From NCBI GenBank assembly GCA_007130865.1, contig SLRR01000014.1, positions 1 to 54,329 on the forward strand: a stretch of 54,329 bases of DNA, read 5' to 3'. The DNA is from Spirochaeta sp. (GTDB lineage: Bacteria; Spirochaetota; Spirochaetia; DSM-27196; Alkalispirochaetaceae). Shown here piece by piece: positions 1 to 54,329 of this stretch. Under the pieces are notes generated by a model. That model had not been told where the DNA came from. It saw nothing but the letters and a program-made list of their open reading frames with translations, and searched no databases. Position 1 is the stretch's first letter; the number at the start of each line of letters is the position of its first letter. The position numbers and the translations under genes were made by a program.

Positions 1-121
1 CTACCTCTTCGATCTCCTCGAGCTCTTCCGCCTCGGCGATCTCTTCTACCTCTTCGATCTCCTCGAGCTCTTCCGCCTCGGCGATCTCTTCTACCTCTTC
101 GATCTCCTCGAGCTCTTCCGC
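1..121 (-). repeat. 45-bp in-frame tandem repeat
   Basis: Two exact 45-bp copies (1-45 and 46-90) and most of a third (91-121) lie in tandem at the window edge. Read on the minus strand they encode a 15-residue unit, EEIAEAEELEEIEEV, within the acidic tail of the truncated membrane protein. The near-identity at DNA level suggests recent expansion or contraction. The array may continue past the edge. Confidence 0.95.
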
Positions 122-1537
122 TTCCGACACCGGCTCGGCTTCGTCGAGTTCGTCCAGGTCTTCCACCTCTTCCACGTCCACCGGCTTCATGCCGGCAAAC
201 TCACCGGTGCCGTGCGGCGCTGTGGGGCTTGCCGGTTCCACCGGAAACGGCGGTGCCGGCGCTCCGCGTCCCGCGAGGTTTCCGTACCGAGCGAGGGTGC
301 GTTCTATGATTTCCTCGATCTCCGCGAGGTTTACCGGCTCGATCCGGGCCGTCCTGTCGGCGGCGGTGGAGCCCATGAGCCGGTAGAGCTCCTCCCAGTG
401 ACGGTTGATATCCTGTTCGATCCGGGTACGCTGGTCCTCTTTCAATCGACCTACGCCGCGGCGGATCTGTTGTTCGATCTGCTCCCGCCGATGATCGAGC
501 TCCCGCTTCCAGAGCTCCGGGTCGATCGCGCGTCCCTCCCGCAGGTAGTCGCGTATAACCGCTTGTTGAAACCGGCGAAACCGCTCCGCAATAATTATCG
601 TGGGATCCTGCCGGATGTTCAGGATCAGGTACACTGCGATGAACGTGACCAGAAAAATCGCGCCGAGAAGTATCCACTGCAGCGACCGGTCCATGTACAA
701 ATCACTCTCGTTTATGAGGTATACCGAGGTCGGCAGAGCGCGTTCCGCCGGCAATGTCTCCAGGGCATAACTCTCGCCCAGGGAACTGCGAACTATCGGC
801 ATGACGTCATCCCCGGCGAGCACCTGGTCTATAAACTCCAGGTCAGCTTGCTCAAAATGACGCCTCGCGTTGAACACGACGTTACCGGCCGGCGTTATTC
901 TCACCCGGGTTGAGGGCGGCGCGATTCCTTCTGTCTGGAGACGGTTGTAAATACCAGTGGTTGCGGACCAGGCGATCAGCAATCCCCGGGGAGAGTTGAA
1001 GTTATCCAGAACGGGGACGACTACCCGCAACGCCGGGGGATCGGCGATCCACCGGAGTCCTACCACTTCCTCCGCGGCATCGGGAACGCGCAGCGGTGGA
1101 GATAGCTCTTCCACGGTGAGGTATTCGATCCGGGTCGGTTCGCGCACCCGGATATCTTCCTCCATCGTACTGTACCAGAGTCGACCACGTTCGCTGTCTA
1201 TGATCCTCAGATAATCGAGTTCGGGAAACTGATCGAACAGGCGACCCGCTGCAGCGGCCTGTTCTTCCGTATCTTCACGACTCTGGTTGATGAGAAAAAC
1301 GTTTCGTACGGCGGGATTATTCGCAAAGGATGCCACCGCCGCTTGCAGGTCTCGCTGGTACTCCGCGGTAACGCGCCGCGCTTCTGCAAGGATCTCCCGC
1401 GAGTTGTCCCGGACTCGCTGGTTGTAGAAGCGGGTGTCGAGAACGTCGAACAACCCCGAATAGGCCGCCACAGCGAAGCCGGTAAACACGATCGTCGCGA
1501 GTAGTAAGCTGATAAGAACTTTTTGCAATACTTTCAT
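1..1537 (-). CDS. Membrane-anchored sensor-like protein with acidic repeat tail (3' end outside window)
   Basis: I do not recognise the family. The reading frame opens at ATG 1537, with GGAG six bases upstream, and runs off the left edge after 512 codons, so it is C-terminally truncated here. Residues 5-25 form a membrane segment (KVLISLLLATIVFTGFAV). About 240 residues follow that are probably periplasmic and end at a second membrane segment (WILLGAIFLVTFIAVYLIL). The cytoplasmic part begins with a charged helical stretch rich in R, E and Q, passes through a Pro/Ala linker, and ends in an acidic tail carrying 15-residue repeats. The two-helix, large-loop layout resembles bacterial transmembrane sensors, but no HAMP, kinase, MCP or GGDEF domain is visible before the edge. 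A role in sensing or in scaffolding through the acidic tail is inference. Confidence 0.8.
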   Translation of the reverse strand, partial: MKVLQKVLISLLLATIVFTGFAVAAYSGLFDVLDTRFYNQRVRDNSREILAEARRVTAEYQRDLQAAVASFANNPAVRNVFLINQSREDTEEQAAAAGRLFDQFPELDYLRIIDSERGRLWYSTMEEDIRVREPTRIEYLTVEELSPPLRVPDAAEEVVGLRWIADPPALRVVVPVLDNFNSPRGLLIAWSATTGIYNRLQTEGIAPPSTRVRITPAGNVVFNARRHFEQADLEFIDQVLAGDDVMPIVRSSLGESYALETLPAERALPTSVYLINESDLYMDRSLQWILLGAIFLVTFIAVYLILNIRQDPTIIIAERFRRFQQAVIRDYLREGRAIDPELWKRELDHRREQIEQQIRRGVGRLKEDQRTRIEQDINRHWEELYRLMGSTAADRTARIEPVNLAEIEEIIERTLARYGNLAGRGAPAPPFPVEPASPTAPHGTGEFAGMKPVDVEEVEDLDELDEAEPVSEAEELEEIEEVEEIAEAEELEEIEEVEEIAEAEELEEIEEV

Positions 1538-1616
1538 TACGCTCCGGCCGCGTCCCCGTGCATACTAAGGTAGTATCTATTATCGGCTAACGCAAACTAC
1601 TCATTGAATACCGCGG

Positions 1617-1823
1617 TTACGACGCGATGATCGTGACGACGATTCGTCGCGAACCACCGAGATTGCGGAACTCACAGAGATAGATACCCTGCCACGTACC
1701 GAGCATGAACCGGCCGTTCCGGACAGGCACCACGACACTGACCCCGGTCAGCGACGATTTAACGTGCGCCGGCATATCATCAGGACCTTCCATGGTATGA
1801 ACGTACGCGGGATTATTCTCGTA
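1617..1823 (-). pseudogene. C-terminal remnant of a YjbQ/UPF0047 family protein
   Basis: Directly after the TAG stop of the cytidylate kinase gene, and in the same reading frame, 68 codons encode what is clearly the C-terminal half of a YjbQ/UPF0047 protein. They include [16 protein letters not shown], then [12 protein letters not shown] and GGSRRIVVT, ending at TAA 1617. Family members are about 130-140 residues and need an N-terminal half that is absent here; the kinase upstream is complete and unrelated. An ATG at 1793 could start a 58-residue peptide, but I see no good ribosome binding site. It is most simply a gene fragment left by a deletion that joined it to the kinase end. Confidence 0.75.
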
Positions 1824-2363
1824 CTATCCTCGCGACCGGCGTCGTTCCAGCTCCTGCACGACGACACGTACTATTTCCTCGGGTAGGTACTGCTCCGTAT
1901 CGATAACGAGATCCGCAAACTCCCAGTCGTCAATGTCGATCTCGTAGAGTCGAAGATACCGCGCACGGTCCCGGCGGTCCCGTGCTTCCGTGTGCCTCAG
2001 CGTCTCCTGGTAATCGCCTCCCTCGCGCCGATGGATGCGCGCCGCCCGCACCTCCCGGGACGCGCGCAGATACACAGTCAGGTCCGCTTCTCCTTTCAAC
2101 AACCAGATCGCAAGACGCGAGGCGAGAACGCAACTTCCGCGACGCGCCTCCTCCACCTGGCGGTTGTCAAGATAGCGGTCCCACTTATCATCTTCCTCGG
2201 CCATACGCGCCATCTCTTCAAAACTGACGCCCTGCTCCTCCGCCATCATCCGGAACGTGTAGTTGATAAACTCCACCTTCAGCGTGTCCGCAAGCAACCG
2301 GCTCACCGTGGTGTTTCCGCACCCGCTTTTTCCCGAAATCGCTACCCGAACGAAATCGTTCAT
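1824..2363 (-). CDS. Cytidylate kinase-like P-loop NMP kinase
   Basis: 179 residues, the short form typical of the archaeal-type cytidylate kinase family, which phosphorylates CMP/dCMP in pyrimidine nucleotide metabolism. The P-loop is SGKSGCGNTT near residue 10. The usual lysine of the GK[ST] signature is replaced by Asn (GCGNTT), as in other proteins of this group that start ISGxxGxGxxT. Arg-rich lid-like segments (RRGSC, ARIHRREGG, EARDRRDRARY) follow, and the C-terminal part matches (ADLVIDT). AGAGGTAACGC precedes ATG 2363, and the yicC stop lies 18 bases upstream, so the two are probably co-transcribed. The exact nucleotide specificity is inferred from family resemblance. Confidence 0.75.
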   Translation of the reverse strand: MNDFVRVAISGKSGCGNTTVSRLLADTLKVEFINYTFRMMAEEQGVSFEEMARMAEEDDKWDRYLDNRQVEEARRGSCVLASRLAIWLLKGEADLTVYLRASREVRAARIHRREGGDYQETLRHTEARDRRDRARYLRLYEIDIDDWEFADLVIDTEQYLPEEIVRVVVQELERRRSRG

Positions 2364-2381
2364 GCGTTACCTCTGAACAAC

Positions 2382-3248
2382 CTACTCAATGTTACGCACC
2401 TGTTCCCGGATCGCCTCGACGGCATCCTTTGCCTCCACGACTGCTGCCTGAACCTCCGGCAGGACCGTCTTGCTGCCAATCGTGTTGATCTCCCGATTGA
2501 ACTCCTGGCAGATGAAGTCCAGCCGCTTTCCGGTAGGTTTTCCTGCCTCCAGCAGTTCCCGGAACGCCGCGAGGTGACTGCGGAGCCGCACCATCTCCTC
2601 GTTGGTAGAGTGCCGAACGATGAGCGCCGCCGCTTCAGCGTACACGCGCTGTTCGTCCGCGTCTTCTCCCAGAACTTCCCGGAACTTTTCCTGCACCGTG
2701 CGGAAGATCACCTCCTCCACTTTCGGAGCGTTCGCAGCAAAGACCGAGACGGCATCCTCCAGGCGGTCGATCTGGACCCGGATATCCTCCACCGTGGCGG
2801 CTCCCTCGCGGCGGCGCGTTTCGTCCCACCGGTGCAGCGCCTCCTGGAGCGCGTCCATGACCTCGTCACGATACGTCGCCGCCTGGTGACGATGCTCTGT
2901 ATGGATAACACCTTCAAAGGCGAGTATGTCTCCGTACGTGGGCGGAGCGTCCACGCCGGCGATCCTTCCGATCTCGCGCAAGGCGTCCCGCACCGCTTCA
3001 ACGGCCCGGGAATCCACGCGTACCACGAGATCCTCCTGATACTCCCGGAGGCGAACCGTCACCTCGACTTTGCCACGCGCCGCCACGGTACCAACTACGG
3101 CTTTCAACTCCGGCTCGAGCTCCGCAAGAAAGGAGGGCAACCCGGAATAGATCTCGAGATACCGGTTATTCACACTCCTCACCTCGACGACCAGCGAACG
3201 GTCGGCACTGTTTCGCTCTACCGAGGCGTACCCGGTCATGCTACGCAT
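2382..3248 (-). CDS. yicC: YicC/YloC family endoribonuclease
   Basis: About 288 residues, full length for the YicC family, whose members are endoribonucleases acting in RNA turnover. It begins MRSMTGYA, the signature N-terminus of the family. The C-terminal half carries FRELLEAGKPTGKRLDFICQEFNREINTIGSK, reported here as FICQEFNREINT, the conserved DUF1732 core. I chose ATG 3248 because GGGGGAGGTG sits five bases upstream; ATG 3239 (MTGYA) would be too far from it, and a longer frame reaching 3275 lacks a site. The start overlaps the last eight bases of murC, which suggests translational coupling. Confidence 0.93.
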   Translation of the reverse strand: MRSMTGYASVERNSADRSLVVEVRSVNNRYLEIYSGLPSFLAELEPELKAVVGTVAARGKVEVTVRLREYQEDLVVRVDSRAVEAVRDALREIGRIAGVDAPPTYGDILAFEGVIHTEHRHQAATYRDEVMDALQEALHRWDETRRREGAATVEDIRVQIDRLEDAVSVFAANAPKVEEVIFRTVQEKFREVLGEDADEQRVYAEAAALIVRHSTNEEMVRLRSHLAAFRELLEAGKPTGKRLDFICQEFNREINTIGSKTVLPEVQAAVVEAKDAVEAIREQVRNIE

Positions 3249-4701
3249 CGTCACCTCCCCCAAAACGAGATTCAAGTAACGCCTTCACGCGGTGGCCTAT
3301 TCGGAAGTTGTCCCCCGCCCCCATCGTAATGAACACGTCGCCGGGCCGCAGTTCTCCCTCGATTCGCCGGGCGGCCCGCTCGAAATCCGGCTCGTACCAG
3401 ACTGTTCGGCAGACCTCGACGAGCTTACGGTAAAACGCTTCCCCCGTAAGCCCCGTCTGATTCGTCTCCCGGGCGGAAGCGTATATATCGTTCAGTACCA
3501 GCAGATCCGCTTCCCGGAAAGCCGGACCAAACTGGTCCAGGAGCGCGGCGGTCCGGGAATAGGTATGAGACATGAAGTCCACCACGAGGCGGCTGTCGGG
3601 ATAGAACTCACGGTATCCCGCCAGGGTCTTCGCGATCGCCGTGGGGTGGTGTCCGTAGTCATCGATGATAGTGATCCCCCCGACCCGGGCGATCAGCTCG
3701 CTTCTCCGCCGCGTTCCCTGGAATCGCGAAAGACCCGCCCGCCACTCCTCCCAGGACAGGGACCGGGCGGAACGTCCGTACCGGTGCAACAGTTCCGTCA
3801 GCGCCGCTACCGCCGCGGTGGCGTTTGCGATCATGTGTCGGCCCGGTACACGCAGCGTCCAGGGTTCATCCGACATGCCCAGGGTAAAACGCTGAACCCC
3901 GCTACCGGTTTCAAGGTGAGTGCAGCGCCAGGGACCGTCTGCGTGAAAACCGTACGGCACGATGTTTATATCAGGACGGTCCCTGCTCACCGTCCGGGCA
4001 ACCTCCCGTGCACCGAGATCGTCGGCGCAATAAACGAGAGCCCCTTCCTTGGCGAGACTATTACCGTACTCCACAAACGCGTCCCGGATGTCCTGGTAGT
4101 CCCGGAAATAGTCCTGGTGGTCCGGTTCGACCCCGGTAACGATCGCTACAGCGGGCGAGAACTCGAGAAAGTGACGCCGGTACTCGCAGGTTTCCGCGAT
4201 GAGCAGCTCGTTGCCGAGACACAATGTGGCGGAACCGCCGAAGGAAGGCACGGCGCTTCCCACGATAACCGTCACCGGCAGGTCGGTCTCCGACACAAGC
4301 GTCCCCAGCATCGCAGTAGTCGTGGTCTTGCCGTGTACACCGCTCACTCCAAGGCTTAGACGGGATCGGGACAGAGTACCGAGAACCTCGGCGTAACTCA
4401 TTTGGGGTATTCCTCGCCGCTCCGCTTCCCGCCGTTCCGGGTTTTCCGGTCCGTACGCAGCGGAATACACCAGGAGATTCGCGTTCTCCGGCACGTGGAC
4501 CGCGTCAAACCCAACCCGCGGTGACACGCCGACCTTTGCCAGGAGTTCGTCCGTATAAAACGTCTCCGCTACATCGCTGCCGGAAACCACAGCGTGTTCG
4601 CTTGAGAGCACCTCCGCGATCGCCGCCATACCGGTTCCCTTGATACCTGTCAGATGAACGACCCGGCCGCGGAACATCCCAGGTTGATCCAAATCGGGCA
4701 T
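3241..4701 (-). CDS. murC: UDP-N-acetylmuramate--L-alanine ligase
   Basis: 486 residues, normal for MurC, the cytoplasmic ligase that adds the first amino acid to UDP-MurNAc in peptidoglycan synthesis. Seen in order: the N-terminal UDP-binding loop GIKGTGM near residue 19, the ATP P-loop GVSGVHGKTTTT near 120, the central-domain segment VEPDHQDYF, and the C-terminal DDYGHHPTAI with the family DYGHHP motif. Mpl-type ligases share this architecture, but the DYGHHPTAI and length favour MurC. A possible -10 TAGACT lies six bases before ATG 4701 and no Shine-Dalgarno is visible. The stop overlaps the yicC start. Confidence 0.9.
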   Translation of the reverse strand: MPDLDQPGMFRGRVVHLTGIKGTGMAAIAEVLSSEHAVVSGSDVAETFYTDELLAKVGVSPRVGFDAVHVPENANLLVYSAAYGPENPERREAERRGIPQMSYAEVLGTLSRSRLSLGVSGVHGKTTTTAMLGTLVSETDLPVTVIVGSAVPSFGGSATLCLGNELLIAETCEYRRHFLEFSPAVAIVTGVEPDHQDYFRDYQDIRDAFVEYGNSLAKEGALVYCADDLGAREVARTVSRDRPDINIVPYGFHADGPWRCTHLETGSGVQRFTLGMSDEPWTLRVPGRHMIANATAAVAALTELLHRYGRSARSLSWEEWRAGLSRFQGTRRRSELIARVGGITIIDDYGHHPTAIAKTLAGYREFYPDSRLVVDFMSHTYSRTAALLDQFGPAFREADLLVLNDIYASARETNQTGLTGEAFYRKLVEVCRTVWYEPDFERAARRIEGELRPGDVFITMGAGDNFRIGHRVKALLESRFGGGDDA

Positions 4702-4763
4702 GGAGTGAGTCTACGCGCTTCTACCGGGCGACGTCCAGCACAGGTTTTCAAAATCAGGTATCG

Positions 4764-4806
4764 CAATGTTGGGTGTCGGCGCGGCATTCCACATTGAGAA
4801 CTCCTG
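4764..4806. repeat. Palindromic repeat, copy 1 (downstream of cheY)
   Basis: Between the cheY stop and the murC start. It shares a long imperfect match with the element at 5252-5301: CAATGT, then GGGTGTCGG, then CCACATT, then AGAACTCCTG, in the same order and spacing. CAATGT and ACATTG can pair as a hairpin. The two copies flank cheY in direct orientation. Confidence 0.6.
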
Positions 4807-4820
4807 CGTCCATCAGCAGC

Positions 4821-5189
4821 TCAAAAATCGAGTGAACGGGTGACTCTCTGGATGATCGCAAGCAGCGTATCGCGGTTGAACGGTTTCGTTATCCACGCAG
4901 TGGCACCTGCCTGCATGCCTTCCCGCTTCCGCTCGGTCTCACTCTCGGTGGTGAGCATGACGATCGGAACGGACCGGTTGACGGATCCCTTCCGTATCGC
5001 CTGGATCAGTTCGATTCCGTTCATCGTGACCATGTTGTAGTCGGTTATCACGAGATCGATTCGGTCGCTGAATCGCTCGATCGCGTCGGTACCGTCCGAC
5101 GCGAGGGATACTTCGTGACCGGCATCGGTGAGGATCGTCTTTACCATCTGGCGCATCGAGGCGGAGTCGTCCACGACAAGTACTTTCAT
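4821..5189 (-). CDS. cheY: CheY-like single-domain response regulator
   Basis: About 122 residues from ATG 5189, exactly a lone receiver domain. The acidic pair is in VVDDSASMRQMV, the phosphoacceptor Asp in LVITDYNM, then the conserved Thr in VMLTTES and the Lys in WITKPFN. That is the full set of receiver residues, so it should be phosphorylatable. In this organism such a protein would be expected to carry chemotaxis signals to the flagellar switch, but no chemotaxis gene lies nearby, so the partner is unknown. The frame extends upstream to 5261, but those residues are not conserved receiver sequence. Palindromic repeats occupy both flanks, and the gene may be transcribed alone. Confidence 0.88.
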   Translation of the reverse strand: MKVLVVDDSASMRQMVKTILTDAGHEVSLASDGTDAIERFSDRIDLVITDYNMVTMNGIELIQAIRKGSVNRSVPIVMLTTESETERKREGMQAGATAWITKPFNRDTLLAIIQRVTRSLDF

Positions 5190-5251
5190 AGATTTACTAA
5201 CGAGTAGAATACCACAACGTAGGAAAGAAGCAAAATCAAGACGTTTTTGGC

Positions 5252-5301
5252 GAGTTCTCAATGTGGGGTGTCGGAACGACCTCCCACATTTAGAACTCCT
5301 G
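5252..5301. repeat. Palindromic repeat, copy 2 (between rsmE and cheY)
   Basis: A long inverted repeat: GAGTTCT plus AATGTGGG (5252-5267) pairs with CCCACATT plus AGAACTC (5283-5298), with one mismatch between the two blocks. An inner TCG/CGA pair sits in the loop. It overlaps the rsmE stop codon. There is no T-run, so it is not an ordinary intrinsic terminator. It resembles the copy at 4764-4806 and could be a REP-type element. Confidence 0.7.
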
Positions 5302-6021
5302 GCTGCAGACCGATCCCACCAGCAGCGTCGCGGCCGTCTCCGTTCTCAATATACGCTGTCCAAGCGAGACCGGACGGTACCCGCGGCCACGCAGGAGTGT
5401 TTCCTCCCGGTCGGCGAACCCCCGTTCCGGCCCGACGCAGATGCGTACGGAGGTGGATCGGTTTACCTCCCGGAGCATCTCTTCCAGGGAGAAACCGTCG
5501 TCGCTCCGCAACGCGCCGAAAAGACGTAACGTTCGACCTTCTTCAGGAGTATCCGGATCCTCCTCGAGCGCCTCGTCCAGCCGGGCAAACCGGAGCAACC
5601 TGGGTGCAACGGTATGACCGCCCTGGCTCAAGCCGTCTTGCAGGTACAGATCGGGATCGTCCCAGGCGGAACTTGTCAGGTACGAGCGCTCGCCCAGATC
5701 GCCGGAAAACACGCGGATCTCCTCCACTCCCAGGGACGCCATGTCGCGCCAGAGCCGCTTCAGGACCGGCGGCCGGGGGTGCCCCAGGAGGACCGTCACC
5801 GGAGCGGGCGGTGGTGCGGGCCCTTGCCACCGCGCGGCGAGGACGATCTCGTTATCGTCGAGCTGTTCTATCAGGATCTCTCCAACGGGTCCGTTGATAA
5901 CGCCCGCTCGGAGAACATCGCCGACGCGGGCACGAAGAATCGATCGTATGTGGCGATGCCGCCGATCCGATCGGGGAAGCGAGTAGGATTCCGCCTGGTG
6001 AGAGAAGAGAACCAGATTCAA
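5290..6021 (-). CDS. rsmE: 16S rRNA (uracil-1498-N3)-methyltransferase
   Basis: 243 residues, standard for RsmE, a SPOUT-class enzyme that methylates U1498 of 16S rRNA using S-adenosylmethionine. The SPOUT knot motifs are clear: CVGPERGF and LGQRILRTETAA near the C-terminus. The N-terminal PUA-like part contains the HRHIRSILRARVGD segment typical of the family. The start is TTG 6021, giving MNLVLF; it overlaps the TGA of the tetR gene by two bases, so coupled translation is likely. The stop codon lies inside the palindromic repeat. Confidence 0.93.
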   Translation of the reverse strand: MNLVLFSHQAESYSLPRSDRRHRHIRSILRARVGDVLRAGVINGPVGEILIEQLDDNEIVLAARWQGPAPPPAPVTVLLGHPRPPVLKRLWRDMASLGVEEIRVFSGDLGERSYLTSSAWDDPDLYLQDGLSQGGHTVAPRLLRFARLDEALEEDPDTPEEGRTLRLFGALRSDDGFSLEEMLREVNRSTSVRICVGPERGFADREETLLRGRGYRPVSLGQRILRTETAATLLVGSVCSQEF

Positions 6022-6608
6022 TCGGGTGTATGCTCGCGGAACATCTCGCCGGCTTGCTCAAAAAACGCCGCCACGTCATCCACCGGAACGGTACCGGCGC
6101 CGAGTAGCCGCTGCAGAATCAACCCGTCCAGCGTGGTGAGCAGCACCTGGGCCATCACGGTATACTCCCGGTCGCCACCATACACGCGGCCGAGCCCTTC
6201 TCCAATGATGCTTCGCCAGCGGTGGTACTCCTCGATGAACCGTTCCCGCAGGGAAGGGTTCTCCGTAAGTGCCTCCTGGATCAGGTAAAGGTGTATATGG
6301 CCGCGGCTGCGCGAGTGCATCACCGTATCCAGAACCATCCGGAACACGGTCTTGGGCGACAGGGCGGTACCGCTCGACTCAAGCCACCGGAAAATGCGCT
6401 CGGTCATCCGGTTCATGTGGCGGTCGGCGATATCAAAAATGAGGTCGCTCTTGGTTGAATAGTAGTAATAGAGCGTACCTTTGCTGATACCCGCGGCGTC
6501 GGCAATCGTGGCGAGCGTGGTATGCTCGATTCCGCGGTCCCGGATCAGCTGTGCCGCCACCTGGAGTATATGCTCCCGCTTGGCGGGTGTGGTTTTCCGC
6601 TGGCCCAT
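6018..6608 (-). CDS. TetR-family transcriptional regulator
   Basis: 196 residues with an N-terminal TetR helix-turn-helix (IADAAGISKGTLYYYYSTKSDL, key part GISKGTLYYYY) and a ligand-binding C-terminal domain with no recognisable specificity. I start it at ATG 6608 (MGQRKTTPAK), because a -35/-10 pair ends six bases before it and the residues upstream to 6653 are not conserved. It is co-transcribed with rsmE through an overlapping stop/start, which is unusual for a regulator. It may control itself or the divergent pspC gene 106 bases away, but the ligand is unknown. Confidence 0.88.
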   Translation of the reverse strand: MGQRKTTPAKREHILQVAAQLIRDRGIEHTTLATIADAAGISKGTLYYYYSTKSDLIFDIADRHMNRMTERIFRWLESSGTALSPKTVFRMVLDTVMHSRSRGHIHLYLIQEALTENPSLRERFIEEYHRWRSIIGEGLGRVYGGDREYTVMAQVLLTTLDGLILQRLLGAGTVPVDDVAAFFEQAGEMFREHTPD

Positions 6609-6644
6609 GAAGTGATCGTAACGTATCCGACGGCCCCGGGTCAA
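6609..6644 (-). promoter_or_regulatory. Leaderless-type promoter of tetR
   Basis: TTGACC (6644-6639), 18 bases, TACGAT (6620-6615), then six bases (CACTTC) to ATG 6608. There is no Shine-Dalgarno. Transcription would begin at or next to the start codon. Confidence 0.5.
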
Positions 6645-6679
6645 TTTATACAAGGTACTCCTGAATCGATACGCGTCTC

Positions 6680-6714
6680 TTGTCCCGGCGGTAATGATAA
6701 TCTAAAATGCGGCC
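6680..6714 (+). promoter_or_regulatory. Leaderless-type promoter of pspC
   Basis: TTGTCC (6680-6685), 17 bases, TAAAAT (6703-6708), then six bases (GCGGCC) to ATG 6715. No Shine-Dalgarno is present. This is one of the clearest examples of the pattern. Confidence 0.65.
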
Positions 6715-6927
6715 ATGACTGATTACAGGATACCGGAACCTCAGAAGAAACTGTACCGTAGTCGGCGGGATCGGAAAATCGCCGGTGTATGCGGCGGTAT
6801 CGCAGAATACTTCGGCATCGACTCGACGCTGGTGCGTCTGGGACTCGTCGTGTTCATCCTCATCGGAGGCAGTGGTGTCCTGGCGTACCTGATCGCGGCA
6901 CTTATCATGAAAGACGATCCGCGTTAA
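6715..6927 (+). CDS. PspC-domain membrane protein
   Basis: 70 residues, a minimal PspC domain. The N-terminal KLYRSRRDRKIAGVCGG and AEYFGIDSTLVRL segments are the family signature, followed by one hydrophobic helix (LVVFILIGGSGVLAYLIAALIM). PspC proteins are inner-membrane partners in phage-shock-type envelope stress responses, but stand-alone copies like this are common and their role is often unknown. It is a single gene, with tetR diverging upstream and udk converging downstream. The start is fixed by the promoter six bases away. Confidence 0.92.
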   Translation: MTDYRIPEPQKKLYRSRRDRKIAGVCGGIAEYFGIDSTLVRLGLVVFILIGGSGVLAYLIAALIMKDDPR

Positions 6928-6983
6928 GAAGTCCGCCGGCGAGCGTCTCCGGTGCGCGACACGCCCGAGTCTTAGCCCCAACG

Positions 6984-7589
6984 TCAGTCGATGATCTCCC
7001 GCATGAACGAGCCGAGCACTTCCAGCGCTTTCATGTTCTGCCCTCCCTCGGGAACGATCAGGTCCGCGTAAACCTTGCTGGGCTCGATAAACTCGTAATG
7101 TCCCGGCCTGACCGTATCCATGTACTGGTCGATCACCGACTGCACCGTGCGGCCCCGTTCCTCAATATCCCGGGTCATGCGCCGGATAAACCGGATATCG
7201 TCGGGGGTGTCTACAAAGATCTTGAGGTCGATAAGTTCCCGCAAGCGCGGTTCAAAGAAGATCATGATCCCTTCCAGCACGACGAGCTTTCCCGGCTTTA
7301 CCCGGACCGTGTCCTCCCGGCGGCGGTGGTTCACAAAGTCATACAGCGGCATCGCGATCTCGTCGCCCCGACGGAGAGCGGAGATCTGCTCCACCAGCAG
7401 ATCCGTGTCAAACGCGGAAGGGTGGTCAAAGTTGAACGCCGTGATGTTGGTGTTGTTCACGTACTCCGCGGAGAGGTAGTAATTGTCCTGTGGAATAAAC
7501 GTGAACTCCCCGACGATCTCGGATATCTTGCGAACGATCGTAGTCTTCCCCGATCCGGAGCCTCCGGTTATGCCGATAATGCGTGCCAT
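6984..7589 (-). CDS. udk: Uridine kinase
   Basis: 201 residues from ATG 7589. The P-loop [12 protein letters not shown] is at residue 6, QDNYY at the nucleoside site, then NFDHPSAFD and YDFVNHRR. All are standard for Udk, which phosphorylates uridine and cytidine in pyrimidine salvage. The frame continues upstream to 7646, but those residues are not conserved, and a promoter lies 10 bases before ATG 7589. It is a single gene on the minus strand behind the histidine kinase gene. Confidence 0.93.
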
Positions 7590-7628
7590 GAGTACGGGAA
7601 ATATAGGGTGTCCCGGCGCTCTGCGCAA
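7590..7628 (-). promoter_or_regulatory. Leaderless-type promoter of udk
   Basis: TTGCGC (7628-7623), 17 bases, TATATT (7605-7600), then ten bases to ATG 7589. There is no Shine-Dalgarno. A start site about seven bases after the -10 leaves at most a three-base leader. The remaining 60 bases down to the kinase stop at 7689 hold nothing I can name. Confidence 0.55.
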
Positions 7629-7688
7629 CCACCGGAGAGGTCTCATGCGTCCGTGTCGAATGCGTCTCCGGTGTGCCGCGCCCGTACA

Positions 7689-9578
7689 CTATCCCGCCGC
7701 ACGAAACGCTGTGAGGATAGAGTCCCGGAGTTGATCCAGTCCGAACGGTTTGTGGAGTATCGCCTGGAACCCCGCTTCCCGGTGGGGACGTCCCCGATGA
7801 AGGTGCAATGTGCCGGTGCTGAGAATCGCCGGGATTTCCGGGTCCAGTTCACGGACCCGTCGCAGAAGGTCGACTCCATCCATCCGACCGGGCATCGTCA
7901 GGTCGGTAATCAGCAACCCGAAAGGGTTACCCTGGTCGATCCGGTTTATGATCAGCGGCAGGGCACGTTCACCGTTCTCCACGGTAGTAACGTCGCAACC
8001 AAGCGCGTGGAGACTCCGTTCCATCGAACGCCGCACGAGATGGTCGTCCTCTACGAGAAGCACCGGCAAACCGGCCATGACGGGCTCGCGCTCTGGAGCC
8101 TCCGGACCGAGCCGGTCTTCAGCTGTGGATGAAAGGAGCGGTAAAAAGAGGTCAACCGTCGTACCAAACCCGGGATCCGTGTTGATCTCCATCCTTCCGC
8201 CGCACTGCGCGAGTATCGAGTTGGTGACGGTGAGTCCCATACCGATACCTTGGTCCTTGGTCGTGAAATACGGTTTGATTACCTCGTCCAGCGTCCGAGG
8301 ATCCATTCCGTGCCCCTCATCCCGGACCGTGATTCGAAAGAACCCGCCGCCGTGAGGCGTCGACGCGTCCACGTGCACCACCCCGCCTTCGTTCATCGCA
8401 TCCACCGCATTGGTCATAACATTGAAGAGAACTTGCGAGATCCGATCCGCCGCGACCGCGACAGGCTCCGGCGGCGGAGAAATACTGAACGTTGCACGTA
8501 TAGAACTACCTCCCAGGGCGAGTTCCACCGTGTTGATAATCGTTTCCTCCACCGTCTCCGTGACCGGTAGTGGTCCGCCTCCGGACTCGTCGGCGGCGAC
8601 ACTCCCCAGGGGATCCCCGGAAAACCCTGCCAGGCGATAACCCAGGCGCTGAAGCTTCCGTACCGCCGCGTAGAGTACGGAAAGATCTTCCCCGGTTCTC
8701 CGGCCTACCAGGTCAATCTGACCGAAGAGTGCCGTGCAACCGTTGGTGATCTCTTGAGCGACGCCGGTGGCGGCGCGTGTAATATTATCCGCTCGTTGCA
8801 GATATTTCAGATCTTTGTGTATCTTCTGCCTTTCCTCCAGGTTTTTTACCACCACCACCGTGTATTCGTCGGTAGTATCCCGCTCGTAATCGGAGATAGG
8901 ATCTACCGGTGCACCCGCCGGGAGCACGTGGCGAATCGGAAACACGTTCAACTCAACGTCAAGCGAAAGATCTCCCGGGAGAACTACCGCAAGCTCGGCG
9001 GAGAAGGAGGAGTCCCTGTTACGGGCCGCTGCGCGACCGGTAAAAACCGAGGGCTTCACCGAGGCATCACCCTGTCTCATGGGCAGCACGTCATCCAGAC
9101 GCCGTCCCGTTACCGGCGTGACCCCCGGCGGCACCAGCGAGAGCGCCGGGAAATTGTGGTCCAGCACGGTGCCGGTACCGTCAAGAACGAACGCCGCGTG
9201 ATCGATACTTCGCAGGAGCGTCGTCACGGTGGACCGGTAAACCTTCAGATACCGCACCGCTCGGATGTACTGATCCTCCCCCTCCTTTACCGTAACAAAC
9301 AGCGATCGGGTTCGATCCAGCGCGATCACGTGCAGCTTCCCCGCGTCGCAACCGATACCCCGCTCCAGCAGAATCCGGTCATCGCGCCAGTTACCGACGG
9401 GCTTCCAGCCGCAGGGTAAATCCAACGACCGCAGCAGAAAGTCCGAGAGTTCCGCTGTTTCGCTGTCCGCTGCAAACGTTTCCCGGAAAGGTCTGTTGGT
9501 ACGTTCGATCCTGCCGTTGTCATCGATGATCGCCGCCGGATGGGGAAGACAATCGATCAGAGATTGTTCTACGGTCAC
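7689..9578 (-). CDS. Hybrid histidine kinase-like protein lacking the phosphoacceptor histidine
   Basis: About 629 residues from GTG 9578. In order: two PAS-like regions (about 10-110 and 130-260), a dimerisation helix, an HATPase_c domain (N box VLFNVMTNAVDAM, G1 DEGHGMD, then YFTTKDQGIGMGL), and a C-terminal receiver (LLVEDDHLVRRS, acceptor Asp in LITDLTMPG, Lys in LHKPF). In the H box, which in this NtrB-like group usually reads GVAHE(I/F)NN, the sequence is GVAQEITNG. Codon CAA at 8756-8754 gives Gln (about residue 275) where His is expected, and no other His is near. ATP binding and the receiver look intact. It may regulate another kinase or dephosphorylate rather than autophosphorylate. 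No transmembrane helices are present, so it is cytoplasmic. The frame extends to 9668 but would run into the divergent gene. Confidence 0.85.
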   Translation of the reverse strand: MTVEQSLIDCLPHPAAIIDDNGRIERTNRPFRETFAADSETAELSDFLLRSLDLPCGWKPVGNWRDDRILLERGIGCDAGKLHVIALDRTRSLFVTVKEGEDQYIRAVRYLKVYRSTVTTLLRSIDHAAFVLDGTGTVLDHNFPALSLVPPGVTPVTGRRLDDVLPMRQGDASVKPSVFTGRAAARNRDSSFSAELAVVLPGDLSLDVELNVFPIRHVLPAGAPVDPISDYERDTTDEYTVVVVKNLEERQKIHKDLKYLQRADNITRAATGVAQEITNGCTALFGQIDLVGRRTGEDLSVLYAAVRKLQRLGYRLAGFSGDPLGSVAADESGGGPLPVTETVEETIINTVELALGGSSIRATFSISPPPEPVAVAADRISQVLFNVMTNAVDAMNEGGVVHVDASTPHGGGFFRITVRDEGHGMDPRTLDEVIKPYFTTKDQGIGMGLTVTNSILAQCGGRMEINTDPGFGTTVDLFLPLLSSTAEDRLGPEAPEREPVMAGLPVLLVEDDHLVRRSMERSLHALGCDVTTVENGERALPLIINRIDQGNPFGLLITDLTMPGRMDGVDLLRRVRELDPEIPAILSTGTLHLHRGRPHREAGFQAILHKPFGLDQLRDSILTAFRAAG

Positions 9579-9616
9579 GCTTGAAATTCTTAGCCACCTG
9601 CGGTGCAATTGCAAGG
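9579..9616. promoter_or_regulatory. Overlapping divergent promoters of the kinase and phosphoesterase genes
   Basis: Only 38 bases separate GTG 9578 (minus) from GTG 9617 (plus). Plus: TTGAAA (9581-9586), 17 bases, TGCAAT (9604-9609), 7 bases, GTG. Minus: TTGCAA (9614-9609), 16 bases, TAAGAA (9592-9587), 8 bases, GTG. The boxes interleave, so the two promoters could not be used at once on one DNA molecule. Neither gene has a Shine-Dalgarno. Confidence 0.4.
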
Positions 9617-10660
9617 GTGTATGACATAATTGGTGATGTTCACGGCCATGCGACAGCGCTCGAATCACTCCTCCGCCACCTGGGATATCGGTATAACCGG
9701 GGCGCGTTCCGGTTTCCCGGCAACCGACGGCAGGTGATATTCCTGGGCGACTTCATCGATCGCGGTCCGAAAATCGTGGAAACGCTCACGATCGTACAAG
9801 CGATGCTCGACGGCGGCTCCGCCTCGGCGGTAATCGGTAATCACGAGTACAACGCCCTGATCTGGCATACCCCTGACGGCAAGGGAGGGTGGTTGCGAAC
9901 GCATACCGACGTACACCTGAAGCAGCATCGAGCTACTCTGGAGCAGTTCGGTCTGGATCCGAACGACCCGGCGGACACGAAAGGCGTTCTGGACGGTGGA
10001 TCCCTCACCACGGTTGGCGCGCGTCGGCTGCGGGAAGAGCTGTCTTGGTTGCGCCGGCTTCCACTGTACCTGGAAAACGACGTTCTCCGAGTAGTCCATG
10101 CAGCCTGGTCCGACGCAGCGGTCTCCGCCCTGGAAGAGACCGTCCGCGGCACCGTCAGGTTCGAACCGCGATTCTCACTCCTGGATGATACGTTTCTCTA
10201 TCGGAGCGCCTACGGTAAATACCGCGAGAGCTGGGCCGTGGAGATCCTCCTGAAGGGGATCGAGATCGGGCTGCCCGGGGGCGCGCACTACCGGGACAAG
10301 GAGGGCGCCAGTCGGTTCAGAACCCGCGTCCGCTGGTGGATCGATCCCGCAACACTTGTCGCGAAACCGATGGTAACGATGGCGGACGTGGCGATGCCCC
10401 CGGCGGACCGGGAACTCGCCACGCTCCCGGTAGCACAGCGTTATCTCGAACGCTTTCCCGGCTACCGGGATCAGCGACCGGTTTTTTTCGGTCACTACTG
10501 GTTTCTTCCGCCGGCGGCACCGGTGGAGTCCCGGGCGGCGTGTCTCGATTACAGTATCGCCCGGGACGGATGGTTGTGTGCGTACCGGTACGACGGCGAA
10601 CCGGTTTTGACGAGAGAAGGGTTCACCGCGGTGGACGCCGCGGGCCGGGTCGTCCAATGA
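9617..10660 (+). CDS. Calcineurin-like metallophosphoesterase (PrpE/ApaH-like)
   Basis: About 347 residues from GTG 9617, giving (M)YDIIGDVHGH at the very N-terminus as in PrpE and ApaH relatives. The metal-binding motifs GDVHG, GDFIDRGP and GNHEYN are all present in order, and FFGHYW near residue 290 provides a further His. Such enzymes hydrolyse phosphoesters, often protein phosphates or diadenosine polyphosphates; the substrate here is not predictable. A longer version from TTG 9581 would start with residues not seen in the family, and that stretch holds the predicted promoter. metY converges 30 bases downstream, with nothing recognisable between. Confidence 0.85.
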   Translation: MYDIIGDVHGHATALESLLRHLGYRYNRGAFRFPGNRRQVIFLGDFIDRGPKIVETLTIVQAMLDGGSASAVIGNHEYNALIWHTPDGKGGWLRTHTDVHLKQHRATLEQFGLDPNDPADTKGVLDGGSLTTVGARRLREELSWLRRLPLYLENDVLRVVHAAWSDAAVSALEETVRGTVRFEPRFSLLDDTFLYRSAYGKYRESWAVEILLKGIEIGLPGGAHYRDKEGASRFRTRVRWWIDPATLVAKPMVTMADVAMPPADRELATLPVAQRYLERFPGYRDQRPVFFGHYWFLPPAAPVESRAACLDYSIARDGWLCAYRYDGEPVLTREGFTAVDAAGRVVQ

Positions 10661-10690
10661 GCCTGTGCGACGGGCTTCCGAACGGCCGTC

Positions 10691-11974
10691 CTAACGGGCC
10701 GCCGCGAATCCCGACTCCAGGTCCGCGATTATGTCGTCGGGATGCTCAAGCCCGATAGAAAGACGTATCAGTTCCGGTGGTAATCCCGCGGCAGCCTGCT
10801 GCTCCGCACTCAACTGGCTGTGAGTCGTACTTGCGGGATGGATCGCCAGACTCTTGGCATCACCCACGTTTGCAACGTGGCTGAACAGTTCCAGGCCGTT
10901 GATGAACTTTTCGCCCGCTTCGCGTCCGCCGGCGATTCCGAATGTCACCATACCGCCGTACCCACGCTTCAGATACTTCCTCGCGTTCTCATGTCCCGCC
11001 GTACCTTTCAGCCCCGGATACCAGACCCACTGCACCTGGGGATGCTTGCTGAGGTATTCCGCCAGGGCGGCTCCGTTTTCACTGTGGCGCTGCATGCGCA
11101 GCGGCAGCGTCTCCAGACCCTGCAGAAAGATCCAGGCGTTGTCCGGACTGATCGCCGCACCCAGGTTTCGCAACGGTACCAGTCGCATCCGCAGGATGTA
11201 CGCCAGCGGCGAGAGGTCGCCCAGGTCGTAGGCGTAGCGCAGGCCGTGGTAACTACCGTCCGGCTCCACCAGGTTGACAAACTTGGGGTCGTCCCAGTCG
11301 AATTTCCCACTGTCCACAACGGCACCGCCGATTCCGGTACCGTGTCCACCGAGCCACTTGGTCAGGCTGTGTACCACGATATCCACCCCGTGCTCGATCG
11401 GCTGCAGCAGGTACGGTGTGGTGAACGTAGCGTCCACGATCAAGGGCACGCGGTGTTTATGCGCGATCTCGCTGATCGCCTCGAAGTCCGGCACGACCAG
11501 CGTGGGGTTGCCGATCGTCTCCAGGAATACCGCACGAGTCTTCCCGTTGATCGCGCCTTCCACCTCCTCCAGATTCAGAGGATCCACAAGACGTACGGTG
11601 ATTCCAAACTGCGGCAGGATCTCCGTAAACATCGTGTAAGTACCGCCGTAGAGATACCGGGATGAGACGATCTCATCACCGGCGCGGGCTATATTGATGA
11701 TCGCGTAGTACACCGCGCTCGTTCCCGACGCGAGAGCCAGCGCCGCTGCTCCCCCGTCCAGGGCGCTGAGGCGCTCTTCAAGAACGTTTTGTGTCGGGTT
11801 CTGCAACCTCGTATATATGTACCCCAGTTCCTTCAGGCTGAAGAGGTTGGCCGCGTGTTCCGCGTCACGGAAGTTGTACGCCGTGGTACGGTGTACCGGT
11901 ACACCGCGACTGGGAACAGCGGGATCCCGTGTCTGTCCTGCGTGCAAAGCCAGGGTCTCAAAACGATAACTCAT
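10691..11974 (-). CDS. metY: O-acetylhomoserine sulfhydrylase (aminocarboxypropyltransferase)
   Basis: 427 residues, full length for the MetY branch of the Cys/Met-metabolism PLP enzymes. These make homocysteine directly from O-acetylhomoserine and sulfide. The start MSYRFETLALHAGQ is characteristic. The cofactor region includes the SxTKW-type lysine site (VVHSLTKWLGGHG) and IVDATFTTPYLLQP. GAGGAG eight bases before ATG 11974 is a good ribosome site, unlike many first genes here. It is a single gene, divergent from the M16 peptidase gene with a 123-base spacer. Confidence 0.93.
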   Translation of the reverse strand: MSYRFETLALHAGQTRDPAVPSRGVPVHRTTAYNFRDAEHAANLFSLKELGYIYTRLQNPTQNVLEERLSALDGGAAALALASGTSAVYYAIINIARAGDEIVSSRYLYGGTYTMFTEILPQFGITVRLVDPLNLEEVEGAINGKTRAVFLETIGNPTLVVPDFEAISEIAHKHRVPLIVDATFTTPYLLQPIEHGVDIVVHSLTKWLGGHGTGIGGAVVDSGKFDWDDPKFVNLVEPDGSYHGLRYAYDLGDLSPLAYILRMRLVPLRNLGAAISPDNAWIFLQGLETLPLRMQRHSENGAALAEYLSKHPQVQWVWYPGLKGTAGHENARKYLKRGYGGMVTFGIAGGREAGEKFINGLELFSHVANVGDAKSLAIHPASTTHSQLSAEQQAAAGLPPELIRLSIGLEHPDDIIADLESGFAAAR

Positions 11975-12067
11975 GGTGGTTTCTCCTCGTCGCTGCCCGG
12001 GGCGAGCGTTGATAATACTAATATCCTACCTGTTTTAAGGTTATTCCGGTCAAACGACGTGTGTCAA
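11975..12067 (-). promoter_or_regulatory. metY leader and possible promoter
   Basis: Read on the minus strand the spacer holds TTGACA (12067-12062) and, overlapping it downstream, TTGACC (12053-12048). An AT-rich stretch around 12010-12030 contains TAGGAT and TATTAGTATT. Neither -35 box has a good -10 at 17 bases, so the exact start is unclear. The leader of roughly 50-70 bases is too short for a SAM riboswitch. Confidence 0.3.
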
Positions 12068-12097
12068 GCACCGGCGTTCCCGTAGACGGGACGCGGA

Positions 12098-15061
12098 ATG
12101 GACGTGTATCTTCTGCGCATGCTCTCTGAAACGCAAAACACCCGGCCGCTCAGCGGAATTTTCTCCTGGTTCTCGATTGTTCTCGCGATCCTCGTGCTCA
12201 CCGTTTCCTCTCCCGGAAATCTATCCGCCGCTGGTTTGCGTGAGCCCGCATCCTCCGTCCTCGAACGTTCACACCCGACGATACAGGATGATCAGGTACT
12301 CCCGTTTACCGATCTGGTGCGCCGGGGACGACTCACAAACGGGCTGGAGTATTTCGCGCGACACCACTCCCATCCGGAAAACACGGTCGTGCTGCGGCTG
12401 GCCGTGGACGCCGGCAGCGTTCAGGAAGAATCGGGACAGGAAGGCCTCGCGCATTTCGTGGAACACATGGCGTTCAACGGCACCGAGGAGTTTGGTCGGG
12501 GCGAACTCGTGGCGTACCTGGAGTCGCTGGGCATGCGATTCGGTCCCGATATCAACGCGTATACGAGCTTTGACGAGACCGTTTACAAGCTCGAGATCCC
12601 CGCTGATGACGAGGAAGCACTCGTGCGGGGTTTCCGGGTGATGCAGCAATGGGCGTCGGCTCTCACTTTTGAGGAGACGGCGATCGAGACCGAGCGGGCC
12701 GTTATCGTCGAGGAATGGCGGCGCGGCCGGGGCGCGGCGGCGCGCATCATGGACCGGCACATCCCTGTACTGCTGCAGGACTCACGTTATGCGGAACGCT
12801 TGCCGATCGGAGATATGGACGTCGTGCGTAACGCTCCGCGGGAACGCCTGGTGGACTACTTCCACCGGTGGTACCGACCGGACAATATCGCGCTGGTCGC
12901 GGTAGGAGACCTGCCGGTGGACCGCCTGGAGGAACTGGTACGGGAACACCTGGGAGATATCGTACCCCGGGAGACCCCGCTGGATCGGCCCTACTTCGAG
13001 GTTCCTCTTCAGGAAGGTACCCGCGTCAGTATCGCATCCGATCCGGAAGCCGCACGCAGCACCGTGGCGATCTACCTTCCGGGTTCACCGGACCCGATGC
13101 AACGGGTGCGTGACTACCGCTCGATACTGGTGCGGTCGCTCTTCGCGAGCGTTCTGAACGAACGCTTTCGAGACGTGAGCCGTGATCCCGATGCGCCGAT
13201 TCAGAACGCCGGTGTCGGGTGGAGCCGGCTCGTGCGGGATACGGAGATCACCGTCGCAAGCGCCACGGTCCGGGACGAACGAATTACCGAGTCGCTGGAG
13301 GTCCTCGTTACGGAACTGGAGAGAGCGGACAAGCACGGTATCCTGGATTCGGAACTGCACCGGGCAAAGGCGCGCTTTATGGAGTTCATCCGGGACGCCC
13401 GGGTAAACGCCCGCACCCGCCCTTCCGGTTCCATCGCGGACGAACTGGTTCGCCACTGGACACGGGGCGAGCCGGTACCGGGAGTCGAGTACGAATATCA
13501 CCTTTACGAGGAACTCCTGCCCACGATCACCCTTGAGGAAGTCAGCGCCGTGGCGACCCGCTTTACCCGGGAGGACAACCGTATAGTCCTGGCGGGATTA
13601 CGCGACGACGGTGAGGGACGCCGTCCCGACGGGTCCCCGCTGCCCACCGAGGAGGAATTGCTGGACGTACTGCATCGTACGGAGGAGCGTGCCGTACTGC
13701 CTCCCGTTCCCGAGGACCGGCACTCCCACCTTCTCGATACTGAGCCTCCCCGCGGAGAGATAAGGGATATCGTGGATCATGACACCGTGGATACCCGGGA
13801 GTACCGCCTCAGCAACGGAATGCGCCTCTTTGTTCGGCCCAGCGATCTTCGGGAAGACGAGATACTCTTCTCCGCATACAGTCCCGGAGGCCTTTCTCTT
13901 GTGTCGGACGAGCTCGTCCCGGCGGCTCGGATCACCTCGGAAGCAGCCCGGGAGAGCGGCATTGGTGCGTTGGATGCGAGCTCCCTGGAACGGGTTCTGG
14001 CGGGCCGATCCGTGGAACTGACCCGCTCTATCGGGGAGATGCAGGAACGGATGAGCGGCGGCGCGCGCCGGGCGGACCTGGAGCTGCTCTTCCAACTGAT
14101 TCACCTGGCATTCACGGAGCCCCGGTTCGAGGCGCGTGCCCTGGACACCGTTCGGCGACGGCTGACGCAGCAGATCCTTGGAGCTCAGGCGTCACCGCAG
14201 GGACTCTTTGCCCGACGCTTTCAGGAGCTCTACGCCGCGGGCGACCCGCGCCGGGCTCCTCTGACTGTGGACGACCTGGACGCAATTACAGTAGACCAGG
14301 TGGAACAGGTTTACCGGGAGCGTTTTGCCGATCCCGCAGACTTTGCGCTTTTCCTCGTGGGCAGCCTCGACCTCGAAGCGGTAGAGGAGTTTGCTCAACG
14401 GTATCTCGCGGGTATCCCCGGGTTTGCACCAATCACCGCGGAGCCGGATGACCGGGGTTTTCTGGAACAGCCGCACGACAGAGGATACCCGCTTCCCCGG
14501 GGTGTGGAAGCGGACGTCATCCGGGCGGGTACGGAACCGGTAGCACAGGTGGGCATCGTTTTTCACAACGATTACGAGTGGTCCCGGAAGGAAAACCACC
14601 GTTTCAACAGTCTGGCGGATCTCCTTACGATCCGTCTGCGTGAAGAGATTCGGGAGGATACCGGTGGAACATACGGTGTAGGCGCCGCGGGATGGCGCGT
14701 TCGCGATCCCCTGCCCCGCGCATATCTTCAGGTATTTTTCGGTATGGACCCGGACCGCAGCGGGGAACTGGTCCGCAGAACCCTCGAGGTGATCGAAGAT
14801 GTACGCCAGGAAGCACCGTCGGAGGAACTTCTGCAACGGGTCAGGGCACAACAGCGCGAAAGTTTCCGCCGGAGTCTCCGGGAGAACCGGTTCTGGCTCT
14901 CGTCGCTGGAGTTCGCCGTGCAGCATGGCCGTGAACTCGCGGAGATCCCGGAATTCCCGGAACTGATCGAGTCCCTCACCGCCGAGGATATTCGTGCTAC
15001 CGCCGAGCGGTACCTGGATGCGGAACAGCGCATCCAGCTGCTTCTGTTGCCGCGGGACTGA
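12098..15061 (+). CDS. Exported M16 family zinc metallopeptidase (double-length)
   Basis: 987 residues with two M16 (insulinase/pitrilysin) halves. Residues 20-45 form a signal peptide (FSIVLAILVLTVSS). The inverted zinc motif HFVEH is near residue 122 with the distal Glu region TERAVIVEEW about 75 residues later, so the N-terminal half is catalytic. The second half, from about 560 (YRLSNGMRLFVRP), lacks HxxEH, as is usual for the partner half in PqqL-like proteins. It probably degrades peptides in the periplasm. It is a single gene; ATG 12098 has only a weak upstream GGGA, and ATG 12119 is an alternative. Confidence 0.9.
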   Translation: MDVYLLRMLSETQNTRPLSGIFSWFSIVLAILVLTVSSPGNLSAAGLREPASSVLERSHPTIQDDQVLPFTDLVRRGRLTNGLEYFARHHSHPENTVVLRLAVDAGSVQEESGQEGLAHFVEHMAFNGTEEFGRGELVAYLESLGMRFGPDINAYTSFDETVYKLEIPADDEEALVRGFRVMQQWASALTFEETAIETERAVIVEEWRRGRGAAARIMDRHIPVLLQDSRYAERLPIGDMDVVRNAPRERLVDYFHRWYRPDNIALVAVGDLPVDRLEELVREHLGDIVPRETPLDRPYFEVPLQEGTRVSIASDPEAARSTVAIYLPGSPDPMQRVRDYRSILVRSLFASVLNERFRDVSRDPDAPIQNAGVGWSRLVRDTEITVASATVRDERITESLEVLVTELERADKHGILDSELHRAKARFMEFIRDARVNARTRPSGSIADELVRHWTRGEPVPGVEYEYHLYEELLPTITLEEVSAVATRFTREDNRIVLAGLRDDGEGRRPDGSPLPTEEELLDVLHRTEERAVLPPVPEDRHSHLLDTEPPRGEIRDIVDHDTVDTREYRLSNGMRLFVRPSDLREDEILFSAYSPGGLSLVSDELVPAARITSEAARESGIGALDASSLERVLAGRSVELTRSIGEMQERMSGGARRADLELLFQLIHLAFTEPRFEARALDTVRRRLTQQILGAQASPQGLFARRFQELYAAGDPRRAPLTVDDLDAITVDQVEQVYRERFADPADFALFLVGSLDLEAVEEFAQRYLAGIPGFAPITAEPDDRGFLEQPHDRGYPLPRGVEADVIRAGTEPVAQVGIVFHNDYEWSRKENHRFNSLADLLTIRLREEIREDTGGTYGVGAAGWRVRDPLPRAYLQVFFGMDPDRSGELVRRTLEVIEDVRQEAPSEELLQRVRAQQRESFRRSLRENRFWLSSLEFAVQHGRELAEIPEFPELIESLTAEDIRATAERYLDAEQRIQLLLLPRD

Positions 15062-15090
15062 CCCCCGGGTCCGAGTACGGTTTTACGAAG

Positions 15091-15603
15091 TCACGCCGGC
15101 GGCGAGCGGCGGCAGAAGCAGGACTCGCTCTCGGTAACGATAATCTTAAGAATGGCGTCCTCTACTCCTTCGACGATCTCCCGGTTGAGGTCCGTCCGGA
15201 GCTGACAGGAGAATCCTACGCCTACGGTGACGACGGACGGTGCCAACGCGTACAGGCTTTGCCGCAACGATCGATCGCCTCGCTCCAGGAAACGCCCGGC
15301 GCGATCAAACGCGCAGCCCGGAACAAGCGCAAGCGTGGAGCGTCCAGGAGAGTCCGGGGGTATGTCCGCGGGACTCCGTAACAGTACGGTGCGTTTCCCC
15401 TCACGGGAAGCCCGCCGTAACACCGCGTCGAGATCGACCTCGTTCCGGCGGGGCGGAAACCCGAGCACTGTTTCCGCCCGGTCCCACTCGGATAATTGTG
15501 TCAACCGCGTCGCGATCTGTGCTTCCAGAACGATACGATGTTCGTCGGACAGCGCATCCAGACAGGCATTGACCTCGTCAAGAATCGGTACTCCGTCGTT
15601 CAC
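15091..15603 (-). CDS. Degenerate 5-formyltetrahydrofolate cyclo-ligase-like protein
   Basis: 170 residues related to 5-FCL/MTHFS, which makes methenyl-THF. The frame RNEVDLDAVLRRASREGKR, the core LALVPGCAFDRAGR and the end VGVGFSCQL then KIIVTES all align with the family. The glycine-rich (G)GGYYDR loop that binds ATP and folate is gone: the same position reads LERGDRSLRQSL. The N-terminal Lys/Arg ATP-binding helix is also missing. It is therefore likely not an active cyclo-ligase. The start is GTG 15603 with GGATGAG just upstream. It lies 15 bases after a terminator that ends the lipoprotein transcript. Confidence 0.7.
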   Translation of the reverse strand: MNDGVPILDEVNACLDALSDEHRIVLEAQIATRLTQLSEWDRAETVLGFPPRRNEVDLDAVLRRASREGKRTVLLRSPADIPPDSPGRSTLALVPGCAFDRAGRFLERGDRSLRQSLYALAPSVVTVGVGFSCQLRTDLNREIVEGVEDAILKIIVTESESCFCRRSPPA

Positions 15604-15617
15604 ATCTCATCCAGTCT

Positions 15618-15652
15618 AAAAAGGCCGCCCCGGAAACTCCGGTGGCGGCCTT
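15618..15652 (-). terminator. Rho-independent terminator after the LPP20 lipoprotein gene
   Basis: On the minus strand AAGGCCGCC, then an inner ACCGG / CCGGG pair around AGTTT, then GGCGGCCTTTTTA. A strong GC stem is followed by a five-T run. It sits 40 bases after the lipoprotein stop and just before the 5-FCL-like gene. Confidence 0.85.
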
Positions 15653-15692
15653 GTGTCTCGTTACGATTCGTTTGAATCAACCGACATTACCG

Positions 15693-16274
15693 TCAGTTCT
15701 GCGACCCTGACTGCGGAGGACTGCTTTGAAGCTGGGAATCCAGCATCTGCAACGCCTGGTCCGCTTTGAACTCGGCAAACGCCGCGTCCTCGTTCCGCCG
15801 GAACGCTTCTCCCGCCGCTTCGGCGAATCCGTTCAGGGGGTAACTCACGAGCGCGTATATGGTACCGTCCGGTCCCTGTTCAATCTGCTCCTGACGGGTG
15901 CCCTGAAGCGTCGTTTCCGTCACCTGGCGCGAGATCGTCTCGACAAAGCTGATAACCTGGCTCTCGCCGTCCACGCCCGCTTCCTGCGCATAGTCGATGA
16001 TCGCCGCCTGGATCGCAGCGTTCATCTGGAACGCGATATCTTCACGAGCACGGGAGATCGCCATCCGTCGCGACGTGTCCAGCGTAGACATCTTGGCCGA
16101 GCCGACACCGTAGATCGCATCGTCCGCCTGGGGCGGGTTCAGGTAGAAGCTCGGCAACCCTGGGGGAGCCTGCTCCTGAGAGGGAGCCGGAGCCGGGGGC
16201 GGCGGCGACGCACAACCCGCGATAAACGCCACTGCCAGAACCGCAACCGTTACGAGTATTACACTCTTTTTCAC
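15693..16274 (-). CDS. LPP20-family lipoprotein
   Basis: 193 residues from a GTG start (MKKSVILV) with GAGGAGG six to nine bases upstream. A lipoprotein signal peptide ends in the lipobox FIAGC, so Cys 21 should be lipidated and the protein membrane-anchored. A Pro/Ala linker follows, then the LPP20 core (IYGVGSAKMSTLDTSRRMAISRAREDIA, core part AKMSTLDTSRRMAI) that marks this family. The family is widespread in envelope lipoproteins and its function is unknown. A terminator follows at 15652-15618; TATACT upstream near 16310 is a plausible -10, so this gene has an ordinary leader. Confidence 0.88.
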   Translation of the reverse strand: MKKSVILVTVAVLAVAFIAGCASPPPPAPAPSQEQAPPGLPSFYLNPPQADDAIYGVGSAKMSTLDTSRRMAISRAREDIAFQMNAAIQAAIIDYAQEAGVDGESQVISFVETISRQVTETTLQGTRQEQIEQGPDGTIYALVSYPLNGFAEAAGEAFRRNEDAAFAEFKADQALQMLDSQLQSSPPQSGSQN

Positions 16275-16356
16275 TTGGAAACCTCCTCGATTTCTTTAAT
16301 CACGAGCCAAGTATATCGATCTACTCGGGTTTTTTCCACATCCCCGGAAAAAAAGC

Positions 16357-16391
16357 TTCAGTTATGCCGTGTTTATCGCTATTATTTTTTC
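16357..16391 (+). promoter_or_regulatory. Leaderless-type promoter of ptsP
   Basis: TTCAGT (16357-16362), 17 bases, TATTAT (16380-16385), then six bases to GTG 16392. No Shine-Dalgarno is present. The -35 is poor and the -10 is good. Confidence 0.5.
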
Positions 16392-18650
16392 GTGGCACAG
16401 TTTGACGGACTCGCGCTCATCGACGCCGTAACCGATCTCGCTGAACTCCTGGGACGTCGTTCCACGATCGACGATTTCCTGCGGGATCTGGTGGACACCG
16501 TGGCGAATCATCTTGGTGCCGAGGTATGCTCGGTTTATCTCTACGACGTTGAACAGGATCTGCTGGTATTACGTGCAACCCGGGGACTAAACCCCGACCT
16601 GGTGGGGCGTGTCCGCCTCGGTCCGGGGGAAGGACTCACGGGCCACGCGTTTCTCCACAACCGGCCGGTTCTGGAGAGGAATGCCCGGGACTCGCGGCTG
16701 AACAAAACGATCCCCGATCTGGGAGAAGAAAACTATCCATCCTTTCTCGGAGTTCCTATCAAACGCGGCAAGCTGGGAATCGGAGTGCTCACGTTGCAAT
16801 ACACCGATGGAAGCGCCGTGGATGAGCACGCGCTCCGTACTCTCCGTGCCCTGGCATCGCACCTGGCGGCGACCCTGGAGAGCGCCGCCGCGCTTTACGA
16901 GGCTCATGAAGCTCCGGTCACCGTTACCGCACCACTGTTGGACCGGTTTGAATCGGGGCTGCTGCACGGAACGAGCGCGTCCCGGGGAATCGCGATCGGC
17001 TTCCTGGAGTACCTGGACGAGCGCGCCGACGGTACCAACCTCCCCGTCCGGAGGAATCTCCGTGACGCGATCGACCGGAGCTCATGGCAGCTGTTGGAGC
17101 TCCAGCGGCAGGTGGACGAGACGCTCTCCGACGTGGCGATGATGATCTTCAGCTCCCACCTCCTGATGCTGCGGGACGAGAGCTTCGTGGGTCGAATGAT
17201 CGAGCTGGCCGACGCAGGAGCCGATCCACGCGAAGCGGTGCACACGGTGACAGGTGAGTTTTCCCGGCGTTTTGGAGCGATTCAGGACCCTCGATTTCAG
17301 GAAAAGGTACAAGACGTCCAGGATCTGGGCCACCGGATCGTCCGCAACCTGGTCGACCAGGAAGAAGATGAGGGAGATTACCGTGGAAGCGTAGTAGCAA
17401 CGCGGGACGTGTTTCCCTCGGAGCTGGTAAAGCTTCACCTTCAGAACGTAGAGGGCCTCGTCTTTGCCGGTGGTGGAGCCACCGGCCACGTGGCTCTTCT
17501 TGCACAGTCCCTGGGTTTACCCACAGTAGCGATCGCCGACCCGCGACTCTTCACGATCCCCGCGGGGACACGCCTCGTGGTGGACGCTGAGGACGGCAAA
17601 CTCGCGGTGGACCCGGCCCCGGAAATACTCGACGCCTACCGTGAACGTGTCCGACCGCGGTCGACCCGGGATGACACGGAGCCGGTGACACCGGTTCAGA
17701 CTCCGCTCTATACCACCGACGGAACGGAGGTCACGCTGTTGGCCAACGTGAACCTGGTAAAGGACGCCCGTGCAGCCCGAGCAATCGGCGCCGATGGGGT
17801 TGGCCTGTATCGCAGCGAGATCCCCTTCCTGATCCGTAACGGATTCCCCACGGAAGAAGAGCAGGTTACGGTCTATCGCCGCATCATAGACACGATGGAA
17901 GGCCTTCCCGTGACGTTTCGGGCGATGGATCTCGGGGGAGACAAGCTCCTGGGCAGCAGCATCGGTCGCGAAGACAATCCGTTCCTGGGATTTCGGGGAG
18001 TGCGTTTTCTCCTGGAAAACCGGGAGATTTTTCGGGACCAGCTCCGGGCGATGCTGCGCGCCGGGTCCGGTGCGGACATGAGCATTCTCTTCCCCATGAT
18101 CGCGACGCGTGAAGAGTTTCTCGCCTGCCGGGAGGAGGTGGAGCGATCGATCCGCGAGCTGGAGCAGCAGGGATACCCCGAAATCAGACGCCCTCGACTC
18201 GGTGTAATGGTCGAACTCCCGGCAACCGTGGAAATAATAGAAGATCTCGCACCGGAGGCGGAGTTTTTCTCCGCAGGCACAAACGACCTGACGATGTATA
18301 TGCTTGCCGCGGACCGGACCAACCACCGCGTGGCGAACCTCTACCGTGCGGTTCACCCGGGAGTACTGCGCACGCTGAACCGTCTCGTTCGTGCTGCCCG
18401 GGCGTGCGATCGCCCTGTATCGATCTGCGGCTCCGACGCTTCCGATCCGACCATGGTGGTCTTCTACCTTGGTATTGGAGTCACACGGCTGAGCGTAGAT
18501 CCCGGAGCGATCCCGGACACGGCTTCACTGATACGTTCGATTGACCGGGAGGAGGCGGGAGAGACGGCTCGGCGAATGCTTGCAGCAACAACGGCTCAGG
18601 AACTGCAGAAGATCATCCGCGGGTTCCGGTGCCACCGGGATAAGGAGTGA
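16392..18650 (+). CDS. ptsP: GAF-containing phosphoenolpyruvate-protein phosphotransferase (EI-Ntr)
   Basis: About 752 residues, close to PtsP of the nitrogen PTS. A GAF domain (about 10-165, VCSVYLYDVEQDLLVLRAT) is followed by the EI N-terminal domain (GTSASRGIAIG). The phospho-histidine site is GGGATGHVALLAQ near residue 367, followed by the PEP-binding barrel (GLYRSEIPF, RAMDLGGDKL, FSAGTNDLTMYMLAADR) and the ICGSDASDP segment with the catalytic Cys. All key residues are present, so it should autophosphorylate from PEP and pass phosphate to an NPr-type carrier, which is not encoded here. The start is GTG 16392, as there is no ATG in the frame nearby. The open frame further upstream to 15726 is the shadow of the lipoprotein gene. 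Confidence 0.92.
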   Translation: MAQFDGLALIDAVTDLAELLGRRSTIDDFLRDLVDTVANHLGAEVCSVYLYDVEQDLLVLRATRGLNPDLVGRVRLGPGEGLTGHAFLHNRPVLERNARDSRLNKTIPDLGEENYPSFLGVPIKRGKLGIGVLTLQYTDGSAVDEHALRTLRALASHLAATLESAAALYEAHEAPVTVTAPLLDRFESGLLHGTSASRGIAIGFLEYLDERADGTNLPVRRNLRDAIDRSSWQLLELQRQVDETLSDVAMMIFSSHLLMLRDESFVGRMIELADAGADPREAVHTVTGEFSRRFGAIQDPRFQEKVQDVQDLGHRIVRNLVDQEEDEGDYRGSVVATRDVFPSELVKLHLQNVEGLVFAGGGATGHVALLAQSLGLPTVAIADPRLFTIPAGTRLVVDAEDGKLAVDPAPEILDAYRERVRPRSTRDDTEPVTPVQTPLYTTDGTEVTLLANVNLVKDARAARAIGADGVGLYRSEIPFLIRNGFPTEEEQVTVYRRIIDTMEGLPVTFRAMDLGGDKLLGSSIGREDNPFLGFRGVRFLLENREIFRDQLRAMLRAGSGADMSILFPMIATREEFLACREEVERSIRELEQQGYPEIRRPRLGVMVELPATVEIIEDLAPEAEFFSAGTNDLTMYMLAADRTNHRVANLYRAVHPGVLRTLNRLVRAARACDRPVSICGSDASDPTMVVFYLGIGVTRLSVDPGAIPDTASLIRSIDREEAGETARRMLAATTAQELQKIIRGFRCHRDKE

Positions 18651-18775
18651 TCGAATACGCCGGCGGTCGGTACAGGGATGATGAGTACGTGAACGACCGG
18701 TTCATGGACAACGATTACGTGGACGACGGGTATCCGGACGACGGATGCATGGACGCCGGGTTCATAGCGGGCTAG
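18647..18775 (+). CDS. 42-residue acidic pentad-repeat micro-ORF
   Basis: GTG 18647 overlaps the ptsP stop as GTGA, with AAGGA immediately before it, and opens a frame to TAG 18773-18775. After MIEYAGGRYR the product is built of five-residue units: DDEYV, NDRFM, DNDYV, DDGYP, DDGCM, DAGFI, then AG. The DNA repeats in 15-base steps but with much third-position change, which would fit selection on the peptide, although too few units exist to prove it. It overlaps the convergent yqgE stop. I know no family of this kind. It could also be non-coding tandem-repeat DNA. Confidence 0.35.
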   Translation: MIEYAGGRYRDDEYVNDRFMDNDYVDDGYPDDGCMDAGFIAG

Positions 18776-19383
18776 TTCATGGAGGGCTTGTACCCGGTCT
18801 CCGCTACGATCCGATAAAAACCACCCTTCTGACTGAGCACGTTCTTCCAGCCCTCCGCGGAATCAGGACCAAAAACAAGGTCACCCCGGGCGGGGTGGAC
18901 CAGCCAGGCGTCCTCTTCCAGCTCCCGTTCAAGCTGCCCCGCGCCCCATCCGGAGTACCCGGCGAACACACGGATCCGGGGACTACTGTCTTCCTCGGGG
19001 GCGAGATAATCCTCGGAGTTCATGTAGTCCAGCACGTGCTGAAAGGACGGCTCAAAATAGACCCCCTGGCAGGGACTCTCCACGTGCTCGCTGTGGTACC
19101 GTTCGGGAATGCCCGAGTGAAGGACAAAGACGTAGTTCTGCTGCACCGGTCCGCCCACGTATACCGTAAGCGCCGCTGCGGGGGAGTGTTCAACCCCCTC
19201 GATCACGTCACCCACGACGACCTCACTCTCCCGGTTGATCACAAGTCCGAAGGCGCCTTCCTCGTTATGGTGCAACATGAGAACGACGGTGCGGAAGAAG
19301 TTGGGGTCCTGAAGCTCGGTCTCGGCGATCAAAAACAAACCAGCGAGATTCTCCGGGGCCGCAGGTGTATCCGATGAGTCCAT
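18772..19383 (-). CDS. yqgE: YqgE/AlgH family protein
   Basis: About 203 residues, typical of YqgE/AlgH. Family segments are AGLFLIAETELQDPNFFRTVVLML near the start (core LQDPNFFRTV), GAFGLVINR, then YVGGPVQ and the C-terminal FAGYSGWGAGQLERELEEDAW (core YSGWGAGQLE). Function is unclear; it has been linked to regulation of alginate genes in Pseudomonas. ATG 19383 is preceded by a perfect TATAAT six bases away, and the upstream extension to 19416 is not conserved. It is a single gene convergent with ptsP. Confidence 0.92.
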   Translation of the reverse strand: MDSSDTPAAPENLAGLFLIAETELQDPNFFRTVVLMLHHNEEGAFGLVINRESEVVVGDVIEGVEHSPAAALTVYVGGPVQQNYVFVLHSGIPERYHSEHVESPCQGVYFEPSFQHVLDYMNSEDYLAPEEDSSPRIRVFAGYSGWGAGQLERELEEDAWLVHPARGDLVFGPDSAEGWKNVLSQKGGFYRIVAETGYKPSMN

Positions 19384-19418
19384 ACACCCATTATACGCCC
19401 TTCCGGGAGCGAACAAAA
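19384..19418 (-). promoter_or_regulatory. Leaderless-type promoter of yqgE
   Basis: A perfect -10 TATAAT (19395-19390) lies six bases before ATG 19383. The -35 is TTTTGT at 17 bases (19418-19413) or TTGTTC at 15 bases (19416-19411). There is no Shine-Dalgarno. Confidence 0.65.
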
Positions 19419-19453
19419 CCCCCGGAAACGACGTATCCCGTGTTACCGGAACG

Positions 19454-21460
19454 CTAAAGCGACTGCAGAATGCTTTCCACGGCGGACCGATTCATGTAGT
19501 TCGGGTTGTCCTGCAGGAGCTTCTCCAACACTGTCCGGGCGGAGTCGTTTTCTCCCCGGGCGACGTGAACCTCGCCAAGACGGTGGTAGGCTTCCCAGAA
19601 ACGGGTATCGATCTTGACCACATCATTCAGGGCCCGCTCCGCCCGTTCAAACTGCTCTTTTTCGATATGCGCGAGGGCAAGGTTATAGTAACCACGGGGA
19701 TCGTTGGGACGGACGGAGACAGCGGTGTCCAGGTGATCAACGGCCTGTTCGTACAACTCCAGCGTCAGGTAGAGCCGGCCAAGATTCAGGTTCACGGAGA
19801 AGTCCCGCGGCTGCTGCTCGTACGCCCGCAGCAGGATCTCGAGTCCGTTCTCTTCAGAGCCGACCTCGTGCAGCAACCGGCCCATCTCAACGAGCGCTTC
19901 GGTGTACCGAGAGTCCCGCTGGATCGCGGTGGCGTGCGCGGCGATCGCCGCTTCAAGGTTCCCCAGCCCTTCCTCGACCTGGCCCAGCGTATAGTGAAAT
20001 TCCCGTCGGGAGTTGTCCAGGGAGATAGCCCGACGAACGTACGTCCGTGCTTCCGAATGCTTCTGCCGATCCACGAGGACCTGCGCCAGGTTGTAATTCG
20101 TGAGCGGGTTGTTCGGCGCGATCTCCAGGGACCGCCGGAACGATTGTTCCGCCCGGTTCAGATCTCCATCACGAAAGTATACCGTGGCGAGCCGGTAGTG
20201 GTATCGCCAGTCGTTGCCCTCGTGGTCGATCGCTTCAAGAAACGCTTCCCGCGCGCCTTCGGAATCGTCACGATCCGCCAGGATCAGCCCGATCCGGTAC
20301 CACGACGCGTGATCTCCGGGTCTGATCTCGACGGCAAAGCGGAACGCTTCCAGGGCACGCGCATTATCGCGAAGCTGCAGGTTGGTGAGGCCCAGGTTGT
20401 GGTACGCGTTCCGGTATCCCGGATCGATCCGGACGCAGCTCTCGTATGACGCCCGGGCGGCTCGGAACTCCCCGGCCCGGTACTGGGCTCGGGCGAGCTC
20501 GTAGAGAATCGCCGCGTGATCGGGATTGATCCGGGCTGCGGCGGAATAAGCCCGGATCGAGTCGTCCAGACGATCCGTCTCGTAATACACTTGTCCGAGG
20601 GCGTACTGCGCTTCCCAGAGTTCGCTGTTCCGCTCGAGCGCTTCGTTCGCCAGGCTGATCGCCTGCCGGCGGTTCCGTGAACTCGTGATGTCCTCTTCCG
20701 CGTAACTCATCGCTTTCAGAGCGAGCGCTCGTCCGTGCAACCTGTTCTCCATCCGCTGGTCGTCCAGAGGAATATCCAGGATGCGATCCATGTTCCCGCG
20801 AAGTCGAGCAAAGCTTTCCTGATCGAGCAGCTGCGGGGCGGCAGCCAGCAGATCCTGTATCTCTTCGGTCTTGCGCCGTTCCTCCTGGGTCAAACGCTCG
20901 AGTTCCGCCTGTCGCTCCGCTTCAAGACGCGATTCCTCTTCCCTCCGGCGTTCCTCTTCCGCGGCACGCTGCTCCGCGAGCTGCTGCTGAATCGCCAGGC
21001 GTGCTTCTTCCCGTCGCGCTTCAGCTTCAAGACGCCGGGCTTCCGCTTCCGCCTGCTGCGCCGCGAGCTCGTCCGCATCGTCGGTGCGACGAGCCGCTTC
21101 CTGCTCAGCCTCGCGAGCAAGGCGCTGTTCCTGAAGCGCCTGCTCCTTCAGACGACGGGCCTGCTCGTTATCGGCGTCTTCGATCAGCACCTCGTCGATC
21201 AGGTTCAATGCGCGGTTGTACTCGCCGCTCTCGATATAGTCCGCGGCCAGGGCAAGTTTATTAGCCCGGCGTCGTGCTTCAGGACTCTCTTCCGGACGCT
21301 CCTCCACCGTCGGTTCCGGCGGTGCTCCCATGCTGCGGGCGAGAAAGAACGTACCTGTCCCCGTCAGGATCACCAGAGCCGCTACACCGGCGGCGATCAT
21401 GAGCCGACGTTTTTTTCCTGCCTCGTCGTGTCCGTTGTTATCCGTATCTCTTCCGGTCAT
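19454..21460 (-). CDS. Membrane-anchored coiled-coil and TPR protein
   Basis: 668 residues. A charged N-terminus is followed by one transmembrane helix (about 21-41, LMIAAGVAALVILTGTGTFFLA), an Ala/Glu/Arg coiled coil (about 100-205), and then about a dozen TPR motifs to the C-terminus (for example AYHNLGLTNLQLRDNARALEAF). It has the form of a scaffold displayed at the membrane. GGGAGGGG before ATG 21460 and a 29-base gap to the upstream TPR gene suggest one operon. The two share an architecture of TPRs plus an ERR/EEE-rich helix. No enzymatic domain is seen. Confidence 0.85.
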   Translation of the reverse strand: MTGRDTDNNGHDEAGKKRRLMIAAGVAALVILTGTGTFFLARSMGAPPEPTVEERPEESPEARRRANKLALAADYIESGEYNRALNLIDEVLIEDADNEQARRLKEQALQEQRLAREAEQEAARRTDDADELAAQQAEAEARRLEAEARREEARLAIQQQLAEQRAAEEERRREEESRLEAERQAELERLTQEERRKTEEIQDLLAAAPQLLDQESFARLRGNMDRILDIPLDDQRMENRLHGRALALKAMSYAEEDITSSRNRRQAISLANEALERNSELWEAQYALGQVYYETDRLDDSIRAYSAAARINPDHAAILYELARAQYRAGEFRAARASYESCVRIDPGYRNAYHNLGLTNLQLRDNARALEAFRFAVEIRPGDHASWYRIGLILADRDDSEGAREAFLEAIDHEGNDWRYHYRLATVYFRDGDLNRAEQSFRRSLEIAPNNPLTNYNLAQVLVDRQKHSEARTYVRRAISLDNSRREFHYTLGQVEEGLGNLEAAIAAHATAIQRDSRYTEALVEMGRLLHEVGSEENGLEILLRAYEQQPRDFSVNLNLGRLYLTLELYEQAVDHLDTAVSVRPNDPRGYYNLALAHIEKEQFERAERALNDVVKIDTRFWEAYHRLGEVHVARGENDSARTVLEKLLQDNPNYMNRSAVESILQSL

Positions 21461-21489
21461 CGTCCCCTCCCAGGGTATTGCCTGTTTTC

Positions 21490-22311
21490 TCAGTCGAGAA
21501 GATCAAGATCATCCTCGAAATCGATGATTCCCTCCCGGTCTGCCTGAGTAGCCCGGGCATCGTCCCGGGCGGAGCCCAGCGATTCCATTACCGAATCCAT
21601 CATTTGCTGACGGCGTTCTTCCGCTACGCGGCGTTCGCGCTCTTCCTGCTCGCGACGCGCTTCCTCCGCGATCCGTCGAGCCTCCTCCTCTTCCTGCCGG
21701 CGGCGCTCCTCCTCCGCGCGGCGTTCCTCCTCGACCTGAATCGACTCCCGCAGCAGCGCGATCATCGCCTCGATTGATTCGCGTTGAGACGTATTAGGAC
21801 GAAGCGCGAGAAACCGCTCGTAGTCACGAACGGCGTCGGGGTACTCTCCGAGCTTGACCCGAAGGTTGGCCCGGTTGAGATACACCGGAACGAGCGCCGA
21901 GTCGTACTCCAGCGAGGTTGTATAGATCGCTACCGCTTCCTGAGGAGCTTCCTGCCGTGCCAGGAGTGCCGCCAGCTCAAACGCCGCCCGGCCGCGAACG
22001 GTGTTGCTGCGCCGGGTATCATCCATCGACCCACGCAGAAGGCGTTCCGCTTCCGCGGTCCGGCCGTCCATCTCGTAGACCGCGGCAAGCGTCGTCAGAG
22101 CACGCACGTCGTCGGCGTTGCGCTCCAGCATCACTTCCAGGAGCGGCATCGCTTCTCCGTACCGCCGGTGCTGTACCGCGTCCACCGCGCGGTCCCAGAG
22201 GTCGCCCGGTTGGTCCGCGACGAGGGGGACGGCAACCAAAAACAGCAACAGCGCCAGAAAGCGACCAAGGGCGATTACCCGACAGGTCGAGGCGCCGGGG
22301 GTAACCACCAT
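21490..22311 (-). CDS. Exported TPR protein with charged coiled-coil tail
   Basis: About 273 residues from ATG 22311 (MVVTPGAS). The N-terminus carries a signal sequence or anchor (LGRFLALLLFLVAVPLVAD). Four to five TPR-like helix pairs follow (WDRAVDAVQHRRYGEAMPLL; VPVYLNRANLRVKLGEYPDA), then an almost purely Glu/Arg coiled coil (about 190-240) and an acidic C-terminus ending DFEDDLDLLD. The frame extends to 22407, but that would run through the divergent gene's promoter. It is probably the first gene of a two-gene operon with the large TPR protein, and both may work in one envelope complex. The start is uncertain. Confidence 0.75.
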   Translation of the reverse strand: MVVTPGASTCRVIALGRFLALLLFLVAVPLVADQPGDLWDRAVDAVQHRRYGEAMPLLEVMLERNADDVRALTTLAAVYEMDGRTAEAERLLRGSMDDTRRSNTVRGRAAFELAALLARQEAPQEAVAIYTTSLEYDSALVPVYLNRANLRVKLGEYPDAVRDYERFLALRPNTSQRESIEAMIALLRESIQVEEERRAEEERRRQEEEEARRIAEEARREQEERERRVAEERRQQMMDSVMESLGSARDDARATQADREGIIDFEDDLDLLD

Positions 22312-22317
22312 TTCAGC

Positions 22318-22354
22318 TTGCCTATTCTCTCTCAGATAATCATAATACCCGGTA
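22318..22354 (+). promoter_or_regulatory. Leaderless-type promoter of the TPR/Mrr-like operon
   Basis: TTGCCT (22318-22323), 17 bases, CATAAT (22341-22346), then eight bases (ACCCGGTA) to ATG 22355. No Shine-Dalgarno is present. The spacer to the divergent TPR gene is only 43 bases. Confidence 0.6.
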
Positions 22355-23707
22355 ATGGGACTCGTAATAGTCATAATCGTCCTGGGTGCAGGCATCGGCA
22401 TCTCCACTTTCTATATCGTCCGAAACCTCTTCACACCGAAGAAAATAGCTCGCGTTGAGCAACTTCTCAAGCAGAACAAGCCCTCCGCTGCGGTGAAAGC
22501 GGCGAAACAGCACGTCGCTCGGGACACCCGCAACCCGGAAGCTCACTATCTGTTGGGACGAGCGTACCTGCTCGACTCAAAACCCGAACTGGCGCTGATG
22601 GAGTTCCGCACGGTCAACCAGATCGGCCAGTTCGACGGTACGATACCGGAAGTTCAGTTTCGCCGGCAGATAGCTGATCTTTACACCCGTTTCAACCAGC
22701 CCGATGAAGCACTGAAGGAGTATCTGCTCCTCATCCAGAAGGAACCTGACACCGCCGACCATTATTATAAAGCAGGCTTGCTCTTTGAGGAACGTAACAA
22801 AGCCACCAAAGCGGTAAACTACTACCGCAAAACGATCCAGCTCCAGCCGGGACACGGCATGGCGCACCTGCACCTGGGATTTATCCTGTACCGGGCAAAG
22901 CGACACAACGAAGCGCTTGAGTATCTCCAGAAAGCGCTCCGTTTTCAACCGGAACACTACGAAGCGTACTTTTATATCGGCCGGATCCAGAAGGAGAACA
23001 AGGACTATGCCGCAGCGCTGCAGTCCTTTGAGTGGTCCGCCAAAGCGCCGGAATTCCGTACCAAGTCCCTGATCGAACGCGGTACCAGCTTCATGGAGAT
23101 GAACAACCTCGACCGCGCCGTGAGCGAACTGGAGCGGGCGATAAACACGGTGAAGAACGCGGAGGAAGGAGATATCCTCTGGACCCATTACTTCCTCGCC
23201 ACCTGTTACGAGCGGCAGAGGAAGATCGAACGCGCGATCGAGCACTGGGAATCGGTGTACCGCGTAAAGCCGGGATTCCAGGACGTAGCGGAAAAGCTAA
23301 GCCAGTACCAGGACCTCCGGCAGGACGACCATATCAAGGATTTCCTCACCGCCTCGCAACCGGAGTTCAGATCGATGTGCGAACGCGTCGCCGCGGTGAT
23401 GGGTTACACCGTGCAGAGCATCGAAGACCAGGAGAACGGTATCCAGATGATCGCCGTGGAGAGCGGTGGAAACTGGCGGACCAACAAAAAACAGCCCCGG
23501 CTGATTCAGTTTATCCGCGTGGCGGAAGTGATCGACGAAGCAACGGTGCGGGGGATTCACGAAACGATGAGAACACAGAATCTTTCCCGGACGATCATCG
23601 TCTGCAGCAGTACCTATTCCCGGATGGCGATGGATTTCTCCGAGTCCCGGCCGATCGAGCTCTACAACAAGGACAAGCTGCAAAGTTTTCTCAAGCAGGC
23701 CCTGTGA
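22355..23707 (+). CDS. Membrane TPR protein with C-terminal Mrr-like domain
   Basis: 450 residues. One N-terminal transmembrane helix (2-24) is followed by about eight TPRs (roughly 30-310, for example AHLHLGFILYRAKRHNEALEYL), and a C-terminal domain (about 340-450) that resembles the Mrr_cat restriction-endonuclease fold. Its last part reads SRTIIVCSSTYSRMAMDFSESRPIELYNKDKL, comparable to the family pattern of a Thr/Ser-rich strand, then A..FA...PIEL.DG..L. The catalytic QxK site of active Mrr is replaced by LIQFIRV, so nuclease activity is unlikely. It heads an operon with the two following genes, overlapping the next by GTGA. Confidence 0.75.
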   Translation: MGLVIVIIVLGAGIGISTFYIVRNLFTPKKIARVEQLLKQNKPSAAVKAAKQHVARDTRNPEAHYLLGRAYLLDSKPELALMEFRTVNQIGQFDGTIPEVQFRRQIADLYTRFNQPDEALKEYLLLIQKEPDTADHYYKAGLLFEERNKATKAVNYYRKTIQLQPGHGMAHLHLGFILYRAKRHNEALEYLQKALRFQPEHYEAYFYIGRIQKENKDYAAALQSFEWSAKAPEFRTKSLIERGTSFMEMNNLDRAVSELERAINTVKNAEEGDILWTHYFLATCYERQRKIERAIEHWESVYRVKPGFQDVAEKLSQYQDLRQDDHIKDFLTASQPEFRSMCERVAAVMGYTVQSIEDQENGIQMIAVESGGNWRTNKKQPRLIQFIRVAEVIDEATVRGIHETMRTQNLSRTIIVCSSTYSRMAMDFSESRPIELYNKDKLQSFLKQAL

Positions 23708-24378
23708 AGATTCTGTGCGTCTCCGACCACGTGGATCCTCTCGTATACAGCGCCGGTATCAAGAAGCGTTTCGGTAATGTAGACCTGGTACTGAGCGCGG
23801 GAGATCTCCCCATGGATTACCTGGGGTACATCTCGGCAAGCCTGAACCGTACGATCGGGTTCGTCTTTGGCAACCATAACCTGAAGGAGCTGCCGCTCTT
23901 CATGGGACAGTCCCGGATGTCGCTCTACGCCACCAGTATGGAGGCGCAGACGCGCAACTACTACGGATCCACATGCATGGAGAACCGTGTCCGTGTCCTG
24001 GAAGGGGTGATCGTTGCCGGTCTCGGAGGGAGTATCGATTACAACAGGGGCGAACACCAGTACAGCGATCTCGCGATGTACCTTCGGATCGTCCGGCTTA
24101 TTCCGCGACTGTTGTGGAACCGCCTTCTGCGGGGACGTTATCTGGATATCCTCCTGACCCACGCGCCACCCCGGGGTATCCACGACCGGGAAGACCGGTG
24201 CCACCAGGGTTTCCAGGGATTTCTCTGGTTCATGCGAGTTTTTCGTCCGCGTTACCTGCTGCACGGACACATCCACTTGTACGATATAAACGCCGAGCGG
24301 GTAACACCGTACCACGACACGGAGGTGATCAACGTGTACGATCATTACGTTCTGGAGATAGAAGAACCTCATGCGTGA
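23704..24378 (+). CDS. Calcineurin-like metallophosphoesterase
   Basis: 224 residues from GTG 23704, which overlaps the upstream stop as GTGA. The motifs are in a degenerate order for the first site (VSDHVDPL), then SAGDLP, FGNHNLKE, LLTHAPPRG and LHGHIH, a complete set for a two-metal phosphoesterase. The protein has no signal peptide and should be cytosolic. Substrate unknown. It sits between the TPR/Mrr-like and the ParB-like genes, with overlaps on both sides, so the three are almost certainly one translationally coupled unit. A long open frame further upstream is only a shadow of the TPR gene. Confidence 0.87.
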   Translation: MKILCVSDHVDPLVYSAGIKKRFGNVDLVLSAGDLPMDYLGYISASLNRTIGFVFGNHNLKELPLFMGQSRMSLYATSMEAQTRNYYGSTCMENRVRVLEGVIVAGLGGSIDYNRGEHQYSDLAMYLRIVRLIPRLLWNRLLRGRYLDILLTHAPPRGIHDREDRCHQGFQGFLWFMRVFRPRYLLHGHIHLYDINAERVTPYHDTEVINVYDHYVLEIEEPHA

Positions 24379-25297
24379 ATTTGTGGAAGCGGAAGCGCGG
24401 GACGACTTTAACCGCGCCAGGAAAGGAGCGTTCTTCAGCGAGCTCTTCAGCCTGTTCAGCAGCTCCCGGGAGGAACTCCTGTCCCTGCAGGAGGTCCGGG
24501 AAACGCTACGGCCCCGGGGCGAGACCTATCGTGGAATGCAGACGGTCCCGATCGACCGCATCGTGGGCAGCGAAGGCAGGTACCGTGACTTTACCAGACA
24601 GTTTCTGCCCCGCCACGAGCACCTGCGCAGCCGCTGGCAGCGGGTCGACATGGCGCACCTTACGGACGTGATCCTGCCGGCGATCTCCCTTTACGAGATC
24701 GGCGGTGTGTACTTCGTGCGGGATGGAAACCACCGGGTGTCCGTGGCCCGGATCCAGGGAGTGCAAGCGATCGATGCGGAAGTTATCACGCTGGAGACGG
24801 AGATCCCCCTGCACGAGACGATGACCCGGGAGAATCTCCAGAAAGCGGTTATCGCCCACGAGAAAGAGAAGTTCTGCCGTGCGCTGTGCCTGGACAGAAC
24901 GATGCCCGGGGTGGACCTGGAAGTAACCGCTACGGGCCGCTATGACGAGCTTCTGCAACATATTCACGGCCACAAATACTACCTGAACGAATGCCAGGTG
25001 GTGGAAATACCCCTGGAAGAAGCGATCCGGAGCTGGTACCGGAACGTCTATCGTCCGATCGTTGAGGCGATCGAACGGGCAAACTTAATGTCCCGGTTCC
25101 CCGGCCGAACTCCCACCGATCTATACCTCTGGATCGTCCGACACTGGGACCAGCTCAAACATCAGTACGGCGACGATTTTCCCGTGCACGTAGCGGTTCA
25201 GGACTACGCCCAGCGCTTCGGCAAGGGGTGGTTGCGACGACTCCTGGAACGATCAGGGTTCGGGCGGCTCTATCGGGGTCGGGAGAAGTCTGAGTAG
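24371..25297 (+). CDS. ParB/sulfiredoxin-like fold protein (DUF4032-like)
   Basis: 308 residues. Its hallmark is AISLYEIGGVYFVRDGNHRVSVAR (core YFVRDGNHRVSVAR, about residues 115-130), the ParB/sulfiredoxin-type nucleotide-binding motif. Around it are FLPRHEHLRSRWQ and a C-terminal TDLYLWIVRHWD segment, together resembling proteins labelled DUF4032 or putative transcriptional regulators in other phyla. I cannot assign a reaction; some relatives of this fold bind CTP or ATP. No DNA-binding domain is evident. ATG 24371 overlaps the phosphoesterase gene by eight bases. The end overlaps the convergent lipoprotein gene by 28 bases. Confidence 0.7.
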   Translation: MREFVEAEARDDFNRARKGAFFSELFSLFSSSREELLSLQEVRETLRPRGETYRGMQTVPIDRIVGSEGRYRDFTRQFLPRHEHLRSRWQRVDMAHLTDVILPAISLYEIGGVYFVRDGNHRVSVARIQGVQAIDAEVITLETEIPLHETMTRENLQKAVIAHEKEKFCRALCLDRTMPGVDLEVTATGRYDELLQHIHGHKYYLNECQVVEIPLEEAIRSWYRNVYRPIVEAIERANLMSRFPGRTPTDLYLWIVRHWDQLKHQYGDDFPVHVAVQDYAQRFGKGWLRRLLERSGFGRLYRGREKSE

Positions 25298-25935
25298 TCC
25301 CAGGGACCGCTTTCCATCCACAGGAACGGGCTCCATTCCGCCACCAGCTGAAACGGTTCATCCCCGAGTTCGTCCAGGACCTCGGGATTCAGGTGGTAAC
25401 GGCCACCGTCGTCGTTCTCCCTGGGCTCACTCCGGTACAACTCGCGGTAGTACCCCTCTCTGTACAGAAAGTGCCTGGTCGCGCCGGGGGATAAGGCGAT
25501 CCGCCCTTCCCCATCAGGAACAGGAAAATCCGCTTCGTTCGGCACGATCGTTGAACCGGGGATACGGATCCGGCGCTCCGCGGTGCGCCCGCTCAGGTCC
25601 CCGGCGATCACACGAACGATGCCGCGGGGTATTCTGTGTCTACCGGGAACGATCAGGGCGGAACCGAACCAGTGCTCTTCACCGCGCTGAACGTAATGGA
25701 GGTCTTCGTCCTCGAGTTCCCAACCGATCCCGTATTCAGGAAGCTCCACGACGACCCAGGCTACGTCCTCGATGCCGTCGGGATCATGAATATCGAGGTA
25801 GATCACCAGTTCCTCCCGGATTTCCGTTCCCGCCTCTGCAAGTGTGGCGTGGATCCGCAGATCCACCTGCATGATTTCAGGATCGGCGGTACTGCACGCG
25901 AAGAACAACAGGAACATACCTGTCGCGTACAGCAC
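25270..25935 (-). CDS. Putative lipoprotein of unknown function
   Basis: About 221 residues if started at GTG 25935. A hydrophobic stretch ends in a lipobox (LLFFACS), so lipidation of the Cys is predicted. The mature part is mostly beta-like (EIMQVDLRIHATLAEAGTEI; LVIYLDIHDPDGIEDVAWVVVEL), with a Tyr/Arg-rich C-terminus. I do not recognise a family. The start is uncertain: no ribosome site precedes GTG 25935, and ATG 25917 would give too short a signal. The open frame continues upstream through the rpsU terminator and rpsU itself, which is a shadow. Confidence 0.6.
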   Translation of the reverse strand: MLYATGMFLLFFACSTADPEIMQVDLRIHATLAEAGTEIREELVIYLDIHDPDGIEDVAWVVVELPEYGIGWELEDEDLHYVQRGEEHWFGSALIVPGRHRIPRGIVRVIAGDLSGRTAERRIRIPGSTIVPNEADFPVPDGEGRIALSPGATRHFLYREGYYRELYRSEPRENDDGGRYHLNPEVLDELGDEPFQLVAEWSPFLWMESGPWDYSDFSRPR

Positions 25936-25950
25936 CCGGAAGAAGAGCGA

Positions 25951-25977
25951 AAAAAAACGCCCGCGGGGGGGCGCTTT
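25951..25977 (-). terminator. Rho-independent terminator after rpsU
   Basis: On the minus strand a CGCCC / GGGCG stem, extended by AAA / TTT pairs around one bulged G, is followed by an eight-T run. It begins 28 bases after the rpsU stop and ends where the lipoprotein gene begins, so that gene needs its own promoter or read-through. Confidence 0.75.
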
Positions 25978-26005
25978 GTGAGATATGCCTGTGAGCGTGA
26001 TCCCC

Positions 26006-26215
26006 TTAGTAGTTACGGGACGCCTGGGCTTTGCGGATTTTTTTCTGGATCTTCCGCTCCATGGACTTCTTCTTACGATTCTTGATGGTGGAGGGCTTTT
26101 CAAAATACTCCCGCTTCTTCCACTCGCGAATGATGCCTTCTTTCTCGACCATTCGCTTGAATCGTTTGATGGCTTTTTCAAGGTTCTCGCCATCCTCGAT
26201 CTTCACAACAGCGAT
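26006..26215 (-). CDS. rpsU: 30S ribosomal protein S21, probable AUC start
   Basis: S21 is recognised by [32 protein letters not shown] and the basic [13 protein letters not shown] tail. The only standard start is GTG 26206 (MKIEDGEN), but it lies 14 bases after the ribosome site and removes the family's usual M-A-x-V N-terminus. The in-frame codon ATC at 26215-26213 gives (M)[13 protein letters not shown] and is spaced ideally: AAAGGGGGTGAT, a 9/10 match to the 16S anti-Shine-Dalgarno complement, ends just before it. I therefore prefer the AUC start, giving 69 residues. The gene follows the M23 peptidase gene by about 18 bases and ends in its own terminator. Confidence 0.85.
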
Positions 26216-26233
26216 ACAATCACCCCCTTTCGT

Positions 26234-27205
26234 TCACGGTACCGTGGATAATGCACCGGTGAGTCCCCCTGTGTCAACAAGCGGCTCCTGCAGGAACCAC
26301 TCGGGATCCACCGCCACGCCCCCCAGGCGTACTTCCCAGTGCAGGTGCGGACCCGTAGCGAGCCCGGTCATGCCCACGGTGCCTAGACGTTCGCCCTGAC
26401 TGACGAGGAAACCTTCCTCTACTACCACGTCCTCCAGGTGATAGTACAACGAATACATGCCGGGCTGGTGCTCGATCACAACCGTGCCCCCGGTAATGAG
26501 CCGGTCCATGGCCATCACTACCAGGCCCCGCCCGGAAGCGTATACCGGCGCCCCCGTGGGCGCCGCCAGGTCCAGGCCGTTGTGATAGGACCTGACCACC
26601 CGGCCGTCGGCATACCGGAAGACGCGGCGATCTCCAAACGTGGAGGTGCGACGGAACTCCTCCACGGGTAGAATCAACGTGCCGGAGTGATGGCGACCGG
26701 CGGGATCCACCACGTGCAGGAGGTCCCAGAGCTCGCGGGATTCTCGTGCCCTCCGGGGATCGGTAGTTTCCCGCAGTTCGCTCAGGGCCGTATTCAAAGC
26801 GATCTCTTCCGAGCGGAACACCCTCGGCACGATCGCGATCGCCCGCTCCAGAAGACGCGACCCGCGATCGGTATGTACCGTTATCTCCAGCTCTGCCACC
26901 CCTCCTTCCACGGTATGGTCCACACCGATCAGTACCTGCCACCGATCCAACCCACCGGCAGTCGACGCCACCGGGTACGCCGGTAGTGCAGTGGTCCGTC
27001 CGTCGGGAAGCTGGAGAGTCGCGGAGGCGCTCCGGATCGACCGGGCGTCTATAAACGCGCGTATCGCGGTACCGCGTTCAACCTCCTCCGGCGTAGTCAG
27101 CCGTATCTCCGGGCGGACGTTCGCCGGCGGCTCATCGCCGCGAACCGGGGCAGCCACGAGTACCGGCAGGATCACCAGAACCACCGGCAGAAACCAGACC
27201 TTCAC
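26234..27205 (-). CDS. Exported M23 (LytM-type) metallopeptidase
   Basis: 323 residues with a signal peptide (VWFLPVVLVILPVLVAAPVRG) and a C-terminal peptidase M23 domain (about 190-310). The zinc ligands are visible: HNGLDLAAPTG (H and D, about residue 207) and GPHLHWEVR (HxH). All are intact, so it should cut peptidoglycan cross-links or activate an amidase in the periplasm. The N-terminal half is a beta-rich region of unknown type. ATG 27205 overlaps the recJ stop (ATGA type), so it is coupled to recJ, and rpsU follows closely. Confidence 0.9.
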   Translation of the reverse strand: MKVWFLPVVLVILPVLVAAPVRGDEPPANVRPEIRLTTPEEVERGTAIRAFIDARSIRSASATLQLPDGRTTALPAYPVASTAGGLDRWQVLIGVDHTVEGGVAELEITVHTDRGSRLLERAIAIVPRVFRSEEIALNTALSELRETTDPRRARESRELWDLLHVVDPAGRHHSGTLILPVEEFRRTSTFGDRRVFRYADGRVVRSYHNGLDLAAPTGAPVYASGRGLVVMAMDRLITGGTVVIEHQPGMYSLYYHLEDVVVEEGFLVSQGERLGTVGMTGLATGPHLHWEVRLGGVAVDPEWFLQEPLVDTGGLTGALSTVP

Positions 27206-29346
27206 GCGCGTGTCTCGTCCTCCGCTACAAGCTGTTCTTCCGACCGCTCCATATCGATCACCAGGAACTGGAGCGTGGCGTTTCCGTTGTAATGGTTGCG
27301 GGTGAGCTCAAAAATGACGTCTACCCGGTCCCGAAGTGAGAAGTCCCGAGCCGCGCGTTCGGCAGCACTCCAGTAGACCGCGGGCCACTTGTACCCGCCG
27401 CCGCCCAGGAGTAGTTTCAGGTGATTCTGATCCTTACCGATAATCTGCAGGTCTTCCACTACCATCTTCCGGGCAAGAAAACGCAGCTCCGGGTTAGCCT
27501 GCCCGTATGGTTCAAACCGTCCCACCAGCGTCTCCAGCTCCGGCGTAAGGTACTTGGACGGCAGCTCCGCGTCGATCGCGATCTCCGACTCCTTTTCATC
27601 TTCCAGGGCGAGCTCCGGCAGTATCTCTCGAAACCGCTCCCAGAACTGCGTAAGCCGCTCTTCCGGGAGATTGAATCCCGCGGCTTCGTCATGACCGCCC
27701 CACTTCTGGAGAATGTCTGAGAAGCGTTCCAGGAACCGGGTGGCCATGAACCCGCGGACGCTCCGAACACTACCCACGGCGTTCTCCCCGACCGATGTCA
27801 GCACGGTGACCGGCACGTTATATCGCCGACACAGCCGTCCCGCCAGGATACCGGTAACTCCACGGTGAATCGCCGGCTCGTGCAGGGCGATCATCTTGTT
27901 GCCACCGGCTTGAAGAGCTTCCTCCGCGCGGGGCAGGAGGCTGCGCCACCCCTCCTCACCCACCTGGCGTCGCTTCCGGTTCTGCTCACGAATTTCACGC
28001 GCCAGCTGATCCCGTTCCCGCGGGTCATCCGAGAGCAGCAGCTGTACCGCCCGGGAAGGCGTACCCATTCTTCCGCTGGCGTTGATTACCGGCGCGATCG
28101 ACCAGCTGATGTCCCTGCTCACCACGGGGCGATCCGCGAGGCCGAGGACTCGCAGCAACGTCGCCAGGCCGGGGTGCGGCCGCGTGTTGAGTCGTTCCAA
28201 TCCCTGTCTGACCATAGTCCGGTTCTCGTCGACGATCGGCATCATGTCCGCGAGTGTGGCTATCGCCACGAGGTCCAGGACCGAGTCAAGAGACTCCCGA
28301 ATCGAGGGGAAGCGATTATTTACTACCGCCCGGTAGAGCGCCACCAGGACGTCCACTTCCTGAGCAGGCTCCTCGGTGTACCGTGCCAGCCGGGATCCTT
28401 CCCGCAACTCCAGGAGGCTCTTCCCGGCCAGCGCAGGAAAAAGCTCCTTCACCTGCTCCGCCAGATCAAGCATGAAGATCTCTACCGCCGGTCCGAGAGC
28501 CTGCTGCAGCAGGCGCTGCTGTACCGCCTGGTCATAACAGATCAGCGATCGGCCCACGAGGAACGGCATGAGGCGGCTCGATTCCAGGCGGGCTACCCCG
28601 GGTACGAGCGCCTCCGCGATACGATCAACCTCCACGCCGTTCTCCAGGGACACCGCCTCCACCAGGATCGTCTCATTCAACGGACGGACGTTGAGAAGAG
28701 TCACCGCCTGTCCGTAGAGTTCAGTCTGTCCCAGAGCGAGGGCCTGCCGTACCTTGGCGGCGACCGCGCAGGCACAGAGTCCGTCAAACGCGTACCCCTC
28801 GCCGACCTTGGGGTCGATGATCGCTACCGCCGGGGGTAACGTCTCCGGTGGGTTATGGTGGTCCACGACGATCGTATCGATCCCGAGTTCGTTTGCGCGA
28901 CCGATCTCCTCCACGCTGGTGACGCCGCAGTCTACCGTAACGATGAGCGACCCGTCGTCGGCGGCAAAATTCTCCACCACTTCCAGGGTTAGTCCGTAGG
29001 TATCGTCCCCCTCGGGAACCTGCCAGCGCGCGTCGATTCCCATCGCGCGCAGAGAATCCACCATCACGGCGGTACTCGTGATTCCGTCCACGTCGCGGTC
29101 ACCGAACACGAGTACCCGTTCGCCTTCCTCACGGGCCTGCAGGATCCGTTCCACCAGTTCAGGCATATCCTCAAACTCAAACGGATCGTGCAGATAGCGC
29201 AAGTCCGATTCCAACCAGTACGGGAGTTCTTCCGGGGCGGTGACACCGCGTCGCGCCAGGATCGCCGCGGTGAGCAGGTCCAGATCGTAGCGCTGGACGA
29301 GCGATTTTACCGCTTTGCCGTCAACCGGTGGTTTCCGCCACTTCAT
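27202..29346 (-). CDS. recJ: Single-stranded-DNA-specific exonuclease RecJ
   Basis: 714 residues. The DHH phosphoesterase core is complete: FGDRDVDGITSTA, then TVDCGVTS, IVVDHHNPPE near residue 160 and AIIDPK. The DHHA1 domain (RGFMATRFLERFSDILQKWGGHDEAAGF, core GGHDEAAG) follows, with the OB-fold end. RecJ is a 5'-3' exonuclease in recombination and mismatch repair. Its length exceeds the E. coli enzyme, with an extra helical block between 270 and 400 as in several other phyla. It overlaps deoA at its start and the M23 gene at its end; recO lies two genes upstream, so DNA-repair genes frame the set. Confidence 0.93.
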   Translation of the reverse strand: MKWRKPPVDGKAVKSLVQRYDLDLLTAAILARRGVTAPEELPYWLESDLRYLHDPFEFEDMPELVERILQAREEGERVLVFGDRDVDGITSTAVMVDSLRAMGIDARWQVPEGDDTYGLTLEVVENFAADDGSLIVTVDCGVTSVEEIGRANELGIDTIVVDHHNPPETLPPAVAIIDPKVGEGYAFDGLCACAVAAKVRQALALGQTELYGQAVTLLNVRPLNETILVEAVSLENGVEVDRIAEALVPGVARLESSRLMPFLVGRSLICYDQAVQQRLLQQALGPAVEIFMLDLAEQVKELFPALAGKSLLELREGSRLARYTEEPAQEVDVLVALYRAVVNNRFPSIRESLDSVLDLVAIATLADMMPIVDENRTMVRQGLERLNTRPHPGLATLLRVLGLADRPVVSRDISWSIAPVINASGRMGTPSRAVQLLLSDDPRERDQLAREIREQNRKRRQVGEEGWRSLLPRAEEALQAGGNKMIALHEPAIHRGVTGILAGRLCRRYNVPVTVLTSVGENAVGSVRSVRGFMATRFLERFSDILQKWGGHDEAAGFNLPEERLTQFWERFREILPELALEDEKESEIAIDAELPSKYLTPELETLVGRFEPYGQANPELRFLARKMVVEDLQIIGKDQNHLKLLLGGGGYKWPAVYWSAAERAARDFSLRDRVDVIFELTRNHYNGNATLQFLVIDMERSEEQLVAEDETRA

Positions 29347-30686
29347 AGGGCGGTGATTTCCTCCAGGATCATCCCGCGATCATCGCCGGGAGACCTATCC
29401 TCGATCGTGATACCCTCCTGTACGCGGTCCACCGCCCGTGCGAGAGCGGACTCGGAGTGACCCCAGGCGCGCAGAATCGGCTCGCCCCGGCGGACCATAC
29501 TTCCGGGTTTGCGCAAGACCTCAAACCCCACGTCGGGCAGGACGTCGTCGGTGGCTTTGCTCCGGCCTACGCCAAGGTACACGCTCCCCATTCCCACGGC
29601 GAACGCGTCGAGGCCGGTAAGTACACCGTCCCGTACGGCGGTGATCTCGGTGGTCTCCGGAGCACGCCACGTTCCCAGGCGGCGATAGGTCTCCTCCACG
29701 TCGCCCCCCTGAAGCCGAGTGTTCTCTTCCCATCGCGACAGGGCGTCCCCCGAATCAAGAACCCCCCGGCAGCGCTCAAGCCCGTCCTCGACGGACCGGG
29801 CCGCGCCGGCAGCAACCAGCATCCACGCGGTCAGACGCAACGTTACCTCCAGGAGATCATCGCTCCGCTCGTCCACCGGTACGCGATCCAGCGCGGCCGG
29901 GGCGCGAAGCAGCGCCAGCGACTCCTCCACTTCAAGGAAATTCCCCACCTTCGCTCCCAGGGGAACCTCCATGCGCGTGAGAACCGCCACGATCTTCTTG
30001 CCCAGGCCGGCGCCGGTATCCACCAGGGACTGAGCCAGCTCCCGCGCATCGTCCCGGGACTTCATGAACGCCCCGGGACCGGTCTTCACGTCAAACACGA
30101 GGGCATCCGCGCCTTCCGCGAACTTCTTGGACAGTATGCTCGAGGTGATGAGGGGAACGCTCTCCACCGTTCCGGTCACGTCCCGGAGCGCGTAGAGCTG
30201 ACGGTCCGCCGGCACTACTTCCCGGCTCTGCCCGGTCATGGCGAATCCGCAGGAACCGATAATCTCCGCAAACCGTGTCGGCGTGAGATCCGTGCGAAAA
30301 CCGGGAATCGACTCCAGCTTGTCAAGTGTTCCTCCGGTGTGTCCCAGTGAGCGCCCGCTCATCATCGGTACGCGAACGCCGCAGGCAGCGGCAATCGGCG
30401 CGAGGATCAACGAGACTTTATCCCCGACTCCACCGGTGGAGTGCTTGTCCACAAACGGTCCGGGAACGGTGGATAGATCCATGGTCTCACCGGAATCGAT
30501 CATCTCCCGGGTCAGAAAACCCGTTTCTTCCGGCGTCATCCCCTGAAAAAAAATCGCCATGAGCAGCGCCGACACCTGGTATTCCGGAATCGACCCGTCT
30601 ACGTATCCCCGTACGATGAACGCGATCTCCTCCCGGCTCAAGACTCCGCGCTCACGTTTTTTTACAATAATATCGGACGCTCGCAT
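29343..30686 (-). CDS. deoA: Thymidine/pyrimidine-nucleoside phosphorylase
   Basis: About 447 residues from ATG 30686. The family signature is in KHSTGGVGDKVSLILAPIAAACGV (core DKHSTGGVGDK), with MSGRSLGHTGGTLDKLESI and SKKFAEGADALVFDVK. It splits thymidine or uridine with phosphate in nucleoside salvage. Sequence alone does not separate DeoA from Pdp. A strong ribosome site, GGGAGGGAGGAG, lies just before ATG 30686; the longer frame to 30746 has no such support. The stop overlaps the recJ start. Confidence 0.92.
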   Translation of the reverse strand: MRASDIIVKKRERGVLSREEIAFIVRGYVDGSIPEYQVSALLMAIFFQGMTPEETGFLTREMIDSGETMDLSTVPGPFVDKHSTGGVGDKVSLILAPIAAACGVRVPMMSGRSLGHTGGTLDKLESIPGFRTDLTPTRFAEIIGSCGFAMTGQSREVVPADRQLYALRDVTGTVESVPLITSSILSKKFAEGADALVFDVKTGPGAFMKSRDDARELAQSLVDTGAGLGKKIVAVLTRMEVPLGAKVGNFLEVEESLALLRAPAALDRVPVDERSDDLLEVTLRLTAWMLVAAGAARSVEDGLERCRGVLDSGDALSRWEENTRLQGGDVEETYRRLGTWRAPETTEITAVRDGVLTGLDAFAVGMGSVYLGVGRSKATDDVLPDVGFEVLRKPGSMVRRGEPILRAWGHSESALARAVDRVQEGITIEDRSPGDDRGMILEEITAL

Positions 30687-30808
30687 TCGCTCCTCCCTCC
30701 CGTCACAAGCACCCGGAACCATATCACGAACCGACGCGTTTGACACCCCGGAAGCTTATCCCGGAAGCTTGATCGGACGGCACGCGCGGAAACGGGACCG
30801 GTCCTCGA
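30687..30808. other. Intergenic region between recO and deoA
   Basis: 122 bases. It holds the deoA ribosome site and a short direct repeat of CCCGGAAGCTT in two copies near 30750-30770. I cannot name a promoter or terminator with confidence. Confidence 0.4.
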
Positions 30809-31576
30809 TCAAAGAGCGCCCGCCGCAACCTTGAGCGTGTTCAGAGGCACCTCGATCGCGTCCTGAATCGCGGCAAGCAGAAACGTACGGGTCGCCGTCA
30901 TGGTCGCGGCGGTCACCGGCAGAACGGTGGCGTCCGGCAGGGCAAGCCGGTCCGTGGTCTGCAGTAGACGTGCGGTACCGGAGGGGACAGGTATCATCCC
31001 CGGTTCGGCCCATTCATGCGCCACCACCGTGCCGTCACGACGGCTGTAGAACCGCGGCTCCTCGGCGGCCATGAAACGATCCGAGGACGCGCACGCCCCG
31101 AGTTCGGGACGCAGACCAAGAAGTCCCAGGTAACGCCAGAGAAAGACCGACGAGAGAAGCTGGACGTCCTGCCGTGTACCGGTAGCAACGCGTTGTTCCA
31201 TCAGGTCCAGTGCTTCCGCGAGCAGGTCGAACACAACCGGCCCTTCCTCACCGGACGCGCGGGAGCGCCAGATCACTTCCGCCCAGAGGTTTCCGTGGTA
31301 GAATGCGGTCAGGTCCTGCGCGATCGCCTGGGCGTACCGGTCCACGTCGTAGTCGGTGACTTTAGGTGACTCCCGTCGCGGATCGGTGTAAAGGTAAAGG
31401 ATGCCCCGGGAGAAAGGCACCACCTTGCCGCGCAGGGAGCCACGCCGGGACCGCAGCCCATAGGCAGTCGCCCGGAGAAGCCCCGCATCGCGGGTCAACA
31501 CGTCGACACCGGCGTGAATCTCGCCCATGGGGGAGATGCGCAGAATGATTGCCGGGTGTTGACTGTTACGATTCAT
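30809..31576 (-). CDS. recO: DNA repair protein RecO
   Basis: 255 residues, standard for RecO, which loads RecA on SSB-coated DNA and anneals strands. Seen: an N-terminal OB-fold (IILRISPMGEIHAGVDVLTRDAGLL, core DVLTRDAGLLRATAYG with the typical GL.R..A.G pattern), a helical core, and a single Cys-containing LGLRPELGACASSD where zinc-binding members have CxxC. The zinc site appears lost. ATG 31576 has no Shine-Dalgarno and lies nine bases from a -10 box. It is divergent from lon. Confidence 0.88.
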   Translation of the reverse strand: MNRNSQHPAIILRISPMGEIHAGVDVLTRDAGLLRATAYGLRSRRGSLRGKVVPFSRGILYLYTDPRRESPKVTDYDVDRYAQAIAQDLTAFYHGNLWAEVIWRSRASGEEGPVVFDLLAEALDLMEQRVATGTRQDVQLLSSVFLWRYLGLLGLRPELGACASSDRFMAAEEPRFYSRRDGTVVAHEWAEPGMIPVPSGTARLLQTTDRLALPDATVLPVTAATMTATRTFLLAAIQDAIEVPLNTLKVAAGAL

Positions 31577-31614
31577 CGTTCATAGCTTATACCGGTCGAG
31601 ACAATTAATCACAA
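31577..31614 (-). promoter_or_regulatory. Leaderless-type promoter of recO
   Basis: TTGTGA (31614-31609), 17 bases, TATAAG (31591-31586), then nine bases to ATG 31576. No Shine-Dalgarno is present. The rest of the spacer to lon at 31722 holds no CIRCE-like heat-shock operator. Confidence 0.6.
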
Positions 31615-31721
31615 GAGACATCGGGCATTCCAGGAGAGAAGGGAGTCTGGACCTTTCACTTACCGGAGTACGCCTGAACGACGGACGTAAAGCAAAAGGA
31701 ACAGGAATACAGGATACCACT

Positions 31722-34085
31722 ATGTCAGATGAACGACACATTCTGCCGGCAGACCAGGTTCTGCCGAATCGACTGCTCATGATAGCCCTGAACGGGAAAC
31801 CGATCTTTCCGGGGTTGTTCACCCCTCTCATGATCACCTCCCCGGAAGATCTGGAAACGGTCAGGCAGGCGCTGGAGGGAGACAAGCATATCGGCCTCGT
31901 CCTCACCCGCGACGAAAACGAAGAAGACCCCAGGGTACAGGATCTGCACCAGGTGGGAACCGTGGCCAAAATCCTGAAGCGGATCAACCTGCCCGACGGC
32001 GGGATCAATATATTCGTTTCCACCCTGAAACGATTCCGGATCCGCAAGAGCCTCGTCTCGGAAGGCCGACCCCTGGTGGCAGCGGTGGATTACCTGGACG
32101 AGGAAGAACTGGACACGGACGAGGTCCGCGCCCTGACACGGGCGATCATCAGCGAAACCAAGCAGGTAAGCGAGAACAATCCCCTCTTCTCCGAGGAAAT
32201 GCGCCTGAACATGGTCAATATCGACCATCCCGGCAAGATCGCCGATTTCGTCACGAGCATCCTCAACATCGACCGGGAGGAACAGCAGGATATCCTGTCG
32301 ACCTTGAACGTGCGGGAGCGGCTCGAAAAAGTACTCATGTTCATCAAGAAGGAGCAGGAGCTCCTGCGCATCCAGAAGCGTATCCAGAAACAGATAAACG
32401 AGAAGATTGAGAAGAGTCAACGGGAGTACTTTCTCAAGGAGGAGCTCAAGGCGATCAAACAGGAACTGGGAATGCCGACCGACGCCAAGAGCTCCGAGTA
32501 CAATCGTTTCAAGGAGGCGATCGATGCTCTGACGCTGGACGAGGAAGTTCGCAAACAGGTCGAACAGGAGCTGGAGAAGTTCCAGCTCATGGAGCCGAAC
32601 TCCGCGGAGTTCACCGTAACGCGCAACTACCTGGACACGATCGTGCAGCTCCCCTGGAGCGACCCACCTCCGCGGCGGATAGATATGAAGAAGGCGGAAC
32701 GGATACTCAACGCGGACCACTACGGACTGGAAGACGTGAAGGAGCGGATTCTGGAGTTCCTCTCGGTGAGAACGCTCAAGGGTGACAACAAGGGATCGAT
32801 CATCTGCCTCGTGGGACCGCCGGGCGTCGGGAAGACCTCCGTGGGCAAGTCCGTCGCGCGAGCGCTCAACAAGAAGTTCTTCCGTTTTTCCGTGGGAGGA
32901 ATGCGGGACGAAGCCGAGATCAAGGGTCACCGTCGAACCTACGTGGGAGCGATGCCGGGCAAGGTACTGCAAGGCCTCAAGATCGTGGGTGAAAAGGACC
33001 CGGTGTTCATGATCGACGAGATCGACAAGCTGGGCGCCAGCTTTCAGGGAGACCCCTCCTCGGCGCTGCTGGAAGTCCTGGATCCGGAACAGAACGTGAG
33101 TTTCCGCGACCACTACCTGGACCTGCCCTTCGACATCTCCAACATACTTTTTATCACCACGGCCAATACCCTGGACAGTATTCCCTCACCACTCCTGGAC
33201 CGGATGGAGGTAATCCGGCTCTCGGGATACATCGACGAGGAGAAGATCGCGATCGCCCGGAAGTACCTGGTACCACGCTCGGCGGAACGGGCAGGCCTCG
33301 GACGGACCGCGGTAAAGTACGGCAAGACCGCACTCCGCGCGATCGCCAACGACCACGCGCGGGAAGCGGGAATGCGCCGCTACGAGCAGATGCTCGACAA
33401 GATCCACCGCAAGCTCGCCCGGGACAGAGTGGCGAATCCCGAAGCGCCGGAGCGGTACGAGATCGGTCCGGAGGACCTGGAGAAGTACCTGGGTAAACCC
33501 ACGTTCCCGGAGGAGCCGGGCAAGAAAATAACTCAACCCGGCATGACGATCGGCCTGGCGTGGACGCCTTACGGCGGCGATACCCTCGTAATCGAGGCGA
33601 TCGCCAACCGTGGAAAGAACGCGTTCAAGCTCACCGGAAAGATGGGCGAGGTGATGCAGGAGTCCGCCAACATCGCGTACAGTCACGCCCGGAGCATCGC
33701 CATGAAGCACGGCGTTCACCCGGGATTCTTCGAGGAAAATGAGATCCACATCCATATCCCCGCAGGGGCTACGCCTAAGGACGGTCCCTCCGCGGGCATC
33801 ACGATGGCGGTGACGCTGCTCTCGCTGGCGCTGGGCCGGAAGGTGCGATCCCGAGTGGCGATGACCGGAGAACTTTCCCTGGTGGGACAGGTGCTTCCGA
33901 TCGGCGGTCTCAAGGAAAAGACGATAGCCGCTCGCCGTAACGCGATAAAACAGGTTATTATCCCCCGGCAGAATGAGAAGGACCTGGATGAGATACCGGA
34001 ACATATCAAGCGAGGTATCACCTTTCACCCGGTGGATACCCTGGAAGAAGTCCTGGAGATCGCGATTGGCCCGACCGGGAAGTAA
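31722..34085 (+). CDS. lon: ATP-dependent protease La (Lon)
   Basis: 787 residues, full length for LonA. The N-terminal substrate domain is at about 20-210, a coiled-coil segment (KEQELLRIQKRIQKQINEKI) next, the AAA+ module has Walker A GPPGVGKT near residue 364 and Walker B VFMIDEIDKLG, and the protease domain carries the catalytic Ser in PKDGPSAGI near 688 with its Lys about 40 residues later. It degrades misfolded and regulatory proteins in the cytosol. AGGA eight bases upstream is a modest ribosome site for ATG 31722. The next gene overlaps its 3' end. Confidence 0.96.
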   Translation: MSDERHILPADQVLPNRLLMIALNGKPIFPGLFTPLMITSPEDLETVRQALEGDKHIGLVLTRDENEEDPRVQDLHQVGTVAKILKRINLPDGGINIFVSTLKRFRIRKSLVSEGRPLVAAVDYLDEEELDTDEVRALTRAIISETKQVSENNPLFSEEMRLNMVNIDHPGKIADFVTSILNIDREEQQDILSTLNVRERLEKVLMFIKKEQELLRIQKRIQKQINEKIEKSQREYFLKEELKAIKQELGMPTDAKSSEYNRFKEAIDALTLDEEVRKQVEQELEKFQLMEPNSAEFTVTRNYLDTIVQLPWSDPPPRRIDMKKAERILNADHYGLEDVKERILEFLSVRTLKGDNKGSIICLVGPPGVGKTSVGKSVARALNKKFFRFSVGGMRDEAEIKGHRRTYVGAMPGKVLQGLKIVGEKDPVFMIDEIDKLGASFQGDPSSALLEVLDPEQNVSFRDHYLDLPFDISNILFITTANTLDSIPSPLLDRMEVIRLSGYIDEEKIAIARKYLVPRSAERAGLGRTAVKYGKTALRAIANDHAREAGMRRYEQMLDKIHRKLARDRVANPEAPERYEIGPEDLEKYLGKPTFPEEPGKKITQPGMTIGLAWTPYGGDTLVIEAIANRGKNAFKLTGKMGEVMQESANIAYSHARSIAMKHGVHPGFFEENEIHIHIPAGATPKDGPSAGITMAVTLLSLALGRKVRSRVAMTGELSLVGQVLPIGGLKEKTIAARRNAIKQVIIPRQNEKDLDEIPEHIKRGITFHPVDTLEEVLEIAIGPTGK

Positions 34086-35076
34086 GCAGGCCGGACGCGA
34101 CACCGGCCGTGCCCTCGAACAGGCAAAGCGGTGCGCCACAGGACGGGCAACCGGGCGTACGTTCACCGCTCTTATAGCGCTTGCGCTCGTTCTCGGCGCA
34201 GTCGTATCCGGGTGCGCCCGGGAGACCGCGCCGGGCGATCACAACACCGCTCACGACCCGGGCCGCGGCGATAACGAAACTGGTCTCCCCACCGTTTCCG
34301 AGAACCTGCCGGACGCGTTCCGGCCCCATCCCGATTTTGACCTGACCCTGGGGGAACTCCGGGATATCCTGGAGGGAGTCTCCGGCGATATCCGGGGGCC
34401 GATTCTCGCGACACCTCAGGCGTTTCTCCATCTGACCGCGGAGATCCTGGAACAGTCACCGGAACTGCTCCGGCTCGTGGACCGCCGGCATCGCCTCCCG
34501 GAGGACTACGAGCCGACCGACCTGGTGGACCTGCAGGAATACGGGGACCGGCTTACGCTCAACCGTGAGGGGCTCTCCCTGCGCCTGGTGGTTATGCCGG
34601 ACCTCCTGGCAATGGTGGAAGCGGCAGCCCAGGATGGAGTCGTCCTGGATCTGTCCAGCACCTATCGCAGCTACGCGTACCAGGAATGGCTCTTTGACTA
34701 CTGGGTGGAAGAACTCGGCCGGGAGCGGGCCGAGCGATCCAGCGCCCGTCCCGGCGCCAGCCAGCACCAGCTGGGAACGGCGATCGACTTCGGCAGCATC
34801 ACCGGACCGTTTGCGGTGCATCCCGCCGGACGGTGGCTCGCGGCGAACGCCTGGGAGTACGGGTTCTCCCTCTCCTATCCGAGAGGGTACGAGGATATCA
34901 CCGGATACATCTTCGAACCCTGGCACTTCCGTTACGTTTCCCGTCCCGCCACTCGGATGGAACGGGAGTACTTCGGCGGAATTCAGCAGTTTCTGCTCGA
35001 GTTCTGGCACGATCGGGAACAGTACTTCCGTGAACGATACCGTTCCCGCCGGGGTTCTCCCGGTTCCGGTACGTAG
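34066..35076 (+). CDS. VanY-type D-alanyl-D-alanine carboxypeptidase lipoprotein
   Basis: About 336 residues. No ATG or GTG fits, but TTG 34066, with GGAG seven bases upstream, gives MARPGSKQ and overlaps lon by 20 bases. A basic N-terminus, hydrophobic helix (TALIALALVLGAVV) and lipobox VSGC predict a lipoprotein. The VanY/LAS peptidase motifs are complete: SSTYRSYAYQ, SQHQLGTAIDFG (zinc His and Asp) and EPWHFRYV (catalytic Glu and zinc His). It should trim D-Ala from peptidoglycan peptides. It is followed after seven bases by the U32 gene. Confidence 0.87.
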   Translation: MARPGSKQAGRDTGRALEQAKRCATGRATGRTFTALIALALVLGAVVSGCARETAPGDHNTAHDPGRGDNETGLPTVSENLPDAFRPHPDFDLTLGELRDILEGVSGDIRGPILATPQAFLHLTAEILEQSPELLRLVDRRHRLPEDYEPTDLVDLQEYGDRLTLNREGLSLRLVVMPDLLAMVEAAAQDGVVLDLSSTYRSYAYQEWLFDYWVEELGRERAERSSARPGASQHQLGTAIDFGSITGPFAVHPAGRWLAANAWEYGFSLSYPRGYEDITGYIFEPWHFRYVSRPATRMEREYFGGIQQFLLEFWHDREQYFRERYRSRRGSPGSGT

Positions 35077-35083
35077 TACGACC

Positions 35084-36355
35084 ATGGAACTTCTCGCCCC
35101 GGCAGGCAATCTCGAGAAAGCGCAGATCGCGTTTCGCTTCGGCGCGGACGCGGTCTACCTGGGGATACCCGGGTTCTCACTCCGGGCGGGGGCGGAACGC
35201 CGGATCGACCCGGAGCCGTTTCTGGCGCTGCGCCGGGCGTTTCCCGGACGCCGCCTGTACGGCGCGCTCAACCGGTTCGTTCTTGAAAAGGACCTGCGGG
35301 CGCTGGACGATACGCTCGATCTGCTCCGGGATTTCCCCCTGGACGCGCTCATACTTTCCGACATCGGCCTCGTCGAATCGGTTAGAGCGGTTCTTCCCGA
35401 GATCGAGCTGCACCTGTCCACGCAGGCCAACTGTACGAACTCCCGGGCGGCGCGCCTGTACCACCGTCTCGGTTTCTCCCGGATCGTTCCGGCGCGGGAA
35501 CTTTCGCTCCCGGAGATCCGCGAGATCCGTAGCGCGGTACCGGAGATCGACCTGGAAGTATTCGTCCACGGCGCGATGTGCATGGCCTGGTCCGGGCGGT
35601 GTTTTCTCTCCCGCGAAATGACCGGTCGGTCCGCCAACCAGGGAGACTGCGCCCATTCCTGCCGGTGGCACTACGCGGTGGTAGAGGAGCAACGTCCCGG
35701 CGAGTACTACCCGGTCGAGCAGGATGCGGAGCACATGGCTATCTTCTCATCGCGAGACCTGATGCTGATCGACTACCTGGAGCAGATCCGCCATGCCGGG
35801 GTTTCGGCGATTAAGATAGAGGGCCGGATGAAGAGCGCGCTTTACACGGCGGTGACCACCGGAGCGTACCGGGCTGCCCTGGACAAGGACGCCCGTGCCG
35901 GTAAATGGCGGGAAGAACTTTTCAACCTGCCGCACCGCCCGTACACCGCCGGGTTCCTCGGCAACGACGAATCCGTCCATGCGCCGGCGCTCACCACTAC
36001 CGGTCGCCACCGGCGGCTGATGGCGATTATCGGAAAGCGCGCGAACGGTGTATTCGCAGACACTCCGGACGGGATACTCCACACGGTAACGATCAAGAAC
36101 ACGCTTCACCGGCACGACCCGGTGGACCTCCTTCTCCCGGGCGGTACGATCCGTGCACTGGACGGCCTGGACCTGCGGGACGACTCGGGGATTCCCCTGG
36201 AAAAGGCGGTGCCCGGACAGCCCGCGTACGTGGCACCGGCTGCACCGATCAGCGGGCTGGACCTTATCGACGGTATAGTCCGGGCGCGACCGGAAGAACC
36301 GTTGCATGGTACCGACGAACCGACTACGATAGAACGCAAAGGAGAGGATTCATGA
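35084..36355 (+). CDS. U32 family protein (TrhP/YegQ-like)
   Basis: 423 residues from ATG 35084 (MELLAPAGNLEKAQIAF). Family motifs: FGADAVYLG near the N-terminus, HLSTQANCTN, GFSRIVPARELS, then FVHGAMCMAWSGRCFLSREM and NQGDCAHSCRW, the Cys cluster typical of U32 proteins. Relatives such as TrhP (YegQ) and RlhA work in RNA hydroxylation with prephenate; which RNA is targeted here cannot be told, though the CMAxSGRC form resembles TrhP. It overlaps the DUF1015 gene as ATGA. The frame upstream of 35084 is a shadow of the VanY gene. Confidence 0.85.
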   Translation: MELLAPAGNLEKAQIAFRFGADAVYLGIPGFSLRAGAERRIDPEPFLALRRAFPGRRLYGALNRFVLEKDLRALDDTLDLLRDFPLDALILSDIGLVESVRAVLPEIELHLSTQANCTNSRAARLYHRLGFSRIVPARELSLPEIREIRSAVPEIDLEVFVHGAMCMAWSGRCFLSREMTGRSANQGDCAHSCRWHYAVVEEQRPGEYYPVEQDAEHMAIFSSRDLMLIDYLEQIRHAGVSAIKIEGRMKSALYTAVTTGAYRAALDKDARAGKWREELFNLPHRPYTAGFLGNDESVHAPALTTTGRHRRLMAIIGKRANGVFADTPDGILHTVTIKNTLHRHDPVDLLLPGGTIRALDGLDLRDDSGIPLEKAVPGQPAYVAPAAPISGLDLIDGIVRARPEEPLHGTDEPTTIERKGEDS

Positions 36356-37623
36356 CAATGCAATCACGGTTGAGTGATCTGGGTTTGAACTACCCGACGA
36401 TACTCCTGCCCAAACCCGATCTCGACCTTCAACGCTGGGCGGTGATCGCGTGCGACCAGTTTACCTCCGACCAGGGGTACTGGGAGGCGGTGGAACAGTA
36501 TGTGGGAGACAGCCCCTCCACGCTTCACGTGGTTCTTCCGGAGATCTATCTGGACCAGCGCGACCAGGAGGTGGAAACACGACGAATCCGGACAACCATG
36601 GAAGAATACCTGCAGCAGGACGTCTTCCAGGAGTATTCCGAGTCCGCCGTATTCGTAACGCGCACGCTTTCCGACGGGACGGAGCGTCGCGGCCTCGTCC
36701 TGGCCGTGGACCTGGAGTCCTATGACTATAATCCCGATACGGCGGCGCTCATCCGGGCGAGTGAAGAAACGATTCCCTCCCGCCTCCCGCCGCGAGCGGC
36801 GATCCGGAAGGAAGCACTGTTGGAAACACCTCACGTGCTCGTTCTCTACAATGACCCGGATGATACGGTAACGGGTATCCTTTCCGAAGCGGAAAAGTCG
36901 CTGGACCTGCTCTACGACACGCCGCTCATGATGGACGGCGGTGGTGTGCGGGGACGGCGAGTGCCGCTGGATCACCCCGCGACGGCAAAGATCGTCTCCG
37001 CCCTGGAAGCGCTCCGGGATGGCTCGCTCCTGTTCGCCACGGGCGACGGCAATCACAGCCTGGCGGCTGCAAAAACGGTCTGGCAGGAACGGAAAGCCGC
37101 CGGGGCAGCGGAGAACGACCCCTTTCGCTACTGTCTGGTGGAACTGGTCAACGTGTTCGATCCGGGGCTCCCCTTTCACCCGATACACCGACTCGCCCGT
37201 GGAGCCGAGTCGACGGTCCTGGAACTGCTCGAGGAAAAAGCCGGATCCCTGCTTCAGCCCCTCTCCCGGAGCGAGTTCGTCCGCTCGGAAGAGACGAGTC
37301 ACCCGGGGAAACGGGAGATCGGATTCTATGGGCCCGACTCCGCGGGGAAGATCGCCGTAACGGATAAGACGCTGCTGCCGGTCGCCCTCGTGGACGATGT
37401 TCTATCGGACGCACCCGTGTCGGAGATCGACTACGTGCACGGCTTCGAGGAAGTTTGCCGGGCGGCGGACCGTGTCGGAGGCGCCGCACTGATAGTACCG
37501 GAGTTTGACCGGGACAAGCTTTTCCCCACGGTAGCTACCCGGGGAGCTCTGCCGCGCAAGGCGTTTTCCCTGGGACGAGCCGTGGACAAACGGTATTATC
37601 TGGAGTGTCGGGCCCTGACCTGA
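36352..37623 (+). CDS. DUF1015 family protein
   Basis: 423 residues starting MTMQSRLSDLGLNYPTILLPKPD at ATG 36352, with AGGAGAGG upstream. DUF1015 features: VIACDQFTSDQGYW near residue 30, the His-containing LLFATGDGNHSLAAAK near 225 (GHH/GNH motif of the family), and the C-terminal VDKRYYLECRAL. Function is not established. The start overlaps the U32 stop, so the U32 and DUF1015 proteins are probably made together, at the end of the lon transcription unit. The FtsB-like gene converges and overlaps by 28 bases. Confidence 0.88.
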   Translation: MTMQSRLSDLGLNYPTILLPKPDLDLQRWAVIACDQFTSDQGYWEAVEQYVGDSPSTLHVVLPEIYLDQRDQEVETRRIRTTMEEYLQQDVFQEYSESAVFVTRTLSDGTERRGLVLAVDLESYDYNPDTAALIRASEETIPSRLPPRAAIRKEALLETPHVLVLYNDPDDTVTGILSEAEKSLDLLYDTPLMMDGGGVRGRRVPLDHPATAKIVSALEALRDGSLLFATGDGNHSLAAAKTVWQERKAAGAAENDPFRYCLVELVNVFDPGLPFHPIHRLARGAESTVLELLEEKAGSLLQPLSRSEFVRSEETSHPGKREIGFYGPDSAGKIAVTDKTLLPVALVDDVLSDAPVSEIDYVHGFEEVCRAADRVGGAALIVPEFDRDKLFPTVATRGALPRKAFSLGRAVDKRYYLECRALT

Positions 37624-38129
37624 TCGACTGGTTCGTCCTCCGGTGACGCCGACCGGCCTCGAACCGGACGCTCTCGGTGCTTTGAAGCACCGGTACTGCC
37701 CCGGGTGGTTCGTTGCGACCCGATCAGCTGTACCAGGAGCGTCACCAGGAACACGGTAAACCCCAGGGAGCGGAACAGCGGCCGGTTGTCCCTGATCCGA
37801 GGCATCCTCGAAGGGACCGCTCCCGGCTGGTACCGGTGACGGGGACGGGTCTCGTGGTTTTCAAGGCGTACCACGATCTCTTCCATTCCCACGAGCCCGA
37901 TATCCCGCGCTTCCAGTCGGATCGTCTCGGAATCGGTCGTGAGCAGACGGACCTGCCGTTGCAGGTCCAGGGTCTGTCGCTGAAGAACTTCCAGTTCCTG
38001 CGCCGCTTTTGAACGAAACTCCTCCATTGTACGAAACGCGATCATCCCGTACTGGCCGAAGACCAGCTCGAGCAGGAGATACACACCAAGACCGGCCAGG
38101 GTCGATGTAACAAACCAGGTAGGCTTCAT
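37596..38129 (-). CDS. FtsB/DivIC-like septum formation initiator with extra membrane helix
   Basis: 177 residues. The first 95 match the septum-formation-initiator pattern: a membrane helix (FVTSTLAGLGVYLLLELVFGQYGMI), a leucine-zipper coiled coil (LEVLQRQTLDLQRQVRLLTTD), then ARDIGLVGMEEIVVRLE, where family members have AR..lG.v..gE.v. A divisome role is likely by family. Unlike ordinary FtsB, a second hydrophobic helix (LGFTVFLVTLLVQLIG) and a basic tail follow. The start ATG 38129 has AGAGAAG just upstream. Confidence 0.72.
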   Translation of the reverse strand: MKPTWFVTSTLAGLGVYLLLELVFGQYGMIAFRTMEEFRSKAAQELEVLQRQTLDLQRQVRLLTTDSETIRLEARDIGLVGMEEIVVRLENHETRPRHRYQPGAVPSRMPRIRDNRPLFRSLGFTVFLVTLLVQLIGSQRTTRGSTGASKHRERPVRGRSASPEDEPVDQVRARHSR

Positions 38130-38303
38130 CTTCTCTTTAGTACGGAGAGGATCGATCCCGTCTTTAACGGGAAACGCCGGCGGCGGCGATACTTGCGTCG
38201 AAACGGCAGGGGGGTTATTTTGTCTCTAAGGGCGGACTTAATAAACGTGCCGGTCGTACCGACAATTATCAGGAAGATATTATCTCCGGCCGGGAGTGAA
38301 TAA
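38130..38303. other. Divergent intergenic region, FtsB-like / acidic protein
   Basis: 174 bases, the largest gene-free stretch here. It contains a small hairpin (CCCGT / ACGGG, 38157-38171), an AT-rich run around 38216-38245 with TTATTT, 17 bases and TTAATA as a weak promoter candidate, and GGGAGTGA before ATG 38304. I see no operator or RNA element I can name. Confidence 0.35.
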
Positions 38304-40394
38304 ATGGACGAACAAAAGAACCGGGAAAGTCAGGATCAGGAATACGAGCGATACGGTGTATGGGTAAAAGCCGGTCCGGAAGAGGTGCTGGAAGCGGAGG
38401 ACGACTCCGCCGTGACCGATCTGTCCATGGAGGACGAACGCTTCGACGAAGATCTTGGCAGCATGGACGCCCTGGACGACTTCAACAGCGATAACGAAGA
38501 CGACCTGGTTTCACTTGACGATTTCGACATCGAGGAGCCCGCGGAAGACGCGGATCCCTTCTCCACGCTCGTAGGAGATGAAGGGGATGACGAGCTGGAC
38601 CTGGACGCGCTCAGCGAGACTATGGATCAGGGCTTTGAAAGTCTGGAGATGGATGAGATCGATGAGATCAGCCTCGATGACTTTGACGAGGAAGACACCG
38701 GCGAGTCCCTGCCGGAACTGGATATCGAATCCGACGAAAGCGAACACGACTTCACTCCTGAGGATCAGGGTATAGAGATCGCACCGGAGCCTCCCCGCAA
38801 CACGATCAGCGCCGATGAGGAAGAGTTTCTCCGGGAGGATGAGGACGAAGTAACCGCTGATTTGCAAAATGAGGCGGGAAGTGCTATACCATCAACAATG
38901 GACTCACAGGAACGCGAGGCATTTGACCGGATACAGCAGGAGCTGCACGACATAAAGCGCGAACTGGCGGAGCTCAAACAAGTGCTGCGCCAGGGAGCCT
39001 CCGTCCCCGGAGCAGAACGACCGCTCGTGCAGGAAGAACCGGCCGCGGACGAGTTTTATCCGGAGGAAGAAGAGACGGAAACGGTCACCGAGCCTTCGGC
39101 GGGTACGGGGTTCTTCGAGGACGAGGAAGACGAGACGATCGCCCTCACCGGCGACGAGCTTGATAATATCCTGAACACCGCGGAGTTTACCGAGGAAACC
39201 GGCGAGACCGAGGAGCTGGACGACGACTTTGTCATGCCCGAGGAAGAGAGCCTCGGCGAGGTTTCTCTCGACGTGGGCGAACCCGCGGTCGATGACGACT
39301 CGTACGTCGACGAACCGGCACTCCAGGAGGAGGATGAGATCACCCTGGAGGATGAACCGGGCGCTCCCTTTGTCCTGGAAGGCGACGACTCCGCAGTGGA
39401 CGAACTCGCCGACATGGACATTGATCAGGAACTCGCAGGCATCGAGTCCCTCGCGGACGAGACGGAGCCGGACGAGGAAGACCAGCTGGACGAGATCGAG
39501 CTGGACCTTGATTCGCTCGATGACCTGGATGAACCCCTGGAAGAACCGTTTGACCTTGGGGATCCCTCCCGGGAGGAGCCCTCGGACGAGCTGATCATTC
39601 CTCAGGAAGACTCCGAGGAGCAACTGACTGCGTCGCAGGACCACTCCCGGGAGGACCTGCCGGTCGATACAGTTCCCTCCGATGAAGATGAACTGGATCT
39701 CGAACTGGATGACCTGGACGATCTCGATGTTACCAACGAGGACATCGTCACCGAGGGCGAGGATGAAGAAGGCTTCGCCGACTTCGCCGCCGCGGTGGAA
39801 CAGGACCTGGAGATGCCGCTCGAAGGGGACGAAATGGTCCTGGACGAGCAGGAAGACGGGGAGGTGACCCTTGCCGACGACGAGCCGGCGCTGGAGATCC
39901 CCGAGGAACACCGGGAACCGACCGACGAACCCGGTGACTCCGGTCCCGATGAGCTGACGCTGGACGAGGATTTCCAGGCGCAACCGTCGCTCGGTGAAGA
40001 ACCCTCGTTCGGCGACGAGCCCCCCCTGGATGACGATTTCGGCGGCGCCGAGCCTTCCCTGGATGACGATTTCGGCGACGAGCCTTCCCTGGATGACGAT
40101 TTCGGCGACGAGCCGGATCTTGAGGTTCCGGCGGAAGAACCTCCGTCGACGGAAACGCCCGACACCTTTGCCGAGACACCCGTCGAGACGGATGAGCAGA
40201 TTCCGGAAGAGGCTCCCCGGCGTGCTTCGATCGCGGATCTGCCGGACGATCTCAAGCAGGAGATCCGGTCGGTCCTGAGCTATATGGATCAGCTTCTGGA
40301 AGCGCTCCCCGATGACAAGATCGAAGAGTTTGCGCAATCCGAGCATTTTGAGGTTTACAAGCACCTCTTTGAAGAACTCGGACTGGAAACCTGA
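38304..40394 (+). CDS. Highly acidic repeat protein (putative scaffold)
   Basis: 696 residues, dominated by Asp and Glu with Leu/Ile spaced through them (for example DELDLDALSETMDQGFESLEMDE), so mostly disordered. A 30-residue helix (QREAFDRIQQELHDIKRELAEL, about 200-225) breaks it, and a 30-bp DNA repeat encodes EPSLDDDFGD units near residue 580. Only the ends look conserved: the start YERYGVWVKAGPEEV and a folded C-terminus, DDLKQEIRSVLSYMDQLLEALPDDK then EVYKHLFEELGLE. It has no signal peptide. It is first in an operon with a GAF-like and two DUF115 proteins. A docking or localisation role is inference; I do not know the family's function. Confidence 0.85.
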   Translation: MDEQKNRESQDQEYERYGVWVKAGPEEVLEAEDDSAVTDLSMEDERFDEDLGSMDALDDFNSDNEDDLVSLDDFDIEEPAEDADPFSTLVGDEGDDELDLDALSETMDQGFESLEMDEIDEISLDDFDEEDTGESLPELDIESDESEHDFTPEDQGIEIAPEPPRNTISADEEEFLREDEDEVTADLQNEAGSAIPSTMDSQEREAFDRIQQELHDIKRELAELKQVLRQGASVPGAERPLVQEEPAADEFYPEEEETETVTEPSAGTGFFEDEEDETIALTGDELDNILNTAEFTEETGETEELDDDFVMPEEESLGEVSLDVGEPAVDDDSYVDEPALQEEDEITLEDEPGAPFVLEGDDSAVDELADMDIDQELAGIESLADETEPDEEDQLDEIELDLDSLDDLDEPLEEPFDLGDPSREEPSDELIIPQEDSEEQLTASQDHSREDLPVDTVPSDEDELDLELDDLDDLDVTNEDIVTEGEDEEGFADFAAAVEQDLEMPLEGDEMVLDEQEDGEVTLADDEPALEIPEEHREPTDEPGDSGPDELTLDEDFQAQPSLGEEPSFGDEPPLDDDFGGAEPSLDDDFGDEPSLDDDFGDEPDLEVPAEEPPSTETPDTFAETPVETDEQIPEEAPRRASIADLPDDLKQEIRSVLSYMDQLLEALPDDKIEEFAQSEHFEVYKHLFEELGLET
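40018..40113 (+). repeat. 30-bp in-frame tandem repeat in the acidic protein gene
   Basis: About three copies of a 30-bp unit (GAGCCTTCCCTGGATGACGA then TTTCGGCGAC) encode EPSLDDDFGD. The first copy is slightly diverged (PPLDDDFGGA). The close match at DNA level points to recent duplication. Confidence 0.9.
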
Positions 40395-40409
40395 CCGGCG
40401 GGTCCTGCC

Positions 40410-41438
40410 ATGGGACTGTTAGAGCGCTTGACCGCGACCGATCACGACAAAGACTCACCGTTCGCCCGGGTACTGCAGATGCGCGGTCCCGCGTCACCGG
40501 CCGGTGAGGGTCTCTTCTCCTCGGATTCACCGGTTCCCGGGGGCGCCGTCGATACCCGTGCCGCCGTGCGGGCGCTCCTTCGGGAGGTCCACCGTCAGCA
40601 CGAGTTCGGAATTGCCACCCCGTCGCATCTCTTTTCCATTCTGCACCGTCATCTGCACGTAACCAGCGGCGCGATCCTCGTGCGGGAACCGGGGCGTTCC
40701 ACGTACGTCCCCATAGCTGCGGCCGGTATCGATCCCCAAACCCGGTCGCACATGCGGATTCCCCTGGAGACGATGAACCTGATCTGCGCTGATGCGGGAG
40801 CGGTGATCCTCCAGGGTCCGGAACTCGCCGTCCTGGAGCCGTACCTTGCAACGGACGCAGCGGCTCCCCGACCTGCCCGGGTCGCGGTACTGCCCTTTTT
40901 CTACAACCGGGAAAACCTCGCTACTCTTCTGGTGTTTGATTCACCCTTTCTGGATCTCTCCGTGGAAGTGCTGGATGTCCTGCTCGGAGCGTTTTCAGAA
41001 CGCGCCGGCTACCTCCTCTTTGACGGCCGCCAGAAACCGTTCTCGGCGGCGGAAAACGTCACGGTCCATGAAGCGACTGAGCTGGAGACGGTCCTCGCCG
41101 GTCTCTCCTCGGACCCGAGCCCGGGCGACCTGGTGGCGGTGAAAGTCTCCCTGACCCCCCTGCTCCGAGTGATCGAATCGCTGCACAAGCATCTGGACCG
41201 CCGGTACCTGCTGAACGACGTACTCGCCACGTGCGCGCTCCTTACGACGGATCAATACAGCCTCGTGACGCTGGGAGAGGGAGAGTTCGTGCTCCTGGGA
41301 GAGCGGAACCCCCGTCTCGATACGGAGCTGCTGGTACAACTACTGGGAACAACGCTGCAACAGCTCTTCGGCGTCGGTCCCACGATAGCGTTGCAGTTCA
41401 AGTCGCTCGACCCCGACAGTCTTCTCAGTGACCGTTGA
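40410..41438 (+). CDS. Hypothetical protein with GAF-like N-terminal region
   Basis: 342 residues, no signal peptide or membrane helix. Residues about 45-200 have the alternating strand and helix pattern of a GAF domain (LFSILHRHLHVTSGAILVREP; RVAVLPFFYNRENLATLLVFD), and the C-terminal half has a further alpha/beta region with GEGEFVLLGER near 295. I cannot name the family. It starts 16 bases after the acidic protein and overlaps the first DUF115 gene by 11 bases, so it belongs to that operon and probably acts in the same complex. Confidence 0.72.
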   Translation: MGLLERLTATDHDKDSPFARVLQMRGPASPAGEGLFSSDSPVPGGAVDTRAAVRALLREVHRQHEFGIATPSHLFSILHRHLHVTSGAILVREPGRSTYVPIAAAGIDPQTRSHMRIPLETMNLICADAGAVILQGPELAVLEPYLATDAAAPRPARVAVLPFFYNRENLATLLVFDSPFLDLSVEVLDVLLGAFSERAGYLLFDGRQKPFSAAENVTVHEATELETVLAGLSSDPSPGDLVAVKVSLTPLLRVIESLHKHLDRRYLLNDVLATCALLTTDQYSLVTLGEGEFVLLGERNPRLDTELLVQLLGTTLQQLFGVGPTIALQFKSLDPDSLLSDR

Positions 41439-42990
41439 ACGCCGGACCGCCCGCACCGGTGATCCCACAGTGCTCGCGAACGGGCGATTTCTCCATTCGC
41501 GCTACGACCCCCGGCGTGAGGCGCGCCGTTTTACCGACTCCCTTACGCCGGAAAATCCTGAAAGCGTGACGATACTCCTGGGCGACGGTACCGGCGTGGT
41601 CCGGTCCGCCCTGACTGATCGTTTTCCCTCGATGCGGGTGATTTCTGTAGAACCGGTACCACAGGAAGGAGAACCCGCGACCGACCATACCCCGCGGAAC
41701 GCCGATCGACTGGGGGCCCCGCCGGAGGACGCTCCCGAGACAACGGCGGATCGCCTGCACAGCCGGCTTCATCCCCTGGACGCGGGACGGATCCAGGTGC
41801 TCACCTGGAGCGGAGCGCGGACCGCGATTCCCGAGTGGTGTTCCGCCATGGAGACGCTGGTTCTGGAAGTTATGCGCTCGCTTCAGGCGGAACTCGCCAC
41901 GACCGGGTCGTTCGGACGTTTATGGCTGGCCAACGCGGTACGCGGAACGGTCCGGGCCGATCGGCGGGTATCGGTTCGTTTTGAGGGGGACGGTCTGGTG
42001 ACAGCCACGGCGGGTCCCGGGCTTTCGGCGCTGGCCCGGCGCGTTCCACCGGCGGATCGCCCTTCCCTTCCGATAATCGCCGCGGGATCGGCGGTGCACT
42101 GGTTGAACCACCAGGGATTTCACCCCTTCCTGGCCGTCCAGACCGACGGGGGACTATGGGCGCGGCGATATCTCAAGGATATCGAGCTTGCCCGGGCGAT
42201 CGCCCTGCAGCCGCTGCGTGCCGCCGGGGGAAGAGTGACCGCACCGCTCTACGTCCGCACGGGCTGGTTTGGAGAGGTCCTGGCCCCGGACGCGCGGGAG
42301 TGGCCCTTTCTGCGGGAATACCCCACCGTGGGTGCTTCGCTCCTGGATCTGGCTCACCGCTACTGCCCGGACGGTACGCTTGTGGCGAGCGGTCTCGACC
42401 TCTGCACACGGGGGCTTCTGGGTCATAGCTCGCCGCACCGGAACGACCGCTACATCCGGACCCGGATCGCACGGCTTGCTTCCGAAGAGACACTGCGCGC
42501 GTCGCGTGCGGCCTGGGCCGACTCTGCTGCCAGACTGCCCGGGATCGGGGACACTCACTACCCCGGCGGCGCGTGGCAGACACCGGCGCTGGCCGCGTAC
42601 CGCCGTCCCGTCGCAACGGTTGTCCGGGCGCACCGGGAAACCGGTACAACCTGGTTTCTCGATCCTTCACCGGTCTGGAGCCGGGAAGCACCTCTGCCCG
42701 ATACCGCACCGCTTCCGAGGGGACGCTTTCTGAGTACTAACCATACCAGACCGGACAGAAAAAAAAGAATGCGCCACGTGGAGACCACCCTGCGGAAATG
42801 GCAGGAGCAAGTCCGCCGGGGATCGGCGGATCCTGACACAGTTACGGAAGAACTTCGTGACCTCATGCTCCACCTGGCGCCCGTGGAGACGCTGCAGTGG
42901 TATCGGGGGACCCTGGCGACGGACCGGCTCCGTTCCCGGGTTCTTTACGGACTCGAGGGGCTGTCGCAGCTCCTGGAGCGATTGGGATGA
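41428..42990 (+). CDS. Divergent DUF115/Maf-like protein
   Basis: 520 residues. It aligns in outline with the next gene: GRFLHSRYDPRREARRF matches GRALHSRYNPDREARR, and VTILLGDGTGVVRSAL matches VVLLGLGAGFVLRRL, followed by a second Rossmann-like part (TATAGPGLSALARRV; FLAVQTDGGLWARRYL). It is therefore a paralogue of the DUF115, MptE-like / motility-associated factor family. Its nucleotide-binding loops are weaker: the Asp-Pro of the family (VVVLDPQ in the neighbour) reads AVQTDGG. It may have become a non-catalytic partner. It overlaps both neighbours (ATGA with the next). Confidence 0.72.
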   Translation: MTVERRTARTGDPTVLANGRFLHSRYDPRREARRFTDSLTPENPESVTILLGDGTGVVRSALTDRFPSMRVISVEPVPQEGEPATDHTPRNADRLGAPPEDAPETTADRLHSRLHPLDAGRIQVLTWSGARTAIPEWCSAMETLVLEVMRSLQAELATTGSFGRLWLANAVRGTVRADRRVSVRFEGDGLVTATAGPGLSALARRVPPADRPSLPIIAAGSAVHWLNHQGFHPFLAVQTDGGLWARRYLKDIELARAIALQPLRAAGGRVTAPLYVRTGWFGEVLAPDAREWPFLREYPTVGASLLDLAHRYCPDGTLVASGLDLCTRGLLGHSSPHRNDRYIRTRIARLASEETLRASRAAWADSAARLPGIGDTHYPGGAWQTPALAAYRRPVATVVRAHRETGTTWFLDPSPVWSREAPLPDTAPLPRGRFLSTNHTRPDRKKRMRHVETTLRKWQEQVRRGSADPDTVTEELRDLMLHLAPVETLQWYRGTLATDRLRSRVLYGLEGLSQLLERLG

Positions 42991-44621
42991 ACGAAACGCT
43001 CCAAACAAACCTGGACGCCCTGGACCGGGCGTATCCGGAGTGCGCGCAGAACGTTCGCCGGGCAGTACCGTCCCCGCGTCTCACGCCGGTAACGACCCGG
43101 GACGGGCAGATCAGCCTGGAGATACAGGGCGGGAGAGCACTGCACTCCCGGTACAACCCCGACCGGGAAGCCCGTCGTTTACTGCAGACTGCGATCTCCG
43201 ACCGCGTGGCGACTGTGGTGCTCCTCGGGCTGGGAGCCGGTTTTGTACTGAGACGTCTCCTGTTGGACTACCCCGCCGTGATGGTGGTGGTGGTGGAGCG
43301 TTCCTGGTCGACGATCCGTACGATACTCGCCACGATCAACCTGGCGGAGGACCTCACCGGCGAGCGTCTGGTACTTACGGTGGATCCGATCGACCTGCAA
43401 CGTCGGTTGCAGTCATACCACCAGCCCCTGATACGGCCCGGGCTGGTGGTGCTTCCCCTGGTTCCGTGGACGGAGGACAAAGAAAACCGGCAACATTTCC
43501 AGGATTGTCGCGCCGCGGTGGAGGTGCTTCTCCGGACGGAGGAACGGGAGCGCTTCACGATCGCACGGTTCGGTTTGCGCTGGCTCGTCCACTCGATCCA
43601 CAACAGCCGCTACATGACGGACCGGGCGACCACCCGGGAGACGAAGGACCGGTTGTGCGAACGGATCGCCACAAAGCGCGTCACGGTGGTCGCCGCCGGT
43701 CCGGGGCTGGATCAATTCCTTGAGAGGCGCCGCGTCGCCCCGGGGGACCTGCTGGTTTCCGTAGATACCGCGCTCCCGGCGCTCCTCCAGCGAGGTATCA
43801 CACCGGACGCAGTGGTAGTGCTGGACCCCCAGGCGTGGAGCGTTCTGCATCTGCGCGGATCCGTACCGGAGAGGACGATCTTGCTCCTGGACGGCGGTGT
43901 GGTCCCCGCGGTGGCACGGCAGGTACCGGCCGGGTCGGTCCTGTGGTTCTTCGGATCCCACCCGCTGCACCAGTTGCTGTACCTCGCGGGGGCGCCGCTC
44001 CACATCGCTCCGGGTTCGCCCGAGTCGGTTACGGAAGCAGCTGTGCTCCTGGTCCGCGCCGCCGGAGCGGCCGAAGTGACCGTGGCAGGCGCCGACGGCG
44101 GATACCCGCGCGGCACGACTTACGCCGCCGGCACGTACCATCACACAGTGGCCAACCGCGGCGCGTACCGTCTCCTGCCGGAATCACACTTTTTTGCCCG
44201 CACCGTGTACCCTCACACCCGCATCCACGATGGAGAACACCGCGCCTCGGCGGAAGGCCCGTTCTTTTCCACCGGGGATATGTCCAACCGGACGGAGCGG
44301 ATCCGGTTGGCAAGAGAAACAGCGGTCTCCCCGTTGGAGACACACCCGGGAGACCGGGAGTTCGCGCCGTCACGGTTCTGGGCCGACCACGCCGGGGAGC
44401 TCGCCGGGACGATCGATCGTCTGCGCGCCCTGGGCGGTCCCGGTTCAACACCTGTTCCTTCGATAATGCGGGCCCTGGGACCGCATGGTATAGCCCATCT
44501 ACCGGTATTCGGGCGGCTGAACCGCGATGAGTTCTCCCCGGATACACTCATCCCGCGTCTGATAGATACGTTCAGAACGGTTCAGGGTTTCATTTTGGCC
44601 GAAAATCGCCGATACTCCTAG
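42987..44621 (+). CDS. DUF115 / motility-associated factor glycosyltransferase-like protein
   Basis: 544 residues from ATG 42987. The DUF115 features are clear: LHSRYNPDREARR, LLGLGAGFVLRRLL, VTVVAAGPGLDQFLERRR, LVSVDTALPALLQRGI and PDAVVVLDPQ, then AGADGGYPRGTTYAAGT. In flagellated bacteria these Maf proteins are associated with flagellin glycosylation, and the family also includes MptE-like pterin diphosphokinases; which applies here is not decided by sequence. It follows its divergent paralogue with an ATGA overlap and is followed after five bases by the membrane protein. Confidence 0.85.
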   Translation: MNETLQTNLDALDRAYPECAQNVRRAVPSPRLTPVTTRDGQISLEIQGGRALHSRYNPDREARRLLQTAISDRVATVVLLGLGAGFVLRRLLLDYPAVMVVVVERSWSTIRTILATINLAEDLTGERLVLTVDPIDLQRRLQSYHQPLIRPGLVVLPLVPWTEDKENRQHFQDCRAAVEVLLRTEERERFTIARFGLRWLVHSIHNSRYMTDRATTRETKDRLCERIATKRVTVVAAGPGLDQFLERRRVAPGDLLVSVDTALPALLQRGITPDAVVVLDPQAWSVLHLRGSVPERTILLLDGGVVPAVARQVPAGSVLWFFGSHPLHQLLYLAGAPLHIAPGSPESVTEAAVLLVRAAGAAEVTVAGADGGYPRGTTYAAGTYHHTVANRGAYRLLPESHFFARTVYPHTRIHDGEHRASAEGPFFSTGDMSNRTERIRLARETAVSPLETHPGDREFAPSRFWADHAGELAGTIDRLRALGGPGSTPVPSIMRALGPHGIAHLPVFGRLNRDEFSPDTLIPRLIDTFRTVQGFILAENRRYS

Positions 44622-44626
44622 ACGAG

Positions 44627-45790
44627 ATGAAGCGTCGCCTGCTGTTACGCGTCTATATCGTCGCGGTAGTTCTGGCTTTCCTCGCGATCGCGGTATCCGT
44701 CGTATGGCGCGCCGGTACAACCCGGGCGTTCCAGTACCAGCAGGCCGCGGAGAGCTTCCGCGAACTTTCCCGGGAAACCGCCGGTCTCTGGCAGACGGTC
44801 CCCCTGGATAAGGCGGCACAGACGCTGGCGCGGCGGATCGTCGTGCCCGGAAAACCACGGCCGGTAATGGTGGGCGTTTCCGCGTTTGACACCGGATTCG
44901 ACTATCTCTGGGCCACGGACAATCGATTTGTCCCGGCGGGATTCGATCCGAAATACGCCGAGGGCTTTCCCGAGCACGTAGGGACCTGGAACCACGCACG
45001 GTTTGTCCGTACCTTTGAGGTGCCCCACGGCGAACACCGCATGATGACCGCCCTCTACCCTCTTCTCCCACGGTCTTCACTATACGAGATACTCCGGGAT
45101 GCGCTGTACGCCGCCCTGGTCGTGCTGGTTGTCACGATCCTCGTAGCGCTGGTGGCGCTCCTCAAGGGGCGCACCGCCGCGGAAGCAGGGCCGTTACCGG
45201 AGCGAGGACCTGCTCCGGAACCGATCATCCCGCAGAATCAGCCCTCGGCGCGGCGCGCTACACCCGCCACACCCGCCACACCCGCCACACCCGACGCCGG
45301 TGGTTCCGCGAAGATCCAACCGGAGGAACGGCTGCGGGAGCGGCTCGATGCCGAGCTGGAGCGAGCCGGCTTCTCCGAACAGGACCTGTCCGTAGCGATT
45401 ATCGAGTTCACCGGGGACGCCCGGGACGAAGCGATCTATCGCGAACAATGTGAGGCGGTACGATCGTTTTTCGTGTTCAAGGATCTCTGCTTTGAGACCG
45501 AGGGTAACGCCCTGGTCGTACTCATACCGAACTCGACCCTCTCGGAAGCGCTGGGGCTGATGGAACGGTTTCAACGTCACTTCTGGGAGCAGCGCGTACT
45601 CTGGAACCGTGAACAGGCGGACTTCCACGCGGGCGTTTCCGCCCGAGCCGCCCGCCTGGTGGACGCCGATCGGATTCTCGGGGAGTGCCGCGCCGCATTG
45701 CGGCAGAGCCGGAATACCCCCGGACGAATCGTGGGGTTCCAGCCGGATCCGCAGAAGTACCGGGAGTTCCTCACCCACCGTCCGGCCTAG
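44627..45790 (+). CDS. Membrane protein with degenerate GGDEF-like domain
   Basis: 387 residues. A first membrane helix (9-28), about 120 periplasmic residues, a second helix (about 157-178, YAALVVLVVTILVALVALL), a linker containing ATPATPATP, then a cytoplasmic domain (about 230-387). That domain has the order of a GGDEF domain (LSVAIIEFTGDARDEAIY; AVRSFFVFKDLCF; GNALVVLIPN; FHAGVSARAARLVDADRILGECRAAL). The active-site loop reads TEGNALVVLIP instead of GGDEFVVLLP, so it should not make cyclic di-GMP. It closes the DUF115 operon, and its end overlaps the convergent rnz gene by 20 bases. Confidence 0.72.
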   Translation: MKRRLLLRVYIVAVVLAFLAIAVSVVWRAGTTRAFQYQQAAESFRELSRETAGLWQTVPLDKAAQTLARRIVVPGKPRPVMVGVSAFDTGFDYLWATDNRFVPAGFDPKYAEGFPEHVGTWNHARFVRTFEVPHGEHRMMTALYPLLPRSSLYEILRDALYAALVVLVVTILVALVALLKGRTAAEAGPLPERGPAPEPIIPQNQPSARRATPATPATPATPDAGGSAKIQPEERLRERLDAELERAGFSEQDLSVAIIEFTGDARDEAIYREQCEAVRSFFVFKDLCFETEGNALVVLIPNSTLSEALGLMERFQRHFWEQRVLWNREQADFHAGVSARAARLVDADRILGECRAALRQSRNTPGRIVGFQPDPQKYREFLTHRPA

Positions 45791-46739
45791 CGTCGTTCCG
45801 ATCTTCCTCGTAGGGGATCTCCAGGTGCATCTGGTCGCGAGAGAGGAACGTTTCGGGAAACTCCTCCCTTGCTTCCTTGAGAAGCACCCGCAGTTGTCGG
45901 TTCGTAAACCGGGGGCTGTAATGGATCAGTCCCATGCGTTTTATCCCTCCCGCAGATCGGGCAAGCCGCGCCGCATCCCGGGCGGTCATGTGCTTCTTGG
46001 CAACCGCGCTCTCGCGGTTTTCCTCGTCGAACATTCCCTCGCTGATCAGCAGGTCCGAGTCGGCGATATGCGGAATCACCGTCCTGGTAGGAAGCGTATC
46101 GGTCATGAACGTGAACTTGCGTCCCTTCCGCGGTGGCCCCAGGACGTTCTCCGGCCTCACCTCTTCTCCCCGGGAATTGCGAACCACCCTGCCGCTTTGC
46201 AGTTCCGCCCATAACGGACCCCGGGGTACCGCGGCAGCCTCGGCTCGTTCCGGATAAAAGACCCCCGGCCGGGGGTCTTCCACCAGCGTGTATCCTACAC
46301 ACGTGCGGGAATGTCTCAGCGGAAACGAGTACACCGAGTATCCGTCACCACGGTACACCTCCCCCGGGAGGTCGGGATCCTGGATCTCCTGAACCCGGAT
46401 CTCGTAGTTGATGTACATGTTGAGCGCGGACCGGTTGGCTTCCACATATTCCCTGAGCGCAGGAGGACCGATCAGGTAGAGCGGTTCCTGCCGGTCAACC
46501 TGGCTCGAAAGCATGAGCATACCGGGGAGGCCGGTAATGTGGTCGGCGTGCGTATGAGAAATAAATATCGCGTTGATTCGCTTCCACTTGAGGTTGAGCG
46601 CCCGCAAACTGACCTGTGTTCCCTCTCCGCAATCAAAGAGAAACACCTCACCCTCGCGACGCAACAGGACCGAGGTAAGATGCCGATTCGGCAACGGCAT
46701 CATCCCGCCGGTACCAAGGATAAAAGCTTCCATATTCAT
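45771..46739 (-). CDS. rnz: Ribonuclease Z
   Basis: About 322 residues from ATG 46739 (MNMEAFILGTGG). The beta-lactamase-fold motifs are complete: FDCGEGTQ, SHTHADHITGLPG (HxHxDH), FMTDT, SEGMF and the distal His in LIHYSPRF. RNase Z removes the 3' trailer of tRNA precursors. ATG 46733 is an alternative start two codons later. The gene lies on the minus strand between converging and same-strand neighbours and has its own promoter. Confidence 0.92.
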   Translation of the reverse strand: MNMEAFILGTGGMMPLPNRHLTSVLLRREGEVFLFDCGEGTQVSLRALNLKWKRINAIFISHTHADHITGLPGMLMLSSQVDRQEPLYLIGPPALREYVEANRSALNMYINYEIRVQEIQDPDLPGEVYRGDGYSVYSFPLRHSRTCVGYTLVEDPRPGVFYPERAEAAAVPRGPLWAELQSGRVVRNSRGEEVRPENVLGPPRKGRKFTFMTDTLPTRTVIPHIADSDLLISEGMFDEENRESAVAKKHMTARDAARLARSAGGIKRMGLIHYSPRFTNRQLRVLLKEAREEFPETFLSRDQMHLEIPYEEDRNDARPDGG

Positions 46740-46779
46740 GTCGGAGCGGTAATGTACCACGCGGGACCGGTCGTGTCAC
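46740..46779 (-). promoter_or_regulatory. Leaderless-type promoter of rnz
   Basis: GTGACA (46779-46774), 17 bases, TACATT (46756-46751), then eleven bases to ATG 46739. No Shine-Dalgarno is present. The predicted leader is about four bases, the longest of this group. Confidence 0.5.
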
Positions 46780-46782
46780 CGG

Positions 46783-46815
46783 AAAAAAAGGCTGCCGGGG
46801 GAGTTCCCGGCAGCC
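46783..46815 (-). terminator. Rho-independent terminator after the two-helix membrane protein gene
   Basis: On the minus strand GGCTGCCGGG, a six-base loop, CCCGGCAGCC and a seven-T run. It is a perfect ten-pair stem. It ends the 46896-47312 gene before the rnz promoter. A second GC-rich hairpin without T-run lies at about 46829-46853. Confidence 0.9.
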
Positions 46816-46895
46816 GCCTCCTTTTCCGCGGCGGGAACGATCCGTCGCGGTAAAAAACCGATTTCAGGGCAAGCAGTATACCACGGATCCGCCGT

Positions 46896-47312
46896 TTACA
46901 GTTCGTTTTCCAACCACTCACGGTAAACCCGCCGGGAGAGCCCTCGAGCCCGCACGGAAGCCACCAGGAACAGGAGCGCCCCGACCGCACCGGACAGCAG
47001 CACCGCCGCGATACCGCTCTCTCCGCTCGGAGTGGCGCCGAGAAGAAGCAGCAAGCCCGCGAGAACCACGGTACCACCGCCCAGCCAGACCGGGATCAGC
47101 GCGACCAGTGCCCGGCGTCGCCGGTACCGGTCGATCGCCTGCTCTGTAAGCTGGATCCACCGAAACGCGTCCGTCGCGGACACGTCGTGAGAGCTCTGCA
47201 CCGACTCGCCGAGCGATACAGGATCCACTCCGTCTCGCAACCCCGTCACGATCTCCGGTAGTGCGTGCCGGTACTCCGCCTGCATCTGTCGTTCCCGTTC
47301 GGCCACCGTCAT
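46896..47312 (-). CDS. Small two-helix membrane protein of unknown function
   Basis: 138 residues. A cytoplasmic helical N-terminus (residues 1-65, no family recognised) is followed by two membrane helices (ALIPVWLGGGTVVLAGLLLLLG; IAAVLLSGAVGALLFLVASV) joined by a short loop, and a basic C-terminus. It is conserved-looking in composition but I cannot name it. TACTTT lies six bases before ATG 47312 and no Shine-Dalgarno is seen, so it too may be leaderless. A strong terminator follows, and hisS diverges 120 bases upstream. Confidence 0.65.
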   Translation of the reverse strand: MTVAERERQMQAEYRHALPEIVTGLRDGVDPVSLGESVQSSHDVSATDAFRWIQLTEQAIDRYRRRRALVALIPVWLGGGTVVLAGLLLLLGATPSGESGIAAVLLSGAVGALLFLVASVRARGLSRRVYREWLENEL

Positions 47313-47432
47313 GAAAAAAAAGTACCGCTTCCGAGACCCGGACGGCCAGTACCACGACGGACCGGCACATGGGATATCGTAAAACGAACAGCGGGGTTAC
47401 CCGAACGCCTACATTCGCTATACTTGCGATAT
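47313..47432. promoter_or_regulatory. Divergent promoters, small membrane protein and hisS
   Basis: Plus: TATACT (47419-47424) lies eight bases before the hisS ATG 47433, with a weak -35 TTACCC (47397-47402). Minus: TACTTT (47324-47319) lies six bases before ATG 47312. Neither gene has a Shine-Dalgarno. No T-box or other leader RNA fits in the hisS leader. Confidence 0.45.
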
Positions 47433-48731
47433 ATGCAGATCACACCGAAGATACTTAAAGGGTTCCGGGATTTTTTACCGGACGGCGAGATCCGCCGGAA
47501 ACAACTGGTGCACATACTGGAAGACCAGTTCCGGTTATTCGGTTTTGTTCCGATCGATACTCCCGTCCTGGAGTACGCCGAGGTGCTGCTCGGCAAGGGC
47601 GGTGGAGAGACAGACAAACAGGTCTACCGGTTTGAAGACCACGGCAATCGCGACGTAGCGATGCGTTTTGACTTGACCGTACCGTTCGCCCGGTATATGG
47701 CGATGCACCGCAATGAGCTCTACCTGCCGTTCAAGCGATTCCACGTAAACAAAGTGTTCCGAGGTGAGAACACTCAGCGCGGCCGTTACCGCGAGTTCAT
47801 GCAGTGCGATTTTGATATCGTCGGCACGGAAACGCTCTCGTCGGACCTGGACATCATACTGATGATCGTCTCCGCGTTCAGCGCACTGGGTGTACCGGGA
47901 GTCTCCGTACATATCTCGCACCGGGGCGTCTTCAACCAATTCCTGCAGGTACATGGTGCAGCTCACCAGAGCGAAGAGATCCTGCGCGTCGTGGACAAAT
48001 TGCGCAAGGTCGGCGAGGAGCAGACCCTTCAGACCCTGACGGAGCTGACGGACCGCGACACCGCGAAAAAGACGCTCGCGTTCATCAACGCCGACGGAAC
48101 GTACCAGGAGATCCTGGATACGATCGAGGAACTCAGTGGTGGCCCGGGACCCGAAAGCACGCGTCTCCGCGAGATCGGCGAGGCGCTGCCGGAACTCGTA
48201 CCGGATAACACGGTCGTTCTGGATCCGTCTATTACTCGCGGACTGGACTACTATACCGGGGTCGTGTTCGAGACGTTCCTTACCGGGGCGGAATCGATCG
48301 GTTCCGTGTGTTCCGGTGGCCGGTACGACGACCTGGTCTCCCTGTACAGCCGCGAATCGATGCCCGGCGTAGGAGCTTCGATCGGTCTGGACCGACTCCT
48401 GGCCGCGCTGGACGAGCTGGAGGTCGCCACCGGCGACACCTCCGCAGCGGAGGTTCTTATCACGATGCAGGATCCGGACCTGACCGCGCACTACCACCGA
48501 ATCGCCACCGTGTTCCGGGCAGCGGGTGTGCGAGCGGAGGTATACCCGGACCCGCAGAAACTCGGAAAGCAGTTCGCCTTTGCAGAACGCAAGGGTATTC
48601 CCCTGGCGGCGATCTGCGGACCGGAGGAACGACGAAAAGGAACAGTGAACCTGCGGGTCCTGGCAACCCGGGAGAACAAGGAAGGCCTGGATCTGGATCA
48701 CGCGATCGAGGCGGTACGGAACCTGGCGTGA
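47433..48731 (+). CDS. hisS: Histidine--tRNA ligase
   Basis: 432 residues from ATG 47433 (MQITPKILKGFRDFLP). Class II motif 2 (KVFRGENTQRGRYREFMQCDFDIVG, core RGRYREFMQCD) and the histidine-specific loops SITRGLDYYTGVVFE and SVCSGGRYDDL are present, with the anticodon-binding domain at the C-terminus. It charges tRNA-His. The end overlaps the helicase start by one base (TGATG), so the two genes are probably translated together. The frame upstream to 47265 is not part of the gene. Confidence 0.95.
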   Translation: MQITPKILKGFRDFLPDGEIRRKQLVHILEDQFRLFGFVPIDTPVLEYAEVLLGKGGGETDKQVYRFEDHGNRDVAMRFDLTVPFARYMAMHRNELYLPFKRFHVNKVFRGENTQRGRYREFMQCDFDIVGTETLSSDLDIILMIVSAFSALGVPGVSVHISHRGVFNQFLQVHGAAHQSEEILRVVDKLRKVGEEQTLQTLTELTDRDTAKKTLAFINADGTYQEILDTIEELSGGPGPESTRLREIGEALPELVPDNTVVLDPSITRGLDYYTGVVFETFLTGAESIGSVCSGGRYDDLVSLYSRESMPGVGASIGLDRLLAALDELEVATGDTSAAEVLITMQDPDLTAHYHRIATVFRAAGVRAEVYPDPQKLGKQFAFAERKGIPLAAICGPEERRKGTVNLRVLATRENKEGLDLDHAIEAVRNLA

Positions 48732-51328
48732 TGAAACCGGAAGACCTTCCCGTCTATCAGCAGAAGGACCGAATCCTGACCGCGCTGGCGGATCACCGCG
48801 TCGTTGTCGTGGAAAGTCCCACCGGTAGCGGTAAAACGACGCAGCTCCCGATCATCCTTCACGAAGCGGGGTATTCCCGCGATGGTGTCCTCGGAATCAC
48901 GCAACCGCGACGGATCGCGGCGGTCTCGGTAAGCGCTTTTGTCGCGCGCCAGCTCGACACCCCGATGCCGGGCCTGGTGGGATACAAGATGCGCTTCGAC
49001 GATCACACAACGCGGGAGACACGGATAAAGATCATGACCGACGGGATCCTGCTGCAGGAGATCAAAGCGGACGAACGGCTGAGCGACTACAGCGTGATCA
49101 TGGTGGACGAAGCGCACGAGCGGAGCCTCAACATCGACTTTGTCCTGGGGTTGCTCAAGCGGGCGATGGCGTTGCGCGACGACCTGAGGGTAATCGTCTC
49201 GTCCGCCACTATCAACGCGGAGGTGTTCAGCAGGTATTTTGACTCCTGTCCGGTTGTACAGATCGAGACGCCGATGTACCCGGTGCAGATCGTCTACGAC
49301 AACCCGCTCGGGGGCGGATCGGTGGAGAAAGCTCTTGAAGCCGATTCCCGATACCACGAAGGCCGTGGGCGCGGAGCAAACCGGCGGGTCCGGCAGGAAG
49401 CGGTGAACGACGTCCGGCTCGACCGGATAACCGCTATCGTGAAACGCGTCCTCAAGGACGAATACTCCGGAGATATACTGATCTTTCTCCCGGGCGAGCA
49501 GATGATCAAGGACTGCATCACCCGGCTTTATTCCCTCCCGCAGCGGGAGAAGCTGTACATCCTGCCCCTTTACGGACGGTTGAGCAAAGAGGAGCAGGAC
49601 CAGGTGTTTCCGCCCGCACCGGAAGACCGCACGAAGGTGGTGGTGGCTACCAACATCGCGGAGACGAGCATCACTATCGACGGCATAACGGTGGTGATCG
49701 ACAGCGGCCTCTCCAAGGTCAACTATTACAACCCCAGGACCTATACGTCCGCTCTGGTGGAAGGTCCGATCTCAAAAGCCGGAGCGGATCAGCGGCGAGG
49801 GCGCGCAGGACGAACCCGTCCGGGCCGGTGTTACCGACTCTACAGCCGCGACGACTACGAGAACCGGCCGCTCTTCCAGGAAGACGAGATATACCGCACG
49901 GACCTCTCGGAAGTGGTCCTGCGCATGGCGGAACTAGGCATCCGGGACTACGAGGACTTCGATTTTATATCGTCCCCGGGTCGCGGCAATATCCTCGCCG
50001 CCGTGGAGACGCTGCGCCTGTTGGACGCGCTCGACGACAAGCGGGAGCTGACCGAGACGGGCCGAATCATGGCGGTTTTTCCGCTGCTGCCACGACACTC
50101 CCGGATCATCGTGGAGGCGGTCCATCGGTACCCGGATGTGCTCGAGGAGGTGCTCGTGGCGGTATCGTTCCTCACCTCCGCCACACCGTTCGTTCTTCCC
50201 CCGGGAGAAGAGGTGGAAGCGCGCCAGGCGCACCACCGGTACCGCGACGAACTCGGGGATTTTGTCAGTTACCTGCGGCTGTTCGAGGCGTACAACGCAA
50301 CCCCGGACCGGACCAGGTTCTGCGAGGACCGATACCTGGACGCGCGTACGATGGCGGAGATCGCCAACGTTAACCAGCAGCTCTCGGAAATCGTCTCCGA
50401 TATGGAGATTCCGATCGGCGGCGGCGGTCCCCGCTGGGAGTACCTCGCGGCGATCGCCCGGGGCTTGATCCAGTTTGTTTGTATCAGCACGGGCCGGGGC
50501 GTATACCAGAGCCTCACGGCGGAACGTATCCAGATCCACCCGGGGTCCGGGCTTTTCCGGGAAACGCCGCAGTTCATCGTGGCCGGGGAAATCGTGCATA
50601 CGAGCCGTACCTACGCTCGTAGCGTGTCTCCGCTGAAGAAGGAATGGCTGCGAACCGTATCGGAGGAACTCTACCAGGGGCTCCGCCGCAGTCGGGACGA
50701 CCAAAAGGGACGGAGGAAAGGCGATGAGCAGGACCGAGACCGAGCCGAGCGGGAGGAAAAGCGCGATACCACCTGGCAGATCGCCGTGGGGGGGCGCACG
50801 TTCACGCTCAAACCGTACAAAGGCAAAAAGAAGATCGCGATAATACCCTACAAAGACCTGGTCGACCTCTGCCGGAACGGTGTACCACAGGTGTCCGGAG
50901 CAACGGGCAACGTGAGGGCCCGGGTGGAACTGCAGGAATACACGCTCCTGCCGGGAGTTCGACTGGCGACGATCCTGCGCGTCGGTCCATACCTGGAGTC
51001 ACCTCCCCGGATTCTCCGGGAATGGCCGCAGTCCGTTCGTTACGCCGTGGCCGACGACGCGGGCACCCTGGTGGAGCACCTGCGGGACATTCTCCAGCTC
51101 GCCCCGGCAAAACGGAAGACGAAGCAGCTCGGGTTCCTGGCACTCTACAGTTCCCGCGACGGCCGTTACTGGTTCAAACCCAACCGGAGCTTCATAAGCG
51201 CCGTACACGAGAGCCTGGCGAGCATGGAACAGCTGATCGACGACCTCAAGGAACAGGAGCACCGGGTGTACGCCGAATCCGTAGGCGAAACCTACCGGCG
51301 CCTCACCACAATCATCGAGCAGGACTGA
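48731..51328 (+). CDS. DEAH-box helicase (HrpA-like)
   Basis: 865 residues from ATG 48731. Motifs: Walker A SPTGSGKTTQLP near residue 33, TQPRRIAAVS, DEAH near residue 126 (VMVDEAHERSL), SATIN, then VVVATNIAETSITIDGI and QRRGRAGRTRPGRCYRLYS, the DEAH/RHA signature. A winged-helix and OB-fold region follows. It unwinds RNA or mRNA-ribosome complexes; HrpA of E. coli is about 1300 residues, so this is a shorter form. An Arg/Glu-rich charged insert (about 660-680, DQKGRRKGDEQDRDRAEREE) lies before the C-terminal domain. Confidence 0.92.
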   Translation: MKPEDLPVYQQKDRILTALADHRVVVVESPTGSGKTTQLPIILHEAGYSRDGVLGITQPRRIAAVSVSAFVARQLDTPMPGLVGYKMRFDDHTTRETRIKIMTDGILLQEIKADERLSDYSVIMVDEAHERSLNIDFVLGLLKRAMALRDDLRVIVSSATINAEVFSRYFDSCPVVQIETPMYPVQIVYDNPLGGGSVEKALEADSRYHEGRGRGANRRVRQEAVNDVRLDRITAIVKRVLKDEYSGDILIFLPGEQMIKDCITRLYSLPQREKLYILPLYGRLSKEEQDQVFPPAPEDRTKVVVATNIAETSITIDGITVVIDSGLSKVNYYNPRTYTSALVEGPISKAGADQRRGRAGRTRPGRCYRLYSRDDYENRPLFQEDEIYRTDLSEVVLRMAELGIRDYEDFDFISSPGRGNILAAVETLRLLDALDDKRELTETGRIMAVFPLLPRHSRIIVEAVHRYPDVLEEVLVAVSFLTSATPFVLPPGEEVEARQAHHRYRDELGDFVSYLRLFEAYNATPDRTRFCEDRYLDARTMAEIANVNQQLSEIVSDMEIPIGGGGPRWEYLAAIARGLIQFVCISTGRGVYQSLTAERIQIHPGSGLFRETPQFIVAGEIVHTSRTYARSVSPLKKEWLRTVSEELYQGLRRSRDDQKGRRKGDEQDRDRAEREEKRDTTWQIAVGGRTFTLKPYKGKKKIAIIPYKDLVDLCRNGVPQVSGATGNVRARVELQEYTLLPGVRLATILRVGPYLESPPRILREWPQSVRYAVADDAGTLVEHLRDILQLAPAKRKTKQLGFLALYSSRDGRYWFKPNRSFISAVHESLASMEQLIDDLKEQEHRVYAESVGETYRRLTTIIEQD

Positions 51329-51356
51329 GCGCCGACGCGACGCACCATAGCTCGCG

Positions 51357-52382
51357 TCACTCGTAGATCGTGAGCCGATACGCTCCTTCACCGTCATAAA
51401 AGGGGGTGACAAATATGCGATACGTCTCGGTGCTGGGCAGAACGACGTCGATCAGGCTGTTCAGGTTGTCACCGCTGTCGTCGTCCATTGCAAAGTGACG
51501 GCCGTCGGCATAGCTCAAGTAGAGCACGGGGTCAAAATCTTCCGACTCCAGAGAAATCGTCACGGACTGCCCCATCCGTCCGGCAAACTCGTACACCTCA
51601 AACAGTCTTCCGTCATAGGCACGTCGTCCATCCGCTCGAAGCCTGCCGTTGTACCGTGCCGTAACGGTGCGATCAAAGGGGGACAGGCGCAGCTCGTAAG
51701 ATCCGGTGCTTTCTCCCAGGGCGCTCGTGGCTACCACGATCGCGGAACCGCTCTCTTCAAAGAGATAAACCAGTCGACTGTTGAAACCGCGCCCACTATC
51801 ATCGTCATAGCGCGTACGCCCCTGCTCGCCGATCACCTCGATGAACGCATCGAAATCCTCCGAGATCAGGTCAAGAATCACCCGGTCCCCGGCCTCTCCG
51901 GTGACGTAGTAGTGGTGGGCGATCCGATCTCGATGAAAGTCCTGCTTCCGCAAAGTAGAAGCCACCCGATCTCCCACGGACAGGCGCTGCGGCTGCGGAA
52001 GCTCCGTCACCGTAAGCGTATATGGTCCTTCCTGATTCCGGTAGAACGAGGATACCGTCAACACCAGGTGTCCCGTGGCAGGCATCATCCGCAGAAAACC
52101 GGCGTTCAGACCGTCGTAATCATCGTTGCTCACGGTTGTCCCGTCCGGCAGGACCGCATCGATCCAGGTGTCGATCGACGAGGACGCGGCGATCACCTCC
52201 ACGAAGGCTCCCTCCCGGACGAGAACGCGGTAGGTGTTTCTCGGGGCATCGTCCGGTGCCCCGCCGTCGTCCAGGAGGACCGTACCGGCGGTCCGGAACA
52301 GAACCTCTTCATCCGCGAAAAGCACCGGGACGGAAAGGAACCCTGCAAGCAGCACAAGTGAAACAAAGCGTATGCATCTCAT
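51357..52382 (-). CDS. Exported protein with repeated PPC-like domains
   Basis: 341 residues with a signal peptide (CIRFVSLVLLAGFLSVPVLFA). Three beta-sandwich repeats of about 100 residues follow, each with a D-rich turn: NDDYDGLNAGFL, YDDDSGRGFNSRL and MDDDSGDNLNSLI, and closing strands such as PYTLTV, SYELRLS and AYRLTIYE. This fits bacterial pre-peptidase C-terminal (PPC) domains, which bind surfaces or Ca, here without a peptidase. GGAG lies nine bases before ATG 52382, and the start overlaps the aroB stop, so aroB and this gene are co-transcribed. Confidence 0.75.
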   Translation of the reverse strand: MRCIRFVSLVLLAGFLSVPVLFADEEVLFRTAGTVLLDDGGAPDDAPRNTYRVLVREGAFVEVIAASSSIDTWIDAVLPDGTTVSNDDYDGLNAGFLRMMPATGHLVLTVSSFYRNQEGPYTLTVTELPQPQRLSVGDRVASTLRKQDFHRDRIAHHYYVTGEAGDRVILDLISEDFDAFIEVIGEQGRTRYDDDSGRGFNSRLVYLFEESGSAIVVATSALGESTGSYELRLSPFDRTVTARYNGRLRADGRRAYDGRLFEVYEFAGRMGQSVTISLESEDFDPVLYLSYADGRHFAMDDDSGDNLNSLIDVVLPSTETYRIFVTPFYDGEGAYRLTIYE

Positions 52383-53425
52383 CGTTCTTTTCTCCGATCA
52401 ACCGTCAGTATGCTCTCGAGTATATCGCGGTCCAGGGTACGTTGCACCGTCTTGAATGGTCCTTCCTGAAGGATAAAGAACAATCCCCCTCGTCTCTTCT
52501 TCTTGTCCTTGTCCATCGCCGCGATCAACTCGTCCGCTGAAACGGGTCGTTCCTCAAGGGGGTATCCGTAGAGATTCAGTAACCGCAGCACGCGTTCCGC
52601 CCAGGCCGGGTCGGTAACGCCCGCAGCAAGACCCGCTTCCATTGCCCGGGCGATACCCCAGGCAACCGCTTCACCGTGCGTCCACTCTCCGAGACCGAGA
52701 CACGCCTCGAGAGCGTGGCCGAAGGTATGTCCGAGGTTCAGATACGCTCGTTCCCCCTGCTCGGTGAAGTCCCGCGCGACGACACCGCACTTGACGAGAA
52801 CAGCCCGCCGGATCAGCTCCCGCAGAACCTCCGGTTCGCGCGCCATTACGTCGGCAGAACGCTGCTCAAGCAGTTCCAGCAATTCCGCGTCTCCCAGAAA
52901 CGCCGCCTTGATCACCTCCGCAAGGCCACTGCGATACTCCCGCTCACTCAAGGTCCGGAGAAACTCCGGCACGAGCCGAACCTCCCGGGCAGGGTGAAAG
53001 GCTCCGACCAGATTCTTAAAGCCGCCGAAGTCGATCCCCGTTTTACCTCCCACGGCGGCGTCCACCATCGCCAGGAGCGACGTCGGCACGAGTACCACCG
53101 TGATACCCCGCAGGAATATCGCCGCGGCAAACGCCGCGAGGTCCGTGACCGCTCCCCCGCCGAGGGCGGCGATCACGCTGTCCCGGCGCAGGTTCTGCCG
53201 GGCAAACTGGTCCAGAAGATACTCGAGAACGGAGAAATCTTTGCACGCTTCGCCGGCGGGAACGACCACGACGGGTAGATCCGTACCGGGAGGTACCAGG
53301 CCGACCGTGTTCGAGTCGGCTACCACCAGATCTACCAGTCCGCCTTCCCAGGCGAGACAATGTCCGACCTCGGTCATCCCGATCGTCGAGAGAAACCCAC
53401 CCAGCTCAAGCTGCAAAATGTCCAT
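52379..53425 (-). CDS. aroB: 3-dehydroquinate synthase
   Basis: About 348 residues. NAD- and metal-binding motifs: ALGGGAVTDLAAFAAA, VPTSLLAMVDAAVGGKTGID, KNLVGAFHPA, and LNLGHTFGHALE with zinc His residues. This is the second step of the shikimate pathway. I prefer ATG 53425 (MDILQLEL): TACAAT ends seven bases before it, while the upstream ATG 53434 overlaps that -10 box. Only about 94 bases separate it from arsR. Confidence 0.93.
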   Translation of the reverse strand: MDILQLELGGFLSTIGMTEVGHCLAWEGGLVDLVVADSNTVGLVPPGTDLPVVVVPAGEACKDFSVLEYLLDQFARQNLRRDSVIAALGGGAVTDLAAFAAAIFLRGITVVLVPTSLLAMVDAAVGGKTGIDFGGFKNLVGAFHPAREVRLVPEFLRTLSEREYRSGLAEVIKAAFLGDAELLELLEQRSADVMAREPEVLRELIRRAVLVKCGVVARDFTEQGERAYLNLGHTFGHALEACLGLGEWTHGEAVAWGIARAMEAGLAAGVTDPAWAERVLRLLNLYGYPLEERPVSADELIAAMDKDKKKRRGGLFFILQEGPFKTVQRTLDRDILESILTVDRRKER

Positions 53426-53461
53426 GAAATGCATTGTACCGGCTTACGAAGGATACGTCAT
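53426..53461 (-). promoter_or_regulatory. Leaderless-type promoter of aroB
   Basis: ATGACG (53461-53456), 17 bases, TACAAT (53438-53433), then seven bases to ATG 53425. There is no Shine-Dalgarno before either ATG. The -35 is weak. Confidence 0.5.
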
Positions 53462-53519
53462 CGCAAACCGGGACGAAGCGGAACGAGTAGAAGTCACCTT
53501 TGCCGGAAACAGACCGACC

Positions 53520-53843
53520 TCAAACCTCACTCCCGACCTGGAGAGAGTCGAGAATCTGCTTGATGAACGGGTCAACGATCCGGTATACGCGTCGATTACC
53601 CCGGACCTCACTCTCGACTATGCCCTTCTGCTTTAGTACCGCCAGGTGTTGCGAGATCACCGGTTGAGGCTGTTCCAGGCAGCTCCAGAGGTCGGAAACG
53701 CAGGGATGCTCCCCCTGGGCAATCCGGCAAAGTAGCCGCAGGCGCATGGGATGACCGCACACCTTCAGTTTCTGAGCACACTCGTCAACAGTCTCTTCGG
53801 AGCAGCACGCACCGCCGTCCCGGTCCACCACGGATAGTTCCAT
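53520..53843 (-). CDS. ArsR/SmtB-family regulator with cysteine cluster
   Basis: 107 residues with a winged helix (CVSDLWSCLEQPQPVISQHLAVLK, core PQPVISQHLAVLKQ). It carries seven Cys: 13, 14, 22, 29, 39, 48 and 55. Cys 48 lies just before the VSDL segment, where the alpha-3N metal-binding members have ELCVCDL, and Cys 13-14 sit in an N-terminal extension as in CadC-like sensors. Metal or thiol sensing is therefore plausible, but the metal is unknown and no transporter is adjacent. It has its own promoter, six bases from the start. Confidence 0.87.
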   Translation of the reverse strand: MELSVVDRDGGACCSEETVDECAQKLKVCGHPMRLRLLCRIAQGEHPCVSDLWSCLEQPQPVISQHLAVLKQKGIVESEVRGNRRVYRIVDPFIKQILDSLQVGSEV

Positions 53844-53878
53844 ACAGTTAAAATACCAGACCCCGAAGAAAAAATCAA
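53844..53878 (-). promoter_or_regulatory. Leaderless-type promoter of arsR
   Basis: TTGATT (53878-53873), 17 bases, TATTTT (53855-53850) preceded by TGG as an extended -10, then six bases (AACTGT) to ATG 53843. No Shine-Dalgarno is present. The AT-rich 53870-53900 segment may also bind the regulator itself. Confidence 0.6.
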
Positions 53879-53936
53879 TATATAGTCGTAAATAAATACT
53901 AGCGAGGCGTCAGGATCGGTCCCCGCGGCGCGGTGA

Positions 53937-54260
53937 CTAGGCGGACTGTTTACTCGGGTTGGCACCCGTGCTCGCGGCGGAATCACTGCCCGTCGTGGCG
54001 TCCGCGGTTTTCCCGGGACCGGCCTCATCGGACGAGCCTCCAGCGGTGCTCCGCGTTCCCTTGGCGGAGGACCCGTTCTTGCGGCTGTCGTTGACGTAGA
54101 AACCGCTTCCTTTGAAAATCACCCCGGTACCCCCACTGATCAGACGTCGCAGTTCCGACATGTTACATTCGGGGCAATCCGTGAGCGGATCGTCGCGCAT
54201 CGACTGAATCGCTTCGAAAGTATGTCCGCAGTTGTTGCACTGGTAATCGTACGTCGGCAT
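53937..54260 (-). CDS. FmdB-type zinc-ribbon protein
   Basis: 107 residues. The N-terminal zinc ribbon (MPTYDYQCNNCGHTFE) has Cys 8, 11, 29 and 32 as two CxxC knuckles, followed by the family segment LISGGTGVIFKGSGFYVNDSR (core FKGSGFYVND). The tail is Ser/Thr/Ala-rich and low complexity. FmdB-like proteins are often annotated as putative regulatory proteins, but their role is unclear. GGAGG lies seven bases before ATG 54260. arsR lies upstream of nothing shared: its own promoter is in the 93-base gap. The last 69 bases of the window hold only this gene's leader. Confidence 0.9.
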   Translation of the reverse strand: MPTYDYQCNNCGHTFEAIQSMRDDPLTDCPECNMSELRRLISGGTGVIFKGSGFYVNDSRKNGSSAKGTRSTAGGSSDEAGPGKTADATTGSDSAASTGANPSKQSA

Positions 54261-54329
54261 CGGTAAACCTCCAGAGATGATACGGGAATATACCGTCGAA
54301 ACCGCCGGACGGCAAGTCCCGGGGTATGC

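Follow-up and report, generated by a model that had tools for sequence, protein, structure and literature searches.

Organization of the Locus

The window, that is, the whole 54,329-nucleotide stretch of DNA that was analysed, belongs to a Spirochaeta sp. genome of 3.73 Mb in 303 contigs, and reading of its open reading frames confirms five packed genes on the plus strand, which encode proteins of 696, 342, 520, 544 and 387 aa. The spacing between these genes runs from +15 to −11 bases, in agreement with an earlier sequence-only reading, which had described five plus-strand genes that overlap or lie at most 16 bases apart. The first gene (38304–40394) encodes an acidic, low-complexity, scaffold-like protein, here termed ACID, whose orthologue stands at the equivalent place in relatives. 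It is followed by the gene for a PelD-like protein with a GAF domain and a degenerate GGDEF domain (40410–41438; N-terminus MGLLERL), by the genes for two Maf/MptE-like proteins, namely the diverged paralogue DUF115A (41428–42990) and DUF115B (42987–44621), and by the gene for a membrane protein with a degenerate GGDEF domain (44627–45790). A DivIC/FtsB-like gene on the minus strand (37596–38129; PF04977, E = 2e-9) diverges from ACID and is not counted among the members.

The start codon of DUF115B is most likely ATG 42987 over GTG 42897; this choice gives a 4-base ATGA overlap with the stop codon of DUF115A, and a 4-base overlap is found in many of the corresponding gene pairs of relatives. 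Scans of the region for promoter and terminator consensus sequences gave no signal above that of shuffled sequences. Inspection of the operon and of those neighbours that were examined revealed no flagellar gene, in line with what had been noted before from the sequence.

Three Conserved Islands in an Acidic Chain

Asp and Glu make up 38% of ACID in the window genome and 19% in G111, a genome of the size of that of T. pallidum, and the length of the protein ranges from 500 to 1361 aa among the 66 listed sequences. Three segments recur in this variable chain. The first is YGVWVKxGPEDV, found near the N-terminus in 62 of the 66 listed sequences and represented in the window by YGVWVKAGPEEV (38352–38387, plus strand). 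The second is a mid-chain motif, DETIALTGDELDNILNTA, present in 60 of the 66 and represented by DEEDETIALTGDELDNILNTAEFTEETGE (39120–39206, plus strand), and the third is a C-terminal domain of 55 aa (40233–40388, plus strand), the alignment of which has a mean column identity of 77%. Because the length varies and the acidity drops to 19%, it is these three islands, and not the charge, that have been kept by selection. The earlier description of ACID as an acidic scaffold thus stands as regards a scaffold-like acidic protein, whereas acidity itself is not a conserved feature. The long low-complexity chain between the islands is presumably disordered, judging by its composition.

No Pfam family matches ACID above the cut-off, and sequence searches of the C-terminal domain against known families and structures gave no significant match. 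The domain was detected in 122 of 199 genomes of the class Spirochaetia and in 91 of 120 genomes of the phylum; it therefore spans most of the phylum and constitutes a phylum-wide domain that has no Pfam counterpart above the cut-off.

The central motif (IALTGDELDNIL) occurs once in the window genome, and in a relative outside the class (L185) ACID carries eight strict copies of it. Among ACID relatives of other classes, 29 matches were found in 17 proteins, against 0.15 in shuffled sequences. A motif repeated in this manner has the look of a multivalent docking motif. FimV and HubP are polar hub proteins, and they resemble ACID in that a long, acidic, low-complexity cytoplasmic chain is joined to a conserved C-terminal domain; this likeness is a lead only, and ACID differs in lacking a match to any Pfam family above the cut-off. 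The possibility that the central motif is a FliM-like CheY-binding peptide was rejected, because a profile of the motif ranks FliM no higher than hundreds of unrelated open reading frames. FliM of the window genome starts with MNEVLSQDEIDQLL, which by eye resembles the central motif and is likewise only a lead.

The Two DUF115 Proteins

DUF115B exceeds the curated cut-off of PF01973 (61.1 against 34.6 bits), and the profile of its family (A5) matches the Maf structure 5MU5 with E = 1.2e-19; the Maf N-terminal domain PF20157 falls just below its cut-off (20.7 against 23.5). DUF115A scores below the cut-off of PF01973 (13.8 against 34.6 bits), and yet its family profile (A6) matches 5MU5 with E = 2.3e-9, so that DUF115A is a diverged relative and not a member of the Pfam family. 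The earlier assignment of two DUF115/Maf-like paralogues accordingly applies in full to the fourth gene of the operon and to the third only in this wider sense.

Residues 368–384 of DUF115B (GADGGYPRGTTYAAGTY; 44088–44138, plus strand) lie in a segment that HMMER aligns with CstII-type sialyltransferases, a weak match (E = 0.01–0.03) that covers GPSL and the G-x-D-F-x-Y...Y segment, with the catalytic His188 of CstII falling outside it. In this alignment, Tyr373 and Tyr379 of DUF115B correspond to Tyr156 and Tyr162 of CstII, which stabilise the leaving nucleotide. Tyr379 is present in all 32 DUF115B sequences, and position 373 is occupied by Tyr in 28 of them and by Phe in the other four. From these sequence features, DUF115B is likely to be a nonulosonic-acid transferase. 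DUF115A does not have the tyrosine pair; it has an invariant set of its own (S221, D240, G322, D324 and H333) that is as invariant as that of DUF115B, which indicates that the two proteins are conserved for different reasons.

The two proteins and the Maf of Magnetospirillum AMB-1 (5MU5, PF01973 with PF20157) share a homologous central domain, GPSL and a NeuB pathway in the genome, but DUF115A and DUF115B are tandem diverged paralogues located away from flagellar genes and in the company of pseudo-GGDEF proteins and an acidic scaffold. Similarly, the aligned GPSL and GxDF(x)Y...Y segment is common to DUF115B and the Campylobacter enzyme CstII (GT42), although the overall match is weak (E about 0.01) and the tyrosine pair is missing from DUF115A. 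It is very improbable that the two proteins are pterin or nucleotide pyrophosphokinases, as archaeal MptE is, and not glycosyltransferases. The Pfam name is MptE-like, and the profiles of both DUF115A and DUF115B match archaeal MptE (8sd5; 7e-8 for DUF115B), but the match of DUF115B to Maf is much stronger (1.2e-19), the tyrosine pair is of the sialyltransferase type, and the presence of DUF115 tracks that of NeuB, as described below. The window genome has two further DUF115 paralogues; a PASTA penicillin-binding protein is encoded next to one of them and a SurA-like chaperone next to the other.

Two Degenerate GGDEF Proteins

A Pfam search with the 342-aa protein gave zero matches. In its AlphaFold2 model (pLDDT 88.3), the top matches are GAF structures (Z = 14.1 to 3ci6 over 160 residues), the second part is GGDEF-like, with Foldseek matches that include 4zmu and PelD (4etz), and the family profile matches PelD with E = 4e-4. 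By profile and model the protein therefore has the PelD type of architecture, in which a GAF domain precedes a GGDEF-like domain. The GG(D/E)EF motif is found in none of 46 family members, and the RxxD inhibitory (I) site of PelD is not kept, since RGLD aligns with profile residues that are neither R nor D. The earlier label of a GAF-like protein was hence correct as to the fold and incomplete in that a second, degenerate GGDEF domain is also present. In many Treponema, a shorter form of the gene, of about 150 aa, retains the MGLL start. PelD is a degenerate-GGDEF receptor of c-di-GMP that serves the Pel glycosyltransferase complex; the protein studied here has the same succession of domains and is likewise encoded with glycosyltransferase genes, whereas it differs from PelD in having no membrane segment and in the loss of the RxxD c-di-GMP site, with a match at E = 4e-4 only.

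The 387-aa membrane protein has a weak Pfam GGDEF match (1e-4). In its AlphaFold2 model (pLDDT 85), a small domain lies between two long hydrophobic helices and is followed by a GGDEF fold, which matches the GGDEF domain of PleD with Z = 19.9 over 148 residues. The GG(D/E)EF motif is found in none of 30 family members, and at the RxxD I site most members carry Thr, Ala, Pro or Leu in place of Arg, and 26 of 30 have the Asp. The prediction of a two-helix protein with a non-catalytic GGDEF fold was thus borne out, and neither of the two GGDEF-like proteins has the catalytic motif of a diguanylate cyclase.

Conservation of Gene Order

Gene order was surveyed in maps of about 30 relatives, in 80 named loci among the matches listed, and in further genomes of the class. 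In tens of genomes of the class Spirochaetia, the same order recurs, namely divergent DivIC, ACID, GAF, DUF115A, DUF115B and GGDEF. As to the suggested restriction of the set to spirochaetes, all 80 loci among the matches listed in one genome scan have spirochaete titles. In those of the 80 with room for the gene in question, DUF115A is present in 62 of 64, DUF115B in 52 of 54 and the membrane GGDEF gene in 42 of 50, with DivIC adjoining ACID in 47 of 59. A same-genus genome (G006) has its own copy of the locus. The genes are not scattered and unlinked in relatives, which the earlier reading had named as a refuting outcome; the conserved spirochaete gene set proposed from the sequence has been kept together in spirochaetes over very long times.

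All five genes are retained in G111, a genome of 1,139,633 bases, where the neighbours of the locus are a tro-type operon and a gene for a protein resembling the 15-kDa lipoprotein; from this, we infer that G111 is T. pallidum-like. TP0172/TP0173 and TP0174-TP0176, which were originally annotated as separate pieces, were later fused (PMC3265458). By their position, the GGDEF and DUF115B genes of G111 probably correspond to TP0172-TP0173 and TP0174-TP0176, and the split annotation is a probable reason why these genes stayed hidden in T. pallidum. TP0183, which has a two-hybrid link to DNA metabolism (PMC2386257), was considered as a member of the operon and rejected, as its position better fits the neighbouring 308-aa gene.

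The set has nonetheless proved separable. In two genomes of the family f17, the locus consists of ACID and GGDEF, the GAF, DUF115A and DUF115B genes being missing, and no DUF115 was detected genome-wide; such absences depend on the completeness of the assemblies. In several other classes, ACID is often followed by a GAF-GGDEF protein and no transferase, in the Leptospira-like families examined it lies beside F1 ATPase genes, and in a few other-class families (L175, L176, L180 and L194) one or two DUF115 genes follow it. By this distribution, ACID and a GAF/GGDEF protein form the widest core and the DUF115 pair is an enzyme cargo found across the class, and the persistence of ACID and the GGDEF gene in f17 without DUF115 points to a role beyond DUF115.

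The scaffold and the pseudo-GGDEF proteins might form a signalling or polar-localisation complex that is mainly not concerned with glycosylation and has the DUF115 pair as a client in one class. The other-class loci in which ACID and GAF-GGDEF have no DUF115 neighbour, the f17 locus of ACID and GGDEF alone and the repetition of the docking-like motif would all fit such a complex. It appears unlikely, however, since nearly every locus of the class with room for the DUF115 pair contains it, and since ACID has shrunk to a 92-aa remnant, with the N-terminal motif and the start of the C-terminal domain, in G129 (f19-g27), a lineage without DUF115.

Co-occurrence with NeuB and Flagella

Presence and absence were compared in 199 genomes of the class that are at least 90% complete, among which the ACID C-terminal domain was found in 122, FlhA in 162 and PF01973 in 122. 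NeuB scores are bimodal, the best E being either below 1e-47 or above 1e-14, and the cut-off for a strong NeuB, 1e-40, was set after this split had been seen. DUF115 and strong NeuB are both present in 120 genomes, both absent in 74 and discordant in five, as raw counts that ignore kinship and include any DUF115 paralogue with DUF115A and DUF115B not separated. Among the FlhA-bearing genomes, 118 have DUF115 and NeuB, two have DUF115 only, none has NeuB only and 42 have neither. On an rpoB quick tree, DUF115 underwent about six changes, at least three of which are forced by starred branches, and the states of NeuB and DUF115 agree in the genomes sampled for the tree. Both DUF115 and strong NeuB are absent from f19-g27, f26, f17 and most of the FlhA-lacking clade, and both are present in G127 and G215, which belong to that clade. 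NeuB of the window genome was found with E = 6.5e-74. Because DUF115 tracks NeuB, including in six genomes that have ACID without DUF115 and in which strong NeuB is also absent, the distribution supports the DUF115 proteins as users of nonulosonates.

The association of the set with flagella is the weaker of the two. ACID occurs with FlhA in 122 of the 199 genomes and without it in none, and the 40 genomes with FlhA and no ACID belong mostly to f26, which is probably Borreliaceae. The comparison with flagella that had been proposed for this gene set thus does show tracking of FlhA within the class. The sampled families that lack FlhA (f10, f11, f16 and f24), however, form one clade in the rpoB tree (support 99/98), so that the link between ACID and the flagellum amounts to a single loss event and is weak evidence; the FlhA correlation was therefore rejected as strong evidence.

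The distribution also bears on the acceptor. A similar glycosylation module might act on an envelope protein, a lipid or a cell-wall-associated target and be tied to cell division or shape, an alternative that we regard as somewhat unlikely. It would accommodate the divergent DivIC neighbour in 47 of 59 loci, the other DUF115 paralogues with their neighbouring penicillin-binding protein and SurA-like chaperone, and the two FlhA-lacking genomes that have DUF115 and NeuB; moreover, helical shape may also have been lost in some lineages of the FlhA-lacking clade. It is less easily reconciled with the fact that ACID without FlhA occurs in none of the 199 genomes, or with the finding that FlaB's is the only spirochaete glycan encountered with a reported essential role (PMC9481697).

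A Proposed Scaffolded Glycosylation Module

Starting from the observed homology, folds, loss of GGDEF motifs, gene order and co-occurrence with NeuB, we infer a physical complex and propose its enzymatic activity, donor, acceptor and regulation as follows. We tentatively prefer, with a confidence just short of even, a scaffolded protein-glycosylation module with a nonulosonic-acid transferase at the cytoplasmic face of the inner membrane, the acceptor of which is most likely flagellin. In this model, DUF115B, as a transferase of the Maf/GT42 type, would use a CMP-activated donor to attach a nonulosonic (sialic-acid-like) sugar to a protein in the cytoplasm, and DUF115A would be a diverged partner that probably binds the acceptor or the donor and performs no transfer itself. 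Both pseudo-GGDEF proteins, the one with a GAF domain and the one in the membrane, may act as relays without enzymatic activity that position the transferases or gate them, somewhat comparable to PelD in the Pel complex, and one degenerate GGDEF protein would read the periplasm. ACID would be a flexible tether, each of whose three islands may dock one partner. The acceptor would most likely be flagellin (FlaB), modified before its export. What had been read from the sequence as a sensor, a transferase pair and a localisation scaffold is retained here in the form of two putative transferases, a membrane protein of sensor-like make-up and a scaffold-like acidic protein, on the basis of sequence and models, with the qualification that the members are separable.

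A broader proposal, which we consider possible and rather doubtful, is a phylum-wide hub in which a multivalent disordered scaffold and dead GGDEF proteins would sense the state of the envelope through the membrane protein and control the transfer of nonulosonate onto an exported protein, probably flagellin. If such a hub exists, the glycosylation system would be organised around a scaffold and not around a lone Maf enzyme.

The component families, namely Maf/MptE-like, GAF and the GGDEF fold, are already known. No description of the assembled operon, the scaffold or the phylum-wide C-terminal domain, no named flagellin transferase of spirochaetes and no biochemistry of these proteins was found in the literature searched, outside which most subscription journals lay. 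The operon offers a specific candidate transferase pair with conserved partners, retained even in a T. pallidum-type genome of 1.14 Mb.

Flagellin as the acceptor is likely but unproven, and further DUF115 paralogues could be the flagellin enzyme in place of DUF115A and DUF115B. It is the best-supported acceptor because FlaB of Treponema denticola carries an essential glycan of 450.2 Da that is needed for filament assembly (PMC9481697) and because the glycans of Leptospira FlaB1 have been proposed to touch the sheath (PMC13144727); in that genus, flagellin glycosylation is proposed to keep the sheath attached to the core.

Variation around the operon in relatives

In many relatives, the junction between DUF115B and the GGDEF gene holds an antisense gene that was judged by eye to be Memo-like (AmmeMemoRadiSam B-like), as at locus L062 (positions 10305-11153), and the operon in the window has no Memo-like gene between these two genes. 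On the downstream side, a cluster of GldA/GldG-like ABC transporter genes (positions 11762-15980 at L051, in a relative) separates the operon from the metallo-beta-lactamase gene in many relatives; in the window, this gene follows the operon immediately. In other classes of the phylum, ACID directly follows F1 ATP synthase genes at loci L184 and L185, and its central motif is repeated at both, reaching eight copies in L185.

DUF115 genes outside the operon

Two further DUF115 paralogues lie elsewhere in the genome of the window (L064:8254-11978 and L065:8646-11961, on contigs C2 and C30), each with a separate envelope partner: one overlaps a gene for a PASTA penicillin-binding protein, close to LepB- and SecA-like genes, and the other overlaps a SurA-like peptidyl-prolyl isomerase gene.

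Nonulosonate transfer of a non-flagellar kind is possible in genomes G127 and G215 of family f16, which lack FlhA and each carry a single DUF115 gene together with a strong NeuB gene. Both belong to the FlhA-lacking clade, most of which has neither DUF115 nor strong NeuB.
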